DNA of 64,000 bases from Nitrospirota bacterium (GTDB lineage: Bacteria > UBA2233): NCBI GenBank assembly GCA_011620345.1, contig WOZJ01000057.1, positions 1 through 64,000 on the forward strand, in the 5' to 3' direction. Under the pieces are notes generated by a model. It made no database searches and was not told the origin of the DNA. It worked only from the letters and a program-made list of their open reading frames with translations. The position numbers and the translations under genes are program-made. Positions within the stretch are counted from its first letter, which is position 1. Each line of letters begins with the position of its first letter. Shown piece by piece: positions 1 through 64,000 of this stretch.

Positions 1-518
1 ATCCGGCCTCACACGTCCGTATTAGGGTATCGACGGGGCCGTTGGAGGGCTGAAGTTGGCTATTGGGTAACATTTCACGATTGCCGCGGGGCATGCATGC
101 ATCAGTTTTTCGCGTGCAGTCTAAAGGGGCGGCCTTTTGTTGCAGGGTTCATTGGCCCGCCTGCCGTGCTAAATCACATCATGCATGCCTAGGGCTTGGG
201 GGGAAGGGAGAGGTTACGCGCAAACAAGGCCCATACCGCGAGGCTAAGGGGACGGGGCGCAGATAGTATATGGCCAGAGTTCTCAAGAAGGGCGGAACAA
301 TGTATTCCGGTGTCTTTAAGTTATTTTTATCCCATGTAATCGCGATATTTGTAGCAATTGACAAAGAGATGTAAAACTTGCTACGTTCGGACTAATCATT
401 ATCCTGCTCTTTTTGTGTCTCTGTCCTCTGCCCCCTCGGGCTTTGATGGGTGTTTTAACGTTGCTTACGTCTCAACGCTTGAAGCCATAGAGAGGCAAAC
501 AAAAAATCGGAGACTGCT
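1..518. other. Intergenic region without a recognised gene
   Basis: No open frame here has a recognisable protein or a good ribosome site. The first 300 bases are GC-rich and contain short inverted repeats such as CGCG...CGCG near 84-116. From about 290 the sequence becomes clearly AT-richer up to the first gene. I looked for tRNA, tmRNA, 6S and RNase P signatures and found none that holds. It may be the edge of an inserted segment or the 3' end of something that begins outside the window. Confidence 0.5.
358..387 (+). promoter_or_regulatory. Possible sigma70-type promoter upstream of the DUF4282 gene
   Basis: A perfect -35 hexamer TTGACA lies at 358-363 in AT-rich sequence. The best -10 at a usable spacing is only TACGTT (382-387, 18-base spacer), which matches the consensus poorly. 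It would give a leader of about 125 bases for the gene at 519. Confidence 0.25.
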
Positions 519-812
519 ATGGAAGGCGAACAAAGGACGTTAACCCTACAATCCCTTCTTTCTTTCGAGCGCATGCTTACCCCTTTAATCATTCGCGGCA
601 TTTACATTGTCGGCGTGGTTCTTTGCATTTTCGGCGGTTTAAGCGCCATGTTTAGGTTTGGTTTTTTCGAAGGTTCAATAGTAGGACTCTTAACGGCTAT
701 TCTCGGGGTTTTTCTTGTCCGCATCGTTTGCGAGGGGCTGATTGTGGCCTTTCGGATTAACGAGACGCTCTCGGACATCAAGACCCTATTGCAAAAGAAG
801 GCTCTGTCTTGA
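519..812 (+). CDS. DUF4282 small membrane protein
   Basis: A 97-residue protein with two hydrophobic segments (about residues 23-43 and 48-70) separated by a short glycine-rich turn. The C-terminus carries the pattern VRIVCEGLIVAFRINETL, which is how DUF4282 proteins end (arginine, cysteine, glutamate in the second helix, then FRINE). The N-terminal LLSFERMLTP also fits the family. Its function is unknown; it is probably an inner-membrane protein with both ends in the cytosol. It opens a group of envelope proteins that runs to 5877, which also includes another domain-of-unknown-function membrane protein, DUF4870. ATG 573 is an alternative start, but the residues before it fit the family. Confidence 0.7.
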   Translation: MEGEQRTLTLQSLLSFERMLTPLIIRGIYIVGVVLCIFGGLSAMFRFGFFEGSIVGLLTAILGVFLVRIVCEGLIVAFRINETLSDIKTLLQKKALS

Positions 813-849
813 GATTCTGCCTGAACAACCTTTTGCTTAGCCGTGAAGC

Positions 850-1122
850 ATGAGGAGCATCCTGCATCAACACGGCCCAGCTTCACGCTTTTCTGGATGC
901 CTTCAGGGCGGGGCGGGTAGCCAAGGCCAGGATCCCAAGGTTATGGAAGCAGGAAAGAGCTATACGTTTACGGTTCCAATGGCCGGTCAAGCGCTTTTTA
1001 AAGCTCTCGATATAGGCCCTGAATCCGTATGGATCAAGGTTGACGGAGGCACGCAGCTCCCACCGAATACCTGGGTGAACTTAAAGCATATCGTTTTTAT
1101 CCAACCCGTTGCCCAGCAGTGA
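850..1122 (+). CDS. Small hypothetical protein
   Basis: I do not recognise this protein. The frame is open for 90 codons, but the first 31 residues look random and the likely start is the ATG at 943, giving 59 residues beginning MEAGKSYTFTVPMAG. That part looks like a compact beta-rich domain (alternating hydrophobics in YTFTV, VWIKVDGG, IVFIQPV) with no signal peptide or membrane segment. No strong Shine-Dalgarno sequence precedes either start. It sits between the DUF4282 gene and the OmpA lipoprotein gene on the same strand. Confidence 0.45.
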   Translation: MRSILHQHGPASRFSGCLQGGAGSQGQDPKVMEAGKSYTFTVPMAGQALFKALDIGPESVWIKVDGGTQLPPNTWVNLKHIVFIQPVAQQ

Positions 1123-1187
1123 TTTTTGATTCTGCATGCAAAATGTCTTAGTTTTTATAGGCCTACAAACAAAAGCTGGTGCTTTGC

Positions 1188-2753
1188 ATGAAATTGCGTG
1201 AGATCAGGAAAACGTCTGGACATTCTCCTTGGCGAAGGCTGACAGCCTTTTTCAGCATCATCTCCATTTTCCTTTCAGGCTGTGCAAGCCTTGATGAAAT
1301 GGGCAGCAAAGAAAAAATAGGGACAGGGATTGGCTCGGTGCTCGGCGGTACGATAGGGGCCGTTGTGGGGAAGCAGGCCGGTAAAGATGACAAGTGGACG
1401 GTTGTCGGGGGTGTAACGGGCGCGCTTCTTGGTGGCGTGATCGGGAACCGCATCGGACATGCCTTCGATGAGCGTGATAAGCGTATCAAAGAAGCTGCCA
1501 AGGCCGAAAAGCTGAAAGTCGAGACGGAAGTCGTTGCCCTGCCGGCGGCTAAGGAAGGGCCACAAGCTGAAAAGCCCGAGCCTCAAGATCAAAAAGGGCT
1601 TCAGAAGCGCGGAGTCTATGCGCTTACCATCTCCGAGATCGAGCAGTTCCCCGTGGGTTCAGCCACCCTTACCCCGAATGCAAGGCGGTTTTTTGAGACG
1701 ACTGCCGAGACTTACAAGAAAGATGGTTACCGCAACATCCTTATCGTAGGCCATACGGATTCTACGGGCGATCCAGCCTTTAACCAAAGGCTTTCCGAGG
1801 CGCGTGCGAGAACCGTCGCCCAAATCTTCGTTGCTCACGGGTTTCCGGCAAATAGGGCCTTCTACCAAGGAGCCGGTGCTTCAGAGCCCGTGGCCAGCAA
1901 CGCCTCGGCGGAAGGCAGGGCAAAGAACCGGCGTGTGGAAGTGGTAGATGCGGAAACAACCGAGGGCCTGATCGCCTACAAGCAGTCCCAGGTAGCAAAA
2001 ACCAAAGAAGTTCACGCAAAAGACGTGAAGAAGGTGCCCTCAAGGAAGCCAGAAGTTGCCAAACGTGCTCCTTCACCCAAGGGAAAGCCTGAGCCGTCAA
2101 TAAAGGCGCCGAAGGTTGCAGGAATTGATTTTGGGGGCGTATCGATAAAAAAAGACCCTTGGCCTCCTGTTGCTAACGGGGTGATCATGCCGAACCCGCC
2201 ATGGAACCGCACTCTTTTAGGCAGCGTTATTCCCGCTGCCAGGGCAAGCGAGCCTGTACCTGACTTTTTTTCTGACTTTGTTCCTGAAGCCGGGGCTATC
2301 AAGAGCATGAGTGGCAAGGATATGGCCAAGCCAAGCGACCATTTGCCCGGTTATTATAGCCAGCCCCTTTACGGAAGGGCTGGTACTCACTTCGTTTACT
2401 TCAAGCCCGTATCGCTCCTTAAGGATGGCACTCCCGCCCGGGTGAGCGAGTTGGGGGTTATCCTAAATTACGACTTCAAGAAGAATCAAAACCCTAACTT
2501 CATTTTAGGCGGAAGCGTCATTACCTACCCGATGGAGGACGGCGTCCTTTACCGCTGGAAGGCATCGAGCAACGCTCAAGGCATTCTAGGGGCCGACATT
2601 CGCCTTCCTGTCTACTCCGAAGGAGAGCTCAAAAACAAAGACTTTATTCAGGCTTACGGAAAGCTTTACTATATCCGTAACGGTGAGGCCTACGTCGAGC
2701 GGATCGACCCGCAGGTTAAGGTTCTGCATGTTTCCATTGACTGGGGGATTTAG
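1188..2753 (+). CDS. OmpA-family lipoprotein with glycine zipper and novel C-terminal domain
   Basis: Predicted outer-membrane lipoprotein. A signal peptide ends in the lipobox LSGC (Cys near residue 32). Next come a glycine-zipper segment (about residues 45-95, GxxxG spacing) and a charged linker. An OmpA-like peptidoglycan-binding domain follows (about 145-255), with VGHTDSTG, LSEARA and the closing NRRVEV pattern. After a Lys/Pro-rich spacer there is an unrecognised region of about 250 residues, aromatic-rich and beta-like at its end (GRAGTHFVYFKPV, VLHVSIDWGI). I chose ATG 1188 because the longer frame adds only three residues from a GTG. The next gene starts 3 bases after the stop, so translation is probably coupled. 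The family anchors envelope complexes to peptidoglycan; the role here is unknown. Confidence 0.75.
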   Translation: MKLREIRKTSGHSPWRRLTAFFSIISIFLSGCASLDEMGSKEKIGTGIGSVLGGTIGAVVGKQAGKDDKWTVVGGVTGALLGGVIGNRIGHAFDERDKRIKEAAKAEKLKVETEVVALPAAKEGPQAEKPEPQDQKGLQKRGVYALTISEIEQFPVGSATLTPNARRFFETTAETYKKDGYRNILIVGHTDSTGDPAFNQRLSEARARTVAQIFVAHGFPANRAFYQGAGASEPVASNASAEGRAKNRRVEVVDAETTEGLIAYKQSQVAKTKEVHAKDVKKVPSRKPEVAKRAPSPKGKPEPSIKAPKVAGIDFGGVSIKKDPWPPVANGVIMPNPPWNRTLLGSVIPAARASEPVPDFFSDFVPEAGAIKSMSGKDMAKPSDHLPGYYSQPLYGRAGTHFVYFKPVSLLKDGTPARVSELGVILNYDFKKNQNPNFILGGSVITYPMEDGVLYRWKASSNAQGILGADIRLPVYSEGELKNKDFIQAYGKLYYIRNGEAYVERIDPQVKVLHVSIDWGI

Positions 2754-2756
2754 ATA

Positions 2757-4538
2757 ATGGGCAAAATGCAGCTTTTTGAGTGGATTTCTTGGCGTCTTTT
2801 TTTGATTAAGATGGCCTTGGCAAAAATATTTAAGTTTAAGAGCCAGGCAAAGAAGGAGTTCCAATCATTAGGCCCAAACAGCCTTAAAAAGGGAGACCGG
2901 ACGGAGTACGAAGAAACAATAATCCGTAGCTTCGGTGAATTCTCTAAGAACGTTGATCAAACAACCTTTTCAAGGTTGGATTCCTATTTTAGTTTTATGA
3001 TTTTCGGCATTATTTTGATTATTGTAGGACTAATTTCTTCGGGGCCTTGGGGGGCTCGTCTACTCTGGCTTGGCGGATCTGTAGTCTTTGGGGCCCTTTC
3101 CGGTTTTATTTATGACGGGCTAAACAAACCGGCCAATTTTATCGTTAAAGAGGATGAGTATAAAAAGTGCAAACGTCTTCTCGAGTTTGTGGGCGAGAGT
3201 GCCAGGAAACCCCTATCGACAGGGATGATACTTCTTATTTTGCTTATGGTTTTTATCGATGCCGCCATGATAAGCATCGTGGCCATGGACTACGTCGCCG
3301 ACCTGCCCAGAAAATACGCACTATGGGGAGGTTTAGGCGTCGGGTTTATTGTCGCTATTATGCTCTTTTTCTTTACGCATGAGGCAGGAAAAGCCCTTTA
3401 TAGAGATACGAAGCGTAAAGAGCTTCAAGATGAGAGGCATCAAGATAAAGATAGGTTTAGCAAGACGTTAGATGAGCTTGGATATCGACCTTCTTTAGCG
3501 CCTCATTTCTTTTTGCACCCAAAACGCTATCTTTGGATGTGCGTTACTCTGATTATGATTGCTGGCCTAGCCTATGCCGCTTATGGTGCCCGCTACAACA
3601 CTCAAATGGATATGATCCTAAGCCAGACCGAGACAGCACAGCAAACCCTAGGCATAGAAACGGACAACTCGATGCTGCCCCCTGTTGTCACCCAGTCGCA
3701 AAAAGAGGCAGGGAATGAGATAGTGAATGAACATCAAGAGCTTGCCAAGCGTGCAACCCAATTTGCCCTTATTATCCTTACTCTCGTCTTTATCGGCATT
3801 CAAACGGTTGGGATCATGATGGGGTACAATCATGCCTTTTTTGACGATGAAACAGAAGAAGCCTCTGTAAAGGTTAGAGCTTACGAGATGCAAGAGGGGT
3901 TTTCTGGGCAATCCATGGAAATTGTCGCCAGAAAGGCGGCTACATTATTGAGTTACTATAATTCCGCCCTTCAGTCGGCAGCCAACGAATATGGATCTAA
4001 GGAAATAGAAAGTGCTCTTAGGTTACGAAAGTCGTTAGGAGAAAAAGACATAATAGAAATATTCAAGGGGCAGCAAAAGAATGGGCAAGGTAGCCATGAC
4101 CTAGGTCGAAACGACGGGGACATTCCAAGCCTTGCCACAGGGAGCCAGGCCGGCCAACAGGGGCAACCCCTTTTCCATTCAACCCATGATTCGGTCGCTT
4201 CGGCCCCAAGTGGGGGAGATTCTACTGTTTCTGGTGCCGATCAATTGGGAATAACTAGCAATCCAGATACTAATGCCATCACCAACGATACAGGTGTAAG
4301 AGAAACACTAGAAAAACCGTCCATGCCTAGCGAGAAAGGGGAAGACACCTTAAGCCCCAACATTAGACCCCTTAAAAAGAAAAAGAGAGAGCTTGAGAAG
4401 AGAAAGAATGAGCTTGAAGAAAAACTTGACGAGCTTGAAGAGAGCAATTTAGATCCTCAAGAAATCGAGCGGACTAAGGGGGAAATAAAGGGGCTCAAAC
4501 GAGCAATAAGAACAATAGAAGATCAACTTGAAGAATAA
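2757..4538 (+). CDS. Six-TM membrane protein with C-terminal coiled coil
   Basis: An unrecognised 593-residue protein. Six hydrophobic segments lie near residues 78-95, 100-118, 156-178, 188-207, 259-277 and 335-356. Highly charged loops (for example 212-245) separate the pairs, and there is a probable periplasmic loop of about 55 residues between TM5 and TM6. A polar, glycine/serine-rich linker of about 170 residues follows TM6. The last 60 residues (535-593) form a strong Lys/Glu coiled coil with heptad spacing. Codon use is AT-richer than in the housekeeping genes of this window. It lies 3 bases after the OmpA lipoprotein gene and 21 bases before a secreted vWA-like protein, so the three probably act together. 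It does not look like MotA or ExbB, having neither their length nor their topology. Confidence 0.65.
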   Translation: MGKMQLFEWISWRLFLIKMALAKIFKFKSQAKKEFQSLGPNSLKKGDRTEYEETIIRSFGEFSKNVDQTTFSRLDSYFSFMIFGIILIIVGLISSGPWGARLLWLGGSVVFGALSGFIYDGLNKPANFIVKEDEYKKCKRLLEFVGESARKPLSTGMILLILLMVFIDAAMISIVAMDYVADLPRKYALWGGLGVGFIVAIMLFFFTHEAGKALYRDTKRKELQDERHQDKDRFSKTLDELGYRPSLAPHFFLHPKRYLWMCVTLIMIAGLAYAAYGARYNTQMDMILSQTETAQQTLGIETDNSMLPPVVTQSQKEAGNEIVNEHQELAKRATQFALIILTLVFIGIQTVGIMMGYNHAFFDDETEEASVKVRAYEMQEGFSGQSMEIVARKAATLLSYYNSALQSAANEYGSKEIESALRLRKSLGEKDIIEIFKGQQKNGQGSHDLGRNDGDIPSLATGSQAGQQGQPLFHSTHDSVASAPSGGDSTVSGADQLGITSNPDTNAITNDTGVRETLEKPSMPSEKGEDTLSPNIRPLKKKKRELEKRKNELEEKLDELEESNLDPQEIERTKGEIKGLKRAIRTIEDQLEE

Positions 4539-4559
4539 ACAAGGTGGGTTACGGCTTTG

Positions 4560-5402
4560 ATGCATAAAAAAGGCGCTTTTTTTATGGCTCTTTTTGTCTT
4601 CTTTCTTTTTGGGCTTGCTGGAGCGAAGGAGCTTCCGTTTCCTAACAGCTGTTACGAGATGATTGGCGAAACGAAATACCTCAAAGAGCCTAAAGAGGCG
4701 CTTTTCGTGCTGATCGACGAAAGTACCGGGTTTGACGAGAACATCGTGGAGAGGGTTGTCGCGCTCGTAATGAGCTGGCTTGATGACGGCAAGGCAATCG
4801 AGGTTTTTCGGTTCTCGTCTTTTTCTAAAGACCGTTATACCGAGAAAGTCCTTGGCGGTTTCGTAGATCCGGCCCCGACGGATGAGTTTTTGGACAACAT
4901 CAAACGCTCGGAGCGCCTGAAGTTTGACCAATGCCACAAAAAGCAGCTTCTTCTGGCTAAGAATCAGGTAAGGCAAGCAATGCTTGGCATTTTCTCGGGT
5001 TCAAGCCCAGGGATCGGGCACTCTGACATCATTTCCAACCTCAAGACACTGTCGGGCCACATCAAGAGCTCCAATGCGAAATCGAAGAAGTTGCTGATCG
5101 TATCCGACATGCTCGAGAATTCCTCCATCACGAGCTTTTACGCGAGCGGCCATGTGAAGCTAATCGATCCCGATCAAGAAGCTGCTAAAGTCGAAAAGGC
5201 GGGATTTATTGGAGATTTTCACGGAGCCGAGGTTTATATCTTTGGGTTAGGGTATTTTGCAAGGAGCGAACTCTCAAAAAAAGAATCTTACCTAGACCCT
5301 GAAAGGCTTAGGCTTATCAAATCCTTTTGGGCGAATTACATAAAAAAGTCCAATGGCAAGGTTGTCGAGATCGGAACGCCCATGCTATTGGGAAACCTAT
5401 AA
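4560..5402 (+). CDS. Secreted von Willebrand factor A-like protein
   Basis: A 280-residue protein with a clean signal peptide (residues 1-22, ending GLAGA). The core has the strand-helix pattern of a vWA fold: a first strand EALFVLIDESTGFD, a helix with SDIISNLKTL, then a strand KKLLIVSDMLENS and a later strand AEVYIFGLGYF. The metal-site motif is degenerate: the first strand ends D-E-S-T rather than D-x-S-x-S, so ion binding is doubtful. I infer a periplasmic adaptor. ATG 4560 follows AAGGTGGG; a TTG sits directly before it. The gene belongs to the 1188-5402 trio. A coding-like stretch in the +1 frame overlaps its end (see 5353-5487), so its natural C-terminus is uncertain. Confidence 0.6.
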   Translation: MHKKGAFFMALFVFFLFGLAGAKELPFPNSCYEMIGETKYLKEPKEALFVLIDESTGFDENIVERVVALVMSWLDDGKAIEVFRFSSFSKDRYTEKVLGGFVDPAPTDEFLDNIKRSERLKFDQCHKKQLLLAKNQVRQAMLGIFSGSSPGIGHSDIISNLKTLSGHIKSSNAKSKKLLIVSDMLENSSITSFYASGHVKLIDPDQEAAKVEKAGFIGDFHGAEVYIFGLGYFARSELSKKESYLDPERLRLIKSFWANYIKKSNGKVVEIGTPMLLGNL

Positions 5403-5487
5403 ACCCTTTCAAGGAGCCGAGGGCAGGAACTATCCAGAGCTTAAAGCGAACGAGGCATACCAAAGGCTCATGAGCCAAACCGCTTGA
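5353..5487 (+). CDS. Small overlapping ORF or frameshifted tail of the vWA-like gene
   Basis: In the +1 frame an ATG at 5353 opens 44 codons to a TGA at 5485. The first 50 bases overlap the end of the vWA-like gene. The peptide contains CYWETYKPFQGAEGRNYPEL and ends AYQRLMSQTA, which has ordinary protein composition. No clear ribosome site precedes the ATG. It could be a small translationally coupled gene, the real C-terminus of the upstream gene after a frameshift, or chance. Confidence 0.3.
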   Translation: MARLSRSERPCYWETYKPFQGAEGRNYPELKANEAYQRLMSQTA

Positions 5488-5508
5488 AGCAAAGGAGCAA
5501 GAAAGGCA

Positions 5509-5877
5509 ATGACAATCCCACCTGAACGAGGAAGGCCAAGGGCTCAAGACATCCAGACCTGGGCGATGTGGATTCATTTCTCGCAGTTTGCCGGCATCTT
5601 TATCCCGATTGCCGGCCTGATCGTACCCGTTATTCTTTGGCAATCAAAAAGAGGCGAGTTTCCAGATCTCGACCCGCACGGCAAGGCCGTGACGAACTGG
5701 GTACTAAGCCTTGTGGTGTATGTGTTCGTTTGTCTTATCCTGTCGTTTGGCCTGATCGGCATCCCTTTGCTCCTTGCGCTTGGCATCGTCGGCGTCGTTT
5801 TCCCCGTGATCGGCGGGATCAAGGCCAACATGGGGGAAGCCTGGAAATACCCGCTTGCCATCCCGTTCCTAAAATGA
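5509..5877 (+). CDS. DUF4870 membrane protein
   Basis: A 122-residue protein with three hydrophobic segments (about residues 25-46, 60-82 and 85-107). The family pattern of DUF4870 is present: WAMWIHFSQFAG, a helix ending in a WQSKR-type basic turn, then DPHGKAVTNWVLS, where the HGK-A-x-N signature is typical. The function of the family is not established; members are small inner-membrane proteins. The start has AGGAGCAAGAAAGGCA upstream. It closes the run of envelope genes that begins at 519, although the 106-base gap before it means it may have its own transcript. Confidence 0.75.
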   Translation: MTIPPERGRPRAQDIQTWAMWIHFSQFAGIFIPIAGLIVPVILWQSKRGEFPDLDPHGKAVTNWVLSLVVYVFVCLILSFGLIGIPLLLALGIVGVVFPVIGGIKANMGEAWKYPLAIPFLK

Positions 5878-6038
5878 AGCGTTGAAATGCCCTCGAGCAC
5901 GCGACGATTACGGTCTTTATTGAGGCCGGCGCCTTTTCTATAACCCTTGCAGAACGGCTTGAATTGCTTGCAATGGACCTCCGCTTATGTTTTCGCTATG
6001 CCAGGGGCCGTTGGTGAGAAGAGCCGCTTCGGGTCGGT

Positions 6039-6068
6039 TTGCCCCCCGGGAGCTTATTCTTCTATATT
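6039..6068 (+). promoter_or_regulatory. Possible promoter of egtBD
   Basis: TTGCCC at 6039-6044 and TATATT at 6063-6068 are separated by 18 bases. They match the sigma70 consensus at four and five of six positions. The site lies about 50 bases before the ATG at 6117. Confidence 0.4.
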
Positions 6069-6116
6069 AATTAATCATACTGGAGAAGGGTGAGAAAGGA
6101 TAAAAAGGGGGCGACT

Positions 6117-7358
6117 ATGCATGAAGGCAGCACACTCCTTGGGCGTTTCTTCAAGGTCCGAGAGGCCACCCAAAGTCTGGTTCAACCACTTGCTCTAGAA
6201 GACATGGTCGTCCAAACCATGGCCGCTGTCAGCCCTCCCAAATGGCACCTAGCGCATACGACGTGGTTTTTTGAGACGTTTATCCTGCAGCAAAAAAAGG
6301 GGTACAGGCTTTTTGAGCCTGAGTTCCGCTACCTCTTTAATTCCTACTACGAGGGCGTTGGCCCCTATTTCCCTAAAAACAAACGGGGGACGCTCTCTAG
6401 GCCCTTGGTTTCCGAGGTGATGGCCTACCGGGCGTACGTCGAGGATGCAATCAAGCGCTTCGCGGGCGAAGAGGATGCTGCGAGTTTAGAGTTGGGAATT
6501 CAGCATGAGCAGCAGCACCAGGAACTCTTGCTGACCGACATCCTTCACATTTTTTCCAAAAACCCCCTCACCCCTGTATATAAGGAAGCTTGCCTGCCGC
6601 GAGCCAACGAGCCGCCGCTTCTTTCGATGCTCCCCTTCGAGGGCGGCGTTCGCAGCGTGGGGTATGCCGGTAAGGGGTTTGCCTTCGATAATGAGCAGCC
6701 TTGCCACGAGGTGCTTCTTGCCCCTTACAGGCTTTCGAGCCGGCTGGTGAGTGCGGGCGAGTATCTGGCCTTTATGGAGGACGGAGCCTACGACGACCCG
6801 CTCTTATGGCTCTCGGACGGCTGGGACTGGCTCAAGAAAACGGGGGTGCGGGCGCCTTTATACTGGGCACGCCTCCCTGAGGGCGGTTATGAGGTCATGA
6901 CACTGCATGGAAGGGTTCAGTTGGATCTTCATCGGCCCGTTTGCCATGTGAACTACTACGAGGCCGACGCGTTCGCTAGGTGGATGGGTAAGCGTTTGCC
7001 GACGGAGTTTGAGTGGGAAGTGGCGGCGGCCGAGCTCCATCCATCGGGCCATTTCATGGAAGAGGGGGTTTACGTCCCTTTCGCCTCTGCCGCCTCGAAA
7101 GAGGAGCTTGGCCAGGCCTTCGGGGATTGTTGGGAATGGACCTCTAGCCCTTATGTTCCATACCCCCGCTTTCGTCCGTTCTCTGGAGCGGCTGGCGAGT
7201 ACAACGGCAAGTTTATGGTGAACCAGCTTGTCCTGAAAGGGGGTTCTCTGGGGACGCCAAAGGACCATATCAGGGCGAGCTATCGCAACTTTTTCCCGGC
7301 GGAAACGTGCTGGCAGTTCTCGGGGATCCGCCTGGCGGATGAGGGTGCTGCATCTTAG
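6117..7358 (+). CDS. egtB: Ergothioneine synthase EgtB (Fe(II) sulfoxide synthase)
   Basis: Non-haem iron enzyme that joins hercynine to a thiol donor (gamma-glutamylcysteine or cysteine) with O2, giving the sulfoxide precursor of ergothioneine. The N-terminal DinB-like half carries the iron histidines in PPKWHLAHTTWFFETF and in GIQHEQQHQELLL. The C-terminal half is the sulfatase-modifying-factor (FGE) fold, ending LKGGS, IRASYRNFF and GIRLA. I chose ATG 6117, which follows AAAAAGGGGG, over an upstream GTG at 6090. egtD lies 36 bases downstream, and the pair makes a compact pathway. No egtC amidohydrolase or egtE lyase is present, so the thiol donor and the final C-S cleavage enzyme are not shown here. 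Confidence 0.92.
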   Translation: MHEGSTLLGRFFKVREATQSLVQPLALEDMVVQTMAAVSPPKWHLAHTTWFFETFILQQKKGYRLFEPEFRYLFNSYYEGVGPYFPKNKRGTLSRPLVSEVMAYRAYVEDAIKRFAGEEDAASLELGIQHEQQHQELLLTDILHIFSKNPLTPVYKEACLPRANEPPLLSMLPFEGGVRSVGYAGKGFAFDNEQPCHEVLLAPYRLSSRLVSAGEYLAFMEDGAYDDPLLWLSDGWDWLKKTGVRAPLYWARLPEGGYEVMTLHGRVQLDLHRPVCHVNYYEADAFARWMGKRLPTEFEWEVAAAELHPSGHFMEEGVYVPFASAASKEELGQAFGDCWEWTSSPYVPYPRFRPFSGAAGEYNGKFMVNQLVLKGGSLGTPKDHIRASYRNFFPAETCWQFSGIRLADEGAAS

Positions 7359-7394
7359 GTTGAAGTCAACCCCTAAAAGCAAGGAGGTTGTATC

Positions 7395-8354
7395 GTGCCG
7401 GAGAGGTTGAAGGCTGTCCGCTTCCCCGAGGTTGCATCCACCGGAGCGCCCTTCAAAGAGGACGTAGTTCGCGGTCTTTTGGCCTCCCCTAAGTCGATCT
7501 CTTGCAAGTGGCTATACGATGAAGAAGGCTCTCGGCTGTTTGAAGAAATTTGCAAGCTGCCCGAGTATTACCTGACCAGGACCGAAAACGAGCTCCTTTG
7601 GTCTATCGGGAAGGAAAGAAGCCCCCTGGCCGGAACGATCATCGAGTACGGGAGCGGGCACAGTGAAAAAGTGCGGGCCCTTTTAGAAGGCGTTCAGGCC
7701 TACGTTGCCATCGATATCGCAAGTGTCGCCCTGGAAAGGGCAGCGCTTGCGCTTTCCCAAGATTACCCAGACCTAAAGGTCCTTGCGCTTGTGGCCGATA
7801 TCACCAAGCCCTTGCCCCTGCCTTCTTTGTTGAACTCCTTCCCAAGGCCATGGGTAGCCTTTTATGCGGGCTCGAGCATCGGCAACTTTTCAAACGAGCA
7901 GGCACGCTTTTTATTGGGTCTGATAAGAGAGAATCTTGGTCCAGGCGATGGGCTCTTGATAGGAATCGACCTCCAAAAGCCTATCTCGATCCTAGAGCGG
8001 GCCTACGATGACGCGAAAGGCTTGACGGCTCGTTTCAACAAAAACCTTCTCAGTCGTATCGCTAAGGCTTTTGGGATTGATATTTCCCTCGAGAGCTTCA
8101 AGCACGTGGCCCGTTACAACGCGACGGAAGGTCGCATGGAGCTGTTCCTTGAATGCCTCGAGGATCAAACCTGGAAGCTTGGCCCTGGTGTTTTGGTCAA
8201 CCTTCAAAAAGGGGAAATGATCCATACGGAAAATTCCTACAAATATACCCTGAGGGGTTTTAGGGCACTACTTGAAAGCTCGGGGTTCCGCCCTCAAAAG
8301 ACATGGACCGACTCCAAAGAGCTCTTTGCCGTGCTCTATGCCGAAGTTCGCTGA
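7395..8354 (+). CDS. egtD: L-histidine N-alpha-methyltransferase EgtD
   Basis: SAM-dependent enzyme that trimethylates the alpha-amino group of histidine to hercynine, the first step of ergothioneine synthesis. At 319 residues it is full length. Family landmarks are the N-terminal CKWLYDEEGSRLFEEIC, the LPEYYLTRTE segment that contacts the substrate, the SAM-binding IIEYGSGHSEKVR, and FYAGSSIGNFSNEQA. The GTG start at 7395 has a strong AAGGAGG seven bases upstream. It is co-transcribed with egtB. The pairing makes the assignment secure against other DUF2260-type methyltransferases. Confidence 0.93.
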   Translation: MPERLKAVRFPEVASTGAPFKEDVVRGLLASPKSISCKWLYDEEGSRLFEEICKLPEYYLTRTENELLWSIGKERSPLAGTIIEYGSGHSEKVRALLEGVQAYVAIDIASVALERAALALSQDYPDLKVLALVADITKPLPLPSLLNSFPRPWVAFYAGSSIGNFSNEQARFLLGLIRENLGPGDGLLIGIDLQKPISILERAYDDAKGLTARFNKNLLSRIAKAFGIDISLESFKHVARYNATEGRMELFLECLEDQTWKLGPGVLVNLQKGEMIHTENSYKYTLRGFRALLESSGFRPQKTWTDSKELFAVLYAEVR

Positions 8355-8640
8355 AGCCTCAAACTAACAGGCAAAAAAAGAGCAACAGGGGTTCGAGCGC
8401 CATTGTGCTTTGGATGGCACCTTGTTGATGGAGGTTGCGGGGTTTTTACGCTGAACGGCCGAGTACCGCTCGGTCCGTGAGCCATATAGGCTACTGCGAG
8501 GCGCCGACGCGTTCGTCATGGAGAACGCAGTGTAGTTCCGCTTGCCGTGCACCGGGTCAACCAAACAGCTTCATGGTTTTGGCTCACCGGAAAGCCTAGC
8601 AGTATAATCAAAAAGGTGGATATAGAGAACGGGAAAATAA
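8355..8640. other. Intergenic region with promoter only
   Basis: These 286 bases carry no coding-like frame. A short hairpin-prone stretch (CCGAG-TACCG-CTCGG, about 8459-8473) is not followed by a T-run. The only functional signal I see is the promoter at the right end. Confidence 0.4.
8579..8608 (+). promoter_or_regulatory. Sigma70-type promoter for the SBF-like transporter gene
   Basis: A perfect -10 TATAAT lies at 8603-8608, with TTGGCT at 8579-8584 as -35 (18-base spacer, four of six matches). It is 33 bases before the start codon at 8641. Confidence 0.5.
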
Positions 8641-9642
8641 ATGGGCGCCAGGCGGCTTGGGATAAGCCCGTTTACGGTTGGCCTTCTCCTTGCCGTGATC
8701 GTGGCGAGCGTCTTCCCTTGCGAAGGGAAAGGGATGGACGCGATGAACGCCGGGGTTTTCTGGGGGATCGTTCTTCTATTTTTTTTGCACGGCGCGGTGC
8801 TTTCGAGAGAGACGGCGTTAAGAGGTTTATTGCATTGGCGTTTGCACCTTCTCGTACTCTTTTGCACGTTTGGGCTTTTTCCGCTGTTTGGCCTTGCGCT
8901 GCAGCCCTTGGCAACGCGCATGCTTACCCCCGAACTTTACGCCGGGGTGCTGTTTCTTTGCGTCCTCCCTTCGACGGTTCAGTCTTCGATTGCGTTTACT
9001 GCCATCGCAAAAGGAAACGTCTCCGCGGCGGTATGTAGCGCGACGCTCTCGAATCTTTTAGGTATCTTCTTGACCCCTCTTCTTTTTGGAGCCTTTGGGG
9101 TGTTGTTGTCCGCACAGGGGAATGCAGGGGTCTCGCTTTCTTCTGTAGGCACGATCATCGAGCAATTGCTTGTGCCCTTTATCGTCGGCCAAGCGCTTCA
9201 TGATAAGCTGTGGGGCTGGATCGCTCGGCAAAAGCGCATCCTCGATGTCGTCGATCAGGGGGTCATCCTGCTGATTGTCTACGCAGCCTTCAGCGAGGCC
9301 GTTGCAGAAGGGTTATGGTCGCGTACGCCTCCAGCCGTGCTTCTTGGCGTCCTACTCGTCTCTGTCGTGCTTTTAGCGCTGGCGATTGGAATTACCAGCG
9401 GTGTTTCCAAGAAACTCGGATTTTGTGCGGCCGACCGAGTTGCCATCGTGTTCTGCGGTTCCAAGAAAAGCCTGGCAAGCGGTCTGCCCATGGCGCAAGC
9501 CTTGTTTGGAGGGCAAACCGCAAGCGTAGGGGCCATTGTTTTGCCTTTGATGGTCTACCACCAGCTACAGCTTCTTGTTTGTGCCGTGTTGGCCGAGCGG
9601 TACCGAGCAAGGCAGAGCTTAGGCCCGCTGGTTCCTTCTTGA
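8641..9642 (+). CDS. Bile acid:sodium symporter family transporter (SBF-like)
   Basis: Inner-membrane secondary transporter of 333 residues with about ten hydrophobic segments. It shows the SBF-like (YfeH/PF13593) signatures: LFFLHGAVLS in the third helix, LPSTVQSSIAFTAIAKGNVSAA across helices four and five (the crossover region with Ser/Thr and Asn that binds sodium in this fold), and FCGSKKSLASGLPMA later on. YfeH-like members have no firmly known substrate; sterol, organic anion or arsenite-like roles are possible. It stands alone behind its own promoter, between the egt pair and nadK. Confidence 0.8.
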   Translation: MGARRLGISPFTVGLLLAVIVASVFPCEGKGMDAMNAGVFWGIVLLFFLHGAVLSRETALRGLLHWRLHLLVLFCTFGLFPLFGLALQPLATRMLTPELYAGVLFLCVLPSTVQSSIAFTAIAKGNVSAAVCSATLSNLLGIFLTPLLFGAFGVLLSAQGNAGVSLSSVGTIIEQLLVPFIVGQALHDKLWGWIARQKRILDVVDQGVILLIVYAAFSEAVAEGLWSRTPPAVLLGVLLVSVVLLALAIGITSGVSKKLGFCAADRVAIVFCGSKKSLASGLPMAQALFGGQTASVGAIVLPLMVYHQLQLLVCAVLAERYRARQSLGPLVPS

Positions 9643-9783
9643 AGGGACCTTCTTAGAGCCTGATAAGGCGCTAGGCTGGAGTGCCCTCAGAATGGGCTGG
9701 CCTATGGTGCTGTCCCGAGGCTGGAATGAGGCCTGGCAGGGATGGTATAGTGAAGGTTGCGTATGGCCAAAAGGGGTTCATGC

Positions 9784-10677
9784 ATGCCATCGTCGCCCCC
9801 GAAAACGCTTGGAATTGTACGGAAGCCCGCTTCGGAGTCCGCCCGGGTCGCACTGGAAAAGGTGCTCGGGTGGCTGGCAGAGCGTTCGGAAGAGTTTAAG
9901 CTGGAACGTGTTCTCGTGCATGAGTCTGGCCTGTCAAAAGGGGCGCGTTTGCCCATAGGGGAGGTGTGTGACGACAGGGGGCTTGCCGAAATCGACCTCG
10001 TTCTCGTCTTAGGCGGCGATGGGACGCTGCTTTGGACCGTTCGAATGCTCGAGGATTACGAAGTCCCTATTTTGGGCGTGAATGTAGGCAACCTGGGGTT
10101 TTTAACCGAGGTCCCGCTCGAGGGTTTTCCGGAGGCCCTTACAAAAGCGCTCAACGGTGAGGTCAAGCTAGAGTACAGGTCTATGCTCGCATGCTTTCTC
10201 ACGCGGGAGAACGCTTCCCAGTCGCTTGGGATCGCGCTCAACGACGTTGTCATTGCAAGAGGGCCGTCGGGTAGGCTTATCACGCTTAGCGTGCTTGTGG
10301 AAAACACGTTCATCAACCGCTACCGGGCGGACGGGCTCATTTTGGCTACCTCAACCGGCTCGACGGCCTATAACCTGGCCGCGGGAGGGCCGATTTTGGC
10401 GCCTGGCGTAGAAGCTACGATCCTGACGCCCATTTGTCCTCATACGCTGAGCAACCGGACACTCGTGATCCCTTCGGACACGACGCTCACGGTTCGACTT
10501 GAGGAGGGCACCGAGGAGCAAGGCGAGGTTTGCGTCATCGTGGACGGTCGAAAGGCGGCATCGTTCACCGGCAAGGACGAATTGGTCGTTCGAAAGTCTA
10601 GGCACCGGATGTGCTTGGTCAAGAATCAGACACTCGATTACTTCCGCATCGTGCGTACCAAGCTAAAGTGGGGCTAG
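9784..10677 (+). CDS. nadK: NAD kinase
   Basis: Cytosolic enzyme that phosphorylates NAD to NADP with ATP or polyphosphate. Diagnostic motifs are VLGGDGTLLW (the GGDG catalytic motif), GVNVGNLGFLTE, YRADGLILATSTGSTAYNLAAGGP (NE/D-like NAD-binding region), and TPICPHTLSNRTLVIP. I prefer ATG 9784, preceded by AAAAGGGG at seven bases, giving 297 residues; TTG 9757 and ATG 9763 are in-frame alternatives. recN starts 8 bases after the stop. This nadK-recN arrangement is widespread and supports co-transcription with the DNA-repair gene. Confidence 0.93.
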   Translation: MPSSPPKTLGIVRKPASESARVALEKVLGWLAERSEEFKLERVLVHESGLSKGARLPIGEVCDDRGLAEIDLVLVLGGDGTLLWTVRMLEDYEVPILGVNVGNLGFLTEVPLEGFPEALTKALNGEVKLEYRSMLACFLTRENASQSLGIALNDVVIARGPSGRLITLSVLVENTFINRYRADGLILATSTGSTAYNLAAGGPILAPGVEATILTPICPHTLSNRTLVIPSDTTLTVRLEEGTEEQGEVCVIVDGRKAASFTGKDELVVRKSRHRMCLVKNQTLDYFRIVRTKLKWG

Positions 10678-10685
10678 CTTAAGCC

Positions 10686-12392
10686 ATGGCTTGGGTCGAA
10701 ACCCTAAAGATACGAAACCTTGCGACATTCAAAGAGGCTCTCGTCCCGTTTCGAAAGGGGCTGAATGTCATCACGGGGGAGAGCGGGTCTGGAAAGACGC
10801 TCCTTGTCCGCGCCTTTGGCATGCTCCTTGGAGAAGAAAAGGACGACCCAGAGGTTATCAGGGAGGGAGCAGCCGACCTTACGGTCGAAGCGTTGGTTTC
10901 GCTCGAGGATGCCCCTTTGGAGGTCGGAGAAACCCTCCGAACGCTCGGGCTCCAAGGAGAGGAGTTCGTAAGCCTCGGGAAAGCGATTCAACGTTCCAAC
11001 AAGGCCAGGAGCCATGTGTCGGGCTCGGCGGTGGCAAGGCGTGTCCTATGCAGCCTTGCACGCGAGATGATCGAACTTGTCGGACAGGGGGAAGGGGGTC
11101 GTTTTCGTGACACCCGCTTTCAGCACCAGCTTTTGGACGACATTCTTTGCGTTGATTCTCAAAGGGCGGCCTACCGATCAAGGCGTGCCCGGGCGATCGA
11201 GGCGCTTCAGATCGTTGACGCGCTCCTTGTACGAAAGCGCGCGTTGGAAGGGCAGAAAGGTGCCCACGAGGCGTTGCTTGTCGAGATTGCCCGCATAGCG
11301 CCAAAGCCTAAGGAAGAGGCCGCGCTCGCAGAACGGCGTCAGTTTCTCAAGCACGCCAAGGAAATTCAAGACGCCCTGTTTATGGCCAAAGAGCTCCTTT
11401 ATGATGCCAAAGAAAGCGTTATCGCCAAGCTCGAGCACGCGAGACGATGCCTTGACCCTGTGCTCCGCTTCCTTCCAGAGGCCGGCGATTGGAGTGAAAG
11501 GCTCCAAAAGGATGCCTTGGATGTCGAGGACGTGGCGCTTTCCATCTCTAAGGGTATAAAAGAAGAATTCCGGCCGGAAGAGCTTGACGAGGTCGAGCTT
11601 CGGCTTGTCGAGCTCCACACGCTCAAGCGCCGGTTTGGCAAAGAGATCGAGGCGTTGCTCGAAGAAGCAGAGCGCTTCAAGGGCCTAGAGGGCGACCTCG
11701 AGGAGTTGGCGCTCGAGCTAAAAAAGGCCAAAGAGCGCCTTGAGGTCGAACAAGCTAGCCTTCTCGAGGCGGCCAGGGCGCTGACCAAGGCAAGGCAAGA
11801 GGCTGTGGCGTCGTTTGAGAAGGATCTCAAAGCTATCGCGAGCGATTTGGGGCTCGAAGCGTTGAGCTTACGTGTCGCGTTCGAAACGGCTGCATCAGAG
11901 CAGCCTGGAACTCTCCAGGAGAGTTTTCCGTCCCAAGGGCTCGAGCGCCTATCGCTCAAGGTTTCGTTCAACCGGGGGGATTCCCTAAGGCCGATCGAAC
12001 GGGTTGCCTCTGGCGGCGAGCTCTCCAGGGTCGTCCTTTCGCTTTATGCGCTTTCCCTTCAAAGGCGCAACCTTCCCGTGTTGGTCTTAGACGAGATCGA
12101 TTCGGGCATTTCTGGGGCTGGGGCCGTGGCCCTAGGAAAGCTATTAAGCTCTCTTTCCTCGTCTTGTCAGGTGATTATGACTACCCATAACCCGCTCGTA
12201 GCCTCGTTCGCCGATCATCACCTCGTCGTTCGAAAAAAAGAGGCCGAAGGGGGGACGTTGAGCGAGGTGAAGTCCATCGAGGAGAAAGAAAGGCAAAGGG
12301 AGCTGGAAAGGATGCTTGTAGGGAGCAATATTTCCAAACATGCGTTGTTGGTCGCGGGGGATCTGCTCGGTGGAAACACTGGCGCCCGGTAG
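10686..12392 (+). CDS. recN: DNA repair protein RecN
   Basis: SMC-like ATPase that gathers DNA ends during double-strand break repair. At 568 residues it has the family's full length. Walker A is ITGESGSGKT near residue 33. The ABC signature is VASGGELSRVVLSL, Walker B is VLVLDEIDSGISG, and the H-loop is MTTHNPLVASFADH. Between them lies a long charged coiled-coil segment (about residues 150-380). The N-terminus (WVETLKIRNLATFKEALV) is the usual RecN opening. It lies 8 bases after nadK, and the next gene begins inside its 3' end. Confidence 0.94.
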   Translation: MAWVETLKIRNLATFKEALVPFRKGLNVITGESGSGKTLLVRAFGMLLGEEKDDPEVIREGAADLTVEALVSLEDAPLEVGETLRTLGLQGEEFVSLGKAIQRSNKARSHVSGSAVARRVLCSLAREMIELVGQGEGGRFRDTRFQHQLLDDILCVDSQRAAYRSRRARAIEALQIVDALLVRKRALEGQKGAHEALLVEIARIAPKPKEEAALAERRQFLKHAKEIQDALFMAKELLYDAKESVIAKLEHARRCLDPVLRFLPEAGDWSERLQKDALDVEDVALSISKGIKEEFRPEELDEVELRLVELHTLKRRFGKEIEALLEEAERFKGLEGDLEELALELKKAKERLEVEQASLLEAARALTKARQEAVASFEKDLKAIASDLGLEALSLRVAFETAASEQPGTLQESFPSQGLERLSLKVSFNRGDSLRPIERVASGGELSRVVLSLYALSLQRRNLPVLVLDEIDSGISGAGAVALGKLLSSLSSSCQVIMTTHNPLVASFADHHLVVRKKEAEGGTLSEVKSIEEKERQRELERMLVGSNISKHALLVAGDLLGGNTGAR

Positions 12393-12858
12393 CATCGTAC
12401 CGGCTTCAAGCGAAGACTTGTTGCGCCTCGAGGCCTTTTTGAACCCTTTTTTCCAGAGGGGAGAGCTTCTTTTTATCCCCAGCGAAAAGCTAAAGAAGAA
12501 CATCCGCCGCTTTTTGCTCGCCCGGCAGCCTTCCGGAGCAATCCTTGGGTCGCTTGGGCTGTTCGAATGGGGAAAGGATCTTGTCGAGGTGCGGGCCTTT
12601 GCCGTGGATGCAAGGGTAAGGGGCATGGGGATAGGGTCGGCGTTGCTAGAAAGTGCCCTTTCCCGTGCAAGGCTTGACGGGAAGAAGAAAGTGTTTGCTT
12701 TAACTTACAAAACCGCGTTCTTCACGGCGAGGGGGTTCTGCGAGGTTCCAAAGGAGAGTCTTCCTCATAAGATTTGGGGGGATTGCGTGCTCTGCCTCAA
12801 CCGGGAGAATTGCAAGGAGAAGTCTGTGATTTTTGGCCTGAAGGCACAAGAGGATTAG
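12370..12858 (+). CDS. GNAT acetyltransferase, probable short N-acetylglutamate synthase
   Basis: A single GNAT domain of about 160 residues. The acetyl-CoA loop is [14 protein letters not shown]. The C-terminal signature [17 protein letters not shown], then [17 protein letters not shown], is the pattern of the short ArgA-like acetyltransferases that lack the amino-acid-kinase domain. They make N-acetylglutamate for arginine synthesis. argJ, which recycles the acetyl group, is two genes downstream, which fits. The frame is open from 12340, but GTG 12370 (GGGGG upstream) is a better start. Either way it overlaps the end of recN by 20-50 bases. The exact substrate is inference. Confidence 0.7.
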
Positions 12859-12862
12859 GAAG

Positions 12863-15514
12863 ATGTGGGATTGGGTGCTCAAGAAAATTATCGGGACGAA
12901 GAACGAAAGAACGCTTAAAAAGATCGAGCCGTTTGTTCGTGAAATCAACGCGCTTGAGCCCGGGCTTGTCTTAAAGAGCGATGCGGAGCTCAAACAGGCC
13001 TCGGCCTCGCTCCGTGAGCGTGCCAGAAATGGAGAATCTGCGGAAACGCTTCTTGTAGAGAGCTTTGCGCTGGTTCGAGAGGCCTCGAAAAGGGTGCTTG
13101 GCATGCGCCCGTTCGACGTCCAGTTGTTGGGCGGGGTTGTCCTTCACCAGGGCAAGATCGCCGAAATGAAGACTGGCGAGGGCAAAACGCTTGTGGCCAC
13201 GCTGCCTGTGTACCTGAACGCCCTGAGCGGAAAAGGCGTCCACGTCGTGACGGTGAACGATTACCTGGCCAGGCGGGATGCCGAGTGGATGGGGAAGGTA
13301 TACAGGTTTTTGGGGCTTAGCGTGGGCTGCATCCAGCATGGCCTTTCCGACGAAGAAAGAAGAAGGGTGTATGCCGGCGACGTCGTATACGCCACGAACA
13401 ACGAGCTAGGGTTCGACTACCTCCGGGACAACATGAAGTTCCGGCTCGAAGAATACGCACAGCGGGACTTCCACTACGCGATCGTAGACGAGGTTGACTC
13501 GATCCTTATCGACGAGGCCAGGACGCCGCTCATTATCTCTGGGCCTGCCGAAGAGTCCACGGAGGTCTACTACGTCGTCGATAAGGTCATCCCTAGGCTT
13601 GCAAAAGAAAAAGACTACACCGTAGACGAAAAACATCGGCAGGTGATGCTCACGGAGGAAGGCGTCCACAAGGTGGAGCAGCTCCTTGGCGTGGAGAACC
13701 TCTACGAACCGGCGCATTTCGACCTTGTTCACCACGTGATGCAAGCCTTGAAGGCGCACGTGCTTTTCAAGAGGGACGTGGATTATGTCGTCAAAGACGG
13801 CGAGGTTGTCATCGTCGATGAGTTTACGGGCAGGCTCATGCCCGGTAGGCGTTACTCGGATGGCCTTCATCAGGCGCTCGAAGCCAAGGAGCGTTTGAGG
13901 GTAGCCTCCGAAAACCAGACGCTGGCTACGATCACGTTCCAAAATTTCTTCAGAATCTACCCCAAACTGGCCGGTATGACGGGAACGGCAGAGACAGAGG
14001 CGTCGGAGTTTCACAAGATTTATAACTTGGACGTTGTTGTCATCCCGCCAAACAGGCAGATGATCCGCACCGATCATCCGGATATCGTCTATAAGACGCA
14101 GGCCGAGAAGTTCAAGGCGGTCGTTGGTGAAATTAAAGAACTCCACGAGAAGGGCCGTCCTGTTCTGGTTGGAACCATTTCGATCGAAAAATCTGAGTTG
14201 TTGTCCCAAATGCTCAAACACCAGGGTATCCCTCACAGCGTCCTGAACGCCAAGCATCACGAGCGCGAGGCCGAGATCATCGCCCAGGCGGGCAGGAAGA
14301 GTACCGTCACGATCTCGACAAACATGGCGGGCCGTGGCACCGATATCCTGTTGGGCGGAAACCCGGAGTTCTTGGCGGCCCAGCTTTTAAGGGAACGAGG
14401 GGAGGAAGGTCCGCCCAGCGAAGCGCTCGTCAACGAGTGCCTTGCGCTGGCACGCCATACTTGCGAGCAGGAAAAGCAGGAAGTGATCGCCCTGGGAGGG
14501 CTTCACATCCTTGGTACCGAGCGGCACGAGGCGCGCAGGATCGACAACCAGCTACGGGGCCGGGCCGGCAGACAGGGAGACCCTGGGTCTTCCCGTTTCT
14601 ACCTATCGCTCGAGGATGACCTGCTTCGAATCTTTGGCTCCGAGAGGATTGCCAAGTTGATGGAACGGCTTGGCATCGAAGAGGACGAGCCGATCGAGCA
14701 CTCGTGGATCACAAAGGCCATCGAAAACGCCCAGAAGCGGGTCGAGGCGCGTAACTTCGATATCCGTAAGCACCTTTTGGAGTACGACAACGTGATGAAT
14801 CGTCAGCGCGAAATTGTCTACTCCAAGCGCAGGCATATTCTCTCCAGGGAGACGATCACCGAGGACATCGTCGAAATGCTCGAAGACCTGGGCGAAGACC
14901 TGTTGGAGACCTACGTCTTTACCAAGCGAACGCCAGCCCCCGAGGACTTTCGCGAGATGGTTACGGCCGCTTCCCAGGTGCTCAAGCAGGAATTTCAGCT
15001 AGACCCTGGCGAGCTTTCAGGGCTCGAGAAAACGGAGCTTAGAGTCCGCCTCTTAGAGGGCTTGAAGGCCATGTATGAGGCCAAATCCAGAGCGGTTGGC
15101 CCGCTGATGCCATCGATCGAAAAGCTCATCCTGCTCTCTAGCCTGGATGCGCTATGGAAAGACCACCTACTGGCCATGGATCACTTAAAGGAGGGCATCG
15201 GGCTTAGGGGCTACGGGCAGAAAGACCCTCTCGTCGAGTACCAGAAAGAGGCCTACGCGCTCTTTGTGGACATGATGCTAAGGCTAAGGGAGCAGGTTCT
15301 TGGGTATCTGTTCGCCGTCGAGCTCAGAGAGGAGGGGCAAATCGAAGAGGCCCAAGCCAAAAAGGAGCACCAGGCCAGCGCCCAGAGGATGCGCATGAAC
15401 TTAGAGCCCGAGCCCGTGGCAGTCCGGCGTGACGGCAGGAAAGTGGGGAGGAACGACCCATGCCCATGCGGGTCGGGGAAGAAGTATAAAAAATGCCACG
15501 GGTTGGGGGCTTAA
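12863..15514 (+). CDS. secA: Preprotein translocase ATPase SecA
   Basis: Motor of the Sec export pathway, peripheral on the inner membrane and bound to SecYEG. It is 883 residues long. The N-terminal [28 protein letters not shown] contains Walker A. The DEAD-like Walker B is [18 protein letters not shown]. The preprotein cross-linking and second nucleotide domains follow ([31 protein letters not shown]). The protein ends in a SEC-C zinc motif [14 protein letters not shown], which binds SecB or the ribosome. It sits 4 bases after the acetyltransferase gene and one base before argJ, in a dense operon. Confidence 0.97.
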
Positions 15515-15515
15515 C

Positions 15516-16715
15516 ATGCAAGAATTGCAAGTTCCGGGGTTTCTAGCCGCCGGAGTCCATGCCGGCCTAAAATCAGATCAAAAGCTCGATGTCGGGCTTG
15601 TCGTCTCCAAGGCCCCTTGCAGCGTGGCAGCGGTGTTCACGAAAAACCGTCTGGCGTCGGCCTGCGTGGAGCTATGCCGCGCTCTCGCAAAGAAAGGGCA
15701 TGGTAGGGCGCTTTTGGTCAACTCGGGGAACGCCAACGCGCTTGTTGGGGGGCAGGCCATGGCAAGCATCGAAATGCTCGTGCAGAACATCTCCGAGAAG
15801 CTTGGAATGGCTCCCGAGGAGATCCTTCAGGCATCGACGGGAATTATCGGTGTTCCTTTGCCTATCGAGCGCATGCTTCCTGTGCTGCCGGAGCTAGTGC
15901 GAAAGCTTAACTCAGACGGCCTCAAGGACGTCGCCAGCGCGATGATAACGACGGACAAGTCTGAAAAGGTCGCCTTCGAGGAGTTTGAGATTGAAGGCAA
16001 GCGCGTCCATCTGGCCGTGCTTACGAAAGGCGCGGGGATGATCGCGCCTAATCTGGCCACGATGCTGACGTTCGCCTTCAGCGACGTGGCCGTCGAACCA
16101 GGCACGCTGCAGAATATACTCGAGGTTGCCGTCGAGCCCACCTTTAACAGCATCCGGGTGGATGGCGAAACGTCGCCGAACGACATGGTTTTGCTGTTCG
16201 CAAACGGGGTATCGGGCGTAAAGATCAAGGAGGGCCCCCAAAACGCTTCGAGCGAGCGCTTCATTGCTTCGCTAAAGGGTCTTTTTGAACAGAACGCACG
16301 CAAGATCCTGGAAGACGGCGAGGGCGCAAGGCACGTCGTTGCCTACCGCGTAAGGGGGCTCGAAGATAGCAGACAAGCCAAGAAGCTTTGCCAGTTCCTT
16401 TGCGATTCCTTGCTGGTTCGCTGCGCGCTGGCCGGAGAAGACCCAAATTTTGCAGGCAGGCTCTTGACTCGGATCGGGTCTTTTGAGGGGTCGCTGCCTA
16501 GCGATTCTCTTCGGGTGTTCTTCGAGGGGATTCCCCTTTATGCCAAAGGCGAGCTTTTTGTCCAAAAAAACAGGGAGAAGATCTCAGAGGCCCTAAAGAA
16601 GCCCTTTTACGAGGTGCACGTGGATTTTGGAGGGATCTCCCACGAGGACGTCGTGTGCATGGGCTGTGATTTAACGCTCGATTACGTTCGGTTCAACTCC
16701 GCCTACGCGACATAA
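15516..16715 (+). CDS. argJ: Bifunctional glutamate N-acetyltransferase / amino-acid acetyltransferase ArgJ
   Basis: Transfers acetyl from N-acetylornithine to glutamate in cyclic arginine synthesis; bifunctional members also use acetyl-CoA. The protein is 399 residues from ATG 15516, one base after the secA stop. Key motifs are FTKNRLASACVE, LVNSGNANA, the autocleavage site LTKGAGMIAPNLATML (cleavage before the Thr of ATML gives alpha and beta chains), SIRVDGETSPNDMV, and the C-terminal CDLTLDYVRFNSAY. The nearby short acetyltransferase could supply the starting acetylglutamate, so ArgJ may need only the recycling activity. Confidence 0.95.
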   Translation: MQELQVPGFLAAGVHAGLKSDQKLDVGLVVSKAPCSVAAVFTKNRLASACVELCRALAKKGHGRALLVNSGNANALVGGQAMASIEMLVQNISEKLGMAPEEILQASTGIIGVPLPIERMLPVLPELVRKLNSDGLKDVASAMITTDKSEKVAFEEFEIEGKRVHLAVLTKGAGMIAPNLATMLTFAFSDVAVEPGTLQNILEVAVEPTFNSIRVDGETSPNDMVLLFANGVSGVKIKEGPQNASSERFIASLKGLFEQNARKILEDGEGARHVVAYRVRGLEDSRQAKKLCQFLCDSLLVRCALAGEDPNFAGRLLTRIGSFEGSLPSDSLRVFFEGIPLYAKGELFVQKNREKISEALKKPFYEVHVDFGGISHEDVVCMGCDLTLDYVRFNSAYAT

Positions 16716-16729
16716 AAAAGGGGGTCTTG

Positions 16730-17701
16730 ATGCCTGGTGTGGCCGTGAGCATTGATATGGGGGGGACCAACCTAAGGGTTGCCATTGTAGATGAAAAAGG
16801 CGAGATTCTTTGCAGGATCTTGCAGCCGACCAAGCCGGAGCGAGGAAGGAGCAAGGTGTTTGCATCGCTTACGGAGGGTATCAAAGAAGCGATGGTCAAG
16901 GCAAAGGCAAAAGGGCTGGAGCCTTTAGGGGTTGGTATCGGCTTTCCGGGTGTTTTTGCCGACGACGGCGTGATCTTGGGGGCCCCTCAGCTTTCTGACT
17001 GGGTGGGGTTTGCGTTTTTGGACGCGCTCCGCGCGGCGATCGAGATTCCGGTGTTCGTCGAAAACGACGCCAACTGTGCGGCGCTGGGCGAGTACTGGAT
17101 TTTTCGGGGGGATCTTCCGGATACGTTCGTGTTCATGACGCTGGGCTCTGGTATCGGGGGCGGCGTGATTTTGCAGGGCAAGCTTTGGAGGGGCTACCTT
17201 GGCTCTGCGGGTGAAATCGGCCACATTCCCGTCGAGCCGAACGGCCCTTTTTGCGGCGGTGGCCACCAGGGTTGTATCGAAGTTTTTTCTAGTGCGGTCG
17301 GTCTGAAGAACTTGATCGGCCGCGTGCTTGACGAGGGGGTAGCATCGCCCTTCCTTTCGGCCTTTAAAGAAAGGAGCCCGACGGTTACGCCAAAGGATGC
17401 CTACGAGGCCGCTAAACAGGATGATTTTGGAGCAAGACGGCTGTTTGAGCGCTTCGGAGAGTACCTTGGCATTGCGCTTGCGAGCGTCGTCAACGTGCTC
17501 AACCCTCCGGCAATCGTGATTGGAGGGAACATAGCCAACGCCTGGGAGTTCTTTGCCCCATCTATCCTGCCGTCATTGAAACGGCACACATTTCCTTACG
17601 TGGCAGAAAGGCTCAAGATTCGCAAGGCCGGGCTTGGCGAGGATGCAGGGATTCTCGGGGCAGCCAGCCTCATTTTTGCCAAAGAGGCATGTTTGCCCTG
17701 A
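16730..17701 (+). CDS. ROK-family sugar kinase (glucokinase-like)
   Basis: Cytosolic sugar kinase of the ROK family, 323 residues. The N-terminal phosphate-binding motif is SIDMGGTNLRVAIVD. The sugar-binding region contains ENDANCAALGEY. It is followed by the ROK signature with GSGIGGGVILQGKLWRG, the GEIGHIPVEPNG histidine loop and the zinc-binding cluster CGGGHQGCIEVFSS, which has one cysteine fewer than the usual CxCGxxGC. Glucose is the likeliest substrate, but N-acetylmannosamine or fructose kinases share these motifs. It begins 14 bases after argJ with GGGGG upstream of ATG 16730, and recO overlaps its last 13 bases. Confidence 0.85.
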   Translation: MPGVAVSIDMGGTNLRVAIVDEKGEILCRILQPTKPERGRSKVFASLTEGIKEAMVKAKAKGLEPLGVGIGFPGVFADDGVILGAPQLSDWVGFAFLDALRAAIEIPVFVENDANCAALGEYWIFRGDLPDTFVFMTLGSGIGGGVILQGKLWRGYLGSAGEIGHIPVEPNGPFCGGGHQGCIEVFSSAVGLKNLIGRVLDEGVASPFLSAFKERSPTVTPKDAYEAAKQDDFGARRLFERFGEYLGIALASVVNVLNPPAIVIGGNIANAWEFFAPSILPSLKRHTFPYVAERLKIRKAGLGEDAGILGAASLIFAKEACLP

Positions 17702-18447
17702 GCCAACCCGCGCTTCTCGAAGATGAAGGGTTTGTGCTGGCCAAAGATTTGCTCGGAGAGGACAGCCTTAGGGTTTTCTATCTCACCCGCAAGCTTGGCA
17801 GGTGGGAAGGAATCGCCAAAAAGGCAAGGAAAAGCTTACGGCGCTTTGGTGGAGGGCTCGAGCCGTTTTGTATTCTCGATGTCGCATGCAGGGCTTCCAA
17901 GGGCCAGGCGAATACGTTCTTTTTGGAGAGAAGCAAGCCAAGGGTATTCTTCGATGGAATCTTGGCCTCGAAGCACGCCGCGATGGCCGGTTTTTTGGCC
18001 AACGACATTGTCTTGAATTCTCAACTTGGGCCAGGAGAAGCTTTGCCCTTGTTTTCGAGCTATCACGGGCTGCTCGTCGCGCTGGATGCCGGCGAAAACC
18101 CTTGGAGCGCGCTGCTTTCGTTTTTCGAAGCGTTTTTTTGCCTGATCGGGATTGCACCCAAGCTAAAACGCTGCGTTCGGTGCGGCTCGCTCCTTGCAGG
18201 CCACCCCAAGGCGGGCCTGTCGGTTTCCGAGGCCGGGGCCGTCTGCCCCTCTTGCCTTGCCAAGCAAGAGCGCCTGCTCGGTTCTTCCTTGCCCCTCTAT
18301 GCAAAGGGTGCACAGCACGCTCTCGTTCGGTTCTATTTGGAGCACTGGCAGTACCGGTTCGACCGGGCCCTTTTGAGTTACAGGGTGTACCGGGAAGTCT
18401 CGAATTCCAGCATGCCAAACCCTTCGGAGGAAGGCTCGTTTCCTTGA
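17689..18447 (+). CDS. recO: DNA repair protein RecO
   Basis: Mediator that loads RecA on single-stranded DNA with RecR. It is 252 residues long. The N-terminal OB-fold begins PALLEDEGFVLAKDLLGEDS and includes the basic stretch KKARKSLRRFGGGLEPF typical of RecO. The C-terminal half has a four-cysteine zinc site: CVRCGSL then CPSCLAK. The start overlaps the ROK kinase gene by 13 bases, so it is translationally coupled. It ends 4 bases from the convergent thioesterase gene, with no visible terminator between them. Confidence 0.88.
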   Translation: MFALSQPALLEDEGFVLAKDLLGEDSLRVFYLTRKLGRWEGIAKKARKSLRRFGGGLEPFCILDVACRASKGQANTFFLERSKPRVFFDGILASKHAAMAGFLANDIVLNSQLGPGEALPLFSSYHGLLVALDAGENPWSALLSFFEAFFCLIGIAPKLKRCVRCGSLLAGHPKAGLSVSEAGAVCPSCLAKQERLLGSSLPLYAKGAQHALVRFYLEHWQYRFDRALLSYRVYREVSNSSMPNPSEEGSFP

Positions 18448-18451
18448 GGGC

Positions 18452-18952
18452 CTAGCAAGCCGTTCCTTCATCGTTTTTTTGGATGCCAGTACTGAATTTT
18501 GGGTGTTCAATCACGTTGGCGGGACCGTTCAAGCCTTCGATATAGGCCAGACTCAAGCCCTGTAGCTCTTTTGGAATTCTGACGGGGGTCTTCGTTTCGA
18601 GGTTTACGAAGCACCCTTCTTGCGTTGCTTCGAACACCTTCTGGCCGTCTTTTTGGATTTCTGCGCCCATGACGAACCGAACCCGATCGAGCCGCTCAAT
18701 CCACACAGAACCATTGGGCTGATCGAATAGCCTTAAAGGCTTTAAATAGCGCGCTTGGGTTTTAGAAATCAAAGGTACGCTGCGTTCCTTTATCGCTTGT
18801 TCCAAAGGGTAGTGGACCTCCATGAATCGGAGTCTCAAGTCCTCGAGCCAACGGATGTAGACGATATTGGAGACGACGCCGGCAAAGTCGATGTCGTACG
18901 TGACGATCCGTAAGGGCATAGATACGGGCAGAATGCGTAGCGACTGTTCCAT
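18452..18952 (-). CDS. Acyl-CoA thioesterase, hot-dog fold (YbgC-like)
   Basis: A 166-residue 4HBT-type thioesterase. The catalytic region reads RIVTYDIDFAGVVSNIVYIRWLED. This is the 4HBT opening with the aspartate of the DxDxxGVVxNxxY pattern; the usual histidine (DxDxxGHV) is replaced, as in YbgC-type members. The fold continues with two beta-sheet repeats (RLRFMEVHYPLEQA, WIERLDRVRFVMGAEI). Family members hydrolyse acyl-CoA or acyl-ACP; the chain length cannot be read from sequence. It lies 3 bases after the STAS gene on the same strand. Confidence 0.8.
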   Translation of the reverse strand: MEQSLRILPVSMPLRIVTYDIDFAGVVSNIVYIRWLEDLRLRFMEVHYPLEQAIKERSVPLISKTQARYLKPLRLFDQPNGSVWIERLDRVRFVMGAEIQKDGQKVFEATQEGCFVNLETKTPVRIPKELQGLSLAYIEGLNGPANVIEHPKFSTGIQKNDEGTAC

Positions 18953-18955
18953 GCC

Positions 18956-19813
18956 TTAGGCCCGTTTCTCCGGATGGCCGACGTTAACGGCTTCGCGGAA
19001 CCCCAGCTCTCGTAACGCCGCCCTAAGGCCCTGTTCAAGCGTGGCGAACGTTGGAATCCCTTCCAGTCGGGCTCCGATACGTGTGAGCTGCTGGGCTACG
19101 TTCGGCTTGATGCCTACGAGCATCGCCTCTGTCCCCAAAAGTCTGATCGCTCCTATGAGCTTGACCAACTCTCCTACGATGTTCGTATCGACGTGCGCCA
19201 GGCCAGAGAGGTCAAGCAGGACAAACCTTGGCTTGTAAGAAGAAATTGTCTCCAAGAGGCCTTCTTGGAGTTCGTGCATACGCATCGAATCGAAGCTTCC
19301 CATCAAGGGCGCCATGAGCACTCCCCGCCATACCGGGATGATCGGAGTCTGGAGCTCTTTGATCGTCTGCTGTTGGGCCTCTACCACCTCTTGGAGCCTA
19401 GTTCTCGTCTCTTCCAAAAGCTTGTCGTAGGTGCCTGTCACCAAAACCTTTAGCCTACGGATGTGCTTCAAAAACCTTGAAAACAGCTGGGGAGCCTTTT
19501 CTTTAACTAAGTCTTCCATGGCCAGGCACCCTTCGATGAACAGCGAGGAGTTCACGTTGACTTCGACATGGGTTTGTGCAACCTGTTGCGCGATCGGCAC
19601 TAACTCAAGCTCGTCTTTGGTCAGCATGTCATGACATAGACCATCGAGCTTTCCTACCAGCCCTTGGAACCGCGGTTGTTCATGGATGGCCTCTTTGCCC
19701 TCCACGCCGTAAGCGTGCTCAAAGACGGCGCGCTTTTTTGGGTCTTGTAGGTTCATCTCTTCAAAGCGGTGGGCAAGCTGTTTTGCTAGCCCCTGGGAAG
19801 AGGTAGCTTTCAT
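18956..19813 (-). CDS. RsbR-like protein with C-terminal STAS domain
   Basis: Stressosome-type signalling protein, 285 residues from ATG 19813 (GGAGAAAG upstream; a GTG lies 15 bases earlier). The N-terminal 150 residues are helical, like the sensor domain of RsbR paralogues, and end in a linker helix VVEAQQQTIKELQTPIIPVW that is diagnostic of the family. The STAS domain follows with FVLLDLSGLAHVDTNIVGEL. The residue after SGLAHVD is Thr, the usual phosphoacceptor position. It closes GIPTFATLEQGLRAAL. In the family it is phosphorylated by an RsbT kinase, but no RsbS, RsbT or RsbU gene is in this window. A decayed copy of the same C-terminus lies at 46143-46315. Confidence 0.85.
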   Translation of the reverse strand: MKATSSQGLAKQLAHRFEEMNLQDPKKRAVFEHAYGVEGKEAIHEQPRFQGLVGKLDGLCHDMLTKDELELVPIAQQVAQTHVEVNVNSSLFIEGCLAMEDLVKEKAPQLFSRFLKHIRRLKVLVTGTYDKLLEETRTRLQEVVEAQQQTIKELQTPIIPVWRGVLMAPLMGSFDSMRMHELQEGLLETISSYKPRFVLLDLSGLAHVDTNIVGELVKLIGAIRLLGTEAMLVGIKPNVAQQLTRIGARLEGIPTFATLEQGLRAALRELGFREAVNVGHPEKRA

Positions 19814-20072
19814 GGGTTCTTTCTCCACTTTTTTTGGCAGAACAAGGGGTGTTATTACTGGATCAGCGGCGAACCCGCTTAAGGGCTACTTAAAAAGGAA
19901 TTCCCCAGCGTGCGAGGCAAAGCGCTTAGAAAGTTTCATGTTAGCAAAGGGGACCTGCGCTGTAAACCGGCCTGGGCCGAGTCAAAGTACGGTATCAACA
20001 GCCAAAACTGGCTAGAGACGCCCGGGTACGTCGGGTCCATTGAATCTCTTCCTCCCCTATAGGCTCGTTTTT

Positions 20073-21746
20073 TCAGATAGGCCTTAAAATGTCGTAATCG
20101 CCCTGCCTTAGCGTTTCTGTCAAAGAAAGAACCTCTTTTTCCTTAAGGCCGATATGGATGAGCACTCTGCCGAACAAAGCGATGGCCGTCTCAAGCTCTT
20201 CTGTGACAACGTCGTCGGCTCCGAGAGACTTCAGCGTTTTGGCCTCCGTCATGAAAGGAACCCTTGCGAGGATCGTCAGGGATGGGTTGAGTTGTCGCGC
20301 AGTCTTTACGATATTGCGGGTGGCCAAGGGGTCGGCGTGGACCGTGATGACCAGGACGTCGGCGGAAAGCACGCCGGCATGCCTGAGCATCTCAGGGTTG
20401 GTTGCATCCCCATAAAGGATGGGAACGCCAAGCCGCCTTTCTTTCTTGACGGTGAGGGGGTTGAGTTCGATCACTCGGTAGGGGATTTTTGCGTACCGGG
20501 CTGCATGCGCAACCCCCCGGCCGACAATGCCGAACCCGACGATGACCACGGAGGCTGACTCGGGAATCGCTGCTTGGCCGTAGCTCGCAAGGGAGCCTTT
20601 GTTGTAGGCCAGCCACCTGCCAAAGAGGAACGAGGCGGGCGTTAGGGCCATCGTTAGGATTGTGACGCCAAGGAGGCGTTGGTAGGTATCCGGCCCGAGA
20701 ACTCCCAGGCCGCTGCCTGCCTGGATCAAAAGCAGGCCAAACTCGCCCGCCGGGCTGATTGCCGTCCCGATCAAGATTGCCGTCCTTAAGGGCTTGGATA
20801 TGATTAGGCCCACCAGAGTGCCCACCGTCGCTTTGAGCACAAGGACGCCAAGAGCGGCGAAAGCGACAAAGAGGCCATCAGCCGCGAGCGCATGTAGGTT
20901 TAGAAGCATGCCGATCGAGATGAAAAACAGGCTGGCGAAGATGTCCCTTATTGGCAGCAGGCTGCCCAACGTGGAGTGGGCGTACTCGGAATCGGCAAGG
21001 ATCAGGCCCGCAAGGAACGCCCCAAGGGCCACAGAAAGGCCTGTCTTGGAAAGCAGAGCAGGGATTGCCAGGCATAGCGTGATGGCCGTGATGTGGAAGA
21101 GCTCTTGGCTCTTTGTCCGTGCGACCCGCTCCATGAGCGCGGGCACGATCCAACGCCCCAAAACGAGCGTTCCCAGAAGGACGGCGAGAGCCTTAATAGC
21201 GACCCAGCCCGCCCCAAGGCCCAAAGATACGTTCTTTCCCGCAAAGAACGGGAGGCAGAGCATCAAAGGGATGGAGGCGATGTCCTGAAAGATCAAGATG
21301 GCGACGATGCTCCTGCCATGAGGGCTCGTTACTTCCCCCTTGCTTGCAAGCTCTCTTAAGATGAGCGTCGTTGAGCTAAGCGCAAGGACGAACCCTACAA
21401 ACAGGCCCGCTCGAGCCTCGAGATGAAACAACCCTGCACCCAACGCTAGAAGGGCAGCCGTCAAGAGCAGCTGCAGTCCCCCGCCTAGGAGCGCGTCCCT
21501 GCGGGCCAAGAAGAGCTCTCTTACTGAAAACTCGACACCAACGCCGAACAAGAGCAGCACGACGCCAAAAGAGGCCAGGGTTTCCACGTCGTCCGTGGGA
21601 ATTAAATTGAGCCCAGACGGGCCCACGAACACGCCCGTTACTAGATAACCAACGACCTGAGGTACCTTGAAGCGATGGCAGACGAGCAATACAGCGATGC
21701 TTAGCCCGAAGACCGCCAAAAGCTCGTAAATGACGGGCGTTTCCAT
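20073..21746 (-). CDS. CPA2-family cation/proton antiporter with TrkA-N domain (KefB-like)
   Basis: Monovalent cation:proton antiporter in the inner membrane. From ATG 21746 it has 557 residues: about 12 transmembrane helices (residues 1-375) and a C-terminal RCK/TrkA-N domain. Helix landmarks are VVGYLVTGVFVGPSGLNLI, SFGVVLLLFGVGVEFSVREL, ALGAFLAGLILADSEYAHS and ISPAGEFGLLL (the ion-binding region). The Rossmann part is VVIVGFGIVGRGVAHAAR with GDATNPEMLRHAGV. It may export K+ or Na+; a glutathione gate as in true KefB cannot be shown, and no KefF or KefG partner lies nearby. The longer upstream frame overlaps the thioesterase gene and is probably not translated. Confidence 0.87.
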   Translation of the reverse strand: METPVIYELLAVFGLSIAVLLVCHRFKVPQVVGYLVTGVFVGPSGLNLIPTDDVETLASFGVVLLLFGVGVEFSVRELFLARRDALLGGGLQLLLTAALLALGAGLFHLEARAGLFVGFVLALSSTTLILRELASKGEVTSPHGRSIVAILIFQDIASIPLMLCLPFFAGKNVSLGLGAGWVAIKALAVLLGTLVLGRWIVPALMERVARTKSQELFHITAITLCLAIPALLSKTGLSVALGAFLAGLILADSEYAHSTLGSLLPIRDIFASLFFISIGMLLNLHALAADGLFVAFAALGVLVLKATVGTLVGLIISKPLRTAILIGTAISPAGEFGLLLIQAGSGLGVLGPDTYQRLLGVTILTMALTPASFLFGRWLAYNKGSLASYGQAAIPESASVVIVGFGIVGRGVAHAARYAKIPYRVIELNPLTVKKERRLGVPILYGDATNPEMLRHAGVLSADVLVITVHADPLATRNIVKTARQLNPSLTILARVPFMTEAKTLKSLGADDVVTEELETAIALFGRVLIHIGLKEKEVLSLTETLRQGDYDILRPI

Positions 21747-21756
21747 TGGCGGTTCT

Positions 21757-22524
21757 TTAATGCCTAGGCTTAAGCTGGATGCGAGCGCGAAGAAGCTGTT
21801 CTTTAGCGGCGTGCTGGCCTCGCTCGATCGAAGCAAGGAAAGACCCGTGGTTTTGCCGAGCTTCCTCGAGGGCCATGCTAAGCATCTCGCCGTAACGGGC
21901 TTCCTTAAGGAATTGGACGTCGATCTCTACGATCTGCTGCTTTTCGTAAACTCCGAGGGGAAAAAGGTCAAAAAGCCACGCCAAGTATTTTAGGTTGTTC
22001 ACGTGATGGTTCACATCCACGTCCGAATACGTTACGGCATGGGGCATTTCAACGGAAGGCGTGATGAGCCTTGGCAGGGGTTCTCTGGAGTAAGAAAGTG
22101 CCTCTTGGGAGACGGCCGGCATGGGACGCAGGGCATCCTTAAAGCTTTTTGGCCTATGGGTTTGCAAATCAAGCAGCATCCACGAGCTCGTGGCCTTCGC
22201 GATCTCCTGGCCCCCTGAATCCGTTACGAGAAAATCTCTGAGCACCTGAACCCCCCCGACGCGCTTGACCCATGTGGCCACGACCCCGCGTTCGAGGGTT
22301 TCCAAGTATCGGGTAATGACCGATTTCATCCGGGTCAGAACCCAAAAAAGGCCGATTTCTCGCAAGTCTTGAAATCCCATTCGAAGCGCTATGCCATGCT
22401 GGATTGCCGCCTCCTGAATGTGGACGAGAAAGTAGTAAGGCGATAGGAGTCCATGGAAATCTATTTCGTGGGGCTTGACTTCAAAGGGGAGGCAAAAGAC
22501 GTTTTTGTTCGTCTTGGTTTCCAT
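21757..22524 (-). CDS. Acyl-ACP thioesterase (FatA/FatB-like, double hot-dog)
   Basis: A 255-residue protein built of two hot-dog repeats. The second repeat carries the FatA/FatB active-site pattern SDVDVNHHVNNLKYLAWLFD: Asp, Asn and His are the catalytic residues and HVNN is the hallmark. The first repeat opens FEVKPHEIDFHGLLSPYYFL. Bacterial members release free fatty acids from acyl-ACP. It lies 4 bases after the zinc alcohol dehydrogenase and just upstream of the antiporter, all on the minus strand. An acyl-CoA ligase is encoded nearby (24074-25606), so a fatty-acid salvage or export role is possible. Confidence 0.82.
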   Translation of the reverse strand: METKTNKNVFCLPFEVKPHEIDFHGLLSPYYFLVHIQEAAIQHGIALRMGFQDLREIGLFWVLTRMKSVITRYLETLERGVVATWVKRVGGVQVLRDFLVTDSGGQEIAKATSSWMLLDLQTHRPKSFKDALRPMPAVSQEALSYSREPLPRLITPSVEMPHAVTYSDVDVNHHVNNLKYLAWLFDLFPLGVYEKQQIVEIDVQFLKEARYGEMLSMALEEARQNHGSFLASIERGQHAAKEQLLRARIQLKPRH

Positions 22525-22528
22525 CTCC

Positions 22529-23545
22529 CTACCCGATACGGAGAACCATCGCCCCCTTGACCCTGCCCTTCTTTAGGGCGGCGAGCGCCTCGTTGGCGGC
22601 GTCGAGCGGGACGGGGTTGACGCTGGGCCGGATACGGACGGCCGCCGCGAGCGCAAGGAATTCGAGCGCATCCTGCCTTGTGACGTTGGCCACGCTCTTG
22701 ATCTCGCGCTCTTTCCAAAGATGCGAGGCGTAATCGAGCTCTGGGATTGGGGTTTCTTTCCGGATTGCGTTGATCACGAGCCTGCCAGAGGGCTCGAGCA
22801 CGGAAAGCGCCGCCTTGATGGGTTCGCCTACGGGCGTGAAGTCGATCGCGGCGGTAAGGCGGCTTGGAGGCGTGTCTCCTGTCACTCCTACCCAGTCTGC
22901 TCCTAAGGCCCTGGCCAGGACTTGGTGCTCGGTTTGAGCAGGCCTTGTGAACACGAACACCCTGGCGTTTGGGAATTTATGCTTGGCCAAAGGAAGAACG
23001 ATGTGCGCAGACGCTCCGAACCCAAAAAGCCCCAGAACGCCGCCGTCTTCAAGGTTGGTGAGTTTGAGCGCCCTGTAGCCGATGACGCCCGCGCACAGGA
23101 GCGGTGCGGCCTCTAGGTCACCAAAGCACTCCGGAATCAGGTAGGCGAAGCGCTCGGGGACGACCAAGAATTCGGCGTAGCCACCGTCCTTGTCGAGGCC
23201 CGTGAACTTGGCCTCAGGGCAGAGGTTCTCCAAGCCTTTCTTACAGAACGCGCACGATCGGCAAGCAGAGAAGATCCAGGCAACGCCCACTCGATCGCCC
23301 AATTTGTGGAGCGTCACGCCTTGCCCCAGCGCCTCAACCACTCCGACAACTTGATGGCCAGGCACGACGGGCAGCGTTGGCGGCGTTAGCCGACCCTCGA
23401 TCTCGTCTAGCTCGGTGTGGCATACTCCGCACGCTTTCACCCGAATCCTCACCTCGCCCGGTTTTGGGCTCGGTATGGGCAGTTCTCGAAGCTCCAAGGA
23501 GCGGTCGTTTACCGGGGCGATCCTTGTGATGACCATGGCCTTCAT
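22529..23545 (-). CDS. Zinc-dependent alcohol dehydrogenase
   Basis: Medium-chain dehydrogenase of 338 residues from ATG 23545, preceded by AAAAAGGGG. The catalytic zinc ligands are in ACGVCHTELDEIEG (Cys) and VPGHQVVGVVEALG (His). The structural zinc has four cysteines: CRSCAFCKKGLENLC. The nucleotide site LGLFGFGASAHIVLPLA is a GxGxxx-type Rossmann motif with an altered second glycine region. Substrate and direction are not readable from the sequence; primary alcohol/aldehyde interconversion is typical of this subgroup (zinc-binding alcohol dehydrogenase family). The gene is 25 bases downstream of the broken multicopper oxidase and may share its transcript. Confidence 0.85.
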   Translation of the reverse strand: MKAMVITRIAPVNDRSLELRELPIPSPKPGEVRIRVKACGVCHTELDEIEGRLTPPTLPVVPGHQVVGVVEALGQGVTLHKLGDRVGVAWIFSACRSCAFCKKGLENLCPEAKFTGLDKDGGYAEFLVVPERFAYLIPECFGDLEAAPLLCAGVIGYRALKLTNLEDGGVLGLFGFGASAHIVLPLAKHKFPNARVFVFTRPAQTEHQVLARALGADWVGVTGDTPPSRLTAAIDFTPVGEPIKAALSVLEPSGRLVINAIRKETPIPELDYASHLWKEREIKSVANVTRQDALEFLALAAAVRIRPSVNPVPLDAANEALAALKKGRVKGAMVLRIG

Positions 23546-23570
23546 GCACAATTCCCCTTTTTTTCTTGCC

Positions 23571-23930
23571 TTAATTGGGGGCACCCAGGATGGTGTAGGG
23601 GCGCATCATCTCGAAGTCCTCGTGCTCAAGCATGTGACAGCGCCAGACAAACCGACCGGGGAAGGATTCGAAGCGCACGAGGATTCGGGTAATTTCGCCG
23701 AGCCCTTCCCAAGAAGGTCTTTGTGGAGCCTTCGGGAAACCTCGTGCATGCGGAGGATATACCTTGGAACGGGCTCCTGGCCCACGGTACGGGCTATGCT
23801 TGGAGAGGAGAAAGGGGCGACAAACTTGGCGTCGAGGCGTTTTAGGGGCAACCGCCAACTCATGCCCAACGGGCCAGCGGGCCAAAAGAGCGCCTCCAAG
23901 CACTGTTTTTAGAAAGACACGTTGATCCAT
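23571..23930 (-). pseudogene. Multicopper oxidase remnant with internal deletion and frameshifts
   Basis: Reading the minus strand from ATG 23930, the first frame gives a signal-peptide-like start (MDQRVFLKTVLGGALLARWP). About 80 bases later the sense moves to another frame, which reads LPLKRLDAKFVAPF and then YILRMHEVSRRLHKDL. That is how the first cupredoxin domain of CotA/bilirubin-oxidase-type enzymes begins. The first frame then resumes with GEITRILVRFESFPGRFVW and RCHMLEHEDFEMMRPYTIL, the last copper motif (HCHxLEHED, here with the first His changed to Arg). Roughly 350 residues between the two ends are missing. It cannot make an active enzyme. Confidence 0.88.
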
Positions 23931-23952
23931 AACGCCTCGCTCGGGCGGGTGC

Positions 23953-24029
23953 TGGTCGGGGTGAGAGGATTTGAACCTCCGACCCCCGCGTCCCGAACGC
24001 GGTGCTCTACCAAGCTGAGCCACACCCCG
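23953..24029 (-). tRNA. tRNA-Pro (CGG anticodon)
   Basis: A 77-base gene with encoded CCA. On the minus strand: acceptor CGGGGTG pairs with CACCCCG, discriminator A, then CCA. The D-arm is GCTCAGCTTGGTAGAGC. The anticodon stem CCGCG/CGCGG encloses the loop TTCGGGA (anticodon CGG, proline codon CCG). The T-arm is GGAGGTTCAAATCCTC. All stems are complete, so the gene looks functional. It ends 22 bases before the multicopper oxidase remnant. Confidence 0.97.
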
Positions 24030-24073
24030 ACAATCTTTGCAGTATACCGGCTTTTCTGGACCGTCTCAACACC

Positions 24074-25606
24074 CTAGGGGTTTTTGAAGGCTTGGGCCGC
24101 GGCTTTTCTGCTGACTTTGCCCGATCCAGAGCGCGGGAGCATATCCACGAATCGGATCACCTTGGGAACCTTGAAGGATGCCAGGCGTTCCATCAAGAAT
24201 CGCTTAAGCTCGGCCTCGCTGACGGGTTCCTTGAGCACGACCGCGCAGGCGACCTCCTCGCCGTACTTTGGGTCGGGAATACCGAATACCACGGCCTCGG
24301 CCACCTTGGGGTGGGATAGGAGCGCGTTGTCCACCTCGATCGGGGCGATCTTTTCGCCGCCCCGGTTGATGAGCTCTTTGAGCCTTCCAAGGAGCGCGAC
24401 GTAGCCGTCCTTCGAGACGACACCCAAGTCTCCCGTACGAAACCACCCCTCGAAGAACGCCTCTTCGTTGGCCTTGGGGTTGTTCACGTAGCCCTTTGTG
24501 ATGCTAGGCCCCTTGAGCACGATCTCTCCGGAAATCTCGGGACCAAGGAACGTGTTGTCATCGCCAAGAATCGCCAGATCAAGGCCCGTGGGCAGCCCGA
24601 CGCTCCCAGGCCTGCGCTCTTTTGGCGGCAGCGGGTTCGAAGCGATCTGGTGGGAAGCCTCCGTCATCCCGTAGCCCTCGAGAACGGCAAGGCCAAAGCG
24701 GGCCTCTAGCCCTTCCATGAGCGAGGGGGCGAGCGCCATCGAAGAAGACCTGGCGAACTTGAGCGTGCTCTTTTTGGGGGCTTGGTCTTGCTCGGCGCGC
24801 ATCAAGAGCACTTGGTGAATCGTGGGAACGGCCGAATACCAGGTTGCGCGGTAATGCTCCACCGTAGGCCAAAAGTGCGAAGCGCTGAACCTTGGGGGGA
24901 CGATGACCGTTCCGCCCGAAAGCATCGTCGAAAGGACTGGTGTCATCAGCCCGTGGATGTGGAACAAGGGCATGACACAAAGCCCTGTGTCTTCCGGCGT
25001 AAGCCTGTACCAATTGGCGATATTCCTTGCCGAGGCCAGAAGGTTTGCATGGCTGAGTGGAACGCCCTTTGGCCGGCTCGTCGTGCCGGAAGTATGCAAA
25101 AAGAGTGCCACGTCTTCCGGGGTGGGAGACCGGCGGTTTGCCGATTTTATGGGCTTGTCCCTTTGCTCGGTTTGGCCGTGCGCATGCAGTGCAGGAAACC
25201 TGTTACCCAACGGGGCGAGCTCGACCCAAAGAGCCCCGTCCGGCAACGCCTTTGGGGCGACGCTCTCTTGGGCCTCGGCCGTAACGAGCACTTTTGGGCC
25301 GATGTCTTCCAAGTAAAACCGGAATTCTTCGAGCGTGTAGGCGGGGTTGAGCGGGGCGAAGGTGGCCCCTAGGCCGGCCACGGCAAAAAAGAGCGCGGCC
25401 ATCTCGGGAGAGTTTGGCATGACCACGGCCACCCGGTCTTTGGTCCCCACGCCAAGCCTAGTGAGCCTCTCTTTAAGCGCTGCGATGCAACCTTGTAGAT
25501 CTCCGTAGGTAAGCGTAATCTCCCTGTCGGGCGCGATGAAGGCCTTAGCCTGCGTGGGCTTCTCTCTGAGCATGTCTTCTAAAACGTGCAGTGCCTCTTG
25601 TTTCAT
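24074..25606 (-). CDS. AMP-dependent acyl-CoA ligase, AAE3/Pcs60-like
   Basis: Adenylate-forming ligase of 510 residues that activates a carboxylic acid with ATP and CoA. The phosphate loop is LHTSGTTSRPKGVPLSH. Other landmarks are VMPLFHIHGLM, ATWYSAVPTIHQVLL, LEGYGMTEASHQIASNPLP, GWFRTGDLG and the C-terminal lysine motif SGKVSRKA. VMPLFHIHGL together with WYSAVPTIHQ and the MTEASHQ...NPLP block resembles the AAE3/Pcs60 group, in which oxalate is the known substrate of characterised members. Specificity here is unproven, and a medium-chain fatty acid is an alternative. The second Gly of the usual TSGTTGxPKG is Ser. Confidence 0.82.
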   Translation of the reverse strand: MKQEALHVLEDMLREKPTQAKAFIAPDREITLTYGDLQGCIAALKERLTRLGVGTKDRVAVVMPNSPEMAALFFAVAGLGATFAPLNPAYTLEEFRFYLEDIGPKVLVTAEAQESVAPKALPDGALWVELAPLGNRFPALHAHGQTEQRDKPIKSANRRSPTPEDVALFLHTSGTTSRPKGVPLSHANLLASARNIANWYRLTPEDTGLCVMPLFHIHGLMTPVLSTMLSGGTVIVPPRFSASHFWPTVEHYRATWYSAVPTIHQVLLMRAEQDQAPKKSTLKFARSSSMALAPSLMEGLEARFGLAVLEGYGMTEASHQIASNPLPPKERRPGSVGLPTGLDLAILGDDNTFLGPEISGEIVLKGPSITKGYVNNPKANEEAFFEGWFRTGDLGVVSKDGYVALLGRLKELINRGGEKIAPIEVDNALLSHPKVAEAVVFGIPDPKYGEEVACAVVLKEPVSEAELKRFLMERLASFKVPKVIRFVDMLPRSGSGKVSRKAAAQAFKNP

Positions 25607-25906
25607 TGGCCGTCCGTGGCGTTGTTCGTTGCGCTTGCCTTTAGTGTAGCCTCATGGGCATCTATGGACAACCTCGAAATCAGCTGGCCCCTTAATCTTA
25701 GGCCCTTCAGGAGGCGTTTCAGGTTCTGTGCCATTCCTGAAAATTGCTTGGAGCTTGTACCTAGGCCCATTAAAGCATCGTCTTCCTGCCCCAGGAGGGG
25801 TTGACACAAAAAATCCTCACGAAGGCCGCTTGCCTTTCAAAACCGCCATGCTAAAATAAGCGTTGTCTCTTGAGGATATAGTGCATACGCGTGCGGTAGG
25901 AGCCCA
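25607..25906. other. Divergent intergenic region upstream of the TCA cluster
   Basis: These 300 bases separate the minus-strand acyl-CoA ligase from the plus-strand citrate synthase-like gene. I see no coding frame or structured RNA. The right end holds the promoter at 25830-25857; a perfect TTGACA at 25801 has no matching -10 at a proper distance. Confidence 0.4.
25830..25857 (+). promoter_or_regulatory. Promoter of the TCA gene cluster
   Basis: TTGCCT (25830-25835) and TAAAAT (25852-25857) are spaced by 16 bases and match the sigma70 consensus at four and five positions. The predicted start of transcription is near 25864, leaving a leader of about 43 bases before the TTG start at 25907. 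Confidence 0.5.
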
Positions 25907-27289
25907 TTGGCCGAATCTCCTAATTTTTTAAGGACTGTATATCCCTATGCGTCATTCCCGAGGCTTGTTCTTGAGCCGGGGATTGCCCACCCCATCTGGA
26001 TTACCGATACTACCTTGCGTGATGGCCAGCAAGGCACGGGCCCGTTTGCCAAAGAGCACATGGTTGCCGTTTACAGGTTCTTGCACCGCCTTGGGGGGTC
26101 CAAGGGGGTTGTTCGGCAAACCGAGATGTTTGTCCAGCTTCAAGAAGACAGGCGTGCGATCGAGGCGTGCATCGAGCTTGGTTTGCCTTTTCCGAAGGTC
26201 GTAGGGTGGGTCAGGCCGAACGAGGCGGATCTTGTCTGGGCTAAAAGGCTTGGCCTTTTGGAAGTGGGTGTTTTAATGAGCGTGTCGGACAACCATATCT
26301 ACCGGAAGCTCCGCAAAGATCGGAAGAGTGTTCGGGAAACGTACCGAAGGAGCCTGGTGCAGGCGCTCGAAATGGGGCTGGATGTCAGCTTGCACCTAGA
26401 GGACGTTACCCGTTCGGACGTTTACGGCTTTCTCGTGCCCTTCCTTCAAGAGGTGCGCCGCCTCCAAGACGAGGCCGGCAGGCCCGTCGGCGTTCGGCTT
26501 TGCGATACGCTGGGGCTTGGAGTTCCACTCGATCGGACACCGCTCCCAAGGGGGGTTCCTGCTTTGGTTCGGACGGCCCTCGAAGAGGTTGGGTTATCTA
26601 GCGAACAGCTCGAGTGGCACGGCCACAACGATTTCCACATGGCCCAGGCAAACGCCTTGGCCGCCTGGGCTAGCGGCTGCTCCGGTGTCAACGGTACGTT
26701 CTTTGGGGTCGGTGAACGGGCGGGGAATACCCCGATTGATGCGCTTGTTTTGGCCTATATCGGGCTTAAAGGCGATGAGGACGGGATGGAGCCGGGCGTC
26801 CTTTCCGAGGCCGCAGCGTATTTCCAAGGAGCGATGGGGGTCTCGATTCCGGGGCGCTACCCGCTTTTCGGCAAAGAGGCGCTTAAAACAAAGGCCGGTA
26901 TTCATGCCTACGGGATGCTTAACGACGAGGAGACTTACAGCGCCTTCGATACGCACGCGCTTCTAGGGCTCAAGCCTAGCGTTACGGTCTCTAAGACCTC
27001 TGGCGTTTCAGGGGTGGCGCAATGGATTAACGCGCACTTTGGTCTTGAAGGAGACCTTTGCCTCACAAAGGAGACGAAGGAGGTTCGAGAGGTCTTTAGG
27101 GCCATCAAAGAGAGCTATGAAGCGGGAAGGGTTTTAGATTACCAAGATGCCGAGGTTCTTGAAATGGTAGAGGTTCACGCCCCCGGCCTTTACCAAAGAC
27201 TCACGGGCTTGCAACAAGACGGCCGTGTAGCAACGGGGGATATTGATTCACAACCAGGAGGGAAAGATGGAGCGAACGAACGTGATTGA
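25907..27289 (+). CDS. Probable Re-type citrate synthase (homocitrate synthase superfamily)
   Basis: A 460-residue DRE-TIM metallolyase that condenses acetyl-CoA with a 2-oxoacid. Metal and substrate motifs are WITDTTLRDGQQG and WHGHNDFHMAQANALAAW, with GVNGTFFGVGERAGN after them. The whole resembles the anaerobic Re-citrate synthase group (Clostridium kluyveri type) more than standard LeuA or NifV. That fits the context: isocitrate and malate dehydrogenase, fumarase and SucCD follow on the same strand. Homocitrate synthase remains possible, since the next enzyme belongs to a family that includes homoisocitrate dehydrogenase. The start is TTG 25907 with GGTAGGAG upstream. No Si-type citrate synthase is present in the window. 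Confidence 0.7.
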   Translation: MAESPNFLRTVYPYASFPRLVLEPGIAHPIWITDTTLRDGQQGTGPFAKEHMVAVYRFLHRLGGSKGVVRQTEMFVQLQEDRRAIEACIELGLPFPKVVGWVRPNEADLVWAKRLGLLEVGVLMSVSDNHIYRKLRKDRKSVRETYRRSLVQALEMGLDVSLHLEDVTRSDVYGFLVPFLQEVRRLQDEAGRPVGVRLCDTLGLGVPLDRTPLPRGVPALVRTALEEVGLSSEQLEWHGHNDFHMAQANALAAWASGCSGVNGTFFGVGERAGNTPIDALVLAYIGLKGDEDGMEPGVLSEAAAYFQGAMGVSIPGRYPLFGKEALKTKAGIHAYGMLNDEETYSAFDTHALLGLKPSVTVSKTSGVSGVAQWINAHFGLEGDLCLTKETKEVREVFRAIKESYEAGRVLDYQDAEVLEMVEVHAPGLYQRLTGLQQDGRVATGDIDSQPGGKDGANERD

Positions 27290-28469
27290 GAGGGCGAAGG
27301 AGCACTTCGCCGGCATTTTAAAGACACAGCTCGAGCGGCTCGAGCGGATCAGGAGCGAAGAGGGTTGGGTGGATTATGCAACCCTCAAGCCGATCGTCGT
27401 GGGCATTTTGGGGGGCGACGGGATCGGCCCGCACATCACGAACGAAGCAGTGAGAGTTCTAGAGGTCCTGCTCAAAGAAGAGATCGAGAGCGGGAAGATT
27501 GAATTCCGTACGATCGACGGGCTTACGATCGAGCGGCGGGTAGAGGTAATGAAGCCGATCCCGGATGAGGTCCTGGCCGAAATCAAGAAGTGTCAGGTGT
27601 TGCTCAAGGGCCCCACGACAACCCCGAAGAAGGGCGACCCTTGGCCGAACATCGAAAGCGCAAACGTGGCCATGCGAAAAGAGCTCGACTTGTTCGCCAA
27701 TGTAAGGCCAGTGAGGGTGCCCAAAGAGGGCATCGACTGGATTTTCTTCAGGGAAAACACCGAAGATGTCTACGCGCTTGGGTCCGACGGCATCGAAGTC
27801 ACGCCCGAAATGGCGATCGATTTCAAGCTGACCACGAGGCCCGGTTCCGAAAGGATCGCCCGGCTTGCCTTTGAACACGCCAAGAAGGTTAAGAAAACTC
27901 GCGTGACGGCCGTAACGAAGGCCAACGTCGTCAAGACAACCGACGGGATGTTCCTGCACACGTTCTACGACGTCGCCAAGGAATACCCGGACATCCAGGC
28001 GGACGACTGGTTCATCGACATCATGACAGCAAAGCTTGTGGACACAAAGCGTCGCACAGACTTTCAGGTGCTCGTTTTGCCCAACCTTTACGGGGACATT
28101 CTCACGGATGAAGCGGCCGAGTTCCAGGGCGGCGTCGGGACGGCGGGCAGCGCCAACATCGGCAAGCGCTACGCGATGTTCGAGGCGATCCACGGCAGCG
28201 CTCCCCGCATGGTTCAGGAGGGCCGTGCCCAGTATGCCGACCCTGCAAGTATGATCCGGGCCTCGGCCATGATGCTCCAACACATCGGCTACTCCGAGCT
28301 TGCCGAAAAGCTCGAAATGGCGCTCGATATCTGCGGCCAGTTCGAAAAGAAGCTCATCATTACAGGAAGGTCCACGGGAGTAACGGGCCGGGAGTACTGC
28401 GACTACATCTTGAAGACAATGGCCGATCCGAACTTGAAATCTCGTTGGGAAGCCTGCCAGAAGGCATAG
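27267..28469 (+). CDS. icd: Isocitrate dehydrogenase (isocitrate/isopropylmalate family)
   Basis: Beta-decarboxylating dehydrogenase of 400 residues that converts isocitrate to 2-oxoglutarate. It shows VGILGGDGIGPHI, the substrate loop NIESANVAMRKELDLFANVRPV (Ser-x-Asn-x-x-x-Arg as in IDH, unlike the leucine-rich loop of LeuB), ENTEDVYAL, VTKANVVKTTDG, and the metal aspartates in PNLYGDILTDEAAEFQGG. The coenzyme region is HGSAPRMVQEGRAQYADPA; whether NAD or NADP is used is uncertain. ATG 27267 with AGGAGGGAAAG upstream overlaps the previous gene by 23 bases, so translation is coupled. Confidence 0.82.
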   Translation: MERTNVIERAKEHFAGILKTQLERLERIRSEEGWVDYATLKPIVVGILGGDGIGPHITNEAVRVLEVLLKEEIESGKIEFRTIDGLTIERRVEVMKPIPDEVLAEIKKCQVLLKGPTTTPKKGDPWPNIESANVAMRKELDLFANVRPVRVPKEGIDWIFFRENTEDVYALGSDGIEVTPEMAIDFKLTTRPGSERIARLAFEHAKKVKKTRVTAVTKANVVKTTDGMFLHTFYDVAKEYPDIQADDWFIDIMTAKLVDTKRRTDFQVLVLPNLYGDILTDEAAEFQGGVGTAGSANIGKRYAMFEAIHGSAPRMVQEGRAQYADPASMIRASAMMLQHIGYSELAEKLEMALDICGQFEKKLIITGRSTGVTGREYCDYILKTMADPNLKSRWEACQKA

Positions 28470-28514
28470 AGTTTAGGCTTGATCGCACACGAAAAACAAA
28501 AAGGAGGACAAGCC

Positions 28515-29438
28515 ATGGCACGCAAGAAGATCGCCGTTATCGGAGCTGGAAACGTCGGAGCTACAACGGCTTTGCTGTTGCAAGAAAAGGCGTTGGGCGA
28601 CATTGTCCTGTATGACGTCGCGGAGGGCATTCCCCAGGGCAAGGCCCTCGACTTGATGGAGAAGACCCCGATCGACGGGACGGACGTGAAGGTGACCGGA
28701 ACGAACAGCTACGACGATATCCAGGGTGCCGACATCGTCATAGTTACGGCAGGCATGGCCAGGAAGCCCGGGATGAGCAGGGAAGACCTGCTTGCCAAGA
28801 ACAAGGAAATCATGACCAACGTTGCAACGAACCTTAAGCGGGTCGCTCCGGACGCCTTTACTATCGTCGTGTCCAACCCGTTGGACATTATGGTCTATCT
28901 CTGCAACAAGATCCTGCAGCCCAAGTCTAACAAGATCATGGGCATGGCGGGTGTCCTGGACACCATCCGCTTTAGGACATTCGTGGCGATGGAGCTGAAC
29001 GTGAGCGTCGAGAGCGTCCATGGACTTGTGTTGGGAGGCCACGGCGACGACATGGTCCCGTTGATCCGGTACTGCTTTGTCGGCGGGATCCCTCTTGCGC
29101 AGCTTCTTTCCAAGGAGCGGATCGACGCGATCGTCGAGCGGACGCGCAAAGGCGGCGGGGAGATCGTGGCGTTGCTTAAAACGGGAAGCGCCTTTTACGC
29201 GCCCGCCGCGGCCGTCGTGAAGATGGCCGAATCCATCCTGCTGGACAAAAAGATGATCCTTCCTTGCGCGGCCTATTTGAAGGGCGAGTACGGCGAAGAT
29301 GGGATCTTCGTCGGCGTGCCCGCGATCCTTGGCGCAAACGGCGTCGAGAAGGTGGTAGAGCTAGAGTTGAGCGACGAAGAGAAGGCGATGTTCAAGAAAT
29401 CCGCCTCCCGGGTAAGGGAATACATTAAGGAAGTCTAA
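28515..29438 (+). CDS. mdh: Malate dehydrogenase (LDH-like type)
   Basis: NAD-dependent enzyme interconverting malate and oxaloacetate, 307 residues. The Rossmann motif is KKIAVIGAGNVGATTALLL. The substrate arginines and histidine are in TAGMARKPGMSREDL (the two Arg of the mobile loop), VSNPLDIMVY, DTIRFRTFVA and VHGLVLGGHGDDMVPL (catalytic His). Arg after GMA marks malate rather than lactate specificity in this family. ATG 28515 has AAGGAGGACAAGCC in front. A strong hairpin terminator lies just downstream. Confidence 0.92.
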   Translation: MARKKIAVIGAGNVGATTALLLQEKALGDIVLYDVAEGIPQGKALDLMEKTPIDGTDVKVTGTNSYDDIQGADIVIVTAGMARKPGMSREDLLAKNKEIMTNVATNLKRVAPDAFTIVVSNPLDIMVYLCNKILQPKSNKIMGMAGVLDTIRFRTFVAMELNVSVESVHGLVLGGHGDDMVPLIRYCFVGGIPLAQLLSKERIDAIVERTRKGGGEIVALLKTGSAFYAPAAAVVKMAESILLDKKMILPCAAYLKGEYGEDGIFVGVPAILGANGVEKVVELELSDEEKAMFKKSASRVREYIKEV

Positions 29439-29458
29439 CCGCGCTTCTTTGGTTTTTT

Positions 29459-29499
29459 GGCAACCCCAGGGCCTTGTCGCCCTGGGGTTGCCTTTGTTT
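29459..29499 (+). terminator. Rho-independent terminator after mdh
   Basis: A perfect 14-bp stem (GGCAACCCCAGGGC / GCCCTGGGGTTGCC) with the six-base loop CTTGTC is followed by TTTGTTT. It sits between the mdh stop and the fumarase start, so part of the transcript should end here. Confidence 0.85.
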
Positions 29500-29531
29500 C
29501 AAGACAACCAAGCATCAAAGGAGGCCAAACG

Positions 29532-30377
29532 TTGGCCATCAGAGAGATTGATACGTCGCTGCTTCGGGATGCTATCGCGTCAATGGCCGTCGAGATCAAC
29601 CATACCCTCCCGGCCGATGTCGAGCGTGCGCTTATCGACGCAAAATCGCGCGAAGTCTCCCCCCAGGGTCTGCAGGTTCTAGACGAGCTGATCGAGAACG
29701 CAGGGATTGCCAAGGAAGGGGTGTTCCCTCTGTGTCAGGATACGGGGTTTGCCGTCGTGTTCCTCGAGGTGGGCCAGGACGTGCATTTCTTGGGCGCAAA
29801 CCTCAAGGAGGCGATCGAAGAAGGGATAAGGAAGGGCTACAAGGAAGGATACTTGAGGAAATCCATTTGCCATCCGTTCACAAGGAAAAACACCTCCGAC
29901 AACACGCCTGCCGTCATCCACACCGAGATCGTCCCGGGCGACAGGGTGAAGCTTACGCTCGTGGCCAAGGGTGGAGGCTCGGAGAACATGTCGCGGGTGA
30001 CGATGCTCGCCCCCTCCGATGGCTGGGAAGGGGTGAAGCGTTTTGTCGTGAAGCGCGCCGAAGAAGCGGGCTCCAACCCTTGCCCGCCGATCATCGTGGG
30101 CGTGGGTATCGGTGGAACGTTCGAGAAAGCCGCGTTGTTGGCCAAAAAAGCGCTCCTTCGCAACGTTGGCGAACCCAGCGCCGACCCAGAGGTTGCGCGG
30201 ATGGAACAGGAGCTGTTCGAGGCGATCAACGCGCTCGGTGTCGGGCCTCAAGGCCTTGGAGGGCGTGTCACGGCGCTTGGAGTCCTGGTAGAGATGATGC
30301 CATGCCACATCGCCAGCCTGCCCGTGGCCGTGAACATCCAGTGCCACAGCGCTAGGCACAAGAGCGTCGTGATATAA
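29532..30377 (+). CDS. Fumarate hydratase alpha subunit (two-subunit, class I)
   Basis: N-terminal half of the oxygen-sensitive [4Fe-4S] fumarase, which interconverts fumarate and malate; the split form is common in anaerobes. Cluster cysteines are in PLCQDTGFAVVF, SICHPFTRKN-type context and GSNPCPPIIVGVGIGGTFE. Further landmarks are GGGSENMS and ALGVGPQGLGGRVTALGV. The start is TTG 29532, with a near-perfect AAAGGAGG eight bases before it; the longer frame through the terminator is not used. The beta subunit follows after 15 bases. L-tartrate dehydratase is the alternative, made unlikely by the TCA neighbours. Confidence 0.9.
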   Translation: MAIREIDTSLLRDAIASMAVEINHTLPADVERALIDAKSREVSPQGLQVLDELIENAGIAKEGVFPLCQDTGFAVVFLEVGQDVHFLGANLKEAIEEGIRKGYKEGYLRKSICHPFTRKNTSDNTPAVIHTEIVPGDRVKLTLVAKGGGSENMSRVTMLAPSDGWEGVKRFVVKRAEEAGSNPCPPIIVGVGIGGTFEKAALLAKKALLRNVGEPSADPEVARMEQELFEAINALGVGPQGLGGRVTALGVLVEMMPCHIASLPVAVNIQCHSARHKSVVI

Positions 30378-30392
30378 GGAGGATAAATAGGA

Positions 30393-30965
30393 ATGCTCAA
30401 GCAAGAGGATGGCAAATGGCTGCTTTCCGCCCCTGTTGCAGACGAAGACGTGATGCAACTCAAAGCGGGCGAGAGGGTGTTTATCTCGGGCAAGATCTAT
30501 ACGGGCAGGGATGCGGCCCACAAGCGCTTGATCGAGGCCCTCAACCGGGGGGAGGCCTCTCCCTTTGACCTTCAAGGTCAAATCATTTACTATGTTGGGC
30601 CTAGCCCCACCAAGCCTGGTCAGGCTATCGGGGCCTGTGGGCCTACGACCAGCTACCGGATGGACGCCTACGCCCCGCTTCTGATTGAAAAAGGACTGAA
30701 GGTGATGATCGGCAAAGGGATGCGCGCCCAGACGGTCAAAGATGCGATGACAAAGCACAAGGCCGCCTATCTCGCCGCAACGGGCGGGGCTGGCGCGCTC
30801 TTGGCAAAGGCCGTGAAAGAAGCCCGCGTGATCGCATACGACGATCTGGGTCCGGAGGCGATCCGGGAGCTTGTAGTAGAGAACCTGCCCGCAATCGTAA
30901 TCAACGACGTGTTTGGGGCCGACCTCTACGAGATGGGCGTTAAGGCCTACCGGCTGGCCGTATAA
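30393..30965 (+). CDS. Fumarate hydratase beta subunit
   Basis: C-terminal half of class I fumarase, 190 residues. It includes GERVFISGKIYTGRDAAHKR, the region YVGPSPTKPGQAIGACGPTTSYRMD that closes over the substrate, IGKGMRAQTVKDAM, and the closing VFGADLYEMGVKAYRLAV. The usual GPTTSxRMD tract is kept. Start ATG 30393 has AAGGAGG 11 bases upstream. It pairs with the alpha subunit gene directly before it and forms the alpha2beta2 enzyme. Confidence 0.92.
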   Translation: MLKQEDGKWLLSAPVADEDVMQLKAGERVFISGKIYTGRDAAHKRLIEALNRGEASPFDLQGQIIYYVGPSPTKPGQAIGACGPTTSYRMDAYAPLLIEKGLKVMIGKGMRAQTVKDAMTKHKAAYLAATGGAGALLAKAVKEARVIAYDDLGPEAIRELVVENLPAIVINDVFGADLYEMGVKAYRLAV

Positions 30966-31103
30966 CGAAGCAAGTATTTTGTATTTTAAGGAGCGGCTTT
31001 AGGGCGGGCCGTAACGCGCATGCTTTCGAATATGCTTTTCTCGGGTAGTTCCCCTGGCTTCCGGGCTGGGTGCGGATTGAAACAAACGAAGAGAGGAAGC
31101 TAG

Positions 31104-32270
31104 ATGAATATACATGAATACCAAGCCAAAGAACTGTTCAAGTCTTTCGGCATTGCCGTTCCTAGAGGGCAGCTTGTAGAGACTCCCCAAGAGGCGCTGG
31201 CAGCGGCAAAAGCGCTCGGTACGTTTCCTGTCGTCCTTAAGGCCCAAGTGCATGCTGGCGGCAGAGGGAAGGCAGGAGGCGTCAAGCTGGCCCGCTCACT
31301 CGAAGAGGTCCAGGAGTTAGCTTCCCAAATACTCGGCATGAAGCTCGTGACCCGCCAAACGGGGCCGAAGGGCAAAATCGTCCGCAAGCTGCTCGTCGAG
31401 GAGGGGCTCGAGATTCAAAAGGAGCTTTACCTGGCTTCGCTCGTTGACCGCCAAAAAGAACGCGTGGTCGTTATGGCCAGCACCGAAGGCGGCATGGAAA
31501 TCGAAGAAGTGGCCAAGGAAACGCCAGAAAAGATCTTTCAGGTGCATGTCGACCCGGCTTACGGCCTTTTGGGGTACGAGGCCAAAGGCCTGGCGCTCAA
31601 GCTTGGGTTGGGCCAAGACCTGGTCGCCCAAGGTACGAAGACAATCCAAGGCCTTTTTAGGGCAATGATCGAGCTCGACTGCCAGATGGCCGAGATCAAC
31701 CCGCTGATCGTTACGAAGGACGGCAAGGTGCTGGCACTCGATGCCAAGGTGGTGTTCGAGGACAACGGCCTATTTCGCCATTCCAACCTGCAGGGCCTAC
31801 TCGATGAGTTCGAAGAAGACCCCAAAGAGCTCGTGGCAAGAAAGCAGGGCATTAACTACATCAGCGTGGACGGGAACATCGGATGCCTCGTGAACGGGGC
31901 TGGGCTTGCGATGGCCACGATGGACATCGTCAAGCTCTTTGGCGGAGAGCCGGCAAACTTCCTGGATGTGGGCGGCGGCGCCTCAAAAGACCAGATTAGT
32001 GAGGCCTTTCGGCTCATCCTCCAAGACGAGCGAGTCAAAGGAATCCTTGTGAACATCTTTGGCGGGATCCTGCGCTGCGATGAGCTGGCAAAGGGGATCA
32101 CCGAGGCGGCCAAGGAGATTGAGCTTTCCGTACCTCTCGTTGTACGGCTCGAGGGGACGAACGCGCCGGAGGGAAGGGAAATTTTAAAAGCCTCCGGGCT
32201 TGCGATCATCCCTGCCGCCAACATGGCGGATGCGGCCAAAAGGATCGTTCAAGCCGTTAGTCCGGCTTAA
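31104..32270 (+). CDS. sucC: Succinyl-CoA synthetase beta subunit
   Basis: ADP/GDP-forming ligase that makes ATP or GTP from succinyl-CoA, or runs backwards in a reductive cycle. It is 388 residues long. The N-terminal ATP-grasp domain begins [17 protein letters not shown] and contains [19 protein letters not shown]. Mg and nucleotide residues are in EINPLIV and [12 protein letters not shown]. The C-terminal domain has [20 protein letters not shown] and [26 protein letters not shown] precedes the ATG. The 138-base gap before it may hold another promoter. sucD follows after 32 bases. Confidence 0.96.
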
Positions 32271-32302
32271 GGCCATACGCAAGGATAAGGAAAGGAGCGA
32301 AG

Positions 32303-33187
32303 ATGGCAATTTGGGTGGATGAGAACACGCGTGTTCTGACGCAGGGTATTACAGGGCGTAACGGTGCCTTCCATACGCGTCAGTGTTTGGCCTACGGGAC
32401 AAAAATTGTGGCCGGCGCGACACCCGGCAAGGGCGGAGAAACCTTTGACGGGAAAATTCCGGTATTCGACGGGGTTCATCAGGCACTGAAAGAGGTCGAA
32501 GCGGAAGCAAGTATGATCTTCGTCCCCGCCCCGGCCGCAGCGGATGCCATTATGGAGGCGGCGGACGCCGGAATCAAGGTGATCGTGTGCATTACCGAAG
32601 GGATTCCCGTGCTGGACATGGTTCGGGTAAAACGCTTCCTTGTAGATCATCCGGCCATTTTGATCGGCCCCAACTGCCCCGGCATTATCAGCGCGGAGCG
32701 CTCGAAGCTAGGCATCATGCCGGGTTACATCCATAAGCGCGGCACAATCGGAGTTGTTTCGCGCTCCGGGACGCTCACCTACGAGGCCGTTTACCAACTA
32801 AGCGCGCTCGGGTTCGGCCAGAGCACCTGCGTGGGCATGGGGGGCGACCCTGTCCATGGAGTTGGGTTCATTGACGTCCTCAAGGCCTTCCAAGACGACC
32901 CCGAGACAGAAGGCATCGTCTTGATCGGAGAGATCGGCGGCTCGGACGAAGAGGCGGCGGCGGCCTTCATCAAGGAGAACGTCACCAAGCCCGTCGTTGC
33001 GTTCGTGGCCGGGAGGACGGCACCTGCCGGAAAACGCATGGGCCATGCGGGTGCGATCATTATGGGGTCTTCCGGGACGGCGGCGCACAAAATCGAGACG
33101 TTCGAGCGTTGCGGTATCCGCGTGGCCGAGAACCCGGCCGTGATCGGCGAGGCGATGAAACGCGCCCTGGATGAGGCAAAAAGATAG
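32303..33187 (+). CDS. sucD: Succinyl-CoA synthetase alpha subunit
   Basis: CoA-binding and phosphohistidine subunit, 294 residues. It has [20 protein letters not shown] (CoA site), [37 protein letters not shown], and the active histidine in [11 protein letters not shown]. The serine after ISA that is commonly followed by PG is preserved. ATG 32303 has AAAGGAGCGAAG upstream. With SucC it forms the substrate-level phosphorylation step of the TCA cycle. Confidence 0.96.
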
Positions 33188-33209
33188 TCATAGAACATAG
33201 GAGGCCTAG

Positions 33210-33641
33210 GTGGCGGGGTTAAAAGAACGAACGCTTTGTATTATCAAGCCGGATGCCGTGGCCAAGAAGGCTATAGGCGGGATTGTGGCGATGCTCGAGA
33301 AGGAGGGATTCGACATCCTGGGGCTTCGAATGATTCGGCTTACGATGGATGACGCGATGGCTTTCTACGTCGTCCACAAAGAGCGCCCCTTTTACGGCCC
33401 CCTTGCACAATTCATGGCGTCCGGCCCGATCGTTGCGATGGCCCTCGAAAAAGAGGGCGCAATTGCGGGCTTAAGGCGGCTCATGGGAGCGACCGATTCG
33501 AGGAAGGCCGAAGAAGGGACGATTAGGGCAAAATTTGGCACGGACATCGAGCGTAACGCTGTGCATGGATCGGACAGCCCCGAATCCGCCCGCTTCGAGA
33601 TCCCGTTTTTTTTCTCGCAGAGCGACTTGCAACCTATGTAG
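33210..33641 (+). CDS. ndk: Nucleoside diphosphate kinase
   Basis: Balances nucleoside triphosphates by ping-pong phosphotransfer; 143 residues. The opening is RTLCIIKPDAVAKKAIGGI, the catalytic histidine is in NAVHGSDSPESA, and GATDSRKAEEGTIRAKFG is the nucleotide-binding stretch. The GTG start has TAGGAGGCCTAG in front. It lies 22 bases after sucD, a neighbourhood often seen because succinyl-CoA synthetase and Ndk exchange phosphate between GTP and ATP. Confidence 0.96.
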   Translation: MAGLKERTLCIIKPDAVAKKAIGGIVAMLEKEGFDILGLRMIRLTMDDAMAFYVVHKERPFYGPLAQFMASGPIVAMALEKEGAIAGLRRLMGATDSRKAEEGTIRAKFGTDIERNAVHGSDSPESARFEIPFFFSQSDLQPM

Positions 33642-33662
33642 GACGCGTAGGGCAAAAAACCG

Positions 33663-34757
33663 ATGGGCCAAGACCTTCCAAGCCAAGCTTGTCTAGGGAA
33701 CGCTCCAAGCCTGTACGGCTTTGGCTCAATAGAGCTTCAAGGGCTTGTTTGTGGGCTTGGGGAGCCAGAATTCCGCGCCAACCAGCTGATCGGATGGCTC
33801 TATGCCCGCCCGATAGGCACGTTTTCGGAGATGACGGACATCCCGAAGCCGCTTAGGCAAACGCTCGAGAAAAGGTATCGTCTGATGCCTTTCTACCCGA
33901 CCGCAAAGAAAGGCACCTCGGATGGGGTGCTCAAGTGGGCGTTCGAGATCGAGGGCGGGGGGATCATCGAGAGCGTCTATATCCCAGGGGAGGGGAAGGA
34001 TACGTTGTGTCTATCCTCTCAGGCCGGGTGCGCCCTCGATTGTGCGTTTTGCGCGACCGCCAAGGTTGGGTTCAGAAGGAACCTGCGCCTCGAGGAAATC
34101 GTGGGCCAACTCATGCATGCCGTATTCGAGCTGGGGCGTCCGGCCATCCGCCGCATCGTCTTCATGGGGATGGGCGAACCCTTGTTGAACGTAGAAAACA
34201 TACTTCGTGCGATTGAAATTTTTACTCTGCCCTCGGGCCTTGGATTTTCCCCTAGTCGAATCACTGTTTCTAGCTCTGGTGTTGTTCCCGGCATCGTAGA
34301 GCTTTCAAAAAAAGCCCCAGGAGTGGGGCTGGCCGTATCGTTAAACGCTCCAGACGACGAGCGGCGGGCAAAGGTGATGAGTATCGCAAAGAAATACCCA
34401 CTCAAGGACCTCTTCGAGGCCCTTAGGGCATGGACACGGACAACCAAGGCTCCCGTGACGCTCGAGTACGTCCTACTGCCTGGGTTCAATATGGCTCTCG
34501 AGGATGCCCCCAAGCTTGTGTCGCTTGTCAGGGGCCTTCCTTGCAAGATCAACCTAATTCCTTTCAACCCCTTCCCGGGGGCTTCTTTCCGCCCCCCCTC
34601 GGATGACGAGGTTGACGCGTTTGCAAATAGTTTGCATGCCAAAGGCCTACGCGTTCAAATCCGCAGGTCCCGAGGGCTCGGAGCGCTGGCTGCCTGCGGC
34701 CAGCTCGGTGCCGGGTTGCTTGCAGGGCCAAGGCGTCTCAAAGCCCTTTCCGGGTGA
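33663..34757 (+). CDS. rlmN: Dual-specificity 23S rRNA/tRNA adenine-C2 methyltransferase RlmN
   Basis: Radical SAM enzyme that methylates A2503 of 23S rRNA and A37 of some tRNAs. It is 364 residues long. The iron-sulfur motif CALDCAFCATAKVGFRRNL (CxxxCxxC) sits near residue 120. Conserved partners are VFMGMGEPLLNVEN, ITVSSSGVVPGI, AVSLNAPDDERR and the late methyl-carrying cysteine in GALAACGQL. The start at ATG 33663 lacks a strong ribosome site, but the frame is closed by the ndk stop 21 bases upstream. Cfr-type resistance methylases share the motifs, but the length and context favour the housekeeping enzyme. Confidence 0.93.
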   Translation: MGQDLPSQACLGNAPSLYGFGSIELQGLVCGLGEPEFRANQLIGWLYARPIGTFSEMTDIPKPLRQTLEKRYRLMPFYPTAKKGTSDGVLKWAFEIEGGGIIESVYIPGEGKDTLCLSSQAGCALDCAFCATAKVGFRRNLRLEEIVGQLMHAVFELGRPAIRRIVFMGMGEPLLNVENILRAIEIFTLPSGLGFSPSRITVSSSGVVPGIVELSKKAPGVGLAVSLNAPDDERRAKVMSIAKKYPLKDLFEALRAWTRTTKAPVTLEYVLLPGFNMALEDAPKLVSLVRGLPCKINLIPFNPFPGASFRPPSDDEVDAFANSLHAKGLRVQIRRSRGLGALAACGQLGAGLLAGPRRLKALSG

Positions 34758-34775
34758 GCGAAAGAGGGTGGGGTG

Positions 34776-35780
34776 ATGGTTACTTTTGTTCAGCCCGGAA
34801 CCTCCGTGGCCGCCGTGATGATCGTAAACGAGCGTGCGAAAGGGACGATCGAGCGCCCAAAAACACTTCGGGCGGTCATTGAGGCGCTCCCTGGATGTAG
34901 GGTGTTCTCGACGTGGTCGGCCGCTGCACTCGAGGGGATTACGCAGTTTTGCCTTGAGCAAGACGTCGGAGTCGTCGTGCTCTACGGTGGGGACGGGACG
35001 CTGAGCTGTGCGCTTACCCGCTTTTTTTTGGCCTATCGCGAGGCCAAGCGGCCGCTACCCGTGTTTGCCCCGCTCATGGCGGGCACGATGAATACGGTGG
35101 TGAAGGGGTTGGGTCTCAAGGGGAGCGTCGTTACGCTCGCAAAAAAGCTCAAGGAAGCGCTCGTAGATAGGGGATCGCTTCCTGTTACCGAGCACGAGCC
35201 GCTCGTCGTGGAGGGGGCGGAAGAAACGCTAAGGGTAGGGTTTTTAGGGGGAGTTGGCTTACCCGCTTCCTTCCTTGGCCACTATTACGCCTTGGGAGCC
35301 AAGGGGCCCGTAGACGGGCTTCGAACGGCCCTACAATTGATCGGGTCCGTGATGATCCGAGGGGAGTTTGCCAAACGGCTTCTTGCCCCTTTGCCTCTAG
35401 AAATCTTGGTGAACGAGGACAGGCTCGAGCTTGGCCCTGTTTGTGCATGCTTGTTCGGCAAGGTCAAAAGCGTCGGAATTAAGGCAAAGCCACTGTATTT
35501 CGCGCCGCCGCCTAGCGGGTCGATTGCCTATGTTGCAACCGACTTTAGGCCAATGAGGCTCTTGTCTAAAATAATCCCGGTGTTCATGGGCAAGAGGCTT
35601 GGAGCTCCCGGATTTTGCGAGGGCTCGGCCGTACGGATCGAGCTTTTAAGCGAGTCCTTAAAAGAGCTCGAGGTCATGGTAGACGGGGACGTTATTTTGG
35701 CAAAAACGCCCCTTTGCGTTCGTCCCGGCCCATCGGTTCGCCTCTTTGACCCCTTCTCTTCCAAGAAGGAGCCTCTCTAA
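34776..35780 (+). CDS. Diacylglycerol/lipid kinase-like protein
   Basis: DAGK catalytic-domain protein of 334 residues (YegS/LCB5 superfamily). The phosphate-binding motif is VVVLYGGDGTLSCA and the companion motif is PLMAGTMNTVVKGLG, where most relatives have GTxND; here Thr-Met-Asn-Thr replaces the aspartate. The second domain, a beta sandwich (GFLGGVGLPASFLGHY onward), is complete. It likely phosphorylates a lipid such as diacylglycerol, but the missing Asp leaves activity uncertain. ATG 34776 follows GAGGGTGGGG. It is on the rlmN strand, 18 bases after it, and convergent with the haem operon. Confidence 0.75.
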   Translation: MVTFVQPGTSVAAVMIVNERAKGTIERPKTLRAVIEALPGCRVFSTWSAAALEGITQFCLEQDVGVVVLYGGDGTLSCALTRFFLAYREAKRPLPVFAPLMAGTMNTVVKGLGLKGSVVTLAKKLKEALVDRGSLPVTEHEPLVVEGAEETLRVGFLGGVGLPASFLGHYYALGAKGPVDGLRTALQLIGSVMIRGEFAKRLLAPLPLEILVNEDRLELGPVCACLFGKVKSVGIKAKPLYFAPPPSGSIAYVATDFRPMRLLSKIIPVFMGKRLGAPGFCEGSAVRIELLSESLKELEVMVDGDVILAKTPLCVRPGPSVRLFDPFSSKKEPL

Positions 35781-35821
35781 GGCTTATTTGGAGGGTTTCT
35801 TCTCTAGCCTTTTCAGGCAAC

Positions 35822-35855
35822 AAAAAGGCGACCTTGCAAGGCGTCCCATGTCGCC
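35822..35855 (-). terminator. Probable terminator of the hem operon
   Basis: On the minus strand a GGCGAC/GTCGCC stem encloses a 17-base loop with extra internal pairing and is followed by TTTTTG. It lies 22 bases past the hemY stop and serves the minus-strand operon. Confidence 0.5.
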
Positions 35856-35877
35856 AAAAGAAGGTGCAGCATTGCGC

Positions 35878-37257
35878 CTAAACGGGCCGAGATGAGATTT
35901 GTCGCAGTATTTTCGCAGAAAGGTCCACGGCATTGGCAAGGCAGTCTCCCAAAGCGATCCCGCCCCTGTAGTTCGCAAGGAAGTGTAGCCCTGGAAGGCT
36001 GTGTTCGAGCGCTTCGATTGCCTTGATCATTTCTCCATGTCCGAGCGTGTACTGCGGGATGGCCCGCTCGATCTTGCCGACATGAGCAAAGGTAGGTTCT
36101 TCTTTAATACGCAGGATGTCCGAGACCTCTTTATGGGCAAGGTCGGCTAGCCCGTTTGCTTCCAAAAGGGCCAGGCTTGGGGCCCGCATTCCGCCGACAA
36201 ACGTCGTCAGGAGCGCAAACCCCTCGGACGCACGGCCTGGGAGGAACGAAGAGCTAAAGAGCGCGCCAAGAATGCTTCGGCCTTCACGCTTTGGAATCAG
36301 GAATCCAAAGCCCTCCGGCGACCGCTCGAATGCATTGAGCCTGTAGCCGAGCGCGACTTGGGCGACAGGCGGGTAAAGGATGGCTTGGAGTTTTTGGGCG
36401 AGCGAAGCGTTTAACCCTCTCAAGAGCCGCGAAGCCTCGTAGGCGGGAACGGAAAGAACGAGCCTTTTGGAGGCAATCGTCTGCTCGACCCCTTGTTGAC
36501 GAAAGCTTACCTCAAACCCATCTCGAAGGGGCCTTAAGCCGTGGGCTGCAGCCTTCAAGACGAGCCTATTTCCGAGGCTGCTTGCAAGCGCCAAAGGAAG
36601 CTCCACCATTCCCCCTAGGAACGAAAAGAGCCTTGCCTTTACTTTGGCCACGTCGGGGCGCTTTTTTCGTTCCCGTGCTCCCAAGAAGGTGCCCAGCATC
36701 AGCCCCCCGTAGCGCTCCTCCAGCCCGTAAAGCTTTGGAAACGCCCCTCTTACACTCAATGTTTCCGGGTCGCCCGCGTACACGCCGGATACGAACGGGT
36801 CGATCGCGTAATCCAAGAACTCTTGCCCGAGCCTTCTTTTGACGAACTCTGCGAGCGTCTCCTCTTGCGCGGCCCTTCCGTGAAATGGTTCGAGGGCAAC
36901 CCCAATCTTGGCTTTGGCTGAGAACAAGGGCGTTTTAAGGAACGCCATAAGCGACATCGGCAGCTCGATGAGTCTTCCGTCCTTTAGGATGAAGCGGTGG
37001 TTTGCTGTTTCAGAAGCGAAGGCAAGCCGCTCTTGAAGCCCGAGCGATTGGAAGAGGTCAAGATGGGCCTGTTGCGTGAGGAGCGCGGTGTTGGGCCCGT
37101 GCTCGATCAAAAACCCTTCTTTTCGCTCGCTCCAAATCGTGCCCCCAGGTCTTGAACTCGCCTCGAGGATGCAAACATTCACGCCTTCTTGCGAAAGGCT
37201 GTAGCCCAGCGTCAGCCCGGAGATTCCTCCGCCAAGGATTAGGACGTCATGCTGCAT
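35878..37257 (-). CDS. hemY: Protoporphyrinogen oxidase, oxygen-dependent (HemY type)
   Basis: FAD enzyme that oxidises protoporphyrinogen IX with O2 (also called HemG in some Gram-negatives, or PgoX). It is 459 residues from ATG 37257. The FAD motif is VLILGGGISGLTLGYSLS, followed by EASSRPGGTIW. A GPNTALL substrate-site motif (usually GPNSF) is present, as is the C-terminal YRGGIALGDCLANAVD, which closes the FAD site. Its start overlaps the ferrochelatase stop by 11 bases, so translation is coupled. It is the final gene of hemE-hemN-hemH-hemY. O2 use here contrasts with the O2-independent HemN of the same operon. Confidence 0.9.
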   Translation of the reverse strand: MQHDVLILGGGISGLTLGYSLSQEGVNVCILEASSRPGGTIWSERKEGFLIEHGPNTALLTQQAHLDLFQSLGLQERLAFASETANHRFILKDGRLIELPMSLMAFLKTPLFSAKAKIGVALEPFHGRAAQEETLAEFVKRRLGQEFLDYAIDPFVSGVYAGDPETLSVRGAFPKLYGLEERYGGLMLGTFLGARERKKRPDVAKVKARLFSFLGGMVELPLALASSLGNRLVLKAAAHGLRPLRDGFEVSFRQQGVEQTIASKRLVLSVPAYEASRLLRGLNASLAQKLQAILYPPVAQVALGYRLNAFERSPEGFGFLIPKREGRSILGALFSSSFLPGRASEGFALLTTFVGGMRAPSLALLEANGLADLAHKEVSDILRIKEEPTFAHVGKIERAIPQYTLGHGEMIKAIEALEHSLPGLHFLANYRGGIALGDCLANAVDLSAKILRQISSRPV

Positions 37258-38245
37258 CTTCGAGCGCCTTAATGGTGAGCTTTGCAAGCGCCAAGATGAA
37301 CGAAGGCGAGTTGTTGAGCCCTTGGGCCACGCGGAAATTGGGAATGCCAGCCCTAAGGGCCTCTTTCTTTAGCTGGATGCCAAGCTCGTAGAGCGTTTCC
37401 ATGTGGTCGGATACGAAGCTCACGGGGACGACGAGCACGCTTTTAACGCCTTCTTGCCCAAGCTTTCGAACCGTTTCGATCGTCGAGGGCGCAAGCCAGC
37501 GCACGGGCCCCACCTTACTTTGAAAGGAAAGGCGGATATGCGCTCGCTCAAGGAAGCTTGCATCCATAGGCCCTTTTTCTTGGAGCGCCTTCAACACGGC
37601 CTCCATCGTGCGCTTGACCTCGCTTGGGTACGGGTCTCCTTTTTTGACGAAGCTCAAAGGAACGCCGTGTGCGCTGAAAACGAGCCCGAAGCGTTCTGGC
37701 GTGGACGGGGGGAGTGTTTCAAGGGCCTCCTGGATGCGTAGACGATGGGCCTCGATGAAGTCTTCTTGGGTTGGATAGTTTCGGATGACATGCACAGCCT
37801 TTGGCTTAAACTCAAGCCTGTCTTTTTGGCGTTCGACCTCTTTGAGGCTCGAATAGGTCGTCGTGAGCGAATACTGGGGATACAAGGGAAGAAGGAGGAT
37901 CGTATCGACCCCGTCTTTCATCGCTTGCAGAAGCGCATCGGCAATCGTAGGGGGGCTGTAGCGCATGCCGATGTAGACGTTTGCGTGAAGCTCTGAAGGT
38001 AGGGCAGCCTTCAAAAGGTCGGCCTGGGTTTGGGTGGTAGCGCCAAGGGGCGAGCCTCCTCCTATTGCCCTATACTGGGGCCTGTCTTGGATTGCACGCA
38101 CCCTCGCGATCGGAGGGGCCAGAAAAGCCCGGAAAAACCAAGGGAATAGGTCGCGGTCGGAAAAGAGCGCCCTCAAGAACGGTCGAATATCGTTCAGCGT
38201 AGCCGGTGCCCCAAGGTTCAACAGGACAACGCCCAGCTTTGCCAT
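37247..38245 (-). CDS. hemH: Ferrochelatase
   Basis: Inserts Fe(II) into protoporphyrin IX as the last step of protohaem synthesis. It is 332 residues long. The opening is KLGVVLLNLGAPATLNDIRPFLR, then YRAIGGGSPL, the region YIGMRYSPPTI, LLLPLYPQYSLTTTYSSL, and the catalytic histidine in VFSAHGVPLSFVKKGDPY. C-terminal landmarks are FQSKVGPVRWLAPST and VVPVSFVSDHMETLYEL. The ATG at 38245 shares its A with the hemN stop (TGATG), so the two are translationally coupled. Confidence 0.95.
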   Translation of the reverse strand: MAKLGVVLLNLGAPATLNDIRPFLRALFSDRDLFPWFFRAFLAPPIARVRAIQDRPQYRAIGGGSPLGATTQTQADLLKAALPSELHANVYIGMRYSPPTIADALLQAMKDGVDTILLLPLYPQYSLTTTYSSLKEVERQKDRLEFKPKAVHVIRNYPTQEDFIEAHRLRIQEALETLPPSTPERFGLVFSAHGVPLSFVKKGDPYPSEVKRTMEAVLKALQEKGPMDASFLERAHIRLSFQSKVGPVRWLAPSTIETVRKLGQEGVKSVLVVPVSFVSDHMETLYELGIQLKKEALRAGIPNFRVAQGLNNSPSFILALAKLTIKALEDAA

Positions 38246-39633
38246 CAAACGGTCCTTGAAAAGACGGGTTTTTCCTTCAGGAGCCTTTCTAGGTAAGCGT
38301 CAAAGCACATCGCCACGTTGCGAACGATCAGCCTGCCTAACGGGTGAACGACGATCCTGTCGTCACGGAGTTCGATCAGCCCCTCCTTTTCGAAAGGGGC
38401 GAGCTTATCGAGCGCCTCGGCAAAGTAGGTGTCGAACACGATTCCGAAACGTCGCTCGATTTCTTGCTTATCAAGGTTCATCGTGCACATCAGACGCATG
38501 ATTGTGAAGCGCCGGATCTCGTCGTCCCGGTTCAGGGTGTAGCCTACGATTGTGGCGAGCTTCCCGTCCAAAACCATCGATTCATACCCGGAAATATTTT
38601 TTTCGTTCTGGGCATAGACGTTGCCGAACTGGCTGATCGAAGACATGCCGAAGGCGTACAGGTCTGCGTGTGCCTTGGTGGAGTAGCCTTGAAAATTCCG
38701 GTGCAGGTCCCCTTTGGTTTGCGCGACGGCGAGCTCGTCTCCTGGCTTTGCGAAGTGGTCCATCCCGATGTAGACGTAGCCCGCCTTAGAGAGCGTCTCG
38801 ATCGCGAGTTTAAGGAGCGCAAACTTTGTGTCCAAGCTCGGAAGGGATTCTTTTGGGATGACCCGCTGGTGAGGCTTGAGCCAGGGGACGTAGGCGAAGT
38901 TGAAAACGGCGATCCTGTCTGGGGCAAGCTCGATCACCTTATTAAGCGTGTCTTCAAACGTCTCAGGCTTCTGGAAGGGCAGTCCGTAGATCAAGTCCAC
39001 GTTGATGCTATGGAATCCGAGTTCCCGGCTCCAGTCGATCGCCTGTTTTGTGATGTTCAAAGGCTGGATACGGTTGACGGCCCGCTGGACCTCCTCGTCA
39101 AAATCCTGGATTCCCATGCTCACGCGGTTGAACCCTGTTTCGCGAAACGCTCTCATGTGTTCACGCGTAAGCCCCCTAGGGTCGATCTCAACGCCAAGCT
39201 CGGCATCGGGCGTGAAGCTGAAGCGCTCGTAGACGGATTCCATCAACTTATGAATCTGATCGGGGCTTAAATACGAGGGTGTTCCCCCGCCCAGATGGAG
39301 CTGGCAGACCTTCCTTTTGTTCGAAAGCAAGGAGTGAACGAGCGTGAGCTCCGCCTTGAGCGCTTCCAAGTAGTGCTCGATCTTGCCTAAATCCCTCGTG
39401 ACGAGCATCGTGCAGCCGCAGAAGTAACAGAGCGTATCGCAAAAAGGGATGTGGAAGTAAAGAGAAATGTCGCCCTCGGGGTTCTCTTGGTTGTTCTTGA
39501 GAATCGCGCGCTTGAACGCTTCCGGCCCAAAATCCGGGCTGAAGGCCGGCGCTGTCGGGTAGCTCGTGTAGCGAGGGCCAGGGGTATCGTAGCGCTTGAG
39601 AAACGCGACATCGAGAGTTTCCAGTTCTTTCAT
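38245..39633 (-). CDS. hemN: Oxygen-independent coproporphyrinogen III dehydrogenase
   Basis: Radical SAM enzyme that decarboxylates coproporphyrinogen III twice without O2. It is 462 residues long. The cluster motif CDTLCYFCGC (CxxxCxxC) follows the Tyr-containing N-terminus YTSYPTAPAFSPDF, in which the Tyr and Thr residues typical of true HemN are kept. Later landmarks are LHLGGGTPSYL, VEIDPRGLTREH, GFNRVSMGIQDFDEEVQRAVNR, INVDLIYGLP and a complete HemN C-terminal domain. The HemW-type chaperone lacks that N-terminus and C-terminal domain. The start has TTTAGGGAG upstream. Confidence 0.95.
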   Translation of the reverse strand: MKELETLDVAFLKRYDTPGPRYTSYPTAPAFSPDFGPEAFKRAILKNNQENPEGDISLYFHIPFCDTLCYFCGCTMLVTRDLGKIEHYLEALKAELTLVHSLLSNKRKVCQLHLGGGTPSYLSPDQIHKLMESVYERFSFTPDAELGVEIDPRGLTREHMRAFRETGFNRVSMGIQDFDEEVQRAVNRIQPLNITKQAIDWSRELGFHSINVDLIYGLPFQKPETFEDTLNKVIELAPDRIAVFNFAYVPWLKPHQRVIPKESLPSLDTKFALLKLAIETLSKAGYVYIGMDHFAKPGDELAVAQTKGDLHRNFQGYSTKAHADLYAFGMSSISQFGNVYAQNEKNISGYESMVLDGKLATIVGYTLNRDDEIRRFTIMRLMCTMNLDKQEIERRFGIVFDTYFAEALDKLAPFEKEGLIELRDDRIVVHPLGRLIVRNVAMCFDAYLERLLKEKPVFSRTV

Positions 39634-39639
39634 GGCTCC

Positions 39640-40689
39640 CTAAAGGTGTCTTTGGGTGGCTTCTTTGACGAAGGAGACAAGGAACCTTGCATTGTCCACG
39701 GGCGTTTGAGGGAGCACGCCGTGGCCTAGGTTGAACACGTAGCCCGGCCTGTTGTTTACCTTGCTTAAGATTCTGCCGGTCTCTTTGCGGATTGCCTCCT
39801 TGCTGGCGAGCAGCACGCAAGGGTCGAGGTTTCCTTGTATGGCTAGCCTCTTGGGTATGTTAGGAATTGCCCAGCCCAAATCTAGCGTCCAATCGAGGCT
39901 CACGCCGTCTACGGGAACGCTTGCGATCTCTTCCAGGCTCGAAGCGCAGCCCTTGAAGAACCACACGATCGGCACGCGCCCGCCCAGGCGCTCTTTGAGC
40001 CTGCGTATTACCTCGTACACATAAGGAAGGTCGAAAGCCAGGAAGGCGTCTTTAGAGAGCGTTTCCGACCACGTATCGAACAACTGGATCACATCCACGC
40101 CGGCCTGTGCCTTGGCCTCGAGGTAGGTACAGACCGCATCGGTAAGCTTCTCCAAGAGCCTGTGGGAAAGCTCAGGATCGCCGTATAGCAGCGATTTGGC
40201 CTTTGGGAAGCCTTTTTTGGCGTTTCCCTCGACCATGTAGGCCATGAGCGTCCAGGGCGTGGCCGAGAACCCTATCAGCGGCACCCTGCCTTCGAGCCTT
40301 TCCTTCGTGAGCCGGACCGCCTCGAGCACGTAGCCAAGCCGCTGCTCTATTCCGGAGACCTCGAGTGCTTCGATGTCGCCTGCGTTCGAAAGTCCTTTGC
40401 CCAAGCTCGGGCCGATTTCTTCATTCATGGAAAGCGGCATTCCCATCGCTTCGGGAACGACGAGGATGTCGCTAAAAAGGATGGCCGCATCGACACCAAG
40501 AATGTCAACGGGCTGAATCGTAACCTCGGCCGCGATCTCTGGCGTTTTGACCATCGTAAGGAAGTCGTAGCGGCTTCGGATGGCACGGTATTCGGGCAGG
40601 AAACGGCCGGCTTGCCGCATCATCCACACGGGTGCGCGCTCGGTCGGCTCTCCTTTAAATGCTTGAAGCAGCAAATCGTTCTTGAGCAT
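39640..40689 (-). CDS. hemE: Uroporphyrinogen decarboxylase
   Basis: Converts uroporphyrinogen III to coproporphyrinogen III; 349 residues. Signatures are PVWMMRQAGRFLPEYRAI (Arg and Asp side chains that hold the acetates), DILVVPEAMGM, PLIGFSATPWTLMAYMVEG, VIQLFDTWSETLS and GNLDPCVLL, then the end FNLGHGVLPQTP. A TTG two codons upstream (40695) has slightly better ribosome spacing and is an alternative start. hemN begins 6 bases downstream. It is divergent from ispH across a 72-base gap. Confidence 0.95.
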   Translation of the reverse strand: MLKNDLLLQAFKGEPTERAPVWMMRQAGRFLPEYRAIRSRYDFLTMVKTPEIAAEVTIQPVDILGVDAAILFSDILVVPEAMGMPLSMNEEIGPSLGKGLSNAGDIEALEVSGIEQRLGYVLEAVRLTKERLEGRVPLIGFSATPWTLMAYMVEGNAKKGFPKAKSLLYGDPELSHRLLEKLTDAVCTYLEAKAQAGVDVIQLFDTWSETLSKDAFLAFDLPYVYEVIRRLKERLGGRVPIVWFFKGCASSLEEIASVPVDGVSLDWTLDLGWAIPNIPKRLAIQGNLDPCVLLASKEAIRKETGRILSKVNNRPGYVFNLGHGVLPQTPVDNARFLVSFVKEATQRHL

Positions 40690-40761
40690 GGACAAGGTCG
40701 CCTTTTTTGGCTGGTTCGCGTAAGCTTAAAGATACCATACTTGTCTGGCGGGGGAAAAACG

Positions 40762-41685
40762 ATGAGGGTCGAACGGGTTATCCTTGTACGTCCGAGGGGG
40801 TTTTGCGCGGGCGTCGAGAGGGCGCTCGCCATTCTGGAAGTCTTGCTTGAGCGTGTTCCCGAACCCATTTACGTCTTCCATGAGATCGTCCACAACAGCG
40901 TGCTCATCGAGGGGTTCAAGCGTAGGGGCGTGCAATTCGTGAACGACCTTAAAGAGGTGCCCGAAGGGGCGGTATGCGTCTTCTCCGCCCACGGGGTATC
41001 TCCGGAGATCGAGCGGATGGCTAAAGCCCGGAATCTTCGAGTGTTCGATGCTACCTGCCCTCTCGTGACAAAGGTGCACGAGGAGGCTCGGTTGTTTGCC
41101 ATAAGAGGCCTCCGTGTGGTGCTTATCGGCCATAAGGGCCACGAGGAGGTCGAAGGTACAATGGGGCACGCCCCCATGTTCTTGGTCAGTACCGCCAAAG
41201 ATGTCCAGGCGCTCCCGATAAGCCCGGATGAACGCGTGGCGTATTTGACGCAAACCACGCTCAGCCTGGGCGATACGGCCAAGGTTGTGGAAGCCCTTAA
41301 GGCGCGGTTCCCAAACCTCATGGGACCCAAAAAAGAAGATATTTGCTATGCTACATACAACAGACAAATGGCCGTGCAAGCGCTCGCTAGGGTTACGGAT
41401 GTCGTGTTCGTCGTGGGCTCAAAAAACTCCTCGAACTCGCAAAGGCTGGGCGAGGTGGCCAGGGCGGAGGGTGTTCCCGCTTACGTCGTGGATGGGGCCG
41501 AGCACATCGAGCCTTGGATGTTCGAACGGGCCAAGGCAATCGGCGTGACGGCCGGAGCCTCGGCCCCGGAAACGCTGGTTTCCGGTATCGTGAAGCACTT
41601 CGAGGACCTTGGCGCCGAGCGTATCGAAGAACTTGGCGTTGCCGAAGAGTCTATGACCTTCAGGCTACCCAAGATGCCCGCTTAG
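40762..41685 (+). CDS. ispH: 4-hydroxy-3-methylbut-2-enyl diphosphate reductase
   Basis: [4Fe-4S] enzyme of the MEP isoprenoid pathway that yields IPP and DMAPP. It is 307 residues from ATG 40762, with GGCGGGGG upstream. The three cluster cysteines sit in RPRGFCAGVERA (residue 14 region), DATCPLVTKVH and KEDICYATYNRQ. The catalytic glutamate is in the TQTTLSL-x-DT region and the diphosphate serines are in GSKNSSNSQRL. It is the product of a single gene, divergent from the haem operon, and both pathways feed quinone and haem synthesis. Confidence 0.95.
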   Translation: MRVERVILVRPRGFCAGVERALAILEVLLERVPEPIYVFHEIVHNSVLIEGFKRRGVQFVNDLKEVPEGAVCVFSAHGVSPEIERMAKARNLRVFDATCPLVTKVHEEARLFAIRGLRVVLIGHKGHEEVEGTMGHAPMFLVSTAKDVQALPISPDERVAYLTQTTLSLGDTAKVVEALKARFPNLMGPKKEDICYATYNRQMAVQALARVTDVVFVVGSKNSSNSQRLGEVARAEGVPAYVVDGAEHIEPWMFERAKAIGVTAGASAPETLVSGIVKHFEDLGAERIEELGVAEESMTFRLPKMPA

Positions 41686-41768
41686 GCGTTTCGGGGCTAG
41701 TCTTTGCCAAGGTTTTTAATCGGCCGTTGCAACTCTTGAGGTGCTATTGGCATGCAGATTGCTAAGGT

Positions 41769-42452
41769 TTATCGTTCCGTGAGCTCAATCTCTCTACCCT
41801 TCACCTTCACCATTCCCTCCTCTTCGAGCTTTTTAAAGAGCCTCGAGAGGGTTTCCGGCGTTGTACCCAGAAGCAGGGCAATGTCGTGCTTGGGTGCAGG
41901 CAGTCGGATACGGTTTGAGGCCCGCCTGTCGGAAAGATCCTTGAGGTAGGCCAAGAGCCGATGCTTGACCTCCGGGGTGGCCAGGTTCTCCATGGTCCTT
42001 AAAAACCCCTGGATTCGGGCAGTAAGCGCGGCGATGATCTTGAGGCAGAGCTTCGGGTCTTTGGCAAGGAGCACTTCGAAGGTGTTTGCGTGAATGGTGA
42101 GAAGCTCCAAGGGTTCGAGAGCCTGGGCGCTGACCGGATAACGCCCTCCCAAAAAAGGCAGGAGTTCCGCGAAGACCTCGTTTTCCCTGACAAAGTGAAC
42201 CACGAACTCGCTGCCGTCCTGGCGCGTTCGAAACAGCCTTACGCTCCCTTCGAGCATGAAGTAGATGTCTGAGCCAGGCTGCCCCTCCACGAAGAGGATC
42301 GCTTTCTTTGGCACGTTCTTTATCGAACTCGCATGCTCCAAGACAGCCAGTAGCTCTTTATCCTGACTCCCTAGAAACCCGCCAAGAAATCTTTTGATTG
42401 CCTCATCTTTTTTCTGCATGATTTCTTGACGTATATCAATTTTTTTATGCAT
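41769..42452 (-). CDS. Crp/Fnr-family transcriptional regulator
   Basis: A 227-residue regulator. The cyclic-nucleotide-binding-like domain (about residues 30-145) includes GQPGSDIYFMLEGSVRLF. The C-terminal winged helix ends with HDIALLLGTTPETLSRLFKKLEEEG, where the E-T-x-S-R recognition helix predicts an FNR-type site (TTGAT-N4-ATCAA). The N-terminus lacks the cysteine cluster of FNR; the only cysteine is in the middle of the protein. It is therefore more like Dnr/NnrR or CRP-like sensors of NO, haem or other effectors. ATG 42419 is an alternative start. It is divergent from the octahaem cytochrome gene, its likely target. Confidence 0.85.
   Translation of the reverse strand: MHKKIDIRQEIMQKKDEAIKRFLGGFLGSQDKELLAVLEHASSIKNVPKKAILFVEGQPGSDIYFMLEGSVRLFRTRQDGSEFVVHFVRENEVFAELLPFLGGRYPVSAQALEPLELLTIHANTFEVLLAKDPKLCLKIIAALTARIQGFLRTMENLATPEVKHRLLAYLKDLSDRRASNRIRLPAPKHDIALLLGTTPETLSRLFKKLEEEGMVKVKGREIELTER
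42426..42439. promoter_or_regulatory. FNR/Dnr-like binding site
   Basis: TTGAC-GTAT-ATCAA matches the FNR consensus TTGAT-N4-ATCAA at nine of ten positions. It lies 90 bases before the cytochrome start, and a TATGCT -10 element at 42457-42462 puts it near -37. It is inside the first codons of the longer regulator frame, or just before its shorter ATG at 42419, so autoregulation is also possible. Confidence 0.55.
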
Positions 42453-42528
42453 GGAATATGCTTACGTAGTTACAAGATGACAAAAGCCTGCGTTCTTTAT
42501 CCTAGCCTATAACCAAGGAGGGATGCCA

Positions 42529-43860
42529 ATGAGAAGAATCAGGTGGAGATCATTCCTGGTGTGCTTTTTTTTACTGAACATTCCTGCGAACTTGGCCTTC
42601 GCGAAGGGTTCGGCATGTATTTCTTGCCACACCAACGTAACGCCGAACATCGTTTCAGACTTCCGGCTAAGCAAGCACGCGCCCAATGGGCTCGACTGTT
42701 CCACCTGCCACGGAAGCGAGCATACGGGCCCCCAGGACGTGGCCAACGTCAAGATTCCTACGCCTGCAACGTGCCAAGCCTGCCATCCAACACAGGTCGA
42801 GCAGTTCAGCAAAGGAAAGCATGCCTTCGCGTGGGCCGCAATCACCGCGATGCCCACGATTCATTGGCAGCCGATGGCGTTAATCGAAGGGCAGAAAGGC
42901 TGCGGAGGATGCCACAAGCTCGGGCTCAAATCCGAGCAGGAGATCGCGCAGCTGAAACAAGACGGGCAGATCTTCGGCGTAGCGAGTTGTGATGCCTGCC
43001 ATACCCGTCATACCTTCTCCAAGGCCGAGGCTCAAGAGCCGGAAGCCTGCGAAACCTGCCATATGGGGTTTGACCATCCCCAGTGGGAGATGTATACGGG
43101 CTCGAAGCACGGAGTTCGCTACATGCTAAGACGGGAAGGGGTTTTGCCAGAGACCGCCGCGGCTCCCAAATGCCAGACCTGCCACATGCAGCAAGGAAAC
43201 CACGAGGTCCGGACAGCTTGGGGATTTTTAGCGGTAAAGCTGCCTATTGATGATCCTCAATGGGCAGCCGATCAGGCCCTTATCTTGCAAGGTCTGGGCG
43301 TTCTTGACCCGCAAGGTAATCCGACAGCCAGGCTGGACGCCGTTAAAGCTGCCGACATGGCCAGGCTCGATGCAGAGAGCTTTCAAAAGGAGCGCGAAAG
43401 AATGGTGCAGGTCTGCACCCAGTGCCATTCCGAAAAATTTGCGGGGGGTGAGCTTGCCAAGGGCGATCAGATGGTGCGAGAGACAGACCGGCTGATGGCG
43501 GAAGCTATCCAGATCGTTTCTGGGTTGTACAATGACGGTATTTTAAAAGCACCTGCAGGGTCTACGGCGTCTTATCCGGATATTCTTTCCTTCTACAACG
43601 CGCCCTCTCCCATAGAGCAGACGTTGTTCCATATGTATAATGAGCACAGGATGCGCGCTTTCCAGGGTACGTTCCATGCTAGCCAAGATTATGCCTTATG
43701 GTACGGCTGGGGAGAGATGAATACTGACCTTGTGAACATCCGCTGGATGGCCGATGAGATGCGGAACCGAGCGACGCTGGTAACTCCAACGACGGTGCTC
43801 CCGACTGCGGCTGGGCCATTGGGTAGCCTGCTTGGGTCGTTGCAAAACCTGAAGCGGTGA
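42529..43860 (+). CDS. Octahaem c-type cytochrome, hydroxylamine oxidoreductase (HAO) family
   Basis: Exported multihaem protein of 443 residues. A signal peptide (about 1-25) is followed by eight CxxCH sites: CISCH, CSTCH, CQACH, CGGCH, CDACH, CETCH, CQTCH and CTQCH. The C-terminal helical part (YNEHRMRAFQGTFHASQDY, then WYGWGEMNTDLVNI) is typical of the HAO fold, which forms trimers. HAO enzymes oxidise hydroxylamine; relatives in anaerobes instead reduce nitrite or hydroxylamine to ammonium. Whether the tyrosine that cross-links the P460 haem is present cannot be settled here. ATG 42529 is chosen because AAGGAGG lies eight bases upstream; ATG 42523 is too close. The FNR-like box suggests induction without O2. 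Confidence 0.85.
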   Translation: MRRIRWRSFLVCFFLLNIPANLAFAKGSACISCHTNVTPNIVSDFRLSKHAPNGLDCSTCHGSEHTGPQDVANVKIPTPATCQACHPTQVEQFSKGKHAFAWAAITAMPTIHWQPMALIEGQKGCGGCHKLGLKSEQEIAQLKQDGQIFGVASCDACHTRHTFSKAEAQEPEACETCHMGFDHPQWEMYTGSKHGVRYMLRREGVLPETAAAPKCQTCHMQQGNHEVRTAWGFLAVKLPIDDPQWAADQALILQGLGVLDPQGNPTARLDAVKAADMARLDAESFQKERERMVQVCTQCHSEKFAGGELAKGDQMVRETDRLMAEAIQIVSGLYNDGILKAPAGSTASYPDILSFYNAPSPIEQTLFHMYNEHRMRAFQGTFHASQDYALWYGWGEMNTDLVNIRWMADEMRNRATLVTPTTVLPTAAGPLGSLLGSLQNLKR

Positions 43861-43873
43861 TGCCTTGTCTCCT

Positions 43874-43905
43874 AAGCACGCGGGCGAGGTTCCGCCCGCG
43901 TGCTT
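43874..43905. terminator. Hairpin between convergent cytochrome and MFS genes
   Basis: A perfect 13-bp stem (AAGCACGCGGGCG / CGCCCGCGTGCTT) with a six-base loop overlaps the MFS stop codon. Neither side has a clear T-run, so it may be a weak bidirectional terminator or a stabilising 3' structure. Confidence 0.55.
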
Positions 43906-45097
43906 ACTCGTTCTCCTGTTCCGGCATAGGCAGCCCGAACACGCCCATCGAGGCAAGCGCCAAGGTGCCGGCAAGGAACGGCAAGAATGCTCCTTTAGGG
44001 TACAAAAGCCCGGATAGAATGCCTCCAAAGGCAGAGCCAAGGAACGCGCACAGGTTGTAAACCCCCGTGATTCGTCCTCTGTTCTTCGGCTCGAGCTTTT
44101 GCGTCAAAAACGCGGGAAGAAGGGCTTGCTCGATCGTATAGCCAAAAAAGAAAACGCCGCTAAACAAAAGCAGTATCCAAGCCTCGGGACGCAAGCTTTG
44201 GACCATATCCCCCAAAAACCCTAGAATGACAAGTGCGAACCCTGTCCACGCGGCCAGCTTGAGGCTTCCTAGCCGCTCGGCACGGCGCACGAAGGGGAAG
44301 GCCAGAATGCCAGCGGGGAGGATCATCATCAGGTAGGCTTTGCCAAGGCCTGCCTTGGAGATGCCGAGGCTTATGAATTCCAAGGGGAGCAGGAAAAAGA
44401 GCGCGTTGAGCGTGAGGGCGAGCACGAAGTTGGCCAAGTAAATCCTCAAGAATTCCTGCCTATTCCAAGAGGAGGAAGCCGAAGGCTGTTCTATGTGCCT
44501 TGGAGAATGCGGAATGTTGGGGAAATACCTGGCAACGAACAGCTCTCCGATCACGCTAAATCCGGCCAAGAGAAAGAAAAGGCCCTTCAGGCCGAGAATC
44601 GGCGCAAGCATCGGGCCGGCCAGGACTCCTAGCATGAAGGCCATGCCGATCGTCATGCCCGTGATCGTGAATGCCTGGGCGCGAACCTCTGGGCGGGTGA
44701 CGTCTCCGATGGCCGCGAGCGCAACCGCCCCGACGGCCCCCGTTCCCTGGAGTGCCCTGGCCAGGATGAGGCCATGAATTCCTTGAGCCAGCCCGCAGAG
44801 GACGCTTCCCACGCCAAAACATGCCAGACCCAAAGATAGCGCAAACCTTCGGCCTTTTTTATCGCTTAGCATACCGAAGGGCAGCTGGAACAACGCTTGC
44901 ATGAGCGGGTAAACCCCGAATGCAAGACCAACCTTGGCCATCGTCGCCCCGGGGTAAGCGAGTGCGTTCGTGCTGAAGATTGGAAGGACTAAAAAAATCC
45001 CGAGCATCCTGAGCGCCATCGTAAAGCTAATCGCGACGACGGCCCGAGCCTCGCTCGTAGAAAGCGGAGTTCTTTGTTTCACAGCGCCGTGTTCCAT
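43904..45097 (-). CDS. Major facilitator superfamily transporter
   Basis: Inner-membrane secondary transporter of 397 residues with 12 predicted helices. The signature loop between helices 2 and 3 is QLPFGMLSDKKGRRFALSLG, and helix 4-5 carries LARALQGTGAVGAVALAAIGDVTRP, the motif of drug:proton antiporters (DHA1). GFGYTIEQ-like and NRGRITGVYNL appear in the second half. The likely role is efflux, with substrate unknown. The start has AGGGAAG upstream. It is convergent with the octahaem cytochrome and divergent from the dehydrogenase at 45223. Confidence 0.8.
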   Translation of the reverse strand: MEHGAVKQRTPLSTSEARAVVAISFTMALRMLGIFLVLPIFSTNALAYPGATMAKVGLAFGVYPLMQALFQLPFGMLSDKKGRRFALSLGLACFGVGSVLCGLAQGIHGLILARALQGTGAVGAVALAAIGDVTRPEVRAQAFTITGMTIGMAFMLGVLAGPMLAPILGLKGLFFLLAGFSVIGELFVARYFPNIPHSPRHIEQPSASSSWNRQEFLRIYLANFVLALTLNALFFLLPLEFISLGISKAGLGKAYLMMILPAGILAFPFVRRAERLGSLKLAAWTGFALVILGFLGDMVQSLRPEAWILLLFSGVFFFGYTIEQALLPAFLTQKLEPKNRGRITGVYNLCAFLGSAFGGILSGLLYPKGAFLPFLAGTLALASMGVFGLPMPEQENE

Positions 45098-45222
45098 CGA
45101 GTCTTCCCTAAATTCTCCCTGGTCACTCTACAATAAACCAATAAGCTTTGTCCACCGCATAAAGATTGCGTAAGCTGAAAAGAAACATAGGGTAGACCAA
45201 AAAAACATCGAGGAGGAAGAGC

Positions 45223-46125
45223 ATGGAAATCGGGTTTATTGGCCTGGGAAACATGGGCCTTCCAATGGCAAAGAACCTGCTTAGCGCGGGCCATCGCCTC
45301 ATCGTGTTTAACCGGACGAAAGAGAAGGCTGCAGGGTTCCAGGATGCAAGCGTGCAAATTGCCGAAAGCCCTGGAGAGGTGGCAAGCATGGCCAAAATTG
45401 TGCTTACGATGCTTGCAGACGACAACGCCCTGCGCTCGGTAGTTTACGAACGGGGACTAAACCAAGCCCCGCCTTTCCTAGAGACCTTGCCTCAAGGCGG
45501 GGTGCATGTCTCGATGAGTACGGTCAGCGTCTCCCTGGCTAAAGAGCTTGCAGCCGTTCATGCCCTAAGGGGCCAGGCATTCGTCTCGGCACCGGTTTTC
45601 GGTAGGCCGGATGCTGCCGCGACCAAGAAGCTAGGGGTCGTCGTTGCGGGCGAGGGTACGCTAATCGAAACTCTAAGGCCCGTGTTCGAAGCGCTCGGGC
45701 ATACCACCTTTGTGGTGGGTCAAGAGCCGTACTTGGCTAACCTCTTCAAGATCGGGGGCAACTTTTTGATCATGGGGGCGATCGAGGCGCTCTCCGAGGC
45801 GTTCGCGCTCGTGAAGAAGAACGGGGGCGACCCTGAAGCCTTCTTGAAGGTCGTGAATGCCGCACTGTTTCACTCTCCCCTTTATGAGAACTACGGCGGC
45901 ATGGTGCTTCACGAGCGCTTCGAGCCCTCCGGATTTCGCCTGGAATTGGGCCTCAAAGATGTCAAGCTCGCGCTCGAGGCCTCCGAAGGGGCACGCGTCC
46001 CGCTGCCCTTAGGCGGGCTCGTCAAGGACCGCTTCTTGATGGCACTCGCTTTTGGTCTCGGCCAAAAGGATTGGTCGGCCTTGGGCCTCATGCCGCTTAT
46101 CGAGGCAGGGATCAAAAAGCCCTGA
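45223..46125 (+). CDS. Beta-hydroxyacid dehydrogenase (3-hydroxyisobutyrate dehydrogenase / GLYR family)
   Basis: NAD(P)-dependent oxidoreductase of 300 residues. The opening GFIGLGNMGLPMAKNLLSAG is the dinucleotide motif. The substrate signature is near VSMSTVSVSLAKEL. The catalytic lysine motif is LFKIGGNFLIMGAIEALSEA, where the usual K-x-x-x-N is present as K-I-G-G-N. The C-terminal SGFRLELGLKDVKLALE is typical. It could reduce succinic semialdehyde, glyoxylate or tartronate semialdehyde; sequence alone does not decide. GAGGAGGAAGAGC precedes the ATG. Confidence 0.85.
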   Translation: MEIGFIGLGNMGLPMAKNLLSAGHRLIVFNRTKEKAAGFQDASVQIAESPGEVASMAKIVLTMLADDNALRSVVYERGLNQAPPFLETLPQGGVHVSMSTVSVSLAKELAAVHALRGQAFVSAPVFGRPDAAATKKLGVVVAGEGTLIETLRPVFEALGHTTFVVGQEPYLANLFKIGGNFLIMGAIEALSEAFALVKKNGGDPEAFLKVVNAALFHSPLYENYGGMVLHERFEPSGFRLELGLKDVKLALEASEGARVPLPLGGLVKDRFLMALAFGLGQKDWSALGLMPLIEAGIKKP

Positions 46126-46142
46126 GCCTGCCGTTTGGCCCC

Positions 46143-46315
46143 CTTCAGGCTGCAGGAGGTTCCTTGGGGCGAGGGCCGTACTCTTCGGGATCAAGCCGCC
46201 GCAACCAGCCCAGAGCCTGGTTCGGGCCGGGGCAGATCTATGGAGGGTTCCAACCTACGCCACGCTGGAGCAGGGGCTCCGGGCGGTTCTGGGAGAAGCC
46301 TATAGCTCCAGCTGA
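46143..46315 (+). pseudogene. STAS-domain remnant (decayed RsbR-like C-terminus)
   Basis: One frame from about 46169 reads AVLFGIKPPQPAQSLVRAG and then RVPTYATLEQGLRAVLG. It closely matches the end of the intact RsbR-like protein of this window (LVGIKPNVAQQLTRIGARL, then GIPTFATLEQGLRAALREL). Just upstream, another frame gives LQAAGGSLG, which would precede it in an intact STAS domain, so a frameshift separates them. The rest of the gene is missing. No start or ribosome site remains. Confidence 0.75.
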
Positions 46316-46938
46316 GGTTGGTAGAACGAACAATCTTGCTTCAGCGGGCACGGTTTGCATTTTGGGTTCTTGGCGGTGCAAAGAGATTTTCCGTGGTTGA
46401 TCAAAAGGAGTGAAAAGCGGGCGCGCTCTTCTTCGGGCACCATTGCTTCGAGCTCGCGCTCGATCCGTTCGGGGTCTTTGGCCGTTGTAAGCCCAAGCCG
46501 TGTTGCCACCCGCTCAAAATGGCGGTCGACCACGATGCCCGGCAAGCCAAATGCCCCTACGCGCACCACGTTGGCCGTTTTTCGCCCGACCCCACGGAGG
46601 GTCACTAGCGCCTCGAGCGCTTCCGGGACTTGCCCGTGGAACCGTTCAACGAGGTCACTCGATGCCTCTTTGATGGCTCTAGCTTTGCGCTTGTAGAAAT
46701 TAATCTCCTTGATTTTCTCCTCGATCTCGGAAAGGTCCGCCAAGGCCAACGCGTCGGGCGTGGGGAAGCTTGTCAAGAGTTTGGGGGTGATCTCGTTGAC
46801 CTTCTTGTCCGGGGCTTGGGCGGCAAGGATCGCCTTGATCAGGAGCTCGTACGGTGAGCCATGGGTAAGCTCAAGCCGAGGGTTAGGGAAAAGCTCTCTT
46901 AAAGTCTCAAGGATTCGCTGGATTCTAGAGTCCATCAT
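46300..46938 (-). CDS. nth: Endonuclease III
   Basis: Base-excision repair glycosylase/AP lyase acting on oxidised pyrimidines. It is 212 residues from ATG 46938. The helix-hairpin-helix LVTLRGVGRKTANVVRVGAF holds the catalytic lysine, and IVVDRHFERVATRLG holds the aspartate. The [4Fe-4S] ligands are CTAKNPKCKPCPLKQDC (C-x6-C-x2-C-x5-C). SPYELLIKAILAAQAPDKKVN replaces the usual SAQATD loop with a conservative change. The start overlaps the peroxiredoxin stop as ATGA, so the two are coupled. Confidence 0.93.
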   Translation of the reverse strand: MMDSRIQRILETLRELFPNPRLELTHGSPYELLIKAILAAQAPDKKVNEITPKLLTSFPTPDALALADLSEIEEKIKEINFYKRKARAIKEASSDLVERFHGQVPEALEALVTLRGVGRKTANVVRVGAFGLPGIVVDRHFERVATRLGLTTAKDPERIERELEAMVPEEERARFSLLLINHGKSLCTAKNPKCKPCPLKQDCSFYQPQLEL

Positions 46939-47411
46939 CCCTGGATCGCTTGAAGGATTAGCTCGATGTGGCCATCGACCTTGACGTTGCGCCAAGCACT
47001 CCTGACAGTCCCGCTTGCATCGAGCAGGAAGCTTGAGCGGATTATGCCCTCCGAGACCTTTCCGAAGCGTTTCTTTTCGCCGAAGGCCCCCCAGGCCCGA
47101 GCGGCCTCTTTATTCGGGTCGGATAACAAAGGGAATGGCAGGCCGTATTTTTTTTGGAAGCGCGCGTGGGATTCCACGGAGTCTGGGCTTATCCCGACCA
47201 CCTGGATCTTGGACCTTGCGAATTCCTCGAAGCGATCCCTAAATGCGATTGCTTCGTTCGTACAGCCGGGCGTACCATCCTTGGGGTAGAAATACACGAC
47301 CAATCCGCCGTCTCCAAAGAGGTCTTCGAGGCGAAACTCTCCTTCTTTTCCGGCTTTATCTACCCCTCTTAGCGCAAAGGTCGGCGCCTTTTGTCCGGCT
47401 ACGAGGTCCAT
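46935..47411 (-). CDS. bcp: Thiol peroxidase of the Bcp/PrxQ type
   Basis: Cytosolic peroxiredoxin that reduces H2O2 and organic peroxides; 158 residues from ATG 47411 (AAAAGGAG upstream). The motif is LVVYFYPKDGTPGCTNEAI, with the peroxidatic Cys after PG and the conserved Thr/Pro before it. The resolving Cys found five residues later in many Bcp proteins is replaced by Ala, so a 1-Cys or partner-assisted mechanism is expected. VVGISPDSVESHARFQKKYGLPF and PFPLLSDP are family landmarks. It overlaps nth, linking peroxide defence with oxidative DNA repair. Confidence 0.92.
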   Translation of the reverse strand: MDLVAGQKAPTFALRGVDKAGKEGEFRLEDLFGDGGLVVYFYPKDGTPGCTNEAIAFRDRFEEFARSKIQVVGISPDSVESHARFQKKYGLPFPLLSDPNKEAARAWGAFGEKKRFGKVSEGIIRSSFLLDASGTVRSAWRNVKVDGHIELILQAIQG

Positions 47412-47452
47412 CGGCACTCCTTTTGGGCGGATTGCCCTTATTTGCGTTTTCG

Positions 47453-47466
47453 TTGTATGCTTACAA
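47453..47466. promoter_or_regulatory. Palindromic operator-like site between bcp and the MBL gene
   Basis: TTGTA-TGCT-TACAA is a perfect five-base dyad with a four-base centre, in the 124-base gap between two divergent genes, 42 bases from the bcp start. The spacing is that of Crp/Fnr-family sites, but the half-site differs (TTGTA instead of TTGAT). Confidence 0.35.
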
Positions 47467-47535
47467 TAGCAAACCTTTGAGTTCTAGGGAACAAGTAGCC
47501 CGGCAGGGTTAACAAAAAAGGGTACGTTAGCGCAC

Positions 47536-48201
47536 ATGATAGAAAAGAAAGCGCAGTACCGGATGGTCCGGTTTGAAACGGGCCCGTTTGGCGAAAACTG
47601 TTATGTTATCGGGTCGCAAACGACCAAAAAGGCGATTATGGTCGACCCCGGAGACGAGATTGACAGAGTTCAACGGGCCGTAGAGCACGAAGGGTTTACG
47701 CTCGAGGCGATCCTTTTGACCCATGGCCATATCGATCACGCCGTCGGCTTGGCTGACATCAAGGAAAGAACGAAGGCGCCCGTCTATTACCACGAGCTCG
47801 AGTCCTCAATGGTTCGGGGACTTGCCATGCAAGGCCTCATGTTTGGCTTGAGGGCAAAGAACGGCCCACCGCCGGATTATGCGCTCAAGGGTGGTGAAAC
47901 GCTAAATTTGATCGAGCTTGCGATAAACGTCCTGCACACCCCGGGTCATACAGCCGGCGAGGTTTGTTTTTGGGTTCCCGCGCTCAGCTGGTTGATTTCG
48001 GGGGATGTCTTGTTCCAAGGCTCGATCGGCAGGACAGACTTGCCAGGGGGCGATTACGCCACGTTGATCGGTTCCATTCAAAAAAAACTCCTTGTCTTGC
48101 CTGAAGAAACGGTAGTGTTCCCGGGCCATGGCCCCAAGACGACAATCGGGCAAGAAAAACGCACCAACCCGTTTCTCATGGGGCTTTCGCCCGCCCCATG
48201 A
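47536..48201 (+). CDS. Metallo-beta-lactamase fold hydrolase (glyoxalase II-like)
   Basis: Zinc hydrolase of 221 residues. The metal motif is LLTHGHIDHAVGLADIK, followed by the histidine in VLHTPGHTAGEVCFW and the bridging aspartate in LISGDVLFQGSIGRTDLP. The last histidine is in VFPGHGPKT. The layout matches small YcbL/GloB2-type thioesterases that act on thiol esters such as S-lactoylglutathione; a direct substrate is not known. It forms a two-gene unit with coaBC through an ATGA overlap. Confidence 0.88.
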   Translation: MIEKKAQYRMVRFETGPFGENCYVIGSQTTKKAIMVDPGDEIDRVQRAVEHEGFTLEAILLTHGHIDHAVGLADIKERTKAPVYYHELESSMVRGLAMQGLMFGLRAKNGPPPDYALKGGETLNLIELAINVLHTPGHTAGEVCFWVPALSWLISGDVLFQGSIGRTDLPGGDYATLIGSIQKKLLVLPEETVVFPGHGPKTTIGQEKRTNPFLMGLSPAP

Positions 48202-49436
48202 ACCTTCGTTTTCAAGGAAAGCGCCTGACACTCGGCATCACCGGTGGGATTGCCGCCTACAAGGTGCCCGAGCTTGTCCGGATGCTGACCAAAGAGGGGA
48301 TCGGAGTGTTTCCTGTGGCTACCGTTCGGGCGCTGGAGTTCGTCACCCCGCTCGTTTTGGAGACGCTCTCGGGCAACCCCGTCTTGTGCTCGCAAAAGCT
48401 TGAGCACGCCCAGATCGGGCATATCGAGCGCGCTCAGAGCGTGGACGGTATCTTGGTAGCACCGGCCACGGCCAACACGCTCGCCAAGATGGCCCAGGGC
48501 ATTGCCGACAACGTCCTGCTCGATGTCCTTCTTGCCTCAGACCCCAGAAGGGTGATCGTCTGCCCTGCCATGAATACCGCGATGTGGGAACATCCGGCAA
48601 CCCGGCAAAACATCGAGAAGATCAAAGGGTACGGGGTCTACGTTGTAGGCCCGGACGTAGGAGAATTGGCTTGCAAGACCAACGGGGCAGGAAGGCTCGC
48701 CCCGTTGGACGAGATCCTCTATGCCGTGGAGCGCTTGCTTGCGCCAAAAGGCCTTGAGGGCCGGCGCGTGGTCGTGACGGCAGGGCCGACGAGGGAGCAC
48801 GTAGACGCCGTCCGGTTTCTATCCAACCCCTCTAGCGGCAGGATGGGGATCGCGCTGGCCAAGGAATGCTGGTACAGGGGAGCGGATGTCACGCTCGTGT
48901 TGGGCCCCTCCGATCATCCCGTTCCAAAGGAAATCCGGCTTGAGCGGGTAACCTCCGCCCTGGAGATGCTCGAGGCGCTCCAAGGGCTGCTTTCCGAGGC
49001 TACGATTCTCATCATGAACGCGGCCGTCGCCGATTTTAGGCCGTCTAGGGTGGTTCCGTACAAATTCAGGAAGGCGGATATCCCTTTGACGCTGCTTTTA
49101 GAGCCAAACCCAGACATCCTCAAGACGTTGGCGGCCTCGAAGCTTCCGAACCAGCTCTTTGTGGGTTTCGCCGCGGAAACCGACGGAGAAAGAGCTATGG
49201 CAACCGCCAAGCGCAAACTGGAAGAAAAAAGCCTAGATATGATCGTTGCCAACGATGTTTCGAAGAAAACCGCCGGTTTTGGCTCGGCCTTTAATGCCGG
49301 AGTAATTCTTCTGAAAACGGGCGAGCAGAAGGTACTGGGCCACATGTCAAAAGAAGCGATGGCAGCCCGGATCGTGGATGAAATCGTCCATTTAGCGGCC
49401 CAAACCTCTCCTTCCTCTCTTCAAGTAGGGCAATAA
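48198..49436 (+). CDS. coaBC: Bifunctional phosphopantothenoylcysteine decarboxylase/synthetase
   Basis: Joins cysteine to 4'-phosphopantothenate (CoaB, C-terminal) and decarboxylates the product (CoaC, N-terminal, FMN). It is 412 residues long. CoaC begins LGITGGIAAYKVPELVRML and holds HIERAQSVDGILVAPATANTLAK with its histidine, and PAMNTAMWEHPATRQNI. The CoaB half starts VVVTAGPTREHVDAVRFLSNPSSGRMG and has AAVADFRP and FVGFAAETD. It overlaps the metallo-hydrolase by four bases. Its 3' end overlaps the convergent phospholipase gene by 146 bases. Confidence 0.95.
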   Translation: MNLRFQGKRLTLGITGGIAAYKVPELVRMLTKEGIGVFPVATVRALEFVTPLVLETLSGNPVLCSQKLEHAQIGHIERAQSVDGILVAPATANTLAKMAQGIADNVLLDVLLASDPRRVIVCPAMNTAMWEHPATRQNIEKIKGYGVYVVGPDVGELACKTNGAGRLAPLDEILYAVERLLAPKGLEGRRVVVTAGPTREHVDAVRFLSNPSSGRMGIALAKECWYRGADVTLVLGPSDHPVPKEIRLERVTSALEMLEALQGLLSEATILIMNAAVADFRPSRVVPYKFRKADIPLTLLLEPNPDILKTLAASKLPNQLFVGFAAETDGERAMATAKRKLEEKSLDMIVANDVSKKTAGFGSAFNAGVILLKTGEQKVLGHMSKEAMAARIVDEIVHLAAQTSPSSLQVGQ

Positions 49437-50382
49437 AAGGCCGGTTGTTTGCCTTGATTAGCTCGTAAACCTCTTGCTTTAAGGTTAGCTTCAAGCCTGG
49501 AGAGGCGATAGGGGAATCGTGGGCAATTTGACGCCGGAAGAACCGAACCAGCTTTAGATTCTCGACCCCTGTAGGGTCCAGGAGGAACAAGGGGGAAGAG
49601 GCCGGGTCGCTCAGCATGCCACGAACCAGGATGTAGGAAGCTTCGAGCACCTCTTTGAGTTCCTCTTCCGTAAAGAAAGCGGGATGACGCCCGGACAGTC
49701 GCTGCAAGCGCGCATCCAGCTTTCCTGCTTGCCTGAGGGCCAAAAGGCGGCGGAAGAAAAACTTGTTCGTGCGGAACGAGAAGACGACCGGTGTAACCGT
49801 TTCTGTAAGCAAAAGGTCTAGGTCTTTGTCTTTGAGCGTCTCGTGCAGGCTTTCCAGTAGATAAGAGAGATTCGAGAATCGACTGTCCAGCATGAACTCG
49901 GCCAGAATGTGCCTGCTTAGGTAGCGTGGCGTTCCGAAGAGGATTTTTTTTGGCAAAAACAGGTTATGGGCATAGGTATCGTGCGCTAGATGGCTAAGGT
50001 ACCCAAGCGCGAACGCCCGCTCTTTGGAGGAGGACGACTTGGCGAGCATTTCTTTCCCGACGCGCCAGTTATGGCAGTGTGAGTGAAAGTCGGCAAGGTT
50101 CCTGGCGATCGTGATGTCCGGCCCCAAAAGGCCGTATAGGTACGCAAGCGGCCAGGAGCCCAAGGCCTGCCCTATCCAGGCCGGAAATACTCCCTGCAAG
50201 GCGTCTTGCAGTATTGGAAGTCCGGCAGCAAGATGGGTCAGCGGGCCGAAGGCAAAGGCTTTAGACGGCATGGCAAGCACGAGCGCCACCACCAAGCCTA
50301 CCAAAACGGGGAAGGCGTGAAATTCCCAACGCTTTAAGATTGCTGTATGATGGGTATAGATTACAGGTAGCATAATTTTCAT
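49291..50382 (-). CDS. Secreted zinc-dependent phospholipase C-like protein
   Basis: Zinc phospholipase C/S1-P1 nuclease-like fold of 363 residues. A signal segment (about residues 20-45) precedes FGPLTHLAAGLPILQDAL. The metal ligands appear as H in that stretch, then LLGPDITIARNLADFHSHCHNW and the later FALGYLSHLAHDTYAHNLFLP (His and Asp). These are the positions used by PF00882 proteins, whose substrates include phospholipids. ATG 50382 overlaps the start codon of the divergent uracil-DNA glycosylase gene. No clear ribosome site supports it, and the C-terminal ~50 residues lie antisense to coaBC, so both ends are uncertain. Confidence 0.65.
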   Translation of the reverse strand: MKIMLPVIYTHHTAILKRWEFHAFPVLVGLVVALVLAMPSKAFAFGPLTHLAAGLPILQDALQGVFPAWIGQALGSWPLAYLYGLLGPDITIARNLADFHSHCHNWRVGKEMLAKSSSSKERAFALGYLSHLAHDTYAHNLFLPKKILFGTPRYLSRHILAEFMLDSRFSNLSYLLESLHETLKDKDLDLLLTETVTPVVFSFRTNKFFFRRLLALRQAGKLDARLQRLSGRHPAFFTEEELKEVLEASYILVRGMLSDPASSPLFLLDPTGVENLKLVRFFRRQIAHDSPIASPGLKLTLKQEVYELIKANNRPFIALLEERKERFGPLNGRFHPRSGLPSLLLTCGPVPSARPFSEELLRH

Positions 50383-51076
50383 GATAAAACATTCAGAGTT
50401 CGCTTTGCAACTCAAGGCCGCGGCCAACGCGCTGAACAAGCGCTACGATAGACTTTTTGTGTGGGCTAGGATGCATAGGATGGAAAACGCGAAGACTCAA
50501 AAAGAACAAAAAAGCCTAGCCCTGGAAGATTTGAGGGCCAACGAGCTTGGCGCTTGTACCCGCTGCGATTTGTGCAGGGCTCGCAGCCATATCGTGTTCG
50601 GAGAGGGGAACCCGAATGCCGACCTAATGCTGATCGGAGAAGCGCCGGGTAAGGATGAAGACAGGCAAGGAAGGCCATTCGTTGGCAGGGCGGGACAGCT
50701 TTTGGCAAGGCTTCTTGAGGAGGCCGGGTTTACCCGCGAGCAGGTATACATTGCAAACGTGATCAAGTGCCGTCCGCCGGAGAACCGCACTCCCGAGCCC
50801 GAGGAGGTCTCGACGTGCAAGCCGTTTTTGTTGCAGCAGGTTCGAATTATTGACCCGAAAGTCCTCGTGCTGTTAGGATCCGTCGCGACCAAGGCATTTT
50901 TCGGGTTCGAAAAGACCATTTCAAGAATGCGCGGCCAAGAGCTTGCGCATGAAGGGCGCGTCACGATCCCAACCTACCATCCCGCGTTTGCGCTCCGAAA
51001 CCCTCCTAGCGTGGAAACGGTCCGTCACGACATCTTTTTAGCATGCGAATTCCTAAAGAAGGAACTGAACGCATGA
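50381..51076 (+). CDS. Type-4 uracil-DNA glycosylase with Fe-S cluster
   Basis: Removes uracil from DNA; common in thermophiles and many anaerobes. The cluster ligands are CTRCDLC near residue 59 and KCRPPENRTP plus the Cys of EEVSTC. The active site is MLIGEAPGKDEDRQGRPFVG (GEAPG motif) and the last landmark is YHPAFALR. At 231 residues it is longer than average because of a 30-residue N-terminal helix; ATG 50471, which removes it, is an alternative start. The stop overlaps the nfeD start (ATGA). Confidence 0.92.
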   Translation: MIKHSEFALQLKAAANALNKRYDRLFVWARMHRMENAKTQKEQKSLALEDLRANELGACTRCDLCRARSHIVFGEGNPNADLMLIGEAPGKDEDRQGRPFVGRAGQLLARLLEEAGFTREQVYIANVIKCRPPENRTPEPEEVSTCKPFLLQQVRIIDPKVLVLLGSVATKAFFGFEKTISRMRGQELAHEGRVTIPTYHPAFALRNPPSVETVRHDIFLACEFLKKELNA

Positions 51077-52392
51077 GAAGGCGAGGGCATTCCCTGGCCT
51101 TTGTGTTGTTTTTTGGGTTTTTCCTGTTGGCCTCGGGTCCTCTTTTTGGAGAAACGCTCATCCTTAAGGCCAAGCTCGAGGGCGTGGTTAACCCCGTCAT
51201 GGCCGAATACATCCTAGATAGCCTCGAAGAGGCCGAAAAGCAGGGTGCGGAACTCCTTTTGATCGAGATGGATACCCCAGGAGGGCTAGATAGCTCGATG
51301 CGCAGGATTATCCGTGGCATCGAAGACTCAGACCTCCCTGTAGCCGTGTATGTCGCCCCCCCAGGGGCGAGGGCCGCCTCGGCAGGGTGCATCATCGCGA
51401 TTGCCTCCCATGTTCTTGCGATGGCTCCCAGCACAAATTTGGGGGCGGCGCATCCCGTTTCGCTAGGCCAGGAATTGAAAGAAGACGATCCCATGACAAA
51501 AAAGGTCGTCAACGACATGGTCGCCTACGCGACGGGGCTGGCCAAAAGGCACAACCGGAATGCCGAGTGGGTAGAAAAGGCAATCAGGCAGGCCGCTTCG
51601 ATCGACGCCGAAACCGCACTAAGGCTGAACGTGTGCGATCTAATGGCGGAAAACGCCAAAGAGCTGATCGAAAAGCTTGATGGCCGCTCCGTAGAGGTCA
51701 AGGGAAAAGCTAGAACGCTAAAGACCCTCGGTTCAAGCGTTCAGGACTTTGAGATGAGCCTAAGGCAACGTTTCTTGCTTGTCTTAAGCAACCCCAACGT
51801 CGCCTACATCCTGCTCATGTTCGGGGTTTACGGCATATTGTTCGAGCTAGCCTCGCCCGGCGCCGTCTTTCCCGGGGTGGTTGGCGTCATATGCCTGGTG
51901 TTAGGGTTTTTCGGCCTCGAGATGTTGCCCATCAGCTACGCCGGCCTAGCGCTCATCGGCCTTGGAGTCTTGCTCATGCTGCTCGAGGTCAAGGTAACGA
52001 GTTACGGGTTGTTAAGCATAGGAGGGGTTGGTTCGATGCTCCTTGGTTCGCTCATGCTGTTCAAGAGCGAGGCCGAGTACTTGCGCGTCTCGCTCAGCGT
52101 CCTTCTGCCCGTAATCTTCACGACCGCGGTATTCGTGGCCTTCGTCGTCTGGCTTGTTGCTCGCGCGCACATAAAAAAGCCCGTTACGGGGGCGCAAGGG
52201 ATCGTCGGGATGAAAGGCAAGGTGATCCTCCCCCTAGGTTCGGACAACCAAGGCCGGGTGCTCGTGCACGGCGAGATCTGGTCGACGAAGAGCGACATCG
52301 GCGACCTCAAGCCGGGCGAAGAGGTGGTCGTTACCGGCATCGAAGGGCTTTTGCTCGAGGTAAAACCTCTCCAAGAGAAAAACGAACCCTAA
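51073..52392 (+). CDS. NfeD family membrane-bound serine protease
   Basis: ClpP-class protease fused to membrane domains, partner of stomatin/SPFH proteins. It is 439 residues from ATG 51073 (AAGGAACTGAACGC upstream). A signal-anchor (about 8-28) precedes the protease domain with [15 protein letters not shown] and the Ser-containing [19 protein letters not shown]; the lysine partner is probably in [12 protein letters not shown]. Four transmembrane helices follow (about 235-360), then an OB-fold NfeD domain ([19 protein letters not shown] to the end). The next gene encodes its usual slipin partner. A role in membrane quality control is inferred from the family. Confidence 0.9.
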
Positions 52393-52403
52393 GGAGTCCA
52401 GCC

Positions 52404-53177
52404 ATGTACCAGCCGTTACTTGTGCCTGCTTTGATCGTTGCGGCGCTGGTCGTGTTCTTCTTAATGAACGCGATCCGGATTTTGGCCGAGTACGAAAGGG
52501 GCGTAATTTTTAGGCTCGGGCGTTACGTAGCCACCAAAGGGCCTGGGTTGATCCTGCTGATCCCCGTTGTAGACCGGATGGTCCGCGTAGACCTGCGCGT
52601 CTTGACGATGGACGTCCCCTCTCAGGATGTCATTACCAAGGACAACGTCACCGTAAAGGTCAACGCAGTCATCTACTTCCGGGTCATGATCCCTGAAAAG
52701 GCGATCATCGAGGTGGAGAATTATCTTTACGCCACCAGCCAGCTTGCCCAGACAACGCTACGGAGCGTTTGCGGTGAGGCCGAGTTAGACGAACTCTTGG
52801 GTAAAAGAGAGAAGCTCAACATCCGTATCCAGGAGATATTGGATGCGCACACCGACCCTTGGGGCATCAAGGTGAGCAACGTCGAGATTAAGTACATCGA
52901 CCTTCCCCAAGAGATGCAGCGCATGATGGCAAGGCAGGCCGAGGCTGAGCGCGAAAAGCGGGCCAAGGTCATCCATGCCGAGGGCGAATACCTGGCCGCC
53001 GAGCGCCTGACAGGAGCGGCGAAGATCATCGCCACGACCCCGTCTGCGCTCCAGCTGCGTTTTCTTCAAACGGTCACGGAGGTCGCTTCGGAAAAGACCT
53101 CCGTCATTGTCCTTCCTATCCCCCTTGAGCTGTTTCGGGGGTTTATGACGCAGGGAAATGGAGAAACTTCGGCTTAG
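52404..53177 (+). CDS. Slipin (SPFH/Band 7 protein)
   Basis: Stomatin-like membrane scaffold of 257 residues. One N-terminal hydrophobic anchor (about 5-25) is followed by the SPFH domain: [48 protein letters not shown], and [16 protein letters not shown]. The tail has a coiled coil ([20 protein letters not shown]) and the end [10 protein letters not shown]. It probably oligomerises at the inner membrane and is cleaved by or recruits NfeD. The start has AAGGAGTCCAGCC upstream. queA overlaps its last 20 bases. Confidence 0.92.
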
Positions 53178-54237
53178 CTCGCTCGAATTCGGGCTGCCCG
53201 AAGAGCTGATCGCGCTGGAGCCCGCGAACCCAAGGGATGCGTGCAGGCTCTTGGTGCTAGAGCGTGCATCGGGACGTCTTCATCATGCGACGTTCCGGGA
53301 CATCGAGCATTTTCTTCGGCCTACGGACGTGCTGGTCGTGAACGCCTCCATGGTGACCCCCTGTCGATTCTGGGCAAGCGCAAAAACAGGCAAGACGTTC
53401 GAAATTCTTGTTTTGGAGGAGGCCGGTCCGTCGTTCTTGGTCAGGGCGCTGCTCAACCCGGCCCGTAAGGTCAAGCTAGGCGAGCCTTTGAAGCTTGACT
53501 CCAACGTAGGGTTTACCCCGAAGGCCTCGCTTGGCGGTGGGATGTTCGAGGGCATATTCGAGGGTGCCTTAGGGCTTCTGGACTGGCGTAGCGTCGCGCA
53601 AGGCTTTGGAGTCGTGCCACTGCCGCCATACATCGCCCGCAGGCTGGAGAAAGAAAGGCTCTCAAAAACAGAGGTATGGCTTAAGGCCTACAACCCCGTG
53701 TACGCACAAACCCCTGGGTCCATAGCCGCGCCTACGGCCGGTCTTCACTTCACACCCGAGCTCCTTGAGGCGCTTTCAAAAAAAGGCGTGGAGGTGTGCA
53801 AAATCGTTCTTAATGTAGGGCTTGGCACGTTCAAGCCGTTAAAACAGGAGTGGGTCGAGGAAAACCGACTTGAGCCCGAGGCGTTCCGCGTCGAAGGGGC
53901 CACGCTGAAAGCCCTTGCCCAAGCCAAGCGCCAAGGCCGCAGGGTCGTTGCCGTGGGAACGACGGTCGTAAGGACGCTCGAGTCGGTCGCCGCCTTCTTG
54001 TTTGACGAGGATTTCCAAGAAAGGGGGGCGAGCGGTTATACCGACAGGTTTCTCAGGCCTGGTTACCGCTTTCAAGCGGTGGATGCGCTTATCACCAACT
54101 TTCATCTCCCGAAATCAAGCCTCTTGGCGCTTGTTGGAGCCTTCGGCGGGCTTGAGCGCATCCTCGATGCCTACAAGGAGGCCATCTTCAAGGGGTACCG
54201 CTTCTACAGCTTCGGCGATGCCATGCTGGTTGTGTAG
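53158..54237 (+). CDS. queA: S-adenosylmethionine:tRNA ribosyltransferase-isomerase
   Basis: Transfers the ribosyl moiety of SAM to preQ1-modified tRNA, giving epoxyqueuosine. It is 359 residues long. Signatures are [22 protein letters not shown] (the usual LPxxLIAxxPxxxRxxSRLLV), [39 protein letters not shown], and GLGTFKPLK. The C-terminal [19 protein letters not shown] has the T-to-F style variation common in this family. It begins 20 bases inside the slipin gene. tgt, the partner that inserts preQ1, follows after 2 bases. Confidence 0.95.
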
Positions 54238-54239
54238 GG

Positions 54240-55373
54240 ATGAACGGCGCTCTTTCGTTTCGTATCGTCGCCAACGATCATGGCACGCAAGCTCGGCTAG
54301 GCGTTTTGATGGGGCGCTTCGGGGCGGTCGCCACGCCTGCGTTCATGCCCGTCGGTACCCACGGGGCGGTGCGGGCGCTCCTGGCAGAGGACCTCGAAAA
54401 GCTTGGCTTTGGGATGATTCTGGCCAACGCCTTGCATGTGTACCTAAGGCCTGGCGTGGAGCTAGTTGAGCGCTTCGGCGGGCTCAAGCGCTTTATGGGC
54501 TATCAAGGGGGAATTTTGACCGACTCGGGCGGATACCAGGTGTTTTCTTTGAGCCCATTCGTGAAGGTTTTCGACGACGGCGTGCTTTTCCGGTCTCCGC
54601 TGGACGGGGCGATGCATCGGCTTTCCCCAAAAGACGTCGTTGTAATCCAAGAAAAGATTGGAAGTGATATCCACATGCCGCTCGATCAGCCTGTCGGCTA
54701 TCCGGCCTCCGAGGCTCAAACAAAGGCGGCATTAGGCCGCACGCTGGACTGGCTCAAGGCCTCACTTAAGGCCAAGAACCCGGAACGGGGGGCGTTGTTC
54801 GGTATTGTCCAGGGGGGCGTCTTCCCGGAACTCAGGGTTCGGGCTTCCATAGAGGCCAGCGAACTTCCTGTTGCCGGGTTTGCTCTCGGCGGATTTTCTC
54901 TTGGAGAGCCGAAGAACTTAATGTGGGAGCTCGCCTCGCGAACGATCGAAAGCTTGGATCCGGCCAGGCCCCGCTACCTTATGGGCGTTGGGACCCCCGC
55001 CGACCTGCTCGAAGGGGTGCGGCTTGGGGTGGACATGTTCGATTGTATCCTTCCTACCAGGCTGGCGAGGCACGGGCAACTCTACACCTCCAAGGGTTCC
55101 GTTCGCTTAAAGAACGCCCTCTCTCGAAGCAATGAAGAGCCGATAGACCCCTTATGCGATTGCTACGCATGCAAGACGTTTTCGCTCGGATACCTTGCTC
55201 ATCTGTACCGCATCGGGGACCCATCGGTCCTTCGGCTTAACACGCTACACAATTTGCGCTACTATGGTAAACTCCTTGAGGAAGCGAGACATGCGATCGG
55301 CTCAGGGAGGTATGACCAGTGGGTTGCAGCGAAACTTTCGCGGTTGAGTTCTGAAAGGGAGGGAAATGGCTAG
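54240..55373 (+). CDS. tgt: tRNA-guanine transglycosylase
   Basis: Exchanges guanine 34 of certain tRNAs for preQ1 in queuosine synthesis; 377 residues. The catalytic aspartate is in ILTDSGGYQVFSL, then DVVVIQEKIGSDIHMPLDQ, GIVQGGVFPELR, GGFSLGEP, and the second aspartate in GVDMFDCILPTRLARHG. The zinc ligands are CDCYACKTFSLGYLAHLYR (three Cys and a later His). It ends 8 bases inside yajC. The tgt-yajC-secD-secF order is common in Gram-negatives. Confidence 0.97.
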   Translation: MNGALSFRIVANDHGTQARLGVLMGRFGAVATPAFMPVGTHGAVRALLAEDLEKLGFGMILANALHVYLRPGVELVERFGGLKRFMGYQGGILTDSGGYQVFSLSPFVKVFDDGVLFRSPLDGAMHRLSPKDVVVIQEKIGSDIHMPLDQPVGYPASEAQTKAALGRTLDWLKASLKAKNPERGALFGIVQGGVFPELRVRASIEASELPVAGFALGGFSLGEPKNLMWELASRTIESLDPARPRYLMGVGTPADLLEGVRLGVDMFDCILPTRLARHGQLYTSKGSVRLKNALSRSNEEPIDPLCDCYACKTFSLGYLAHLYRIGDPSVLRLNTLHNLRYYGKLLEEARHAIGSGRYDQWVAAKLSRLSSEREGNG

Positions 55374-55707
55374 CATTGCGTTTGCCCAGCAAGGCGGGGT
55401 ACCTGCGGGAATCGGGAGTCTTTTAGGGCCGTTGGTGCCGATTCTTTTATTGTTCCTCATCTTCTACGTGCTGCTTATTCGCCCCCAGCAAAAAAAGGTG
55501 CGCGAGCTTCAGGTGATGCTCCAGGGCCTAAAACGGGACGACGTTGTCCTGACGAGTGGGGGCTTGCTAGGCAAAATCATCGGCCTTACGGATCAGTATG
55601 TCACGCTAGAAATCGCCGAGAAGGTTCGGGTGAAGGTGGCAAGAAACGCGATTGCCCGCGTTGTTGAGGAGCCATTCAAAGGGCTCCAGGGCCCGAGCCC
55701 CTCTTAG
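55366..55707 (+). CDS. yajC: Sec translocase accessory protein YajC
   Basis: Small subunit of the SecDF-YajC complex that helps protein export. It is 113 residues long. One transmembrane helix (about 22-40, LVPILLLFLIFYVLLIRPQQ) leads into the cytosolic domain with QQKKVRELQVMLQGLKRDDVVLTSGGLLGKI. The start at 55366 overlaps the tgt stop by 8 bases, with GGGAGG upstream. secD begins 15 bases after the stop. Confidence 0.95.
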   Translation: MASIAFAQQGGVPAGIGSLLGPLVPILLLFLIFYVLLIRPQQKKVRELQVMLQGLKRDDVVLTSGGLLGKIIGLTDQYVTLEIAEKVRVKVARNAIARVVEEPFKGLQGPSPS

Positions 55708-55722
55708 GGGGCACAAAAGACC

Positions 55723-57273
55723 ATGGGTCTTCGGACAAAGGCCGGCATCGCCGTCGCTGTGCTTACGATAGGGATTCTTTTGCTTTTGCCCACGCTCCTT
55801 TCTCCCTGGGTCAAAAATTGGCCCGAACCCATCCAAAGGCGCATGCTCAAGCTTGGCCTTGACCTCAAAGGAGGCATCCACCTTGTGTTTGAAATTGACA
55901 AGGCCAAGCATGAAGAGACGCTTGCATACCGGCTTCTTGCCCAGCTAAAGTCTGCCGTCCGTGAGGGTGGGCACGACTTTTTGGATGCCCAAGTCCACGA
56001 AGGCACGATTCGCATGACCCTGCTGGATGATCAGACGGCAAACGATGTGACAGCCAAGCTTCTTGGCCAGTTTCCAGAGCTTCGGCTGCTGGAAACCCGC
56101 CGTAACGAGCTTGTCTTGAAAATGAACGACGCCTACGTGGAGCGGATGCTCAAAGAGGCGTCCGGAAGGGCGGTGGAGATCATTCGGAACCGGGTGGACC
56201 AGTTTGGCGTGGCCGAGCCCGACGTGCGCCAAGAGGCCAGCGGACGCATCCTGGTGCAGCTCCCTGGGCTAGAGGACCCGAGCAGGGCAATCGCTCTGAT
56301 CGGAAGAACGGCTCTTCTCGAGTTTCGGCTTGCCGCAGACGAAGTCTCTCCGGAAGAGGCCCAGAGCCTTCCAGAGTATCAGGTGATGTACGAGGTTCGC
56401 GATGGGGAGCGGGTGCCCTACGTCCTTGAGCGCCAGCCCCTGCTTACGGGCGATATGCTCAAAGACGCGACTGTAGGGTTTGACCAAACGGGTGTGCCCG
56501 TGGTCAACATTGCCTTCAACGCCCAAGGCGCCCGCATTTTTGCCGAAGTAACGGCGGCCAACGTAGAAAAAAGGCTTGCCATCGTGCTCGACAACGCCAT
56601 CTATTCCGCCCCTGTGATCCGCGAACCGATTCGTGGGGGAAGGGCGCAAATCTCCGGCAGCTTTACTACAAAAGATGCGCACGATTTGGCGATTGTGCTC
56701 AGGGCGGGCGCGTTGCCAGCGCCCGTGAAGCTTATCGAACAGACGTCCGTAGGCCCGTCCTTGGGCAAAGAGGCGATCCTTCGGGGCGCTCTCTCGCTCG
56801 CCGTAGGGTTCTTCCTAGTGGTCGCCTTCATGGCGGGCTACTACAGAAGATCAGGCCTGATCGCCGACCTTTGCGTGCTCTCCAACATCGTGCTCGTGCT
56901 CTCGGCCCTGGCGCTTTTTGGGGCTACGCTCACGTTGCCCGGCATCGCGGGGATTGTGCTCACGGTCGGCATGGCCGTAGACGCCAACGTGCTTATCATC
57001 GAGCGTATCCGAGAAGAACTCCGGGGCGGCCTGCCTCTGGCCAAGAGCATCGAAGAGGGGTTCCGAAGGGCCTTTTTGACGATTATCGATACGCACGTCA
57101 CAACGCTCGTCTCGGCCGTTATTCTCTATTTCATGGGAACGGGCCCAATCAAGGGGTTTGCCGTAACGCTCTTCATCGGGTTGGCCGCGAGCCTCTTTAC
57201 GGCCGTATTCATGGCAAAGCTTATAATGGATAGCCTCTTGGCGCGCAGAAAAGACGCCTGGCTCTCGTTTTAG
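55723..57273 (+). CDS. secD: Protein translocase subunit SecD
   Basis: Uses the proton motive force to pull exported proteins across the membrane with SecF. At 516 residues it is shorter than the E. coli protein (615) but typical of its relatives. A first helix (about 7-25) is followed by the periplasmic P1 domain (RMLKLGLDLKGGIHLVFEI). The transmembrane block has 5 helices with the SecD motif VGMAVDANVLIIERIREELR and FRRAFLTIIDTHVTT. The Arg/Asp pair in that block is the proton path. It lies 15 bases after yajC and 15 bases before secF. Confidence 0.96.
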   Translation: MGLRTKAGIAVAVLTIGILLLLPTLLSPWVKNWPEPIQRRMLKLGLDLKGGIHLVFEIDKAKHEETLAYRLLAQLKSAVREGGHDFLDAQVHEGTIRMTLLDDQTANDVTAKLLGQFPELRLLETRRNELVLKMNDAYVERMLKEASGRAVEIIRNRVDQFGVAEPDVRQEASGRILVQLPGLEDPSRAIALIGRTALLEFRLAADEVSPEEAQSLPEYQVMYEVRDGERVPYVLERQPLLTGDMLKDATVGFDQTGVPVVNIAFNAQGARIFAEVTAANVEKRLAIVLDNAIYSAPVIREPIRGGRAQISGSFTTKDAHDLAIVLRAGALPAPVKLIEQTSVGPSLGKEAILRGALSLAVGFFLVVAFMAGYYRRSGLIADLCVLSNIVLVLSALALFGATLTLPGIAGIVLTVGMAVDANVLIIERIREELRGGLPLAKSIEEGFRRAFLTIIDTHVTTLVSAVILYFMGTGPIKGFAVTLFIGLAASLFTAVFMAKLIMDSLLARRKDAWLSF

Positions 57274-57288
57274 GTTTAGGAAAGGGGC

Positions 57289-58212
57289 ATGGAAGCCAAA
57301 CGTTTCTCTTTTAGGCATTTGATCCCTAGCGATACACGAATCGACTTCGTTGGGAGTCGCTTTCTCTGGGTTGCGCTCTCCTTTGCCTTGGTGCTCGCAA
57401 GCATCCTGCTTGTCTTCTTAAGGGGGATTCCGCTGGGAGTCGATTTCCAAGGCGGCACCCTAGTAGAGGTGCGCTTCCAAGGAGAAAAGGTGACCCCTTC
57501 GGCCGTAAGGGGGGTGTTTGCTCCGCTTGCAGGGGGTGACGTGCTGGTCCAGCCGCTTGGCGGGGCCGAAGGCGGCGGCTACCTTGTAAGGACAGGCCCT
57601 AGGGAAGACTTGGAGGGCTTTAACCAACGGCTGCATCAAGAGCTCAACGAGGCATTCGGCAAGAAGGTCGAGGTGTCTAGGGTTGAGATGGTCGGGCCCG
57701 CCATGAGCAAAGAGCTTCGAAGAAAGGGTTACATCGCCGTCTTGCTCACATGGGCGGCCATGCTCGTCTACATTGCCTTTCGGTTCGAGTTTGCCTACGG
57801 GCTTGGGGCCGTCATTGCCCTGATCCATGACACATCCATCTGCCTGGGAGCGATGGTGCTCGGACAAAGAGAATTCTCGCTCGTGACGCTCGCAGCCCTT
57901 TTGACCGTCATCGGCTACAGCGTCAACGATACAATCGTCGTCTGCGACAGGATCCGCGAGAACATTCCCAAGCTCGGCAAAAAGCTATCGCTGCCCGAGC
58001 TTGTGAACCTAAGCATCAACGAAACACTCTCACGAACGATCATTACCGCGTTGACCGTGTTCCTCGTTCTTGTAAGCCTGTTCGTGTTCGGGACCAGTCT
58101 GCTGCGCGACTTTGCGTTTGTGATGCTCGTTGGCGTTATTGTGGGGACCTATTCGAGCATCTACATCGCCACGCCTGTCGTCCTGCTTTTCAAGAGGCCC
58201 TCCAAGGGCTGA
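57289..58212 (+). CDS. secF: Protein translocase subunit SecF
   Basis: Partner of SecD; 307 residues. It shows the first helix (about 23-42), LGVDFQGGTLVEVRF, SKELRRKGYIAVLLTWAAM, LIHDTSICLGAMVLGQREFS, LLTVIGYSVNDTIVVCDRIREN and NLSINETLSRTIITALTVFLVL. The last two blocks carry the conserved Asp and Arg. GGAAAGGGGC precedes the ATG at 57289. recJ starts at GTG 58220, 8 bases after the stop. Confidence 0.95.
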   Translation: MEAKRFSFRHLIPSDTRIDFVGSRFLWVALSFALVLASILLVFLRGIPLGVDFQGGTLVEVRFQGEKVTPSAVRGVFAPLAGGDVLVQPLGGAEGGGYLVRTGPREDLEGFNQRLHQELNEAFGKKVEVSRVEMVGPAMSKELRRKGYIAVLLTWAAMLVYIAFRFEFAYGLGAVIALIHDTSICLGAMVLGQREFSLVTLAALLTVIGYSVNDTIVVCDRIRENIPKLGKKLSLPELVNLSINETLSRTIITALTVFLVLVSLFVFGTSLLRDFAFVMLVGVIVGTYSSIYIATPVVLLFKRPSKG

Positions 58213-58219
58213 TTGCGCC

Positions 58220-59944
58220 GTGTTTGGCTCCAAGACCTGGCTCTATCGCCCGCTCCCAAGCCCAGAAAAAACGCTTACACTGGCCAAAGATCTTCGTATT
58301 CACCCTCTTTTGGCGACGTTCCTGGTTCAGAGGGGGGTCTGCGACCCCTTAGAAGGGGAGCGTTTTTTAAACCCCACGTTAGACAGTATCCAAAGCCCTT
58401 GGATGTTCCGGGACATGGATGTTGCGACCAAGCGCGTCGTCAACGCCGTGTCCGCCAAAGAGCCGATCGGCGTGTTTGGCGATTACGATGTCGACGGGAT
58501 CTGCGCAACGGTCATCTTGTCCGATTATCTATCCAAACTAGGACTGAAAGTCTTCTATAAGAGCCCGGATCGGCAAAAGGAAGGCTACGGTCTGTCCATT
58601 GAAGGGCTCAAGAAGCTAAAAGGGCACGGGGCTAGGCTCGTGGTGGCCTGCGATTGTGGCTCGAGAGACCACAAGGCGTTGGAATACGCCAAAGAAGCTG
58701 GGCTCGAGGTGATCGTTCTTGACCACCACGAACCCCCCGATGCGCTTCCTCCGGCCTTTGCCTTGATTAACCCAAAGCGCAAAGACTGTCCTTCCGTGCA
58801 AAAAGGGCCATGTTCGGCCGCGGTAGTATTTTACTTTCTGATGGCCCTAGGCGAGTCGCTTGGGAACCCTTCCAATTTGCCCGGCCTAGACGGCTACCTT
58901 GAGCTCGTTGCGTTGGCAACGCTTGCTGACAGGGCCCCTTTGGTAATGGACAACCGCGTGTTCGTAAAACTTGGCCTCGAGCGGCTCATGAGCTCCGAAT
59001 GGATAGGCCTGGCAGAGCTAAAGCGGCTGGGGTTGGGGAACCCCTTTGCGCCCGTCTCCGAAAAGGATGCGAACTTTGTGTTGATTCCTCGGCTGAACGC
59101 GTCCGGGCGGATGGCTACGGCAAGGAATACGGTCAGGCTCCTTTTAAGCAGGAATCCCAAAGAAGCAAGGGAGCTCGCCGGCGAGATTGAGGCGATCAAT
59201 GCCGACAGAAGGCGATTGCAGAACGGTATCCTCGAAGAAGCGATGGAACAAGCACTTTTATGGGTCGAACAGGGAGCCCCCGCGATTGTTGTATCGGGCC
59301 GTGGCTGGCACCATGGAGTGGCGGGCATCGTGGCCGCGAAGCTGGCCGAGCGGTTCCATAGGCCGGCCATCGTGCTTGAGCGTCTCGAGGATGGAACTCT
59401 AAAGGGTTCCGGGCGCAGCGTTCCCGGTATTTCGTTGCTAGAGGGGCTTGAACATGCCAAGACCTACCTAGAGCGTTTCGGCGGCCACAAGTCTGCCTGC
59501 GGTGTTTCTCTCCATGAGCGTCAATTGCCATATTTTTTGAAAGCTTTTATGTCCGGCCTCGCTTCCAAGGCCAACGCCTCGGGTGGCGCCATGGTCCCCC
59601 TCTTGGTTGACGTGACCCTTAAACATGTCCCTTCAGAAGATGACTGGCTTGGGATTCTAGGTCCACTCTCCCCGTTCGGTGAGGCAAACCCCTACCCAAG
59701 GGTTCTCCTTCAAGCCGTATCTCTTGGCCAAACCAAGACAAGGAGTGGGCCCCTCGTCCTCACCCTAGAGGACGGCACGGAATTGGACCTGCAGGGCAAA
59801 TGGGGCGAAAACGACAAAATGGTCCATTTAGGAAACGCAGTTCTTGAAGCCCGGCTTGTCAGGAAAAGGCGGATTCGCCAAGTAGAATTTTTCCTCAAAG
59901 ATTTTCGACCCAGCCAAGAGGCTGAAGGCATCCCCCTGTCATAA
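58220..59944 (+). CDS. recJ: Single-stranded-DNA-specific exonuclease RecJ
   Basis: 5'-3' exonuclease of recombination and base-excision repair, 574 residues. DHH family motifs in order are IGVFGDYDVDGICATVIL, KSPDRQKEGYGLS, LVVACDCGSRDH and VLDHHEPPDALP. The DHHA1 half has GRGWHHGVAGIVAAKLAERF, SGRSVPGISLLEGL and FGGHKSACGVSL. A C-terminal OB-like domain ends the protein. I chose GTG 58220, with AAGGG upstream; longer readings overlap secF. It is the last gene of the nfeD-to-recJ run. Confidence 0.93.
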   Translation: MFGSKTWLYRPLPSPEKTLTLAKDLRIHPLLATFLVQRGVCDPLEGERFLNPTLDSIQSPWMFRDMDVATKRVVNAVSAKEPIGVFGDYDVDGICATVILSDYLSKLGLKVFYKSPDRQKEGYGLSIEGLKKLKGHGARLVVACDCGSRDHKALEYAKEAGLEVIVLDHHEPPDALPPAFALINPKRKDCPSVQKGPCSAAVVFYFLMALGESLGNPSNLPGLDGYLELVALATLADRAPLVMDNRVFVKLGLERLMSSEWIGLAELKRLGLGNPFAPVSEKDANFVLIPRLNASGRMATARNTVRLLLSRNPKEARELAGEIEAINADRRRLQNGILEEAMEQALLWVEQGAPAIVVSGRGWHHGVAGIVAAKLAERFHRPAIVLERLEDGTLKGSGRSVPGISLLEGLEHAKTYLERFGGHKSACGVSLHERQLPYFLKAFMSGLASKANASGGAMVPLLVDVTLKHVPSEDDWLGILGPLSPFGEANPYPRVLLQAVSLGQTKTRSGPLVLTLEDGTELDLQGKWGENDKMVHLGNAVLEARLVRKRRIRQVEFFLKDFRPSQEAEGIPLS

Positions 59945-60112
59945 CACCGGCAGGAACGCTCTCGTTTCATTCCATCGACCGTTCTTCTTTCGTTATTTTA
60001 GTTTGATTTCGATAGATGCATACGATGGTCCAAGCGGCCAGAGAAACGTTCACCAAAGATACACAAAGATAGAGCTGGAAACTCACAACCAGAAAAAGAT
60101 TCTGAGGATAGC

Positions 60113-60140
60113 TTGACATCTTCTTAACGGATGTTATACT
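60113..60140 (+). promoter_or_regulatory. Strong sigma70-type promoter for the small HTH gene
   Basis: Perfect TTGACA (60113-60118) and TATACT (60135-60140, five of six) are spaced by 16 bases. The start of transcription should be near 60147, leaving a leader of about 50 bases that is rich in T. This is the best match to consensus that I found in the window. The rest of the 254-base gap shows nothing else. Confidence 0.75.
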
Positions 60141-60198
60141 TCTTAGAAGAGAACAAAAAAGTATTTCTTCGTCAATTTTTTTTCAAGGAGGAAGAATT

Positions 60199-60405
60199 GT
60201 GGAAAAAGAACGGCCGACCAGGATAACCCGCAGGGAAAAGCTTCTTACAAGCAAGGAAGTTGCCGTGCGGCTTGGCATTAGCCCGGATACGGTAAACGAA
60301 TTCGCGAGGAAAAAAATCCTAAAAGGGTTTAAAAAGGGCCGTCAGTGGAGGTTCCGCATGCATGACGTAGCGCTTTTTGAAAAGACGTTCAAGAAAGTTG
60401 CTTAA
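60199..60405 (+). CDS. Small helix-turn-helix protein, excisionase/MerR-like (HTH_17)
   Basis: A 68-residue DNA-binding protein. LLTSKEVAVRLGISPDTVNEFARKKILKGFKKGRQWRFRMHDV is the standard excisionase-like fold: helix-turn-helix followed by a wing with W-R-F. The protein is strongly basic. GTG 60199 has AAGGAGGAAGAA in front. Such proteins act as phage or plasmid excision factors or as small regulators. No integrase or phage gene is nearby, so a chromosomal regulator is more likely. It has a strong promoter of its own and is followed by an unrelated DsbA-fold gene 38 bases later. Confidence 0.8.
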   Translation: MEKERPTRITRREKLLTSKEVAVRLGISPDTVNEFARKKILKGFKKGRQWRFRMHDVALFEKTFKKVA

Positions 60406-60443
60406 AGGTGCCGAGACGGTCGTTGAGTGACGAGGGGGTGGCC

Positions 60444-61031
60444 ATGGAGGTGGAGGTCTATTATGATGTTTCTAGCCCTTATACGTACCTTGCATTTACC
60501 CGCCTGTTTAATGTTATAGAACGGTACGGGGCCAAGCTCACACTCCTTCCGGTGTACTTGGGGGGTCTTTTCAAGGCGCTGGGGCGTACGCTTCCACACC
60601 CTAGCAAGCTTACGTACATGCAAAAAGACCTCAACGATTGGGCCTCCTTCCTTGGCGTTCCGCTGAAATTTCCGAGCGTCTTTCCGCTCAATTCAATCCA
60701 GGTGCAGCGGGGGGCGGTCTGGATGAAAGACCGCGGGCTCGAGGAGGACTACGTGAAGCGCGTATTCCCTGCCTATTGGGTGGAAGATCGCGACCTTTCC
60801 AAAGATGAAGAACTTTTGGATATTGTCAGTAGCCTTGGTGTAGACTCGCAAGACTTCCTTCAGGGGGTTCGCTCCGAAGAAGTCAAACAAAAACTGAAGG
60901 AAATCACAGAGGCGGCCCTCAGCCGGGGTGTTTTCGGCGTTCCGACTTTCTTTGTCTCCGGAGAGATGTTTTGGGGGAACGACCGCTTGCTGTTTGTCGA
61001 GAAAAAGCTCGAGGGTTCAAAACGTAGTTGA
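60444..61031 (+). CDS. DsbA-fold 2-hydroxychromene-2-carboxylate isomerase-like protein
   Basis: Kappa-GST/HCCA isomerase-like protein of 195 residues. The thioredoxin-like start is VEVYYDVSSPYTYLAFTRL, in which the redox Cys of DsbA is replaced by Ser, as in HCCA isomerases. GVFGVPTFFVSGEMFWGNDRL is the cis-Pro region and C-terminal landmark. It may act on aromatic breakdown intermediates or thiol conjugates; nothing else of such a pathway is near. ATG 60444 (GGGGGTGG upstream) is preferred over the frame opening at 60408. Confidence 0.8.
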   Translation: MEVEVYYDVSSPYTYLAFTRLFNVIERYGAKLTLLPVYLGGLFKALGRTLPHPSKLTYMQKDLNDWASFLGVPLKFPSVFPLNSIQVQRGAVWMKDRGLEEDYVKRVFPAYWVEDRDLSKDEELLDIVSSLGVDSQDFLQGVRSEEVKQKLKEITEAALSRGVFGVPTFFVSGEMFWGNDRLLFVEKKLEGSKRS

Positions 61032-61075
61032 GTTTACGTCGTTGCGTGGTAGAATAGGCGTAGAATAACTACGTT
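61021..61075. promoter_or_regulatory. Inverted repeat flanking the uspA promoter
   Basis: Perfect nine-base arms AACGTAGTT (61021-61029) and AACTACGTT (61067-61075) are 37 bases apart. Between them lies a possible promoter, TTGAGT (61028-61033) and TAGAAT (61050-61055), 16 bases apart. The arms could be paired operator half-sites or the stem of an RNA hairpin. Confidence 0.4.
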
Positions 61076-61087
61076 AGAGGGGTCGCC

Positions 61088-61525
61088 ATGAAGGCTCAAA
61101 AGATCCTTTGTCCTGTTGATTTTTCTGAAGATTCCAAAAAAGCCCTTCGTGTCGCTCTCGATTTAAAAAAACAGTTCGGGGCTACCCTAGACGTCGTGAC
61201 CGTAGTGATTGACCCGTTCGGCGACTACGTCCATCCGACGAAGGCTCGCTACATCGAATCGAGCAAGCAGTGGGCGATTGAAGACGCGAAGCAGGATCTA
61301 AAAAAGCTCAAAGAAGAGTTCTTCGCGGACGAGGAGGGGGTTGGGATGCACGTCCTCTTCGGCATTCCTGCGGAAGAGGTGCTGAACTTTGTCAAACAGG
61401 AAGGTCATGATCTGATTGTTATCGGAACCCATGGGAGACGTGGGATCGCGCGCCTCGTTATAGGGTCGGTTGCAGAGGAAGTGATTCGTAAGGCTACCTG
61501 TCCCGTGCTGACCGTGAGGCTTTAA
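61088..61525 (+). CDS. Universal stress protein UspA family
   Basis: Cytosolic nucleotide-binding protein of 145 residues. It opens with AQKILCPVDFSEDSKKALRVALDL. The ATP-binding signature is VIGTHGRRGIARLVIGSVAEEVIRKATCPVLTV, which matches the G-x2-G-x9-G-S pattern. It probably dimerises. Its role in stress survival is family knowledge only. It has its own promoter candidate upstream with a flanking inverted repeat, and the MaoC gene follows 40 bases later. Confidence 0.92.
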   Translation: MKAQKILCPVDFSEDSKKALRVALDLKKQFGATLDVVTVVIDPFGDYVHPTKARYIESSKQWAIEDAKQDLKKLKEEFFADEEGVGMHVLFGIPAEEVLNFVKQEGHDLIVIGTHGRRGIARLVIGSVAEEVIRKATCPVLTVRL

Positions 61526-61565
61526 GACCCTATCGAAGCTCGAAAACTACGGAGGAAAAAAGGAT

Positions 61566-61991
61566 ATGCCTAGCCTTGATCTGGCCTACGAGAAACTTCA
61601 AGAGGGTGCAGAGATCGAGCCCCTTGTCAAAGGGCCGATTACAAAAGAGCAGCTAAAAGAGTATGGGCCGGCTGCGGGAGACCCGAATCCTATTCATCTA
61701 GACGACGAATTCGCCAAAATGGCCGGATATCCAGGGGTATTCGCGCACGGTATGCTCTCGATGGGTTTTCTTGGCCAGTTTCTTGCCGATCGTTTTGGCC
61801 TTGAGAGCATAAGAAAATTCAAAGTCAGGTTTGCGAGGATTACCTGGCCGGGAGAGGTCATCACCTGTATGGGCAAGGTGATCGGCAAGCGTGTCGAAAA
61901 CGGCGAGAAGCTCGTGGATCTTGAGCTTGCGACCCAGAACGAGAAAGGCGAAAAGAAAATTCTCGGAGAGGCAACCGTTCGGGTGGCTTAG
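61566..61991 (+). CDS. MaoC-like enoyl-CoA hydratase / dehydratase
   Basis: Hot-dog fold hydratase of 141 residues. The hydratase motif AAGDPNPIHLDDEFAKMAGYPGVFAHGM contains the Asp and His catalytic pair (GDPNPIH, then GVFAHGM). Members hydrate trans-2-enoyl-CoA to (R)-3-hydroxyacyl-CoA, link beta-oxidation with polyhydroxyalkanoate synthesis, or act in fatty acid synthesis. ACGGAGGAAAAAAGGAT precedes ATG 61566. The substrate chain length is unknown. It is convergent with the CinA-like gene. Confidence 0.85.
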   Translation: MPSLDLAYEKLQEGAEIEPLVKGPITKEQLKEYGPAAGDPNPIHLDDEFAKMAGYPGVFAHGMLSMGFLGQFLADRFGLESIRKFKVRFARITWPGEVITCMGKVIGKRVENGEKLVDLELATQNEKGEKKILGEATVRVA

Positions 61992-62024
61992 ATCTGCCCC
62001 CAAAAGTCTTGAATTCAGGGCCTC

Positions 62025-62735
62025 CTAGCCGGCAAAGTACTCCGGCGGAAACGAAGATTGAAGCTGCTTGAGGGCTGTCTGAACTTGCTTGGCGTCTTTC
62101 CCCTCGATTGTAACAAGCACGACAAACGGGTTGCTCTCGATTTTCGGGTAGGAGCCGATTTGGAGGTCGGGGTGCGCCTTTTGGATGGACGCGAGCGTTT
62201 GGGAGAGCCATGACTCCGGAACCAAAAATGTTATCGATTCTATAAAGTAAGGGTCGGCGGAGAACTGCGAGGCGATCACCTCTAACTTCTTCTGAAACAG
62301 CCTAGGAACTCCAGGGAGAACGTATACGTTCTCCATCCTCACGATAGGAAACGTTCCGTCGTCGGCCGGGATTAGGCTTGCTCCCTTCGGAATGTAAGCC
62401 ATGCGCATCTTTCCTTCGAGGTGTTGAGCCCCAAGCAAGGGAAAGAGGCTGGGTTCTTGGACAAGCGGGATGCCGAAGGCGTAGGCAATCGCTTCCATCG
62501 TAACGTCGTCATGGGTTGGTCCAATGCCCCCGGAGGTGATGATCGCGTCAAAAACGTGGCGCAGAGCATTGAGCTCTTGGGCGATGGCCCCGATTTCATC
62601 GGGGACAACGACGACCCGTTCGAGTCTGGATCCGAGTTCCCAGATGCGCTTTGCGAGATAAGGCGTATTTTGGTCTTCAACCTTTCCTGTCAGAATCTCG
62701 TTGCCCACGACGAGCAGGGCTAGCCTTAGTTCCAT
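62025..62735 (-). CDS. CinA-like competence/damage domain protein (MoCF domain only)
   Basis: A single molybdopterin-binding-like (MoCF, COG1058) domain of 236 residues with no C-terminal deamidase. It begins LALLVVGNEILTGKVEDQNT and includes ITSGGIGPTHDDVTMEAIAYAFG, a loop with P-x-G-A-x-L-I-P (IPKGASLIPADDG) and VLPGVPRLF. Stand-alone versions may hydrolyse ADP-ribose or repair damaged NMN-like compounds. It starts 3 bases after yraN on the minus strand. Confidence 0.83.
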   Translation of the reverse strand: MELRLALLVVGNEILTGKVEDQNTPYLAKRIWELGSRLERVVVVPDEIGAIAQELNALRHVFDAIITSGGIGPTHDDVTMEAIAYAFGIPLVQEPSLFPLLGAQHLEGKMRMAYIPKGASLIPADDGTFPIVRMENVYVLPGVPRLFQKKLEVIASQFSADPYFIESITFLVPESWLSQTLASIQKAHPDLQIGSYPKIESNPFVVLVTIEGKDAKQVQTALKQLQSSFPPEYFAG

Positions 62736-62738
62736 GGT

Positions 62739-63086
62739 CTACCAGAACGCGTTCTCGATATGATGGATTTTCGGGGTGGATCCGCTAAAATCGATAAAAA
62801 CGCAATCAAACCGTGCCTCGTCTGTATCTGTTTCCATGGGATGTCTGAGTAGATAGGCTTGTGCAGCCGCTCGAAGCCTTCGTTGTTGAGCCCTGGTGAG
62901 CGCCTCCTCCAAAGGGATCGCCTCGATGTTCGTCCTCCCCTTTACCTCGACAAAGACGAGCGTCCGTCCTGTTCTCGCAACAAGGTCGATCTCCAGCCTG
63001 TGAAACCGGACATTCTGGCCTAGGATTGCAAAGCCTCGCTCAAGCAGAAACTCCTTGGCGAGCTGCTCAGCATGCTTGCCATTCAT
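62739..63086 (-). CDS. UPF0102 protein YraN
   Basis: A 115-residue protein of the YraN family, a Holliday-junction-resolvase-like nuclease fold. GKHAEQLAKEFLLERGFAILGQNVRF and IDLVARTGRTLVFVEVKGR carry the family's E-x(n)-D-x(n)-E-x-K active-site pattern. Its cellular role is not established. The start overlaps the rnhB end by 20 bases. Confidence 0.88.
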   Translation of the reverse strand: MNGKHAEQLAKEFLLERGFAILGQNVRFHRLEIDLVARTGRTLVFVEVKGRTNIEAIPLEEALTRAQQRRLRAAAQAYLLRHPMETDTDEARFDCVFIDFSGSTPKIHHIENAFW

Positions 63087-63687
63087 GGTGCTTTAGCGGT
63101 GCGAACGAGACGCGGTGTTCCGGGCATGGACCGAACATCCTGACTCTTTCTACGTGATAGCATGTAGGATACCCCTTGTGTACGGCAAACCCGTATGCCG
63201 GATAGCGGGCATCGAGCTTTTCCATGAGCCTATCCCGCATGGTTTTTGCAAGGATGCTGGCCGCGGCGATCGTACCCGAGAGCATATCTCCTTTAGGAAG
63301 AAGAATGCAGGGAGCTTCCGCCCTAGGGTCTAGCGTGCCGTCCACCAAAAGAATCGAAGGGGAGCATGGAAGCTCATCGAGCGCCCTTTTTGCGGCCAAG
63401 CGGAAGGCTCTTGAGATCCCAAGCGTATCTATTTCCGATGCCAGCGCGAACCCTACGGCCCACAGGCTGTTGAGGCCTACGAGAAGCTTGTGGGCCTTTA
63501 GCCGCTGGCCAGGAGTAAGTTTTTTGGAATCATCGAGCGCAAGGCTCTCCATCGTCGGCGTGTATGTAAACACACCTACCGCCAAAGGCCCGGCAATGGG
63601 GCCTCTCCCCGCCTCGTCCATCCCTGCGAGGCTTAGGCTCGGATCGCCCTGAAATAGCCTGTGCTCTAGGGCATACCCTGCGGCCAA
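63067..63687 (-). CDS. rnhB: Ribonuclease HII
   Basis: Removes ribonucleotides embedded in DNA and RNA primers. It is 206 residues long. The metal-binding acids are in LAGMDEAGRGPIAGPLAVGV (Asp-Glu-x-Gly-Arg-Gly), then ILLVDGTLDPRAE, and the closing SILAKTMRDRLMEKL and YGFAVHKGYPT. The start directly abuts the rplS stop. The rplS-rnhB-yraN order is common. Confidence 0.95.
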   Translation of the reverse strand: MAAGYALEHRLFQGDPSLSLAGMDEAGRGPIAGPLAVGVFTYTPTMESLALDDSKKLTPGQRLKAHKLLVGLNSLWAVGFALASEIDTLGISRAFRLAAKRALDELPCSPSILLVDGTLDPRAEAPCILLPKGDMLSGTIAAASILAKTMRDRLMEKLDARYPAYGFAVHKGYPTCYHVERVRMFGPCPEHRVSFAPLKHHEWQAC

Positions 63688-64000
63688 CTAAACTTCCTGC
63701 TCCCGGTAGGCTACTGTTCCCTTGAGCCTCGTGGCCCGTTTGCCCTTTAGGCCTCTTAGGTAGTATAGCCTGGCCCTGCGAACGTGGCCGCGGCTCAGGA
63801 TCTTGACGTCCGCGATCAACGGGGACATCGTAGGGAAGATTCTTTCGACACCCACGCCGTGAGAAATTTTTCGAACGGTAAACATACTGTCGGAACCGCC
63901 CTTGCGGATACGAATAATAATGCCCCGAAATACCTGGATGCGCTCCTTCTCGCCCTCGCGCACCCTGTAGTGAACTTCTACGGTATCGCCTACGCGTATG
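63688..64000 (-). CDS. rplS: 50S ribosomal protein L19 (partial, N-terminus beyond the window)
   Basis: The frame runs open to the right edge of the window. The visible part starts [20 protein letters not shown] and continues [36 protein letters not shown], then [29 protein letters not shown]. This is L19 apart from its first ~15 residues. L19 sits at the 30S-50S interface. GTG 63963 is not the true start because coding continues upstream of it. Confidence 0.95.

Follow-up and report, generated by a model that had tools for sequence, protein, structure and literature searches.

A recurrent, horizontally moving three-gene envelope module encoding an OmpA lipoprotein, an inner-membrane protein and a secreted vWA-fold protein

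We analyzed a 64,000-nucleotide stretch of DNA (hereafter the window) that forms the start of a contig of a 1.8-Mb Nitrospirota genome (assembly GCA_011620345.1, contig WOZJ01000057.1), with a single congener (G001, locus L003) among the genomes searched. Three genes on one strand encode an OmpA-family lipoprotein (P0002), an inner-membrane protein (P0003) and a secreted protein with a vWA fold (P0004), referred to below as the trio. The open reading frames and short intergenic gaps described in the first-pass annotation are real (Table 1). In composition, the trio combines two known domain types with one unnamed membrane family. P0003 and P0004 have no match above any cut-off in Pfam, NCBIfam, PHROG and PADLOC, as the statement that the large proteins fit no known family had anticipated; PDB sequence searches with the vWA and transmembrane (TM) profiles matched neither protein, and a one-by-one Pfam scan of 46 and 49 relatives named little except the tails. 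Two of the three trio proteins thus lack a family name, and annotation pipelines therefore miss the trio. Among open-access papers we found none that describes it, only background on vWA, LemA and anchor proteins; as far as this literature goes, the trio is an undescribed system.

Table 1. Coordinates of the trio and of adjacent features in the window (L003 is the congener locus)
Feature	Coordinates	Strand	Basis or remark
DUF4282 membrane protein	519..812	+	Pfam 7.5e-13; judged incidental
Small lipoprotein gene remnant	850..1122	+	Congener copy L003:11591-11872 has signal peptide
Trio, three same-strand ORFs	1188-2753, 2757-4538, 4557/4560-5402	+	Gaps of 3 and 18-21 bases
P0002, OmpA-family outer-membrane-type lipoprotein, 521 aa	1188..2753	+	Pfam OmpA and Gly-zipper
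OmpA-like peptidoglycan-binding domain of P0002 (residues 154-248)	1647..1931	+	Pfam PF00691
P0003, inner-membrane protein, 593 aa	2757..4538	+	Six hydrophobic segments, C-terminal coiled coil
P0004, secreted vWA-fold protein, 281 aa	4557..5402 (TTG 4557 or ATG 4560 start)	+	AlphaFold, Foldseek, VIA-align, conservation
lemA relic (LemA codons ~102-122)	5416..5482	+	tblastn 86% over 21 aa, blastn 91% over 67 bp to L003:16098-16164
DUF4870 membrane protein	5509..5877	+	Pfam 2.1e-29

The assignment of P0002 as an OmpA lipoprotein is borne out by a lipobox (LSGC, with Ala at position +2), a glycine zipper (residues 48-96) and the OmpA domain (Pfam E-value 3.7e-20). LSGC followed by Ala is an outer-membrane sorting pattern under the established Lol rules. 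The PF00691 domain is present in all 45 relatives, and the residues for peptidoglycan contact are well conserved in their alignment (D191 in 96%, R206 in 100%); the C-terminal Cys pair of OmpA is lost in the window copy. A conserved, unnamed periplasmic domain occupies the C-terminal part of P0002 (about residues 313-521). It is the only part of the protein kept in two loci without the OmpA domain (L055 and L064), and therefore likely mediates contact with the membrane and vWA proteins.

P0003 of the window has six TM segments, a predicted periplasmic helical hairpin (residues ~282-334) and a cytosolic tail with a coiled coil (residues 536-592). The description "six-TM coiled-coil protein" is correct for this copy and fails as a family trait: five TM segments are found in 56 of 62 relatives, and the tails vary, with zinc ribbons in two Campylobacterota. 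The extra N-terminal TM segment and the coiled coil of the window copy are local to its clade and were rejected as defining features. Loop charge makes the five-TM relatives N-out/C-in, and some 55-70 periplasmic residues separate their last two TM segments. Mean identity within the family is 23%, and the conserved positions are D/E168, H208, D239, R244, R279 and Q349 (the acid at 168 and R279 in 49 of 49 relatives, H208 in 48 of 49). The structural model is of moderate confidence (pLDDT 73.7, pTM 0.58); it has no Foldseek match at E<=0.001, and the VIA-align rows contain generic long helices only. Because of this moderate confidence, we do not claim a new fold. As a MotA/TolQ/ExbB motor protein, ZorA included, P0003 was rejected: it has no match to PF01618 at E<=1, and its hhalign comparison with seven ExbB/TolQ-type proteins of trio-bearing genomes yielded a probability of 0.3%. 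True members of that family are readily found in the same genomes, with scores up to 138 bits.

Two loci carry altered membrane-protein genes. In the congener, an in-frame stop lies just before the coiled coil, whose codons resume in frame past it (L003:14661-14906), which may be an assembly error or a real truncation. At L023:8417-8962, the OmpA N-terminus is fused in frame to the membrane-protein C-terminus, apparently by an internal deletion in the operon.

P0004 has a signal-peptide-like N-terminus, and its vWA fold is confirmed by an AlphaFold model (pLDDT 89.5), by Foldseek, with the BatA-type vWA protein 4jdu as the best match (E-value 2.5e-5, probability 1.00), and by VIA-align (Z up to 12.6 over about 160-185 residues), in agreement with its earlier designation as secreted and vWA-like. 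The MIDAS-like positions D54, S/T56, S/T156 and D184, together with E187, are conserved in all 46 relatives, suggesting that P0004 is likely to have a metal-dependent binding site. Four of the five MIDAS positions are retained, the second Ser of the DxSxS motif (position 58) being variable. Cys32 and Cys126 form an almost invariant pair among the 46 relatives.

DUF4282 had been listed as an associated neighbor; the domain is real, but the segment that holds it (55-888) is absent from the congener, as seen from a blastn gap and the lack of such an ORF in L003, and DUF4282 was therefore rejected as a module member. In the small lipoprotein gene that follows, the signal sequence is gone, the DNA upstream of base 889 having been replaced. 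DUF4870 adjoins the trio in the congener and in one proteobacterial locus (L042), and is at most an accessory. In the congener, an intact lemA directly follows the vWA gene (L003:15795-16625), whereas two deletions in the window have left only 67 bases of it, and no LemA was found elsewhere in the window genome (G000). Since the window copy of the trio has lost lemA as well as the Cys pair at the OmpA C-terminus, it may be drifting. The window also contains matches to the FGE-sulfatase/DinB_2 and histidine-specific methyltransferase families (6090-8354; an ergothioneine EgtB/EgtD-like pair). Its bases 1-54 correspond to the last part of a congener gene for a [NiFe]-hydrogenase-like large subunit (L003:9133-10854), thus the window starts just downstream of a hydrogenase locus.

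Recurrence of the three genes elsewhere was the first-pass annotation's own test of its proposal, and the trio does recur as a block. By scanning 84,980 species genomes with a seven-sequence subset of vWA queries we obtained 59 loci. On plasmids, tblastn searches recovered the block as annotated genes in Aliarcobacter, Paraburkholderia, Acidiphilium and Pantoea, and as ORFs in Caballeronia and Aeromonas. The total set comprises 66 loci, of which about 54 have complete OmpA, TM and vWA genes in this order on one strand, thus the association is more than chance. The remaining loci are cut by a contig end (4), are fragments (3) or possess TM and vWA but no complete OmpA protein (5); near the TM and vWA genes of L059, L062 and L067 no OmpA gene was detectable. 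The loci belong to α-, β- and γ-proteobacteria, Campylobacterota and an isolated Nitrospirota lineage. An overlap of 4 bases between the TM and vWA genes is usual, and each genome checked has a single copy of the trio.

The three genes are also inherited together: pairwise tree distances of OmpA, TM and vWA correlate with r of 0.76-0.84, compared with a maximum of 0.28 in 1000 permutations. Among 369 γ-proteobacteria, the TM profile was strong in four genomes and vWA was present in all four, which is a weak test, since the TM profile was built from vWA-linked copies. The overall prevalence is low and patchy: 16 of 369 genomes in the γ-proteobacterial class (12 of these 16 with a divergent or weak vWA and without this TM protein), 4 of 190 in the α-proteobacterial class, 4 of 150 in the Campylobacter class, and 4 of 386 across the domain.

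More distant relatives outline a wider family. Weak vWA relatives are paired with an inner-membrane protein in six loci (L112, L113, L116, L118, L119 and L166), and a Glu in a TM segment of the membrane protein is invariant in 9 of 9 aligned sequences. Comparison of the trio and distant-pair profiles gave a probability of 99.5% for vWA and 90.9% for the inner-membrane protein over two TM segments; in a related comparison the inner-membrane profile scored 32.6, against a maximum of 14.5 among 60 decoys. On Rhizobium plasmids and in L117, genes for a membrane coiled-coil protein and an OmpA-domain protein come after the pair, and the four genes of L165 are arranged similarly. A peptidoglycan-binding protein thus accompanies the pair in two separate branches, which supports a function anchored in the wall. 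In a divergent γ-proteobacterial branch, vWA adjoins LPP20 and FlgT genes and lacks the TM protein of the trio; therefore, vWA does not go with this partner everywhere.

The four-gene operon of Rhizobium johnstonii pRL11 (RL_RS31080-31095; L164:7986-12397), a distant cousin of the trio, encodes in order an inner-membrane coiled-coil protein, a vWA protein, a second membrane coiled-coil protein and an OmpA family protein. In an operon of the same kind, the OmpA-domain protein carries a fused staphylococcal-nuclease-like domain (L117:8497-9963). Loci of the branch with LPP20/FlgT-domain genes include L102 (6989-9769) and L103-L110, with BepA-like and TusA-like genes nearby in L102/L105.

The first-pass annotation had noted AT-rich segments and proposed transfer, and both points stand. 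The GC content of the trio is 48.6% (0.486), compared with 56.8% +/- 0.9% (0.568 +/- 0.009) in pieces of the same size from the remaining DNA, and in 45 relatives the trio is on average 2.2 GC points lower than the flanking DNA (Wilcoxon p 0.002). The vWA phylogeny places the window and its congener together with two γ-proteobacterial copies (support 100/97), and the genes beside the trio mostly differ from site to site. LemA is the commonest of the 114 neighbors and the sole family seen in more than three. PADLOC matched 18 models among these neighbors, each in one neighbor, which argues against a defense island; nothing coherent emerged from PADLOC scans of the trio, the 114 neighbors and the distant pairs, and no relatives of the trio were found in viral contigs or phages. 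The trio is thus a horizontally moving cassette and not a defense island. No Zor-type match (ZorC/ZorD) was found among the 114 neighbors, and none for P0003.

Other assignments to known machines were likewise rejected. As a type VI anchor (TssL/TagL), the OmpA protein scores 79 bits with TIGR03350, below the cut-off of 139.8, and there is no T6SS component among the neighbor families listed. For conjugation or a type IV secretion system, the first 25 neighbor families listed comprise LemA, CAP and housekeeping families only, without mating-pair formation genes, and among the 20 plasmid records that vWA matched, only one was typed conjugative. Family, neighbor and profile tests accordingly failed for MotAB, TolQRA, Zorya and type VI, which had been set aside at the outset, and the neighbors do not point to a conjugation apparatus.

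Taken together, the evidence makes an uncharacterised, conserved and mobile envelope module out of what had been called an envelope-spanning signaling, surface or defense device; the defense part of that proposal is not retained. We tentatively read the trio, at somewhat less than an even chance, as a stand-alone, horizontally acquired trans-envelope complex that would act as a peptidoglycan-anchored tether and transducer with vWA as its adaptor. The envelope-spanning aspect of this reading is drawn from domain anatomy and co-inheritance. The OmpA lipoprotein, as its sequence supports, would grip the peptidoglycan from the outer membrane. The soluble periplasmic vWA protein may serve as the adaptor, its MIDAS-like metal site docking on the C-terminal domain of the lipoprotein and/or on the hairpin that the membrane protein would extend into the periplasm. 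The conserved acidic, His and Arg residues of the inner-membrane protein are predicted to lie within its TM helices or at their ends, and the protein might pass load or signal to exchangeable cytosolic tails (coiled coil, zinc ribbon). The module would thereby tether the envelope and transduce its strain or state, possibly assisted by LemA in some genomes. A broader and rather doubtful proposal is that the inner-membrane protein and the MIDAS-type vWA are central to a class of trans-envelope transducers not described before, in which energy of the membrane or strain of the envelope would drive work or signaling across the wall, its variants using an OmpA lipoprotein (the trio) or an OmpA/MotB-like protein with membrane coiled-coil partners (rhizobia and others).

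Two other readings keep the envelope location and change what the complex does, and we consider each of them unlikely. The trio could be a force machine driven by the proton motive force, in which ions travel along a path made by the TM acid, His and Arg and the outer membrane is pushed or pulled by vWA. A published proposal sees force transducers in vWA proteins that adjoin TolQ-like motors (PMC12204202), and the invariant charged residues in or near the TM helices of P0003 would suit such a role, as would the rhizobial cousins, in which a membrane coiled-coil protein stands beside an OmpA protein whose N-terminal TM segment is MotB-like. However, P0003 itself falls outside the MotA/TolQ/ExbB family, the trio has no tolR/exbD-like gene, and the resemblance of the rhizobial protein to MotA is weak (probability 2%). 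Another possibility, equally improbable, is a passive tether for envelope stability that is expressed under envelope stress and does no signaling, with tails serving for retention or as a scaffold only. An outer-membrane lipoprotein with a peptidoglycan domain, an inner-membrane protein, variable cytosolic tails, and LemA and DUF4870 as neighbors are all compatible with it, but conserved D239/R244 on the cytosolic side and a MIDAS-like adaptor exceed what a passive tether needs.

The remaining readings fare worse. That the trio belongs to a surface structure or to secretion machinery, as an accessory of an adhesin, pilus or two-partner secretion system, is quite improbable: vWA folds are frequent among pilus and adhesin proteins, and FHA/ShlB genes lie downstream in L006, yet no secretion ATPase, usher, secretin or pilin recurs among the neighbor families listed. 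Least credible of all, and in our view very improbable, is a Zorya-like envelope defense against phages or plasmids. The patchy spread, plasmid copies and AT-richness would speak for it, and a peptidoglycan-anchored partner with an inner-membrane coiled-coil protein recalls the ZorAB layout; set against this are the lack of ZorA/MotA homology, of ZorC/ZorD-like effectors and of coherent defense genes, the PADLOC models being scattered singly among neighbors.

Few trans-envelope systems are known, and Tol-Pal, Ton, MotAB, T6SS and Zorya each opened a field. The trio is compact and is found on plasmids and in cultivable Cupriavidus, Paraburkholderia, Herbaspirillum and Methylobacillus; with clear candidate residues at hand, its role is therefore directly testable.

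P0002 shares the lipobox, glycine zipper and OmpA domain with YiaD- and PA1041-type lipoproteins, but scores below their curated equivalog cut-offs (145 vs 175 bits with NF053611 and 118 vs 250 bits with NF053612), and was rejected as a member of either; it also carries an additional C-terminal domain and shares its operon with two partners. P0004 resembles BatA/BatB-type bacterial vWA proteins most closely in fold, but it is soluble and secreted, with no MoxR/Bat operon among the neighbor families tallied. Zorya ZorAB likewise combines a multi-TM inner-membrane protein bearing a cytosolic coiled coil with a peptidoglycan-binding OmpA-domain protein, whereas in the trio the OmpA protein is a lipoprotein with outer-membrane-type sorting, the inner-membrane part is unrelated to ZorA, and ZorC/D are lacking. 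An OmpA-type peptidoglycan anchor within a trans-envelope machine is common to the trio and to Tol-Pal, T6SS TssL/TagL and Tad CpaD, none of whose other components were seen beside the trio. The nearest published idea is the force-transducer proposal for vWA proteins (PMC12204202). No tolQ homolog lies beside the trio vWA gene, PF01618 being absent from the neighbor tally. The vWA protein of the trio has a signal peptide instead of a motor-binding TM helix, and its inner-membrane partner is not TolQ-like, but the two arrangements have in common a periplasmic vWA domain and a multi-TM inner-membrane partner.
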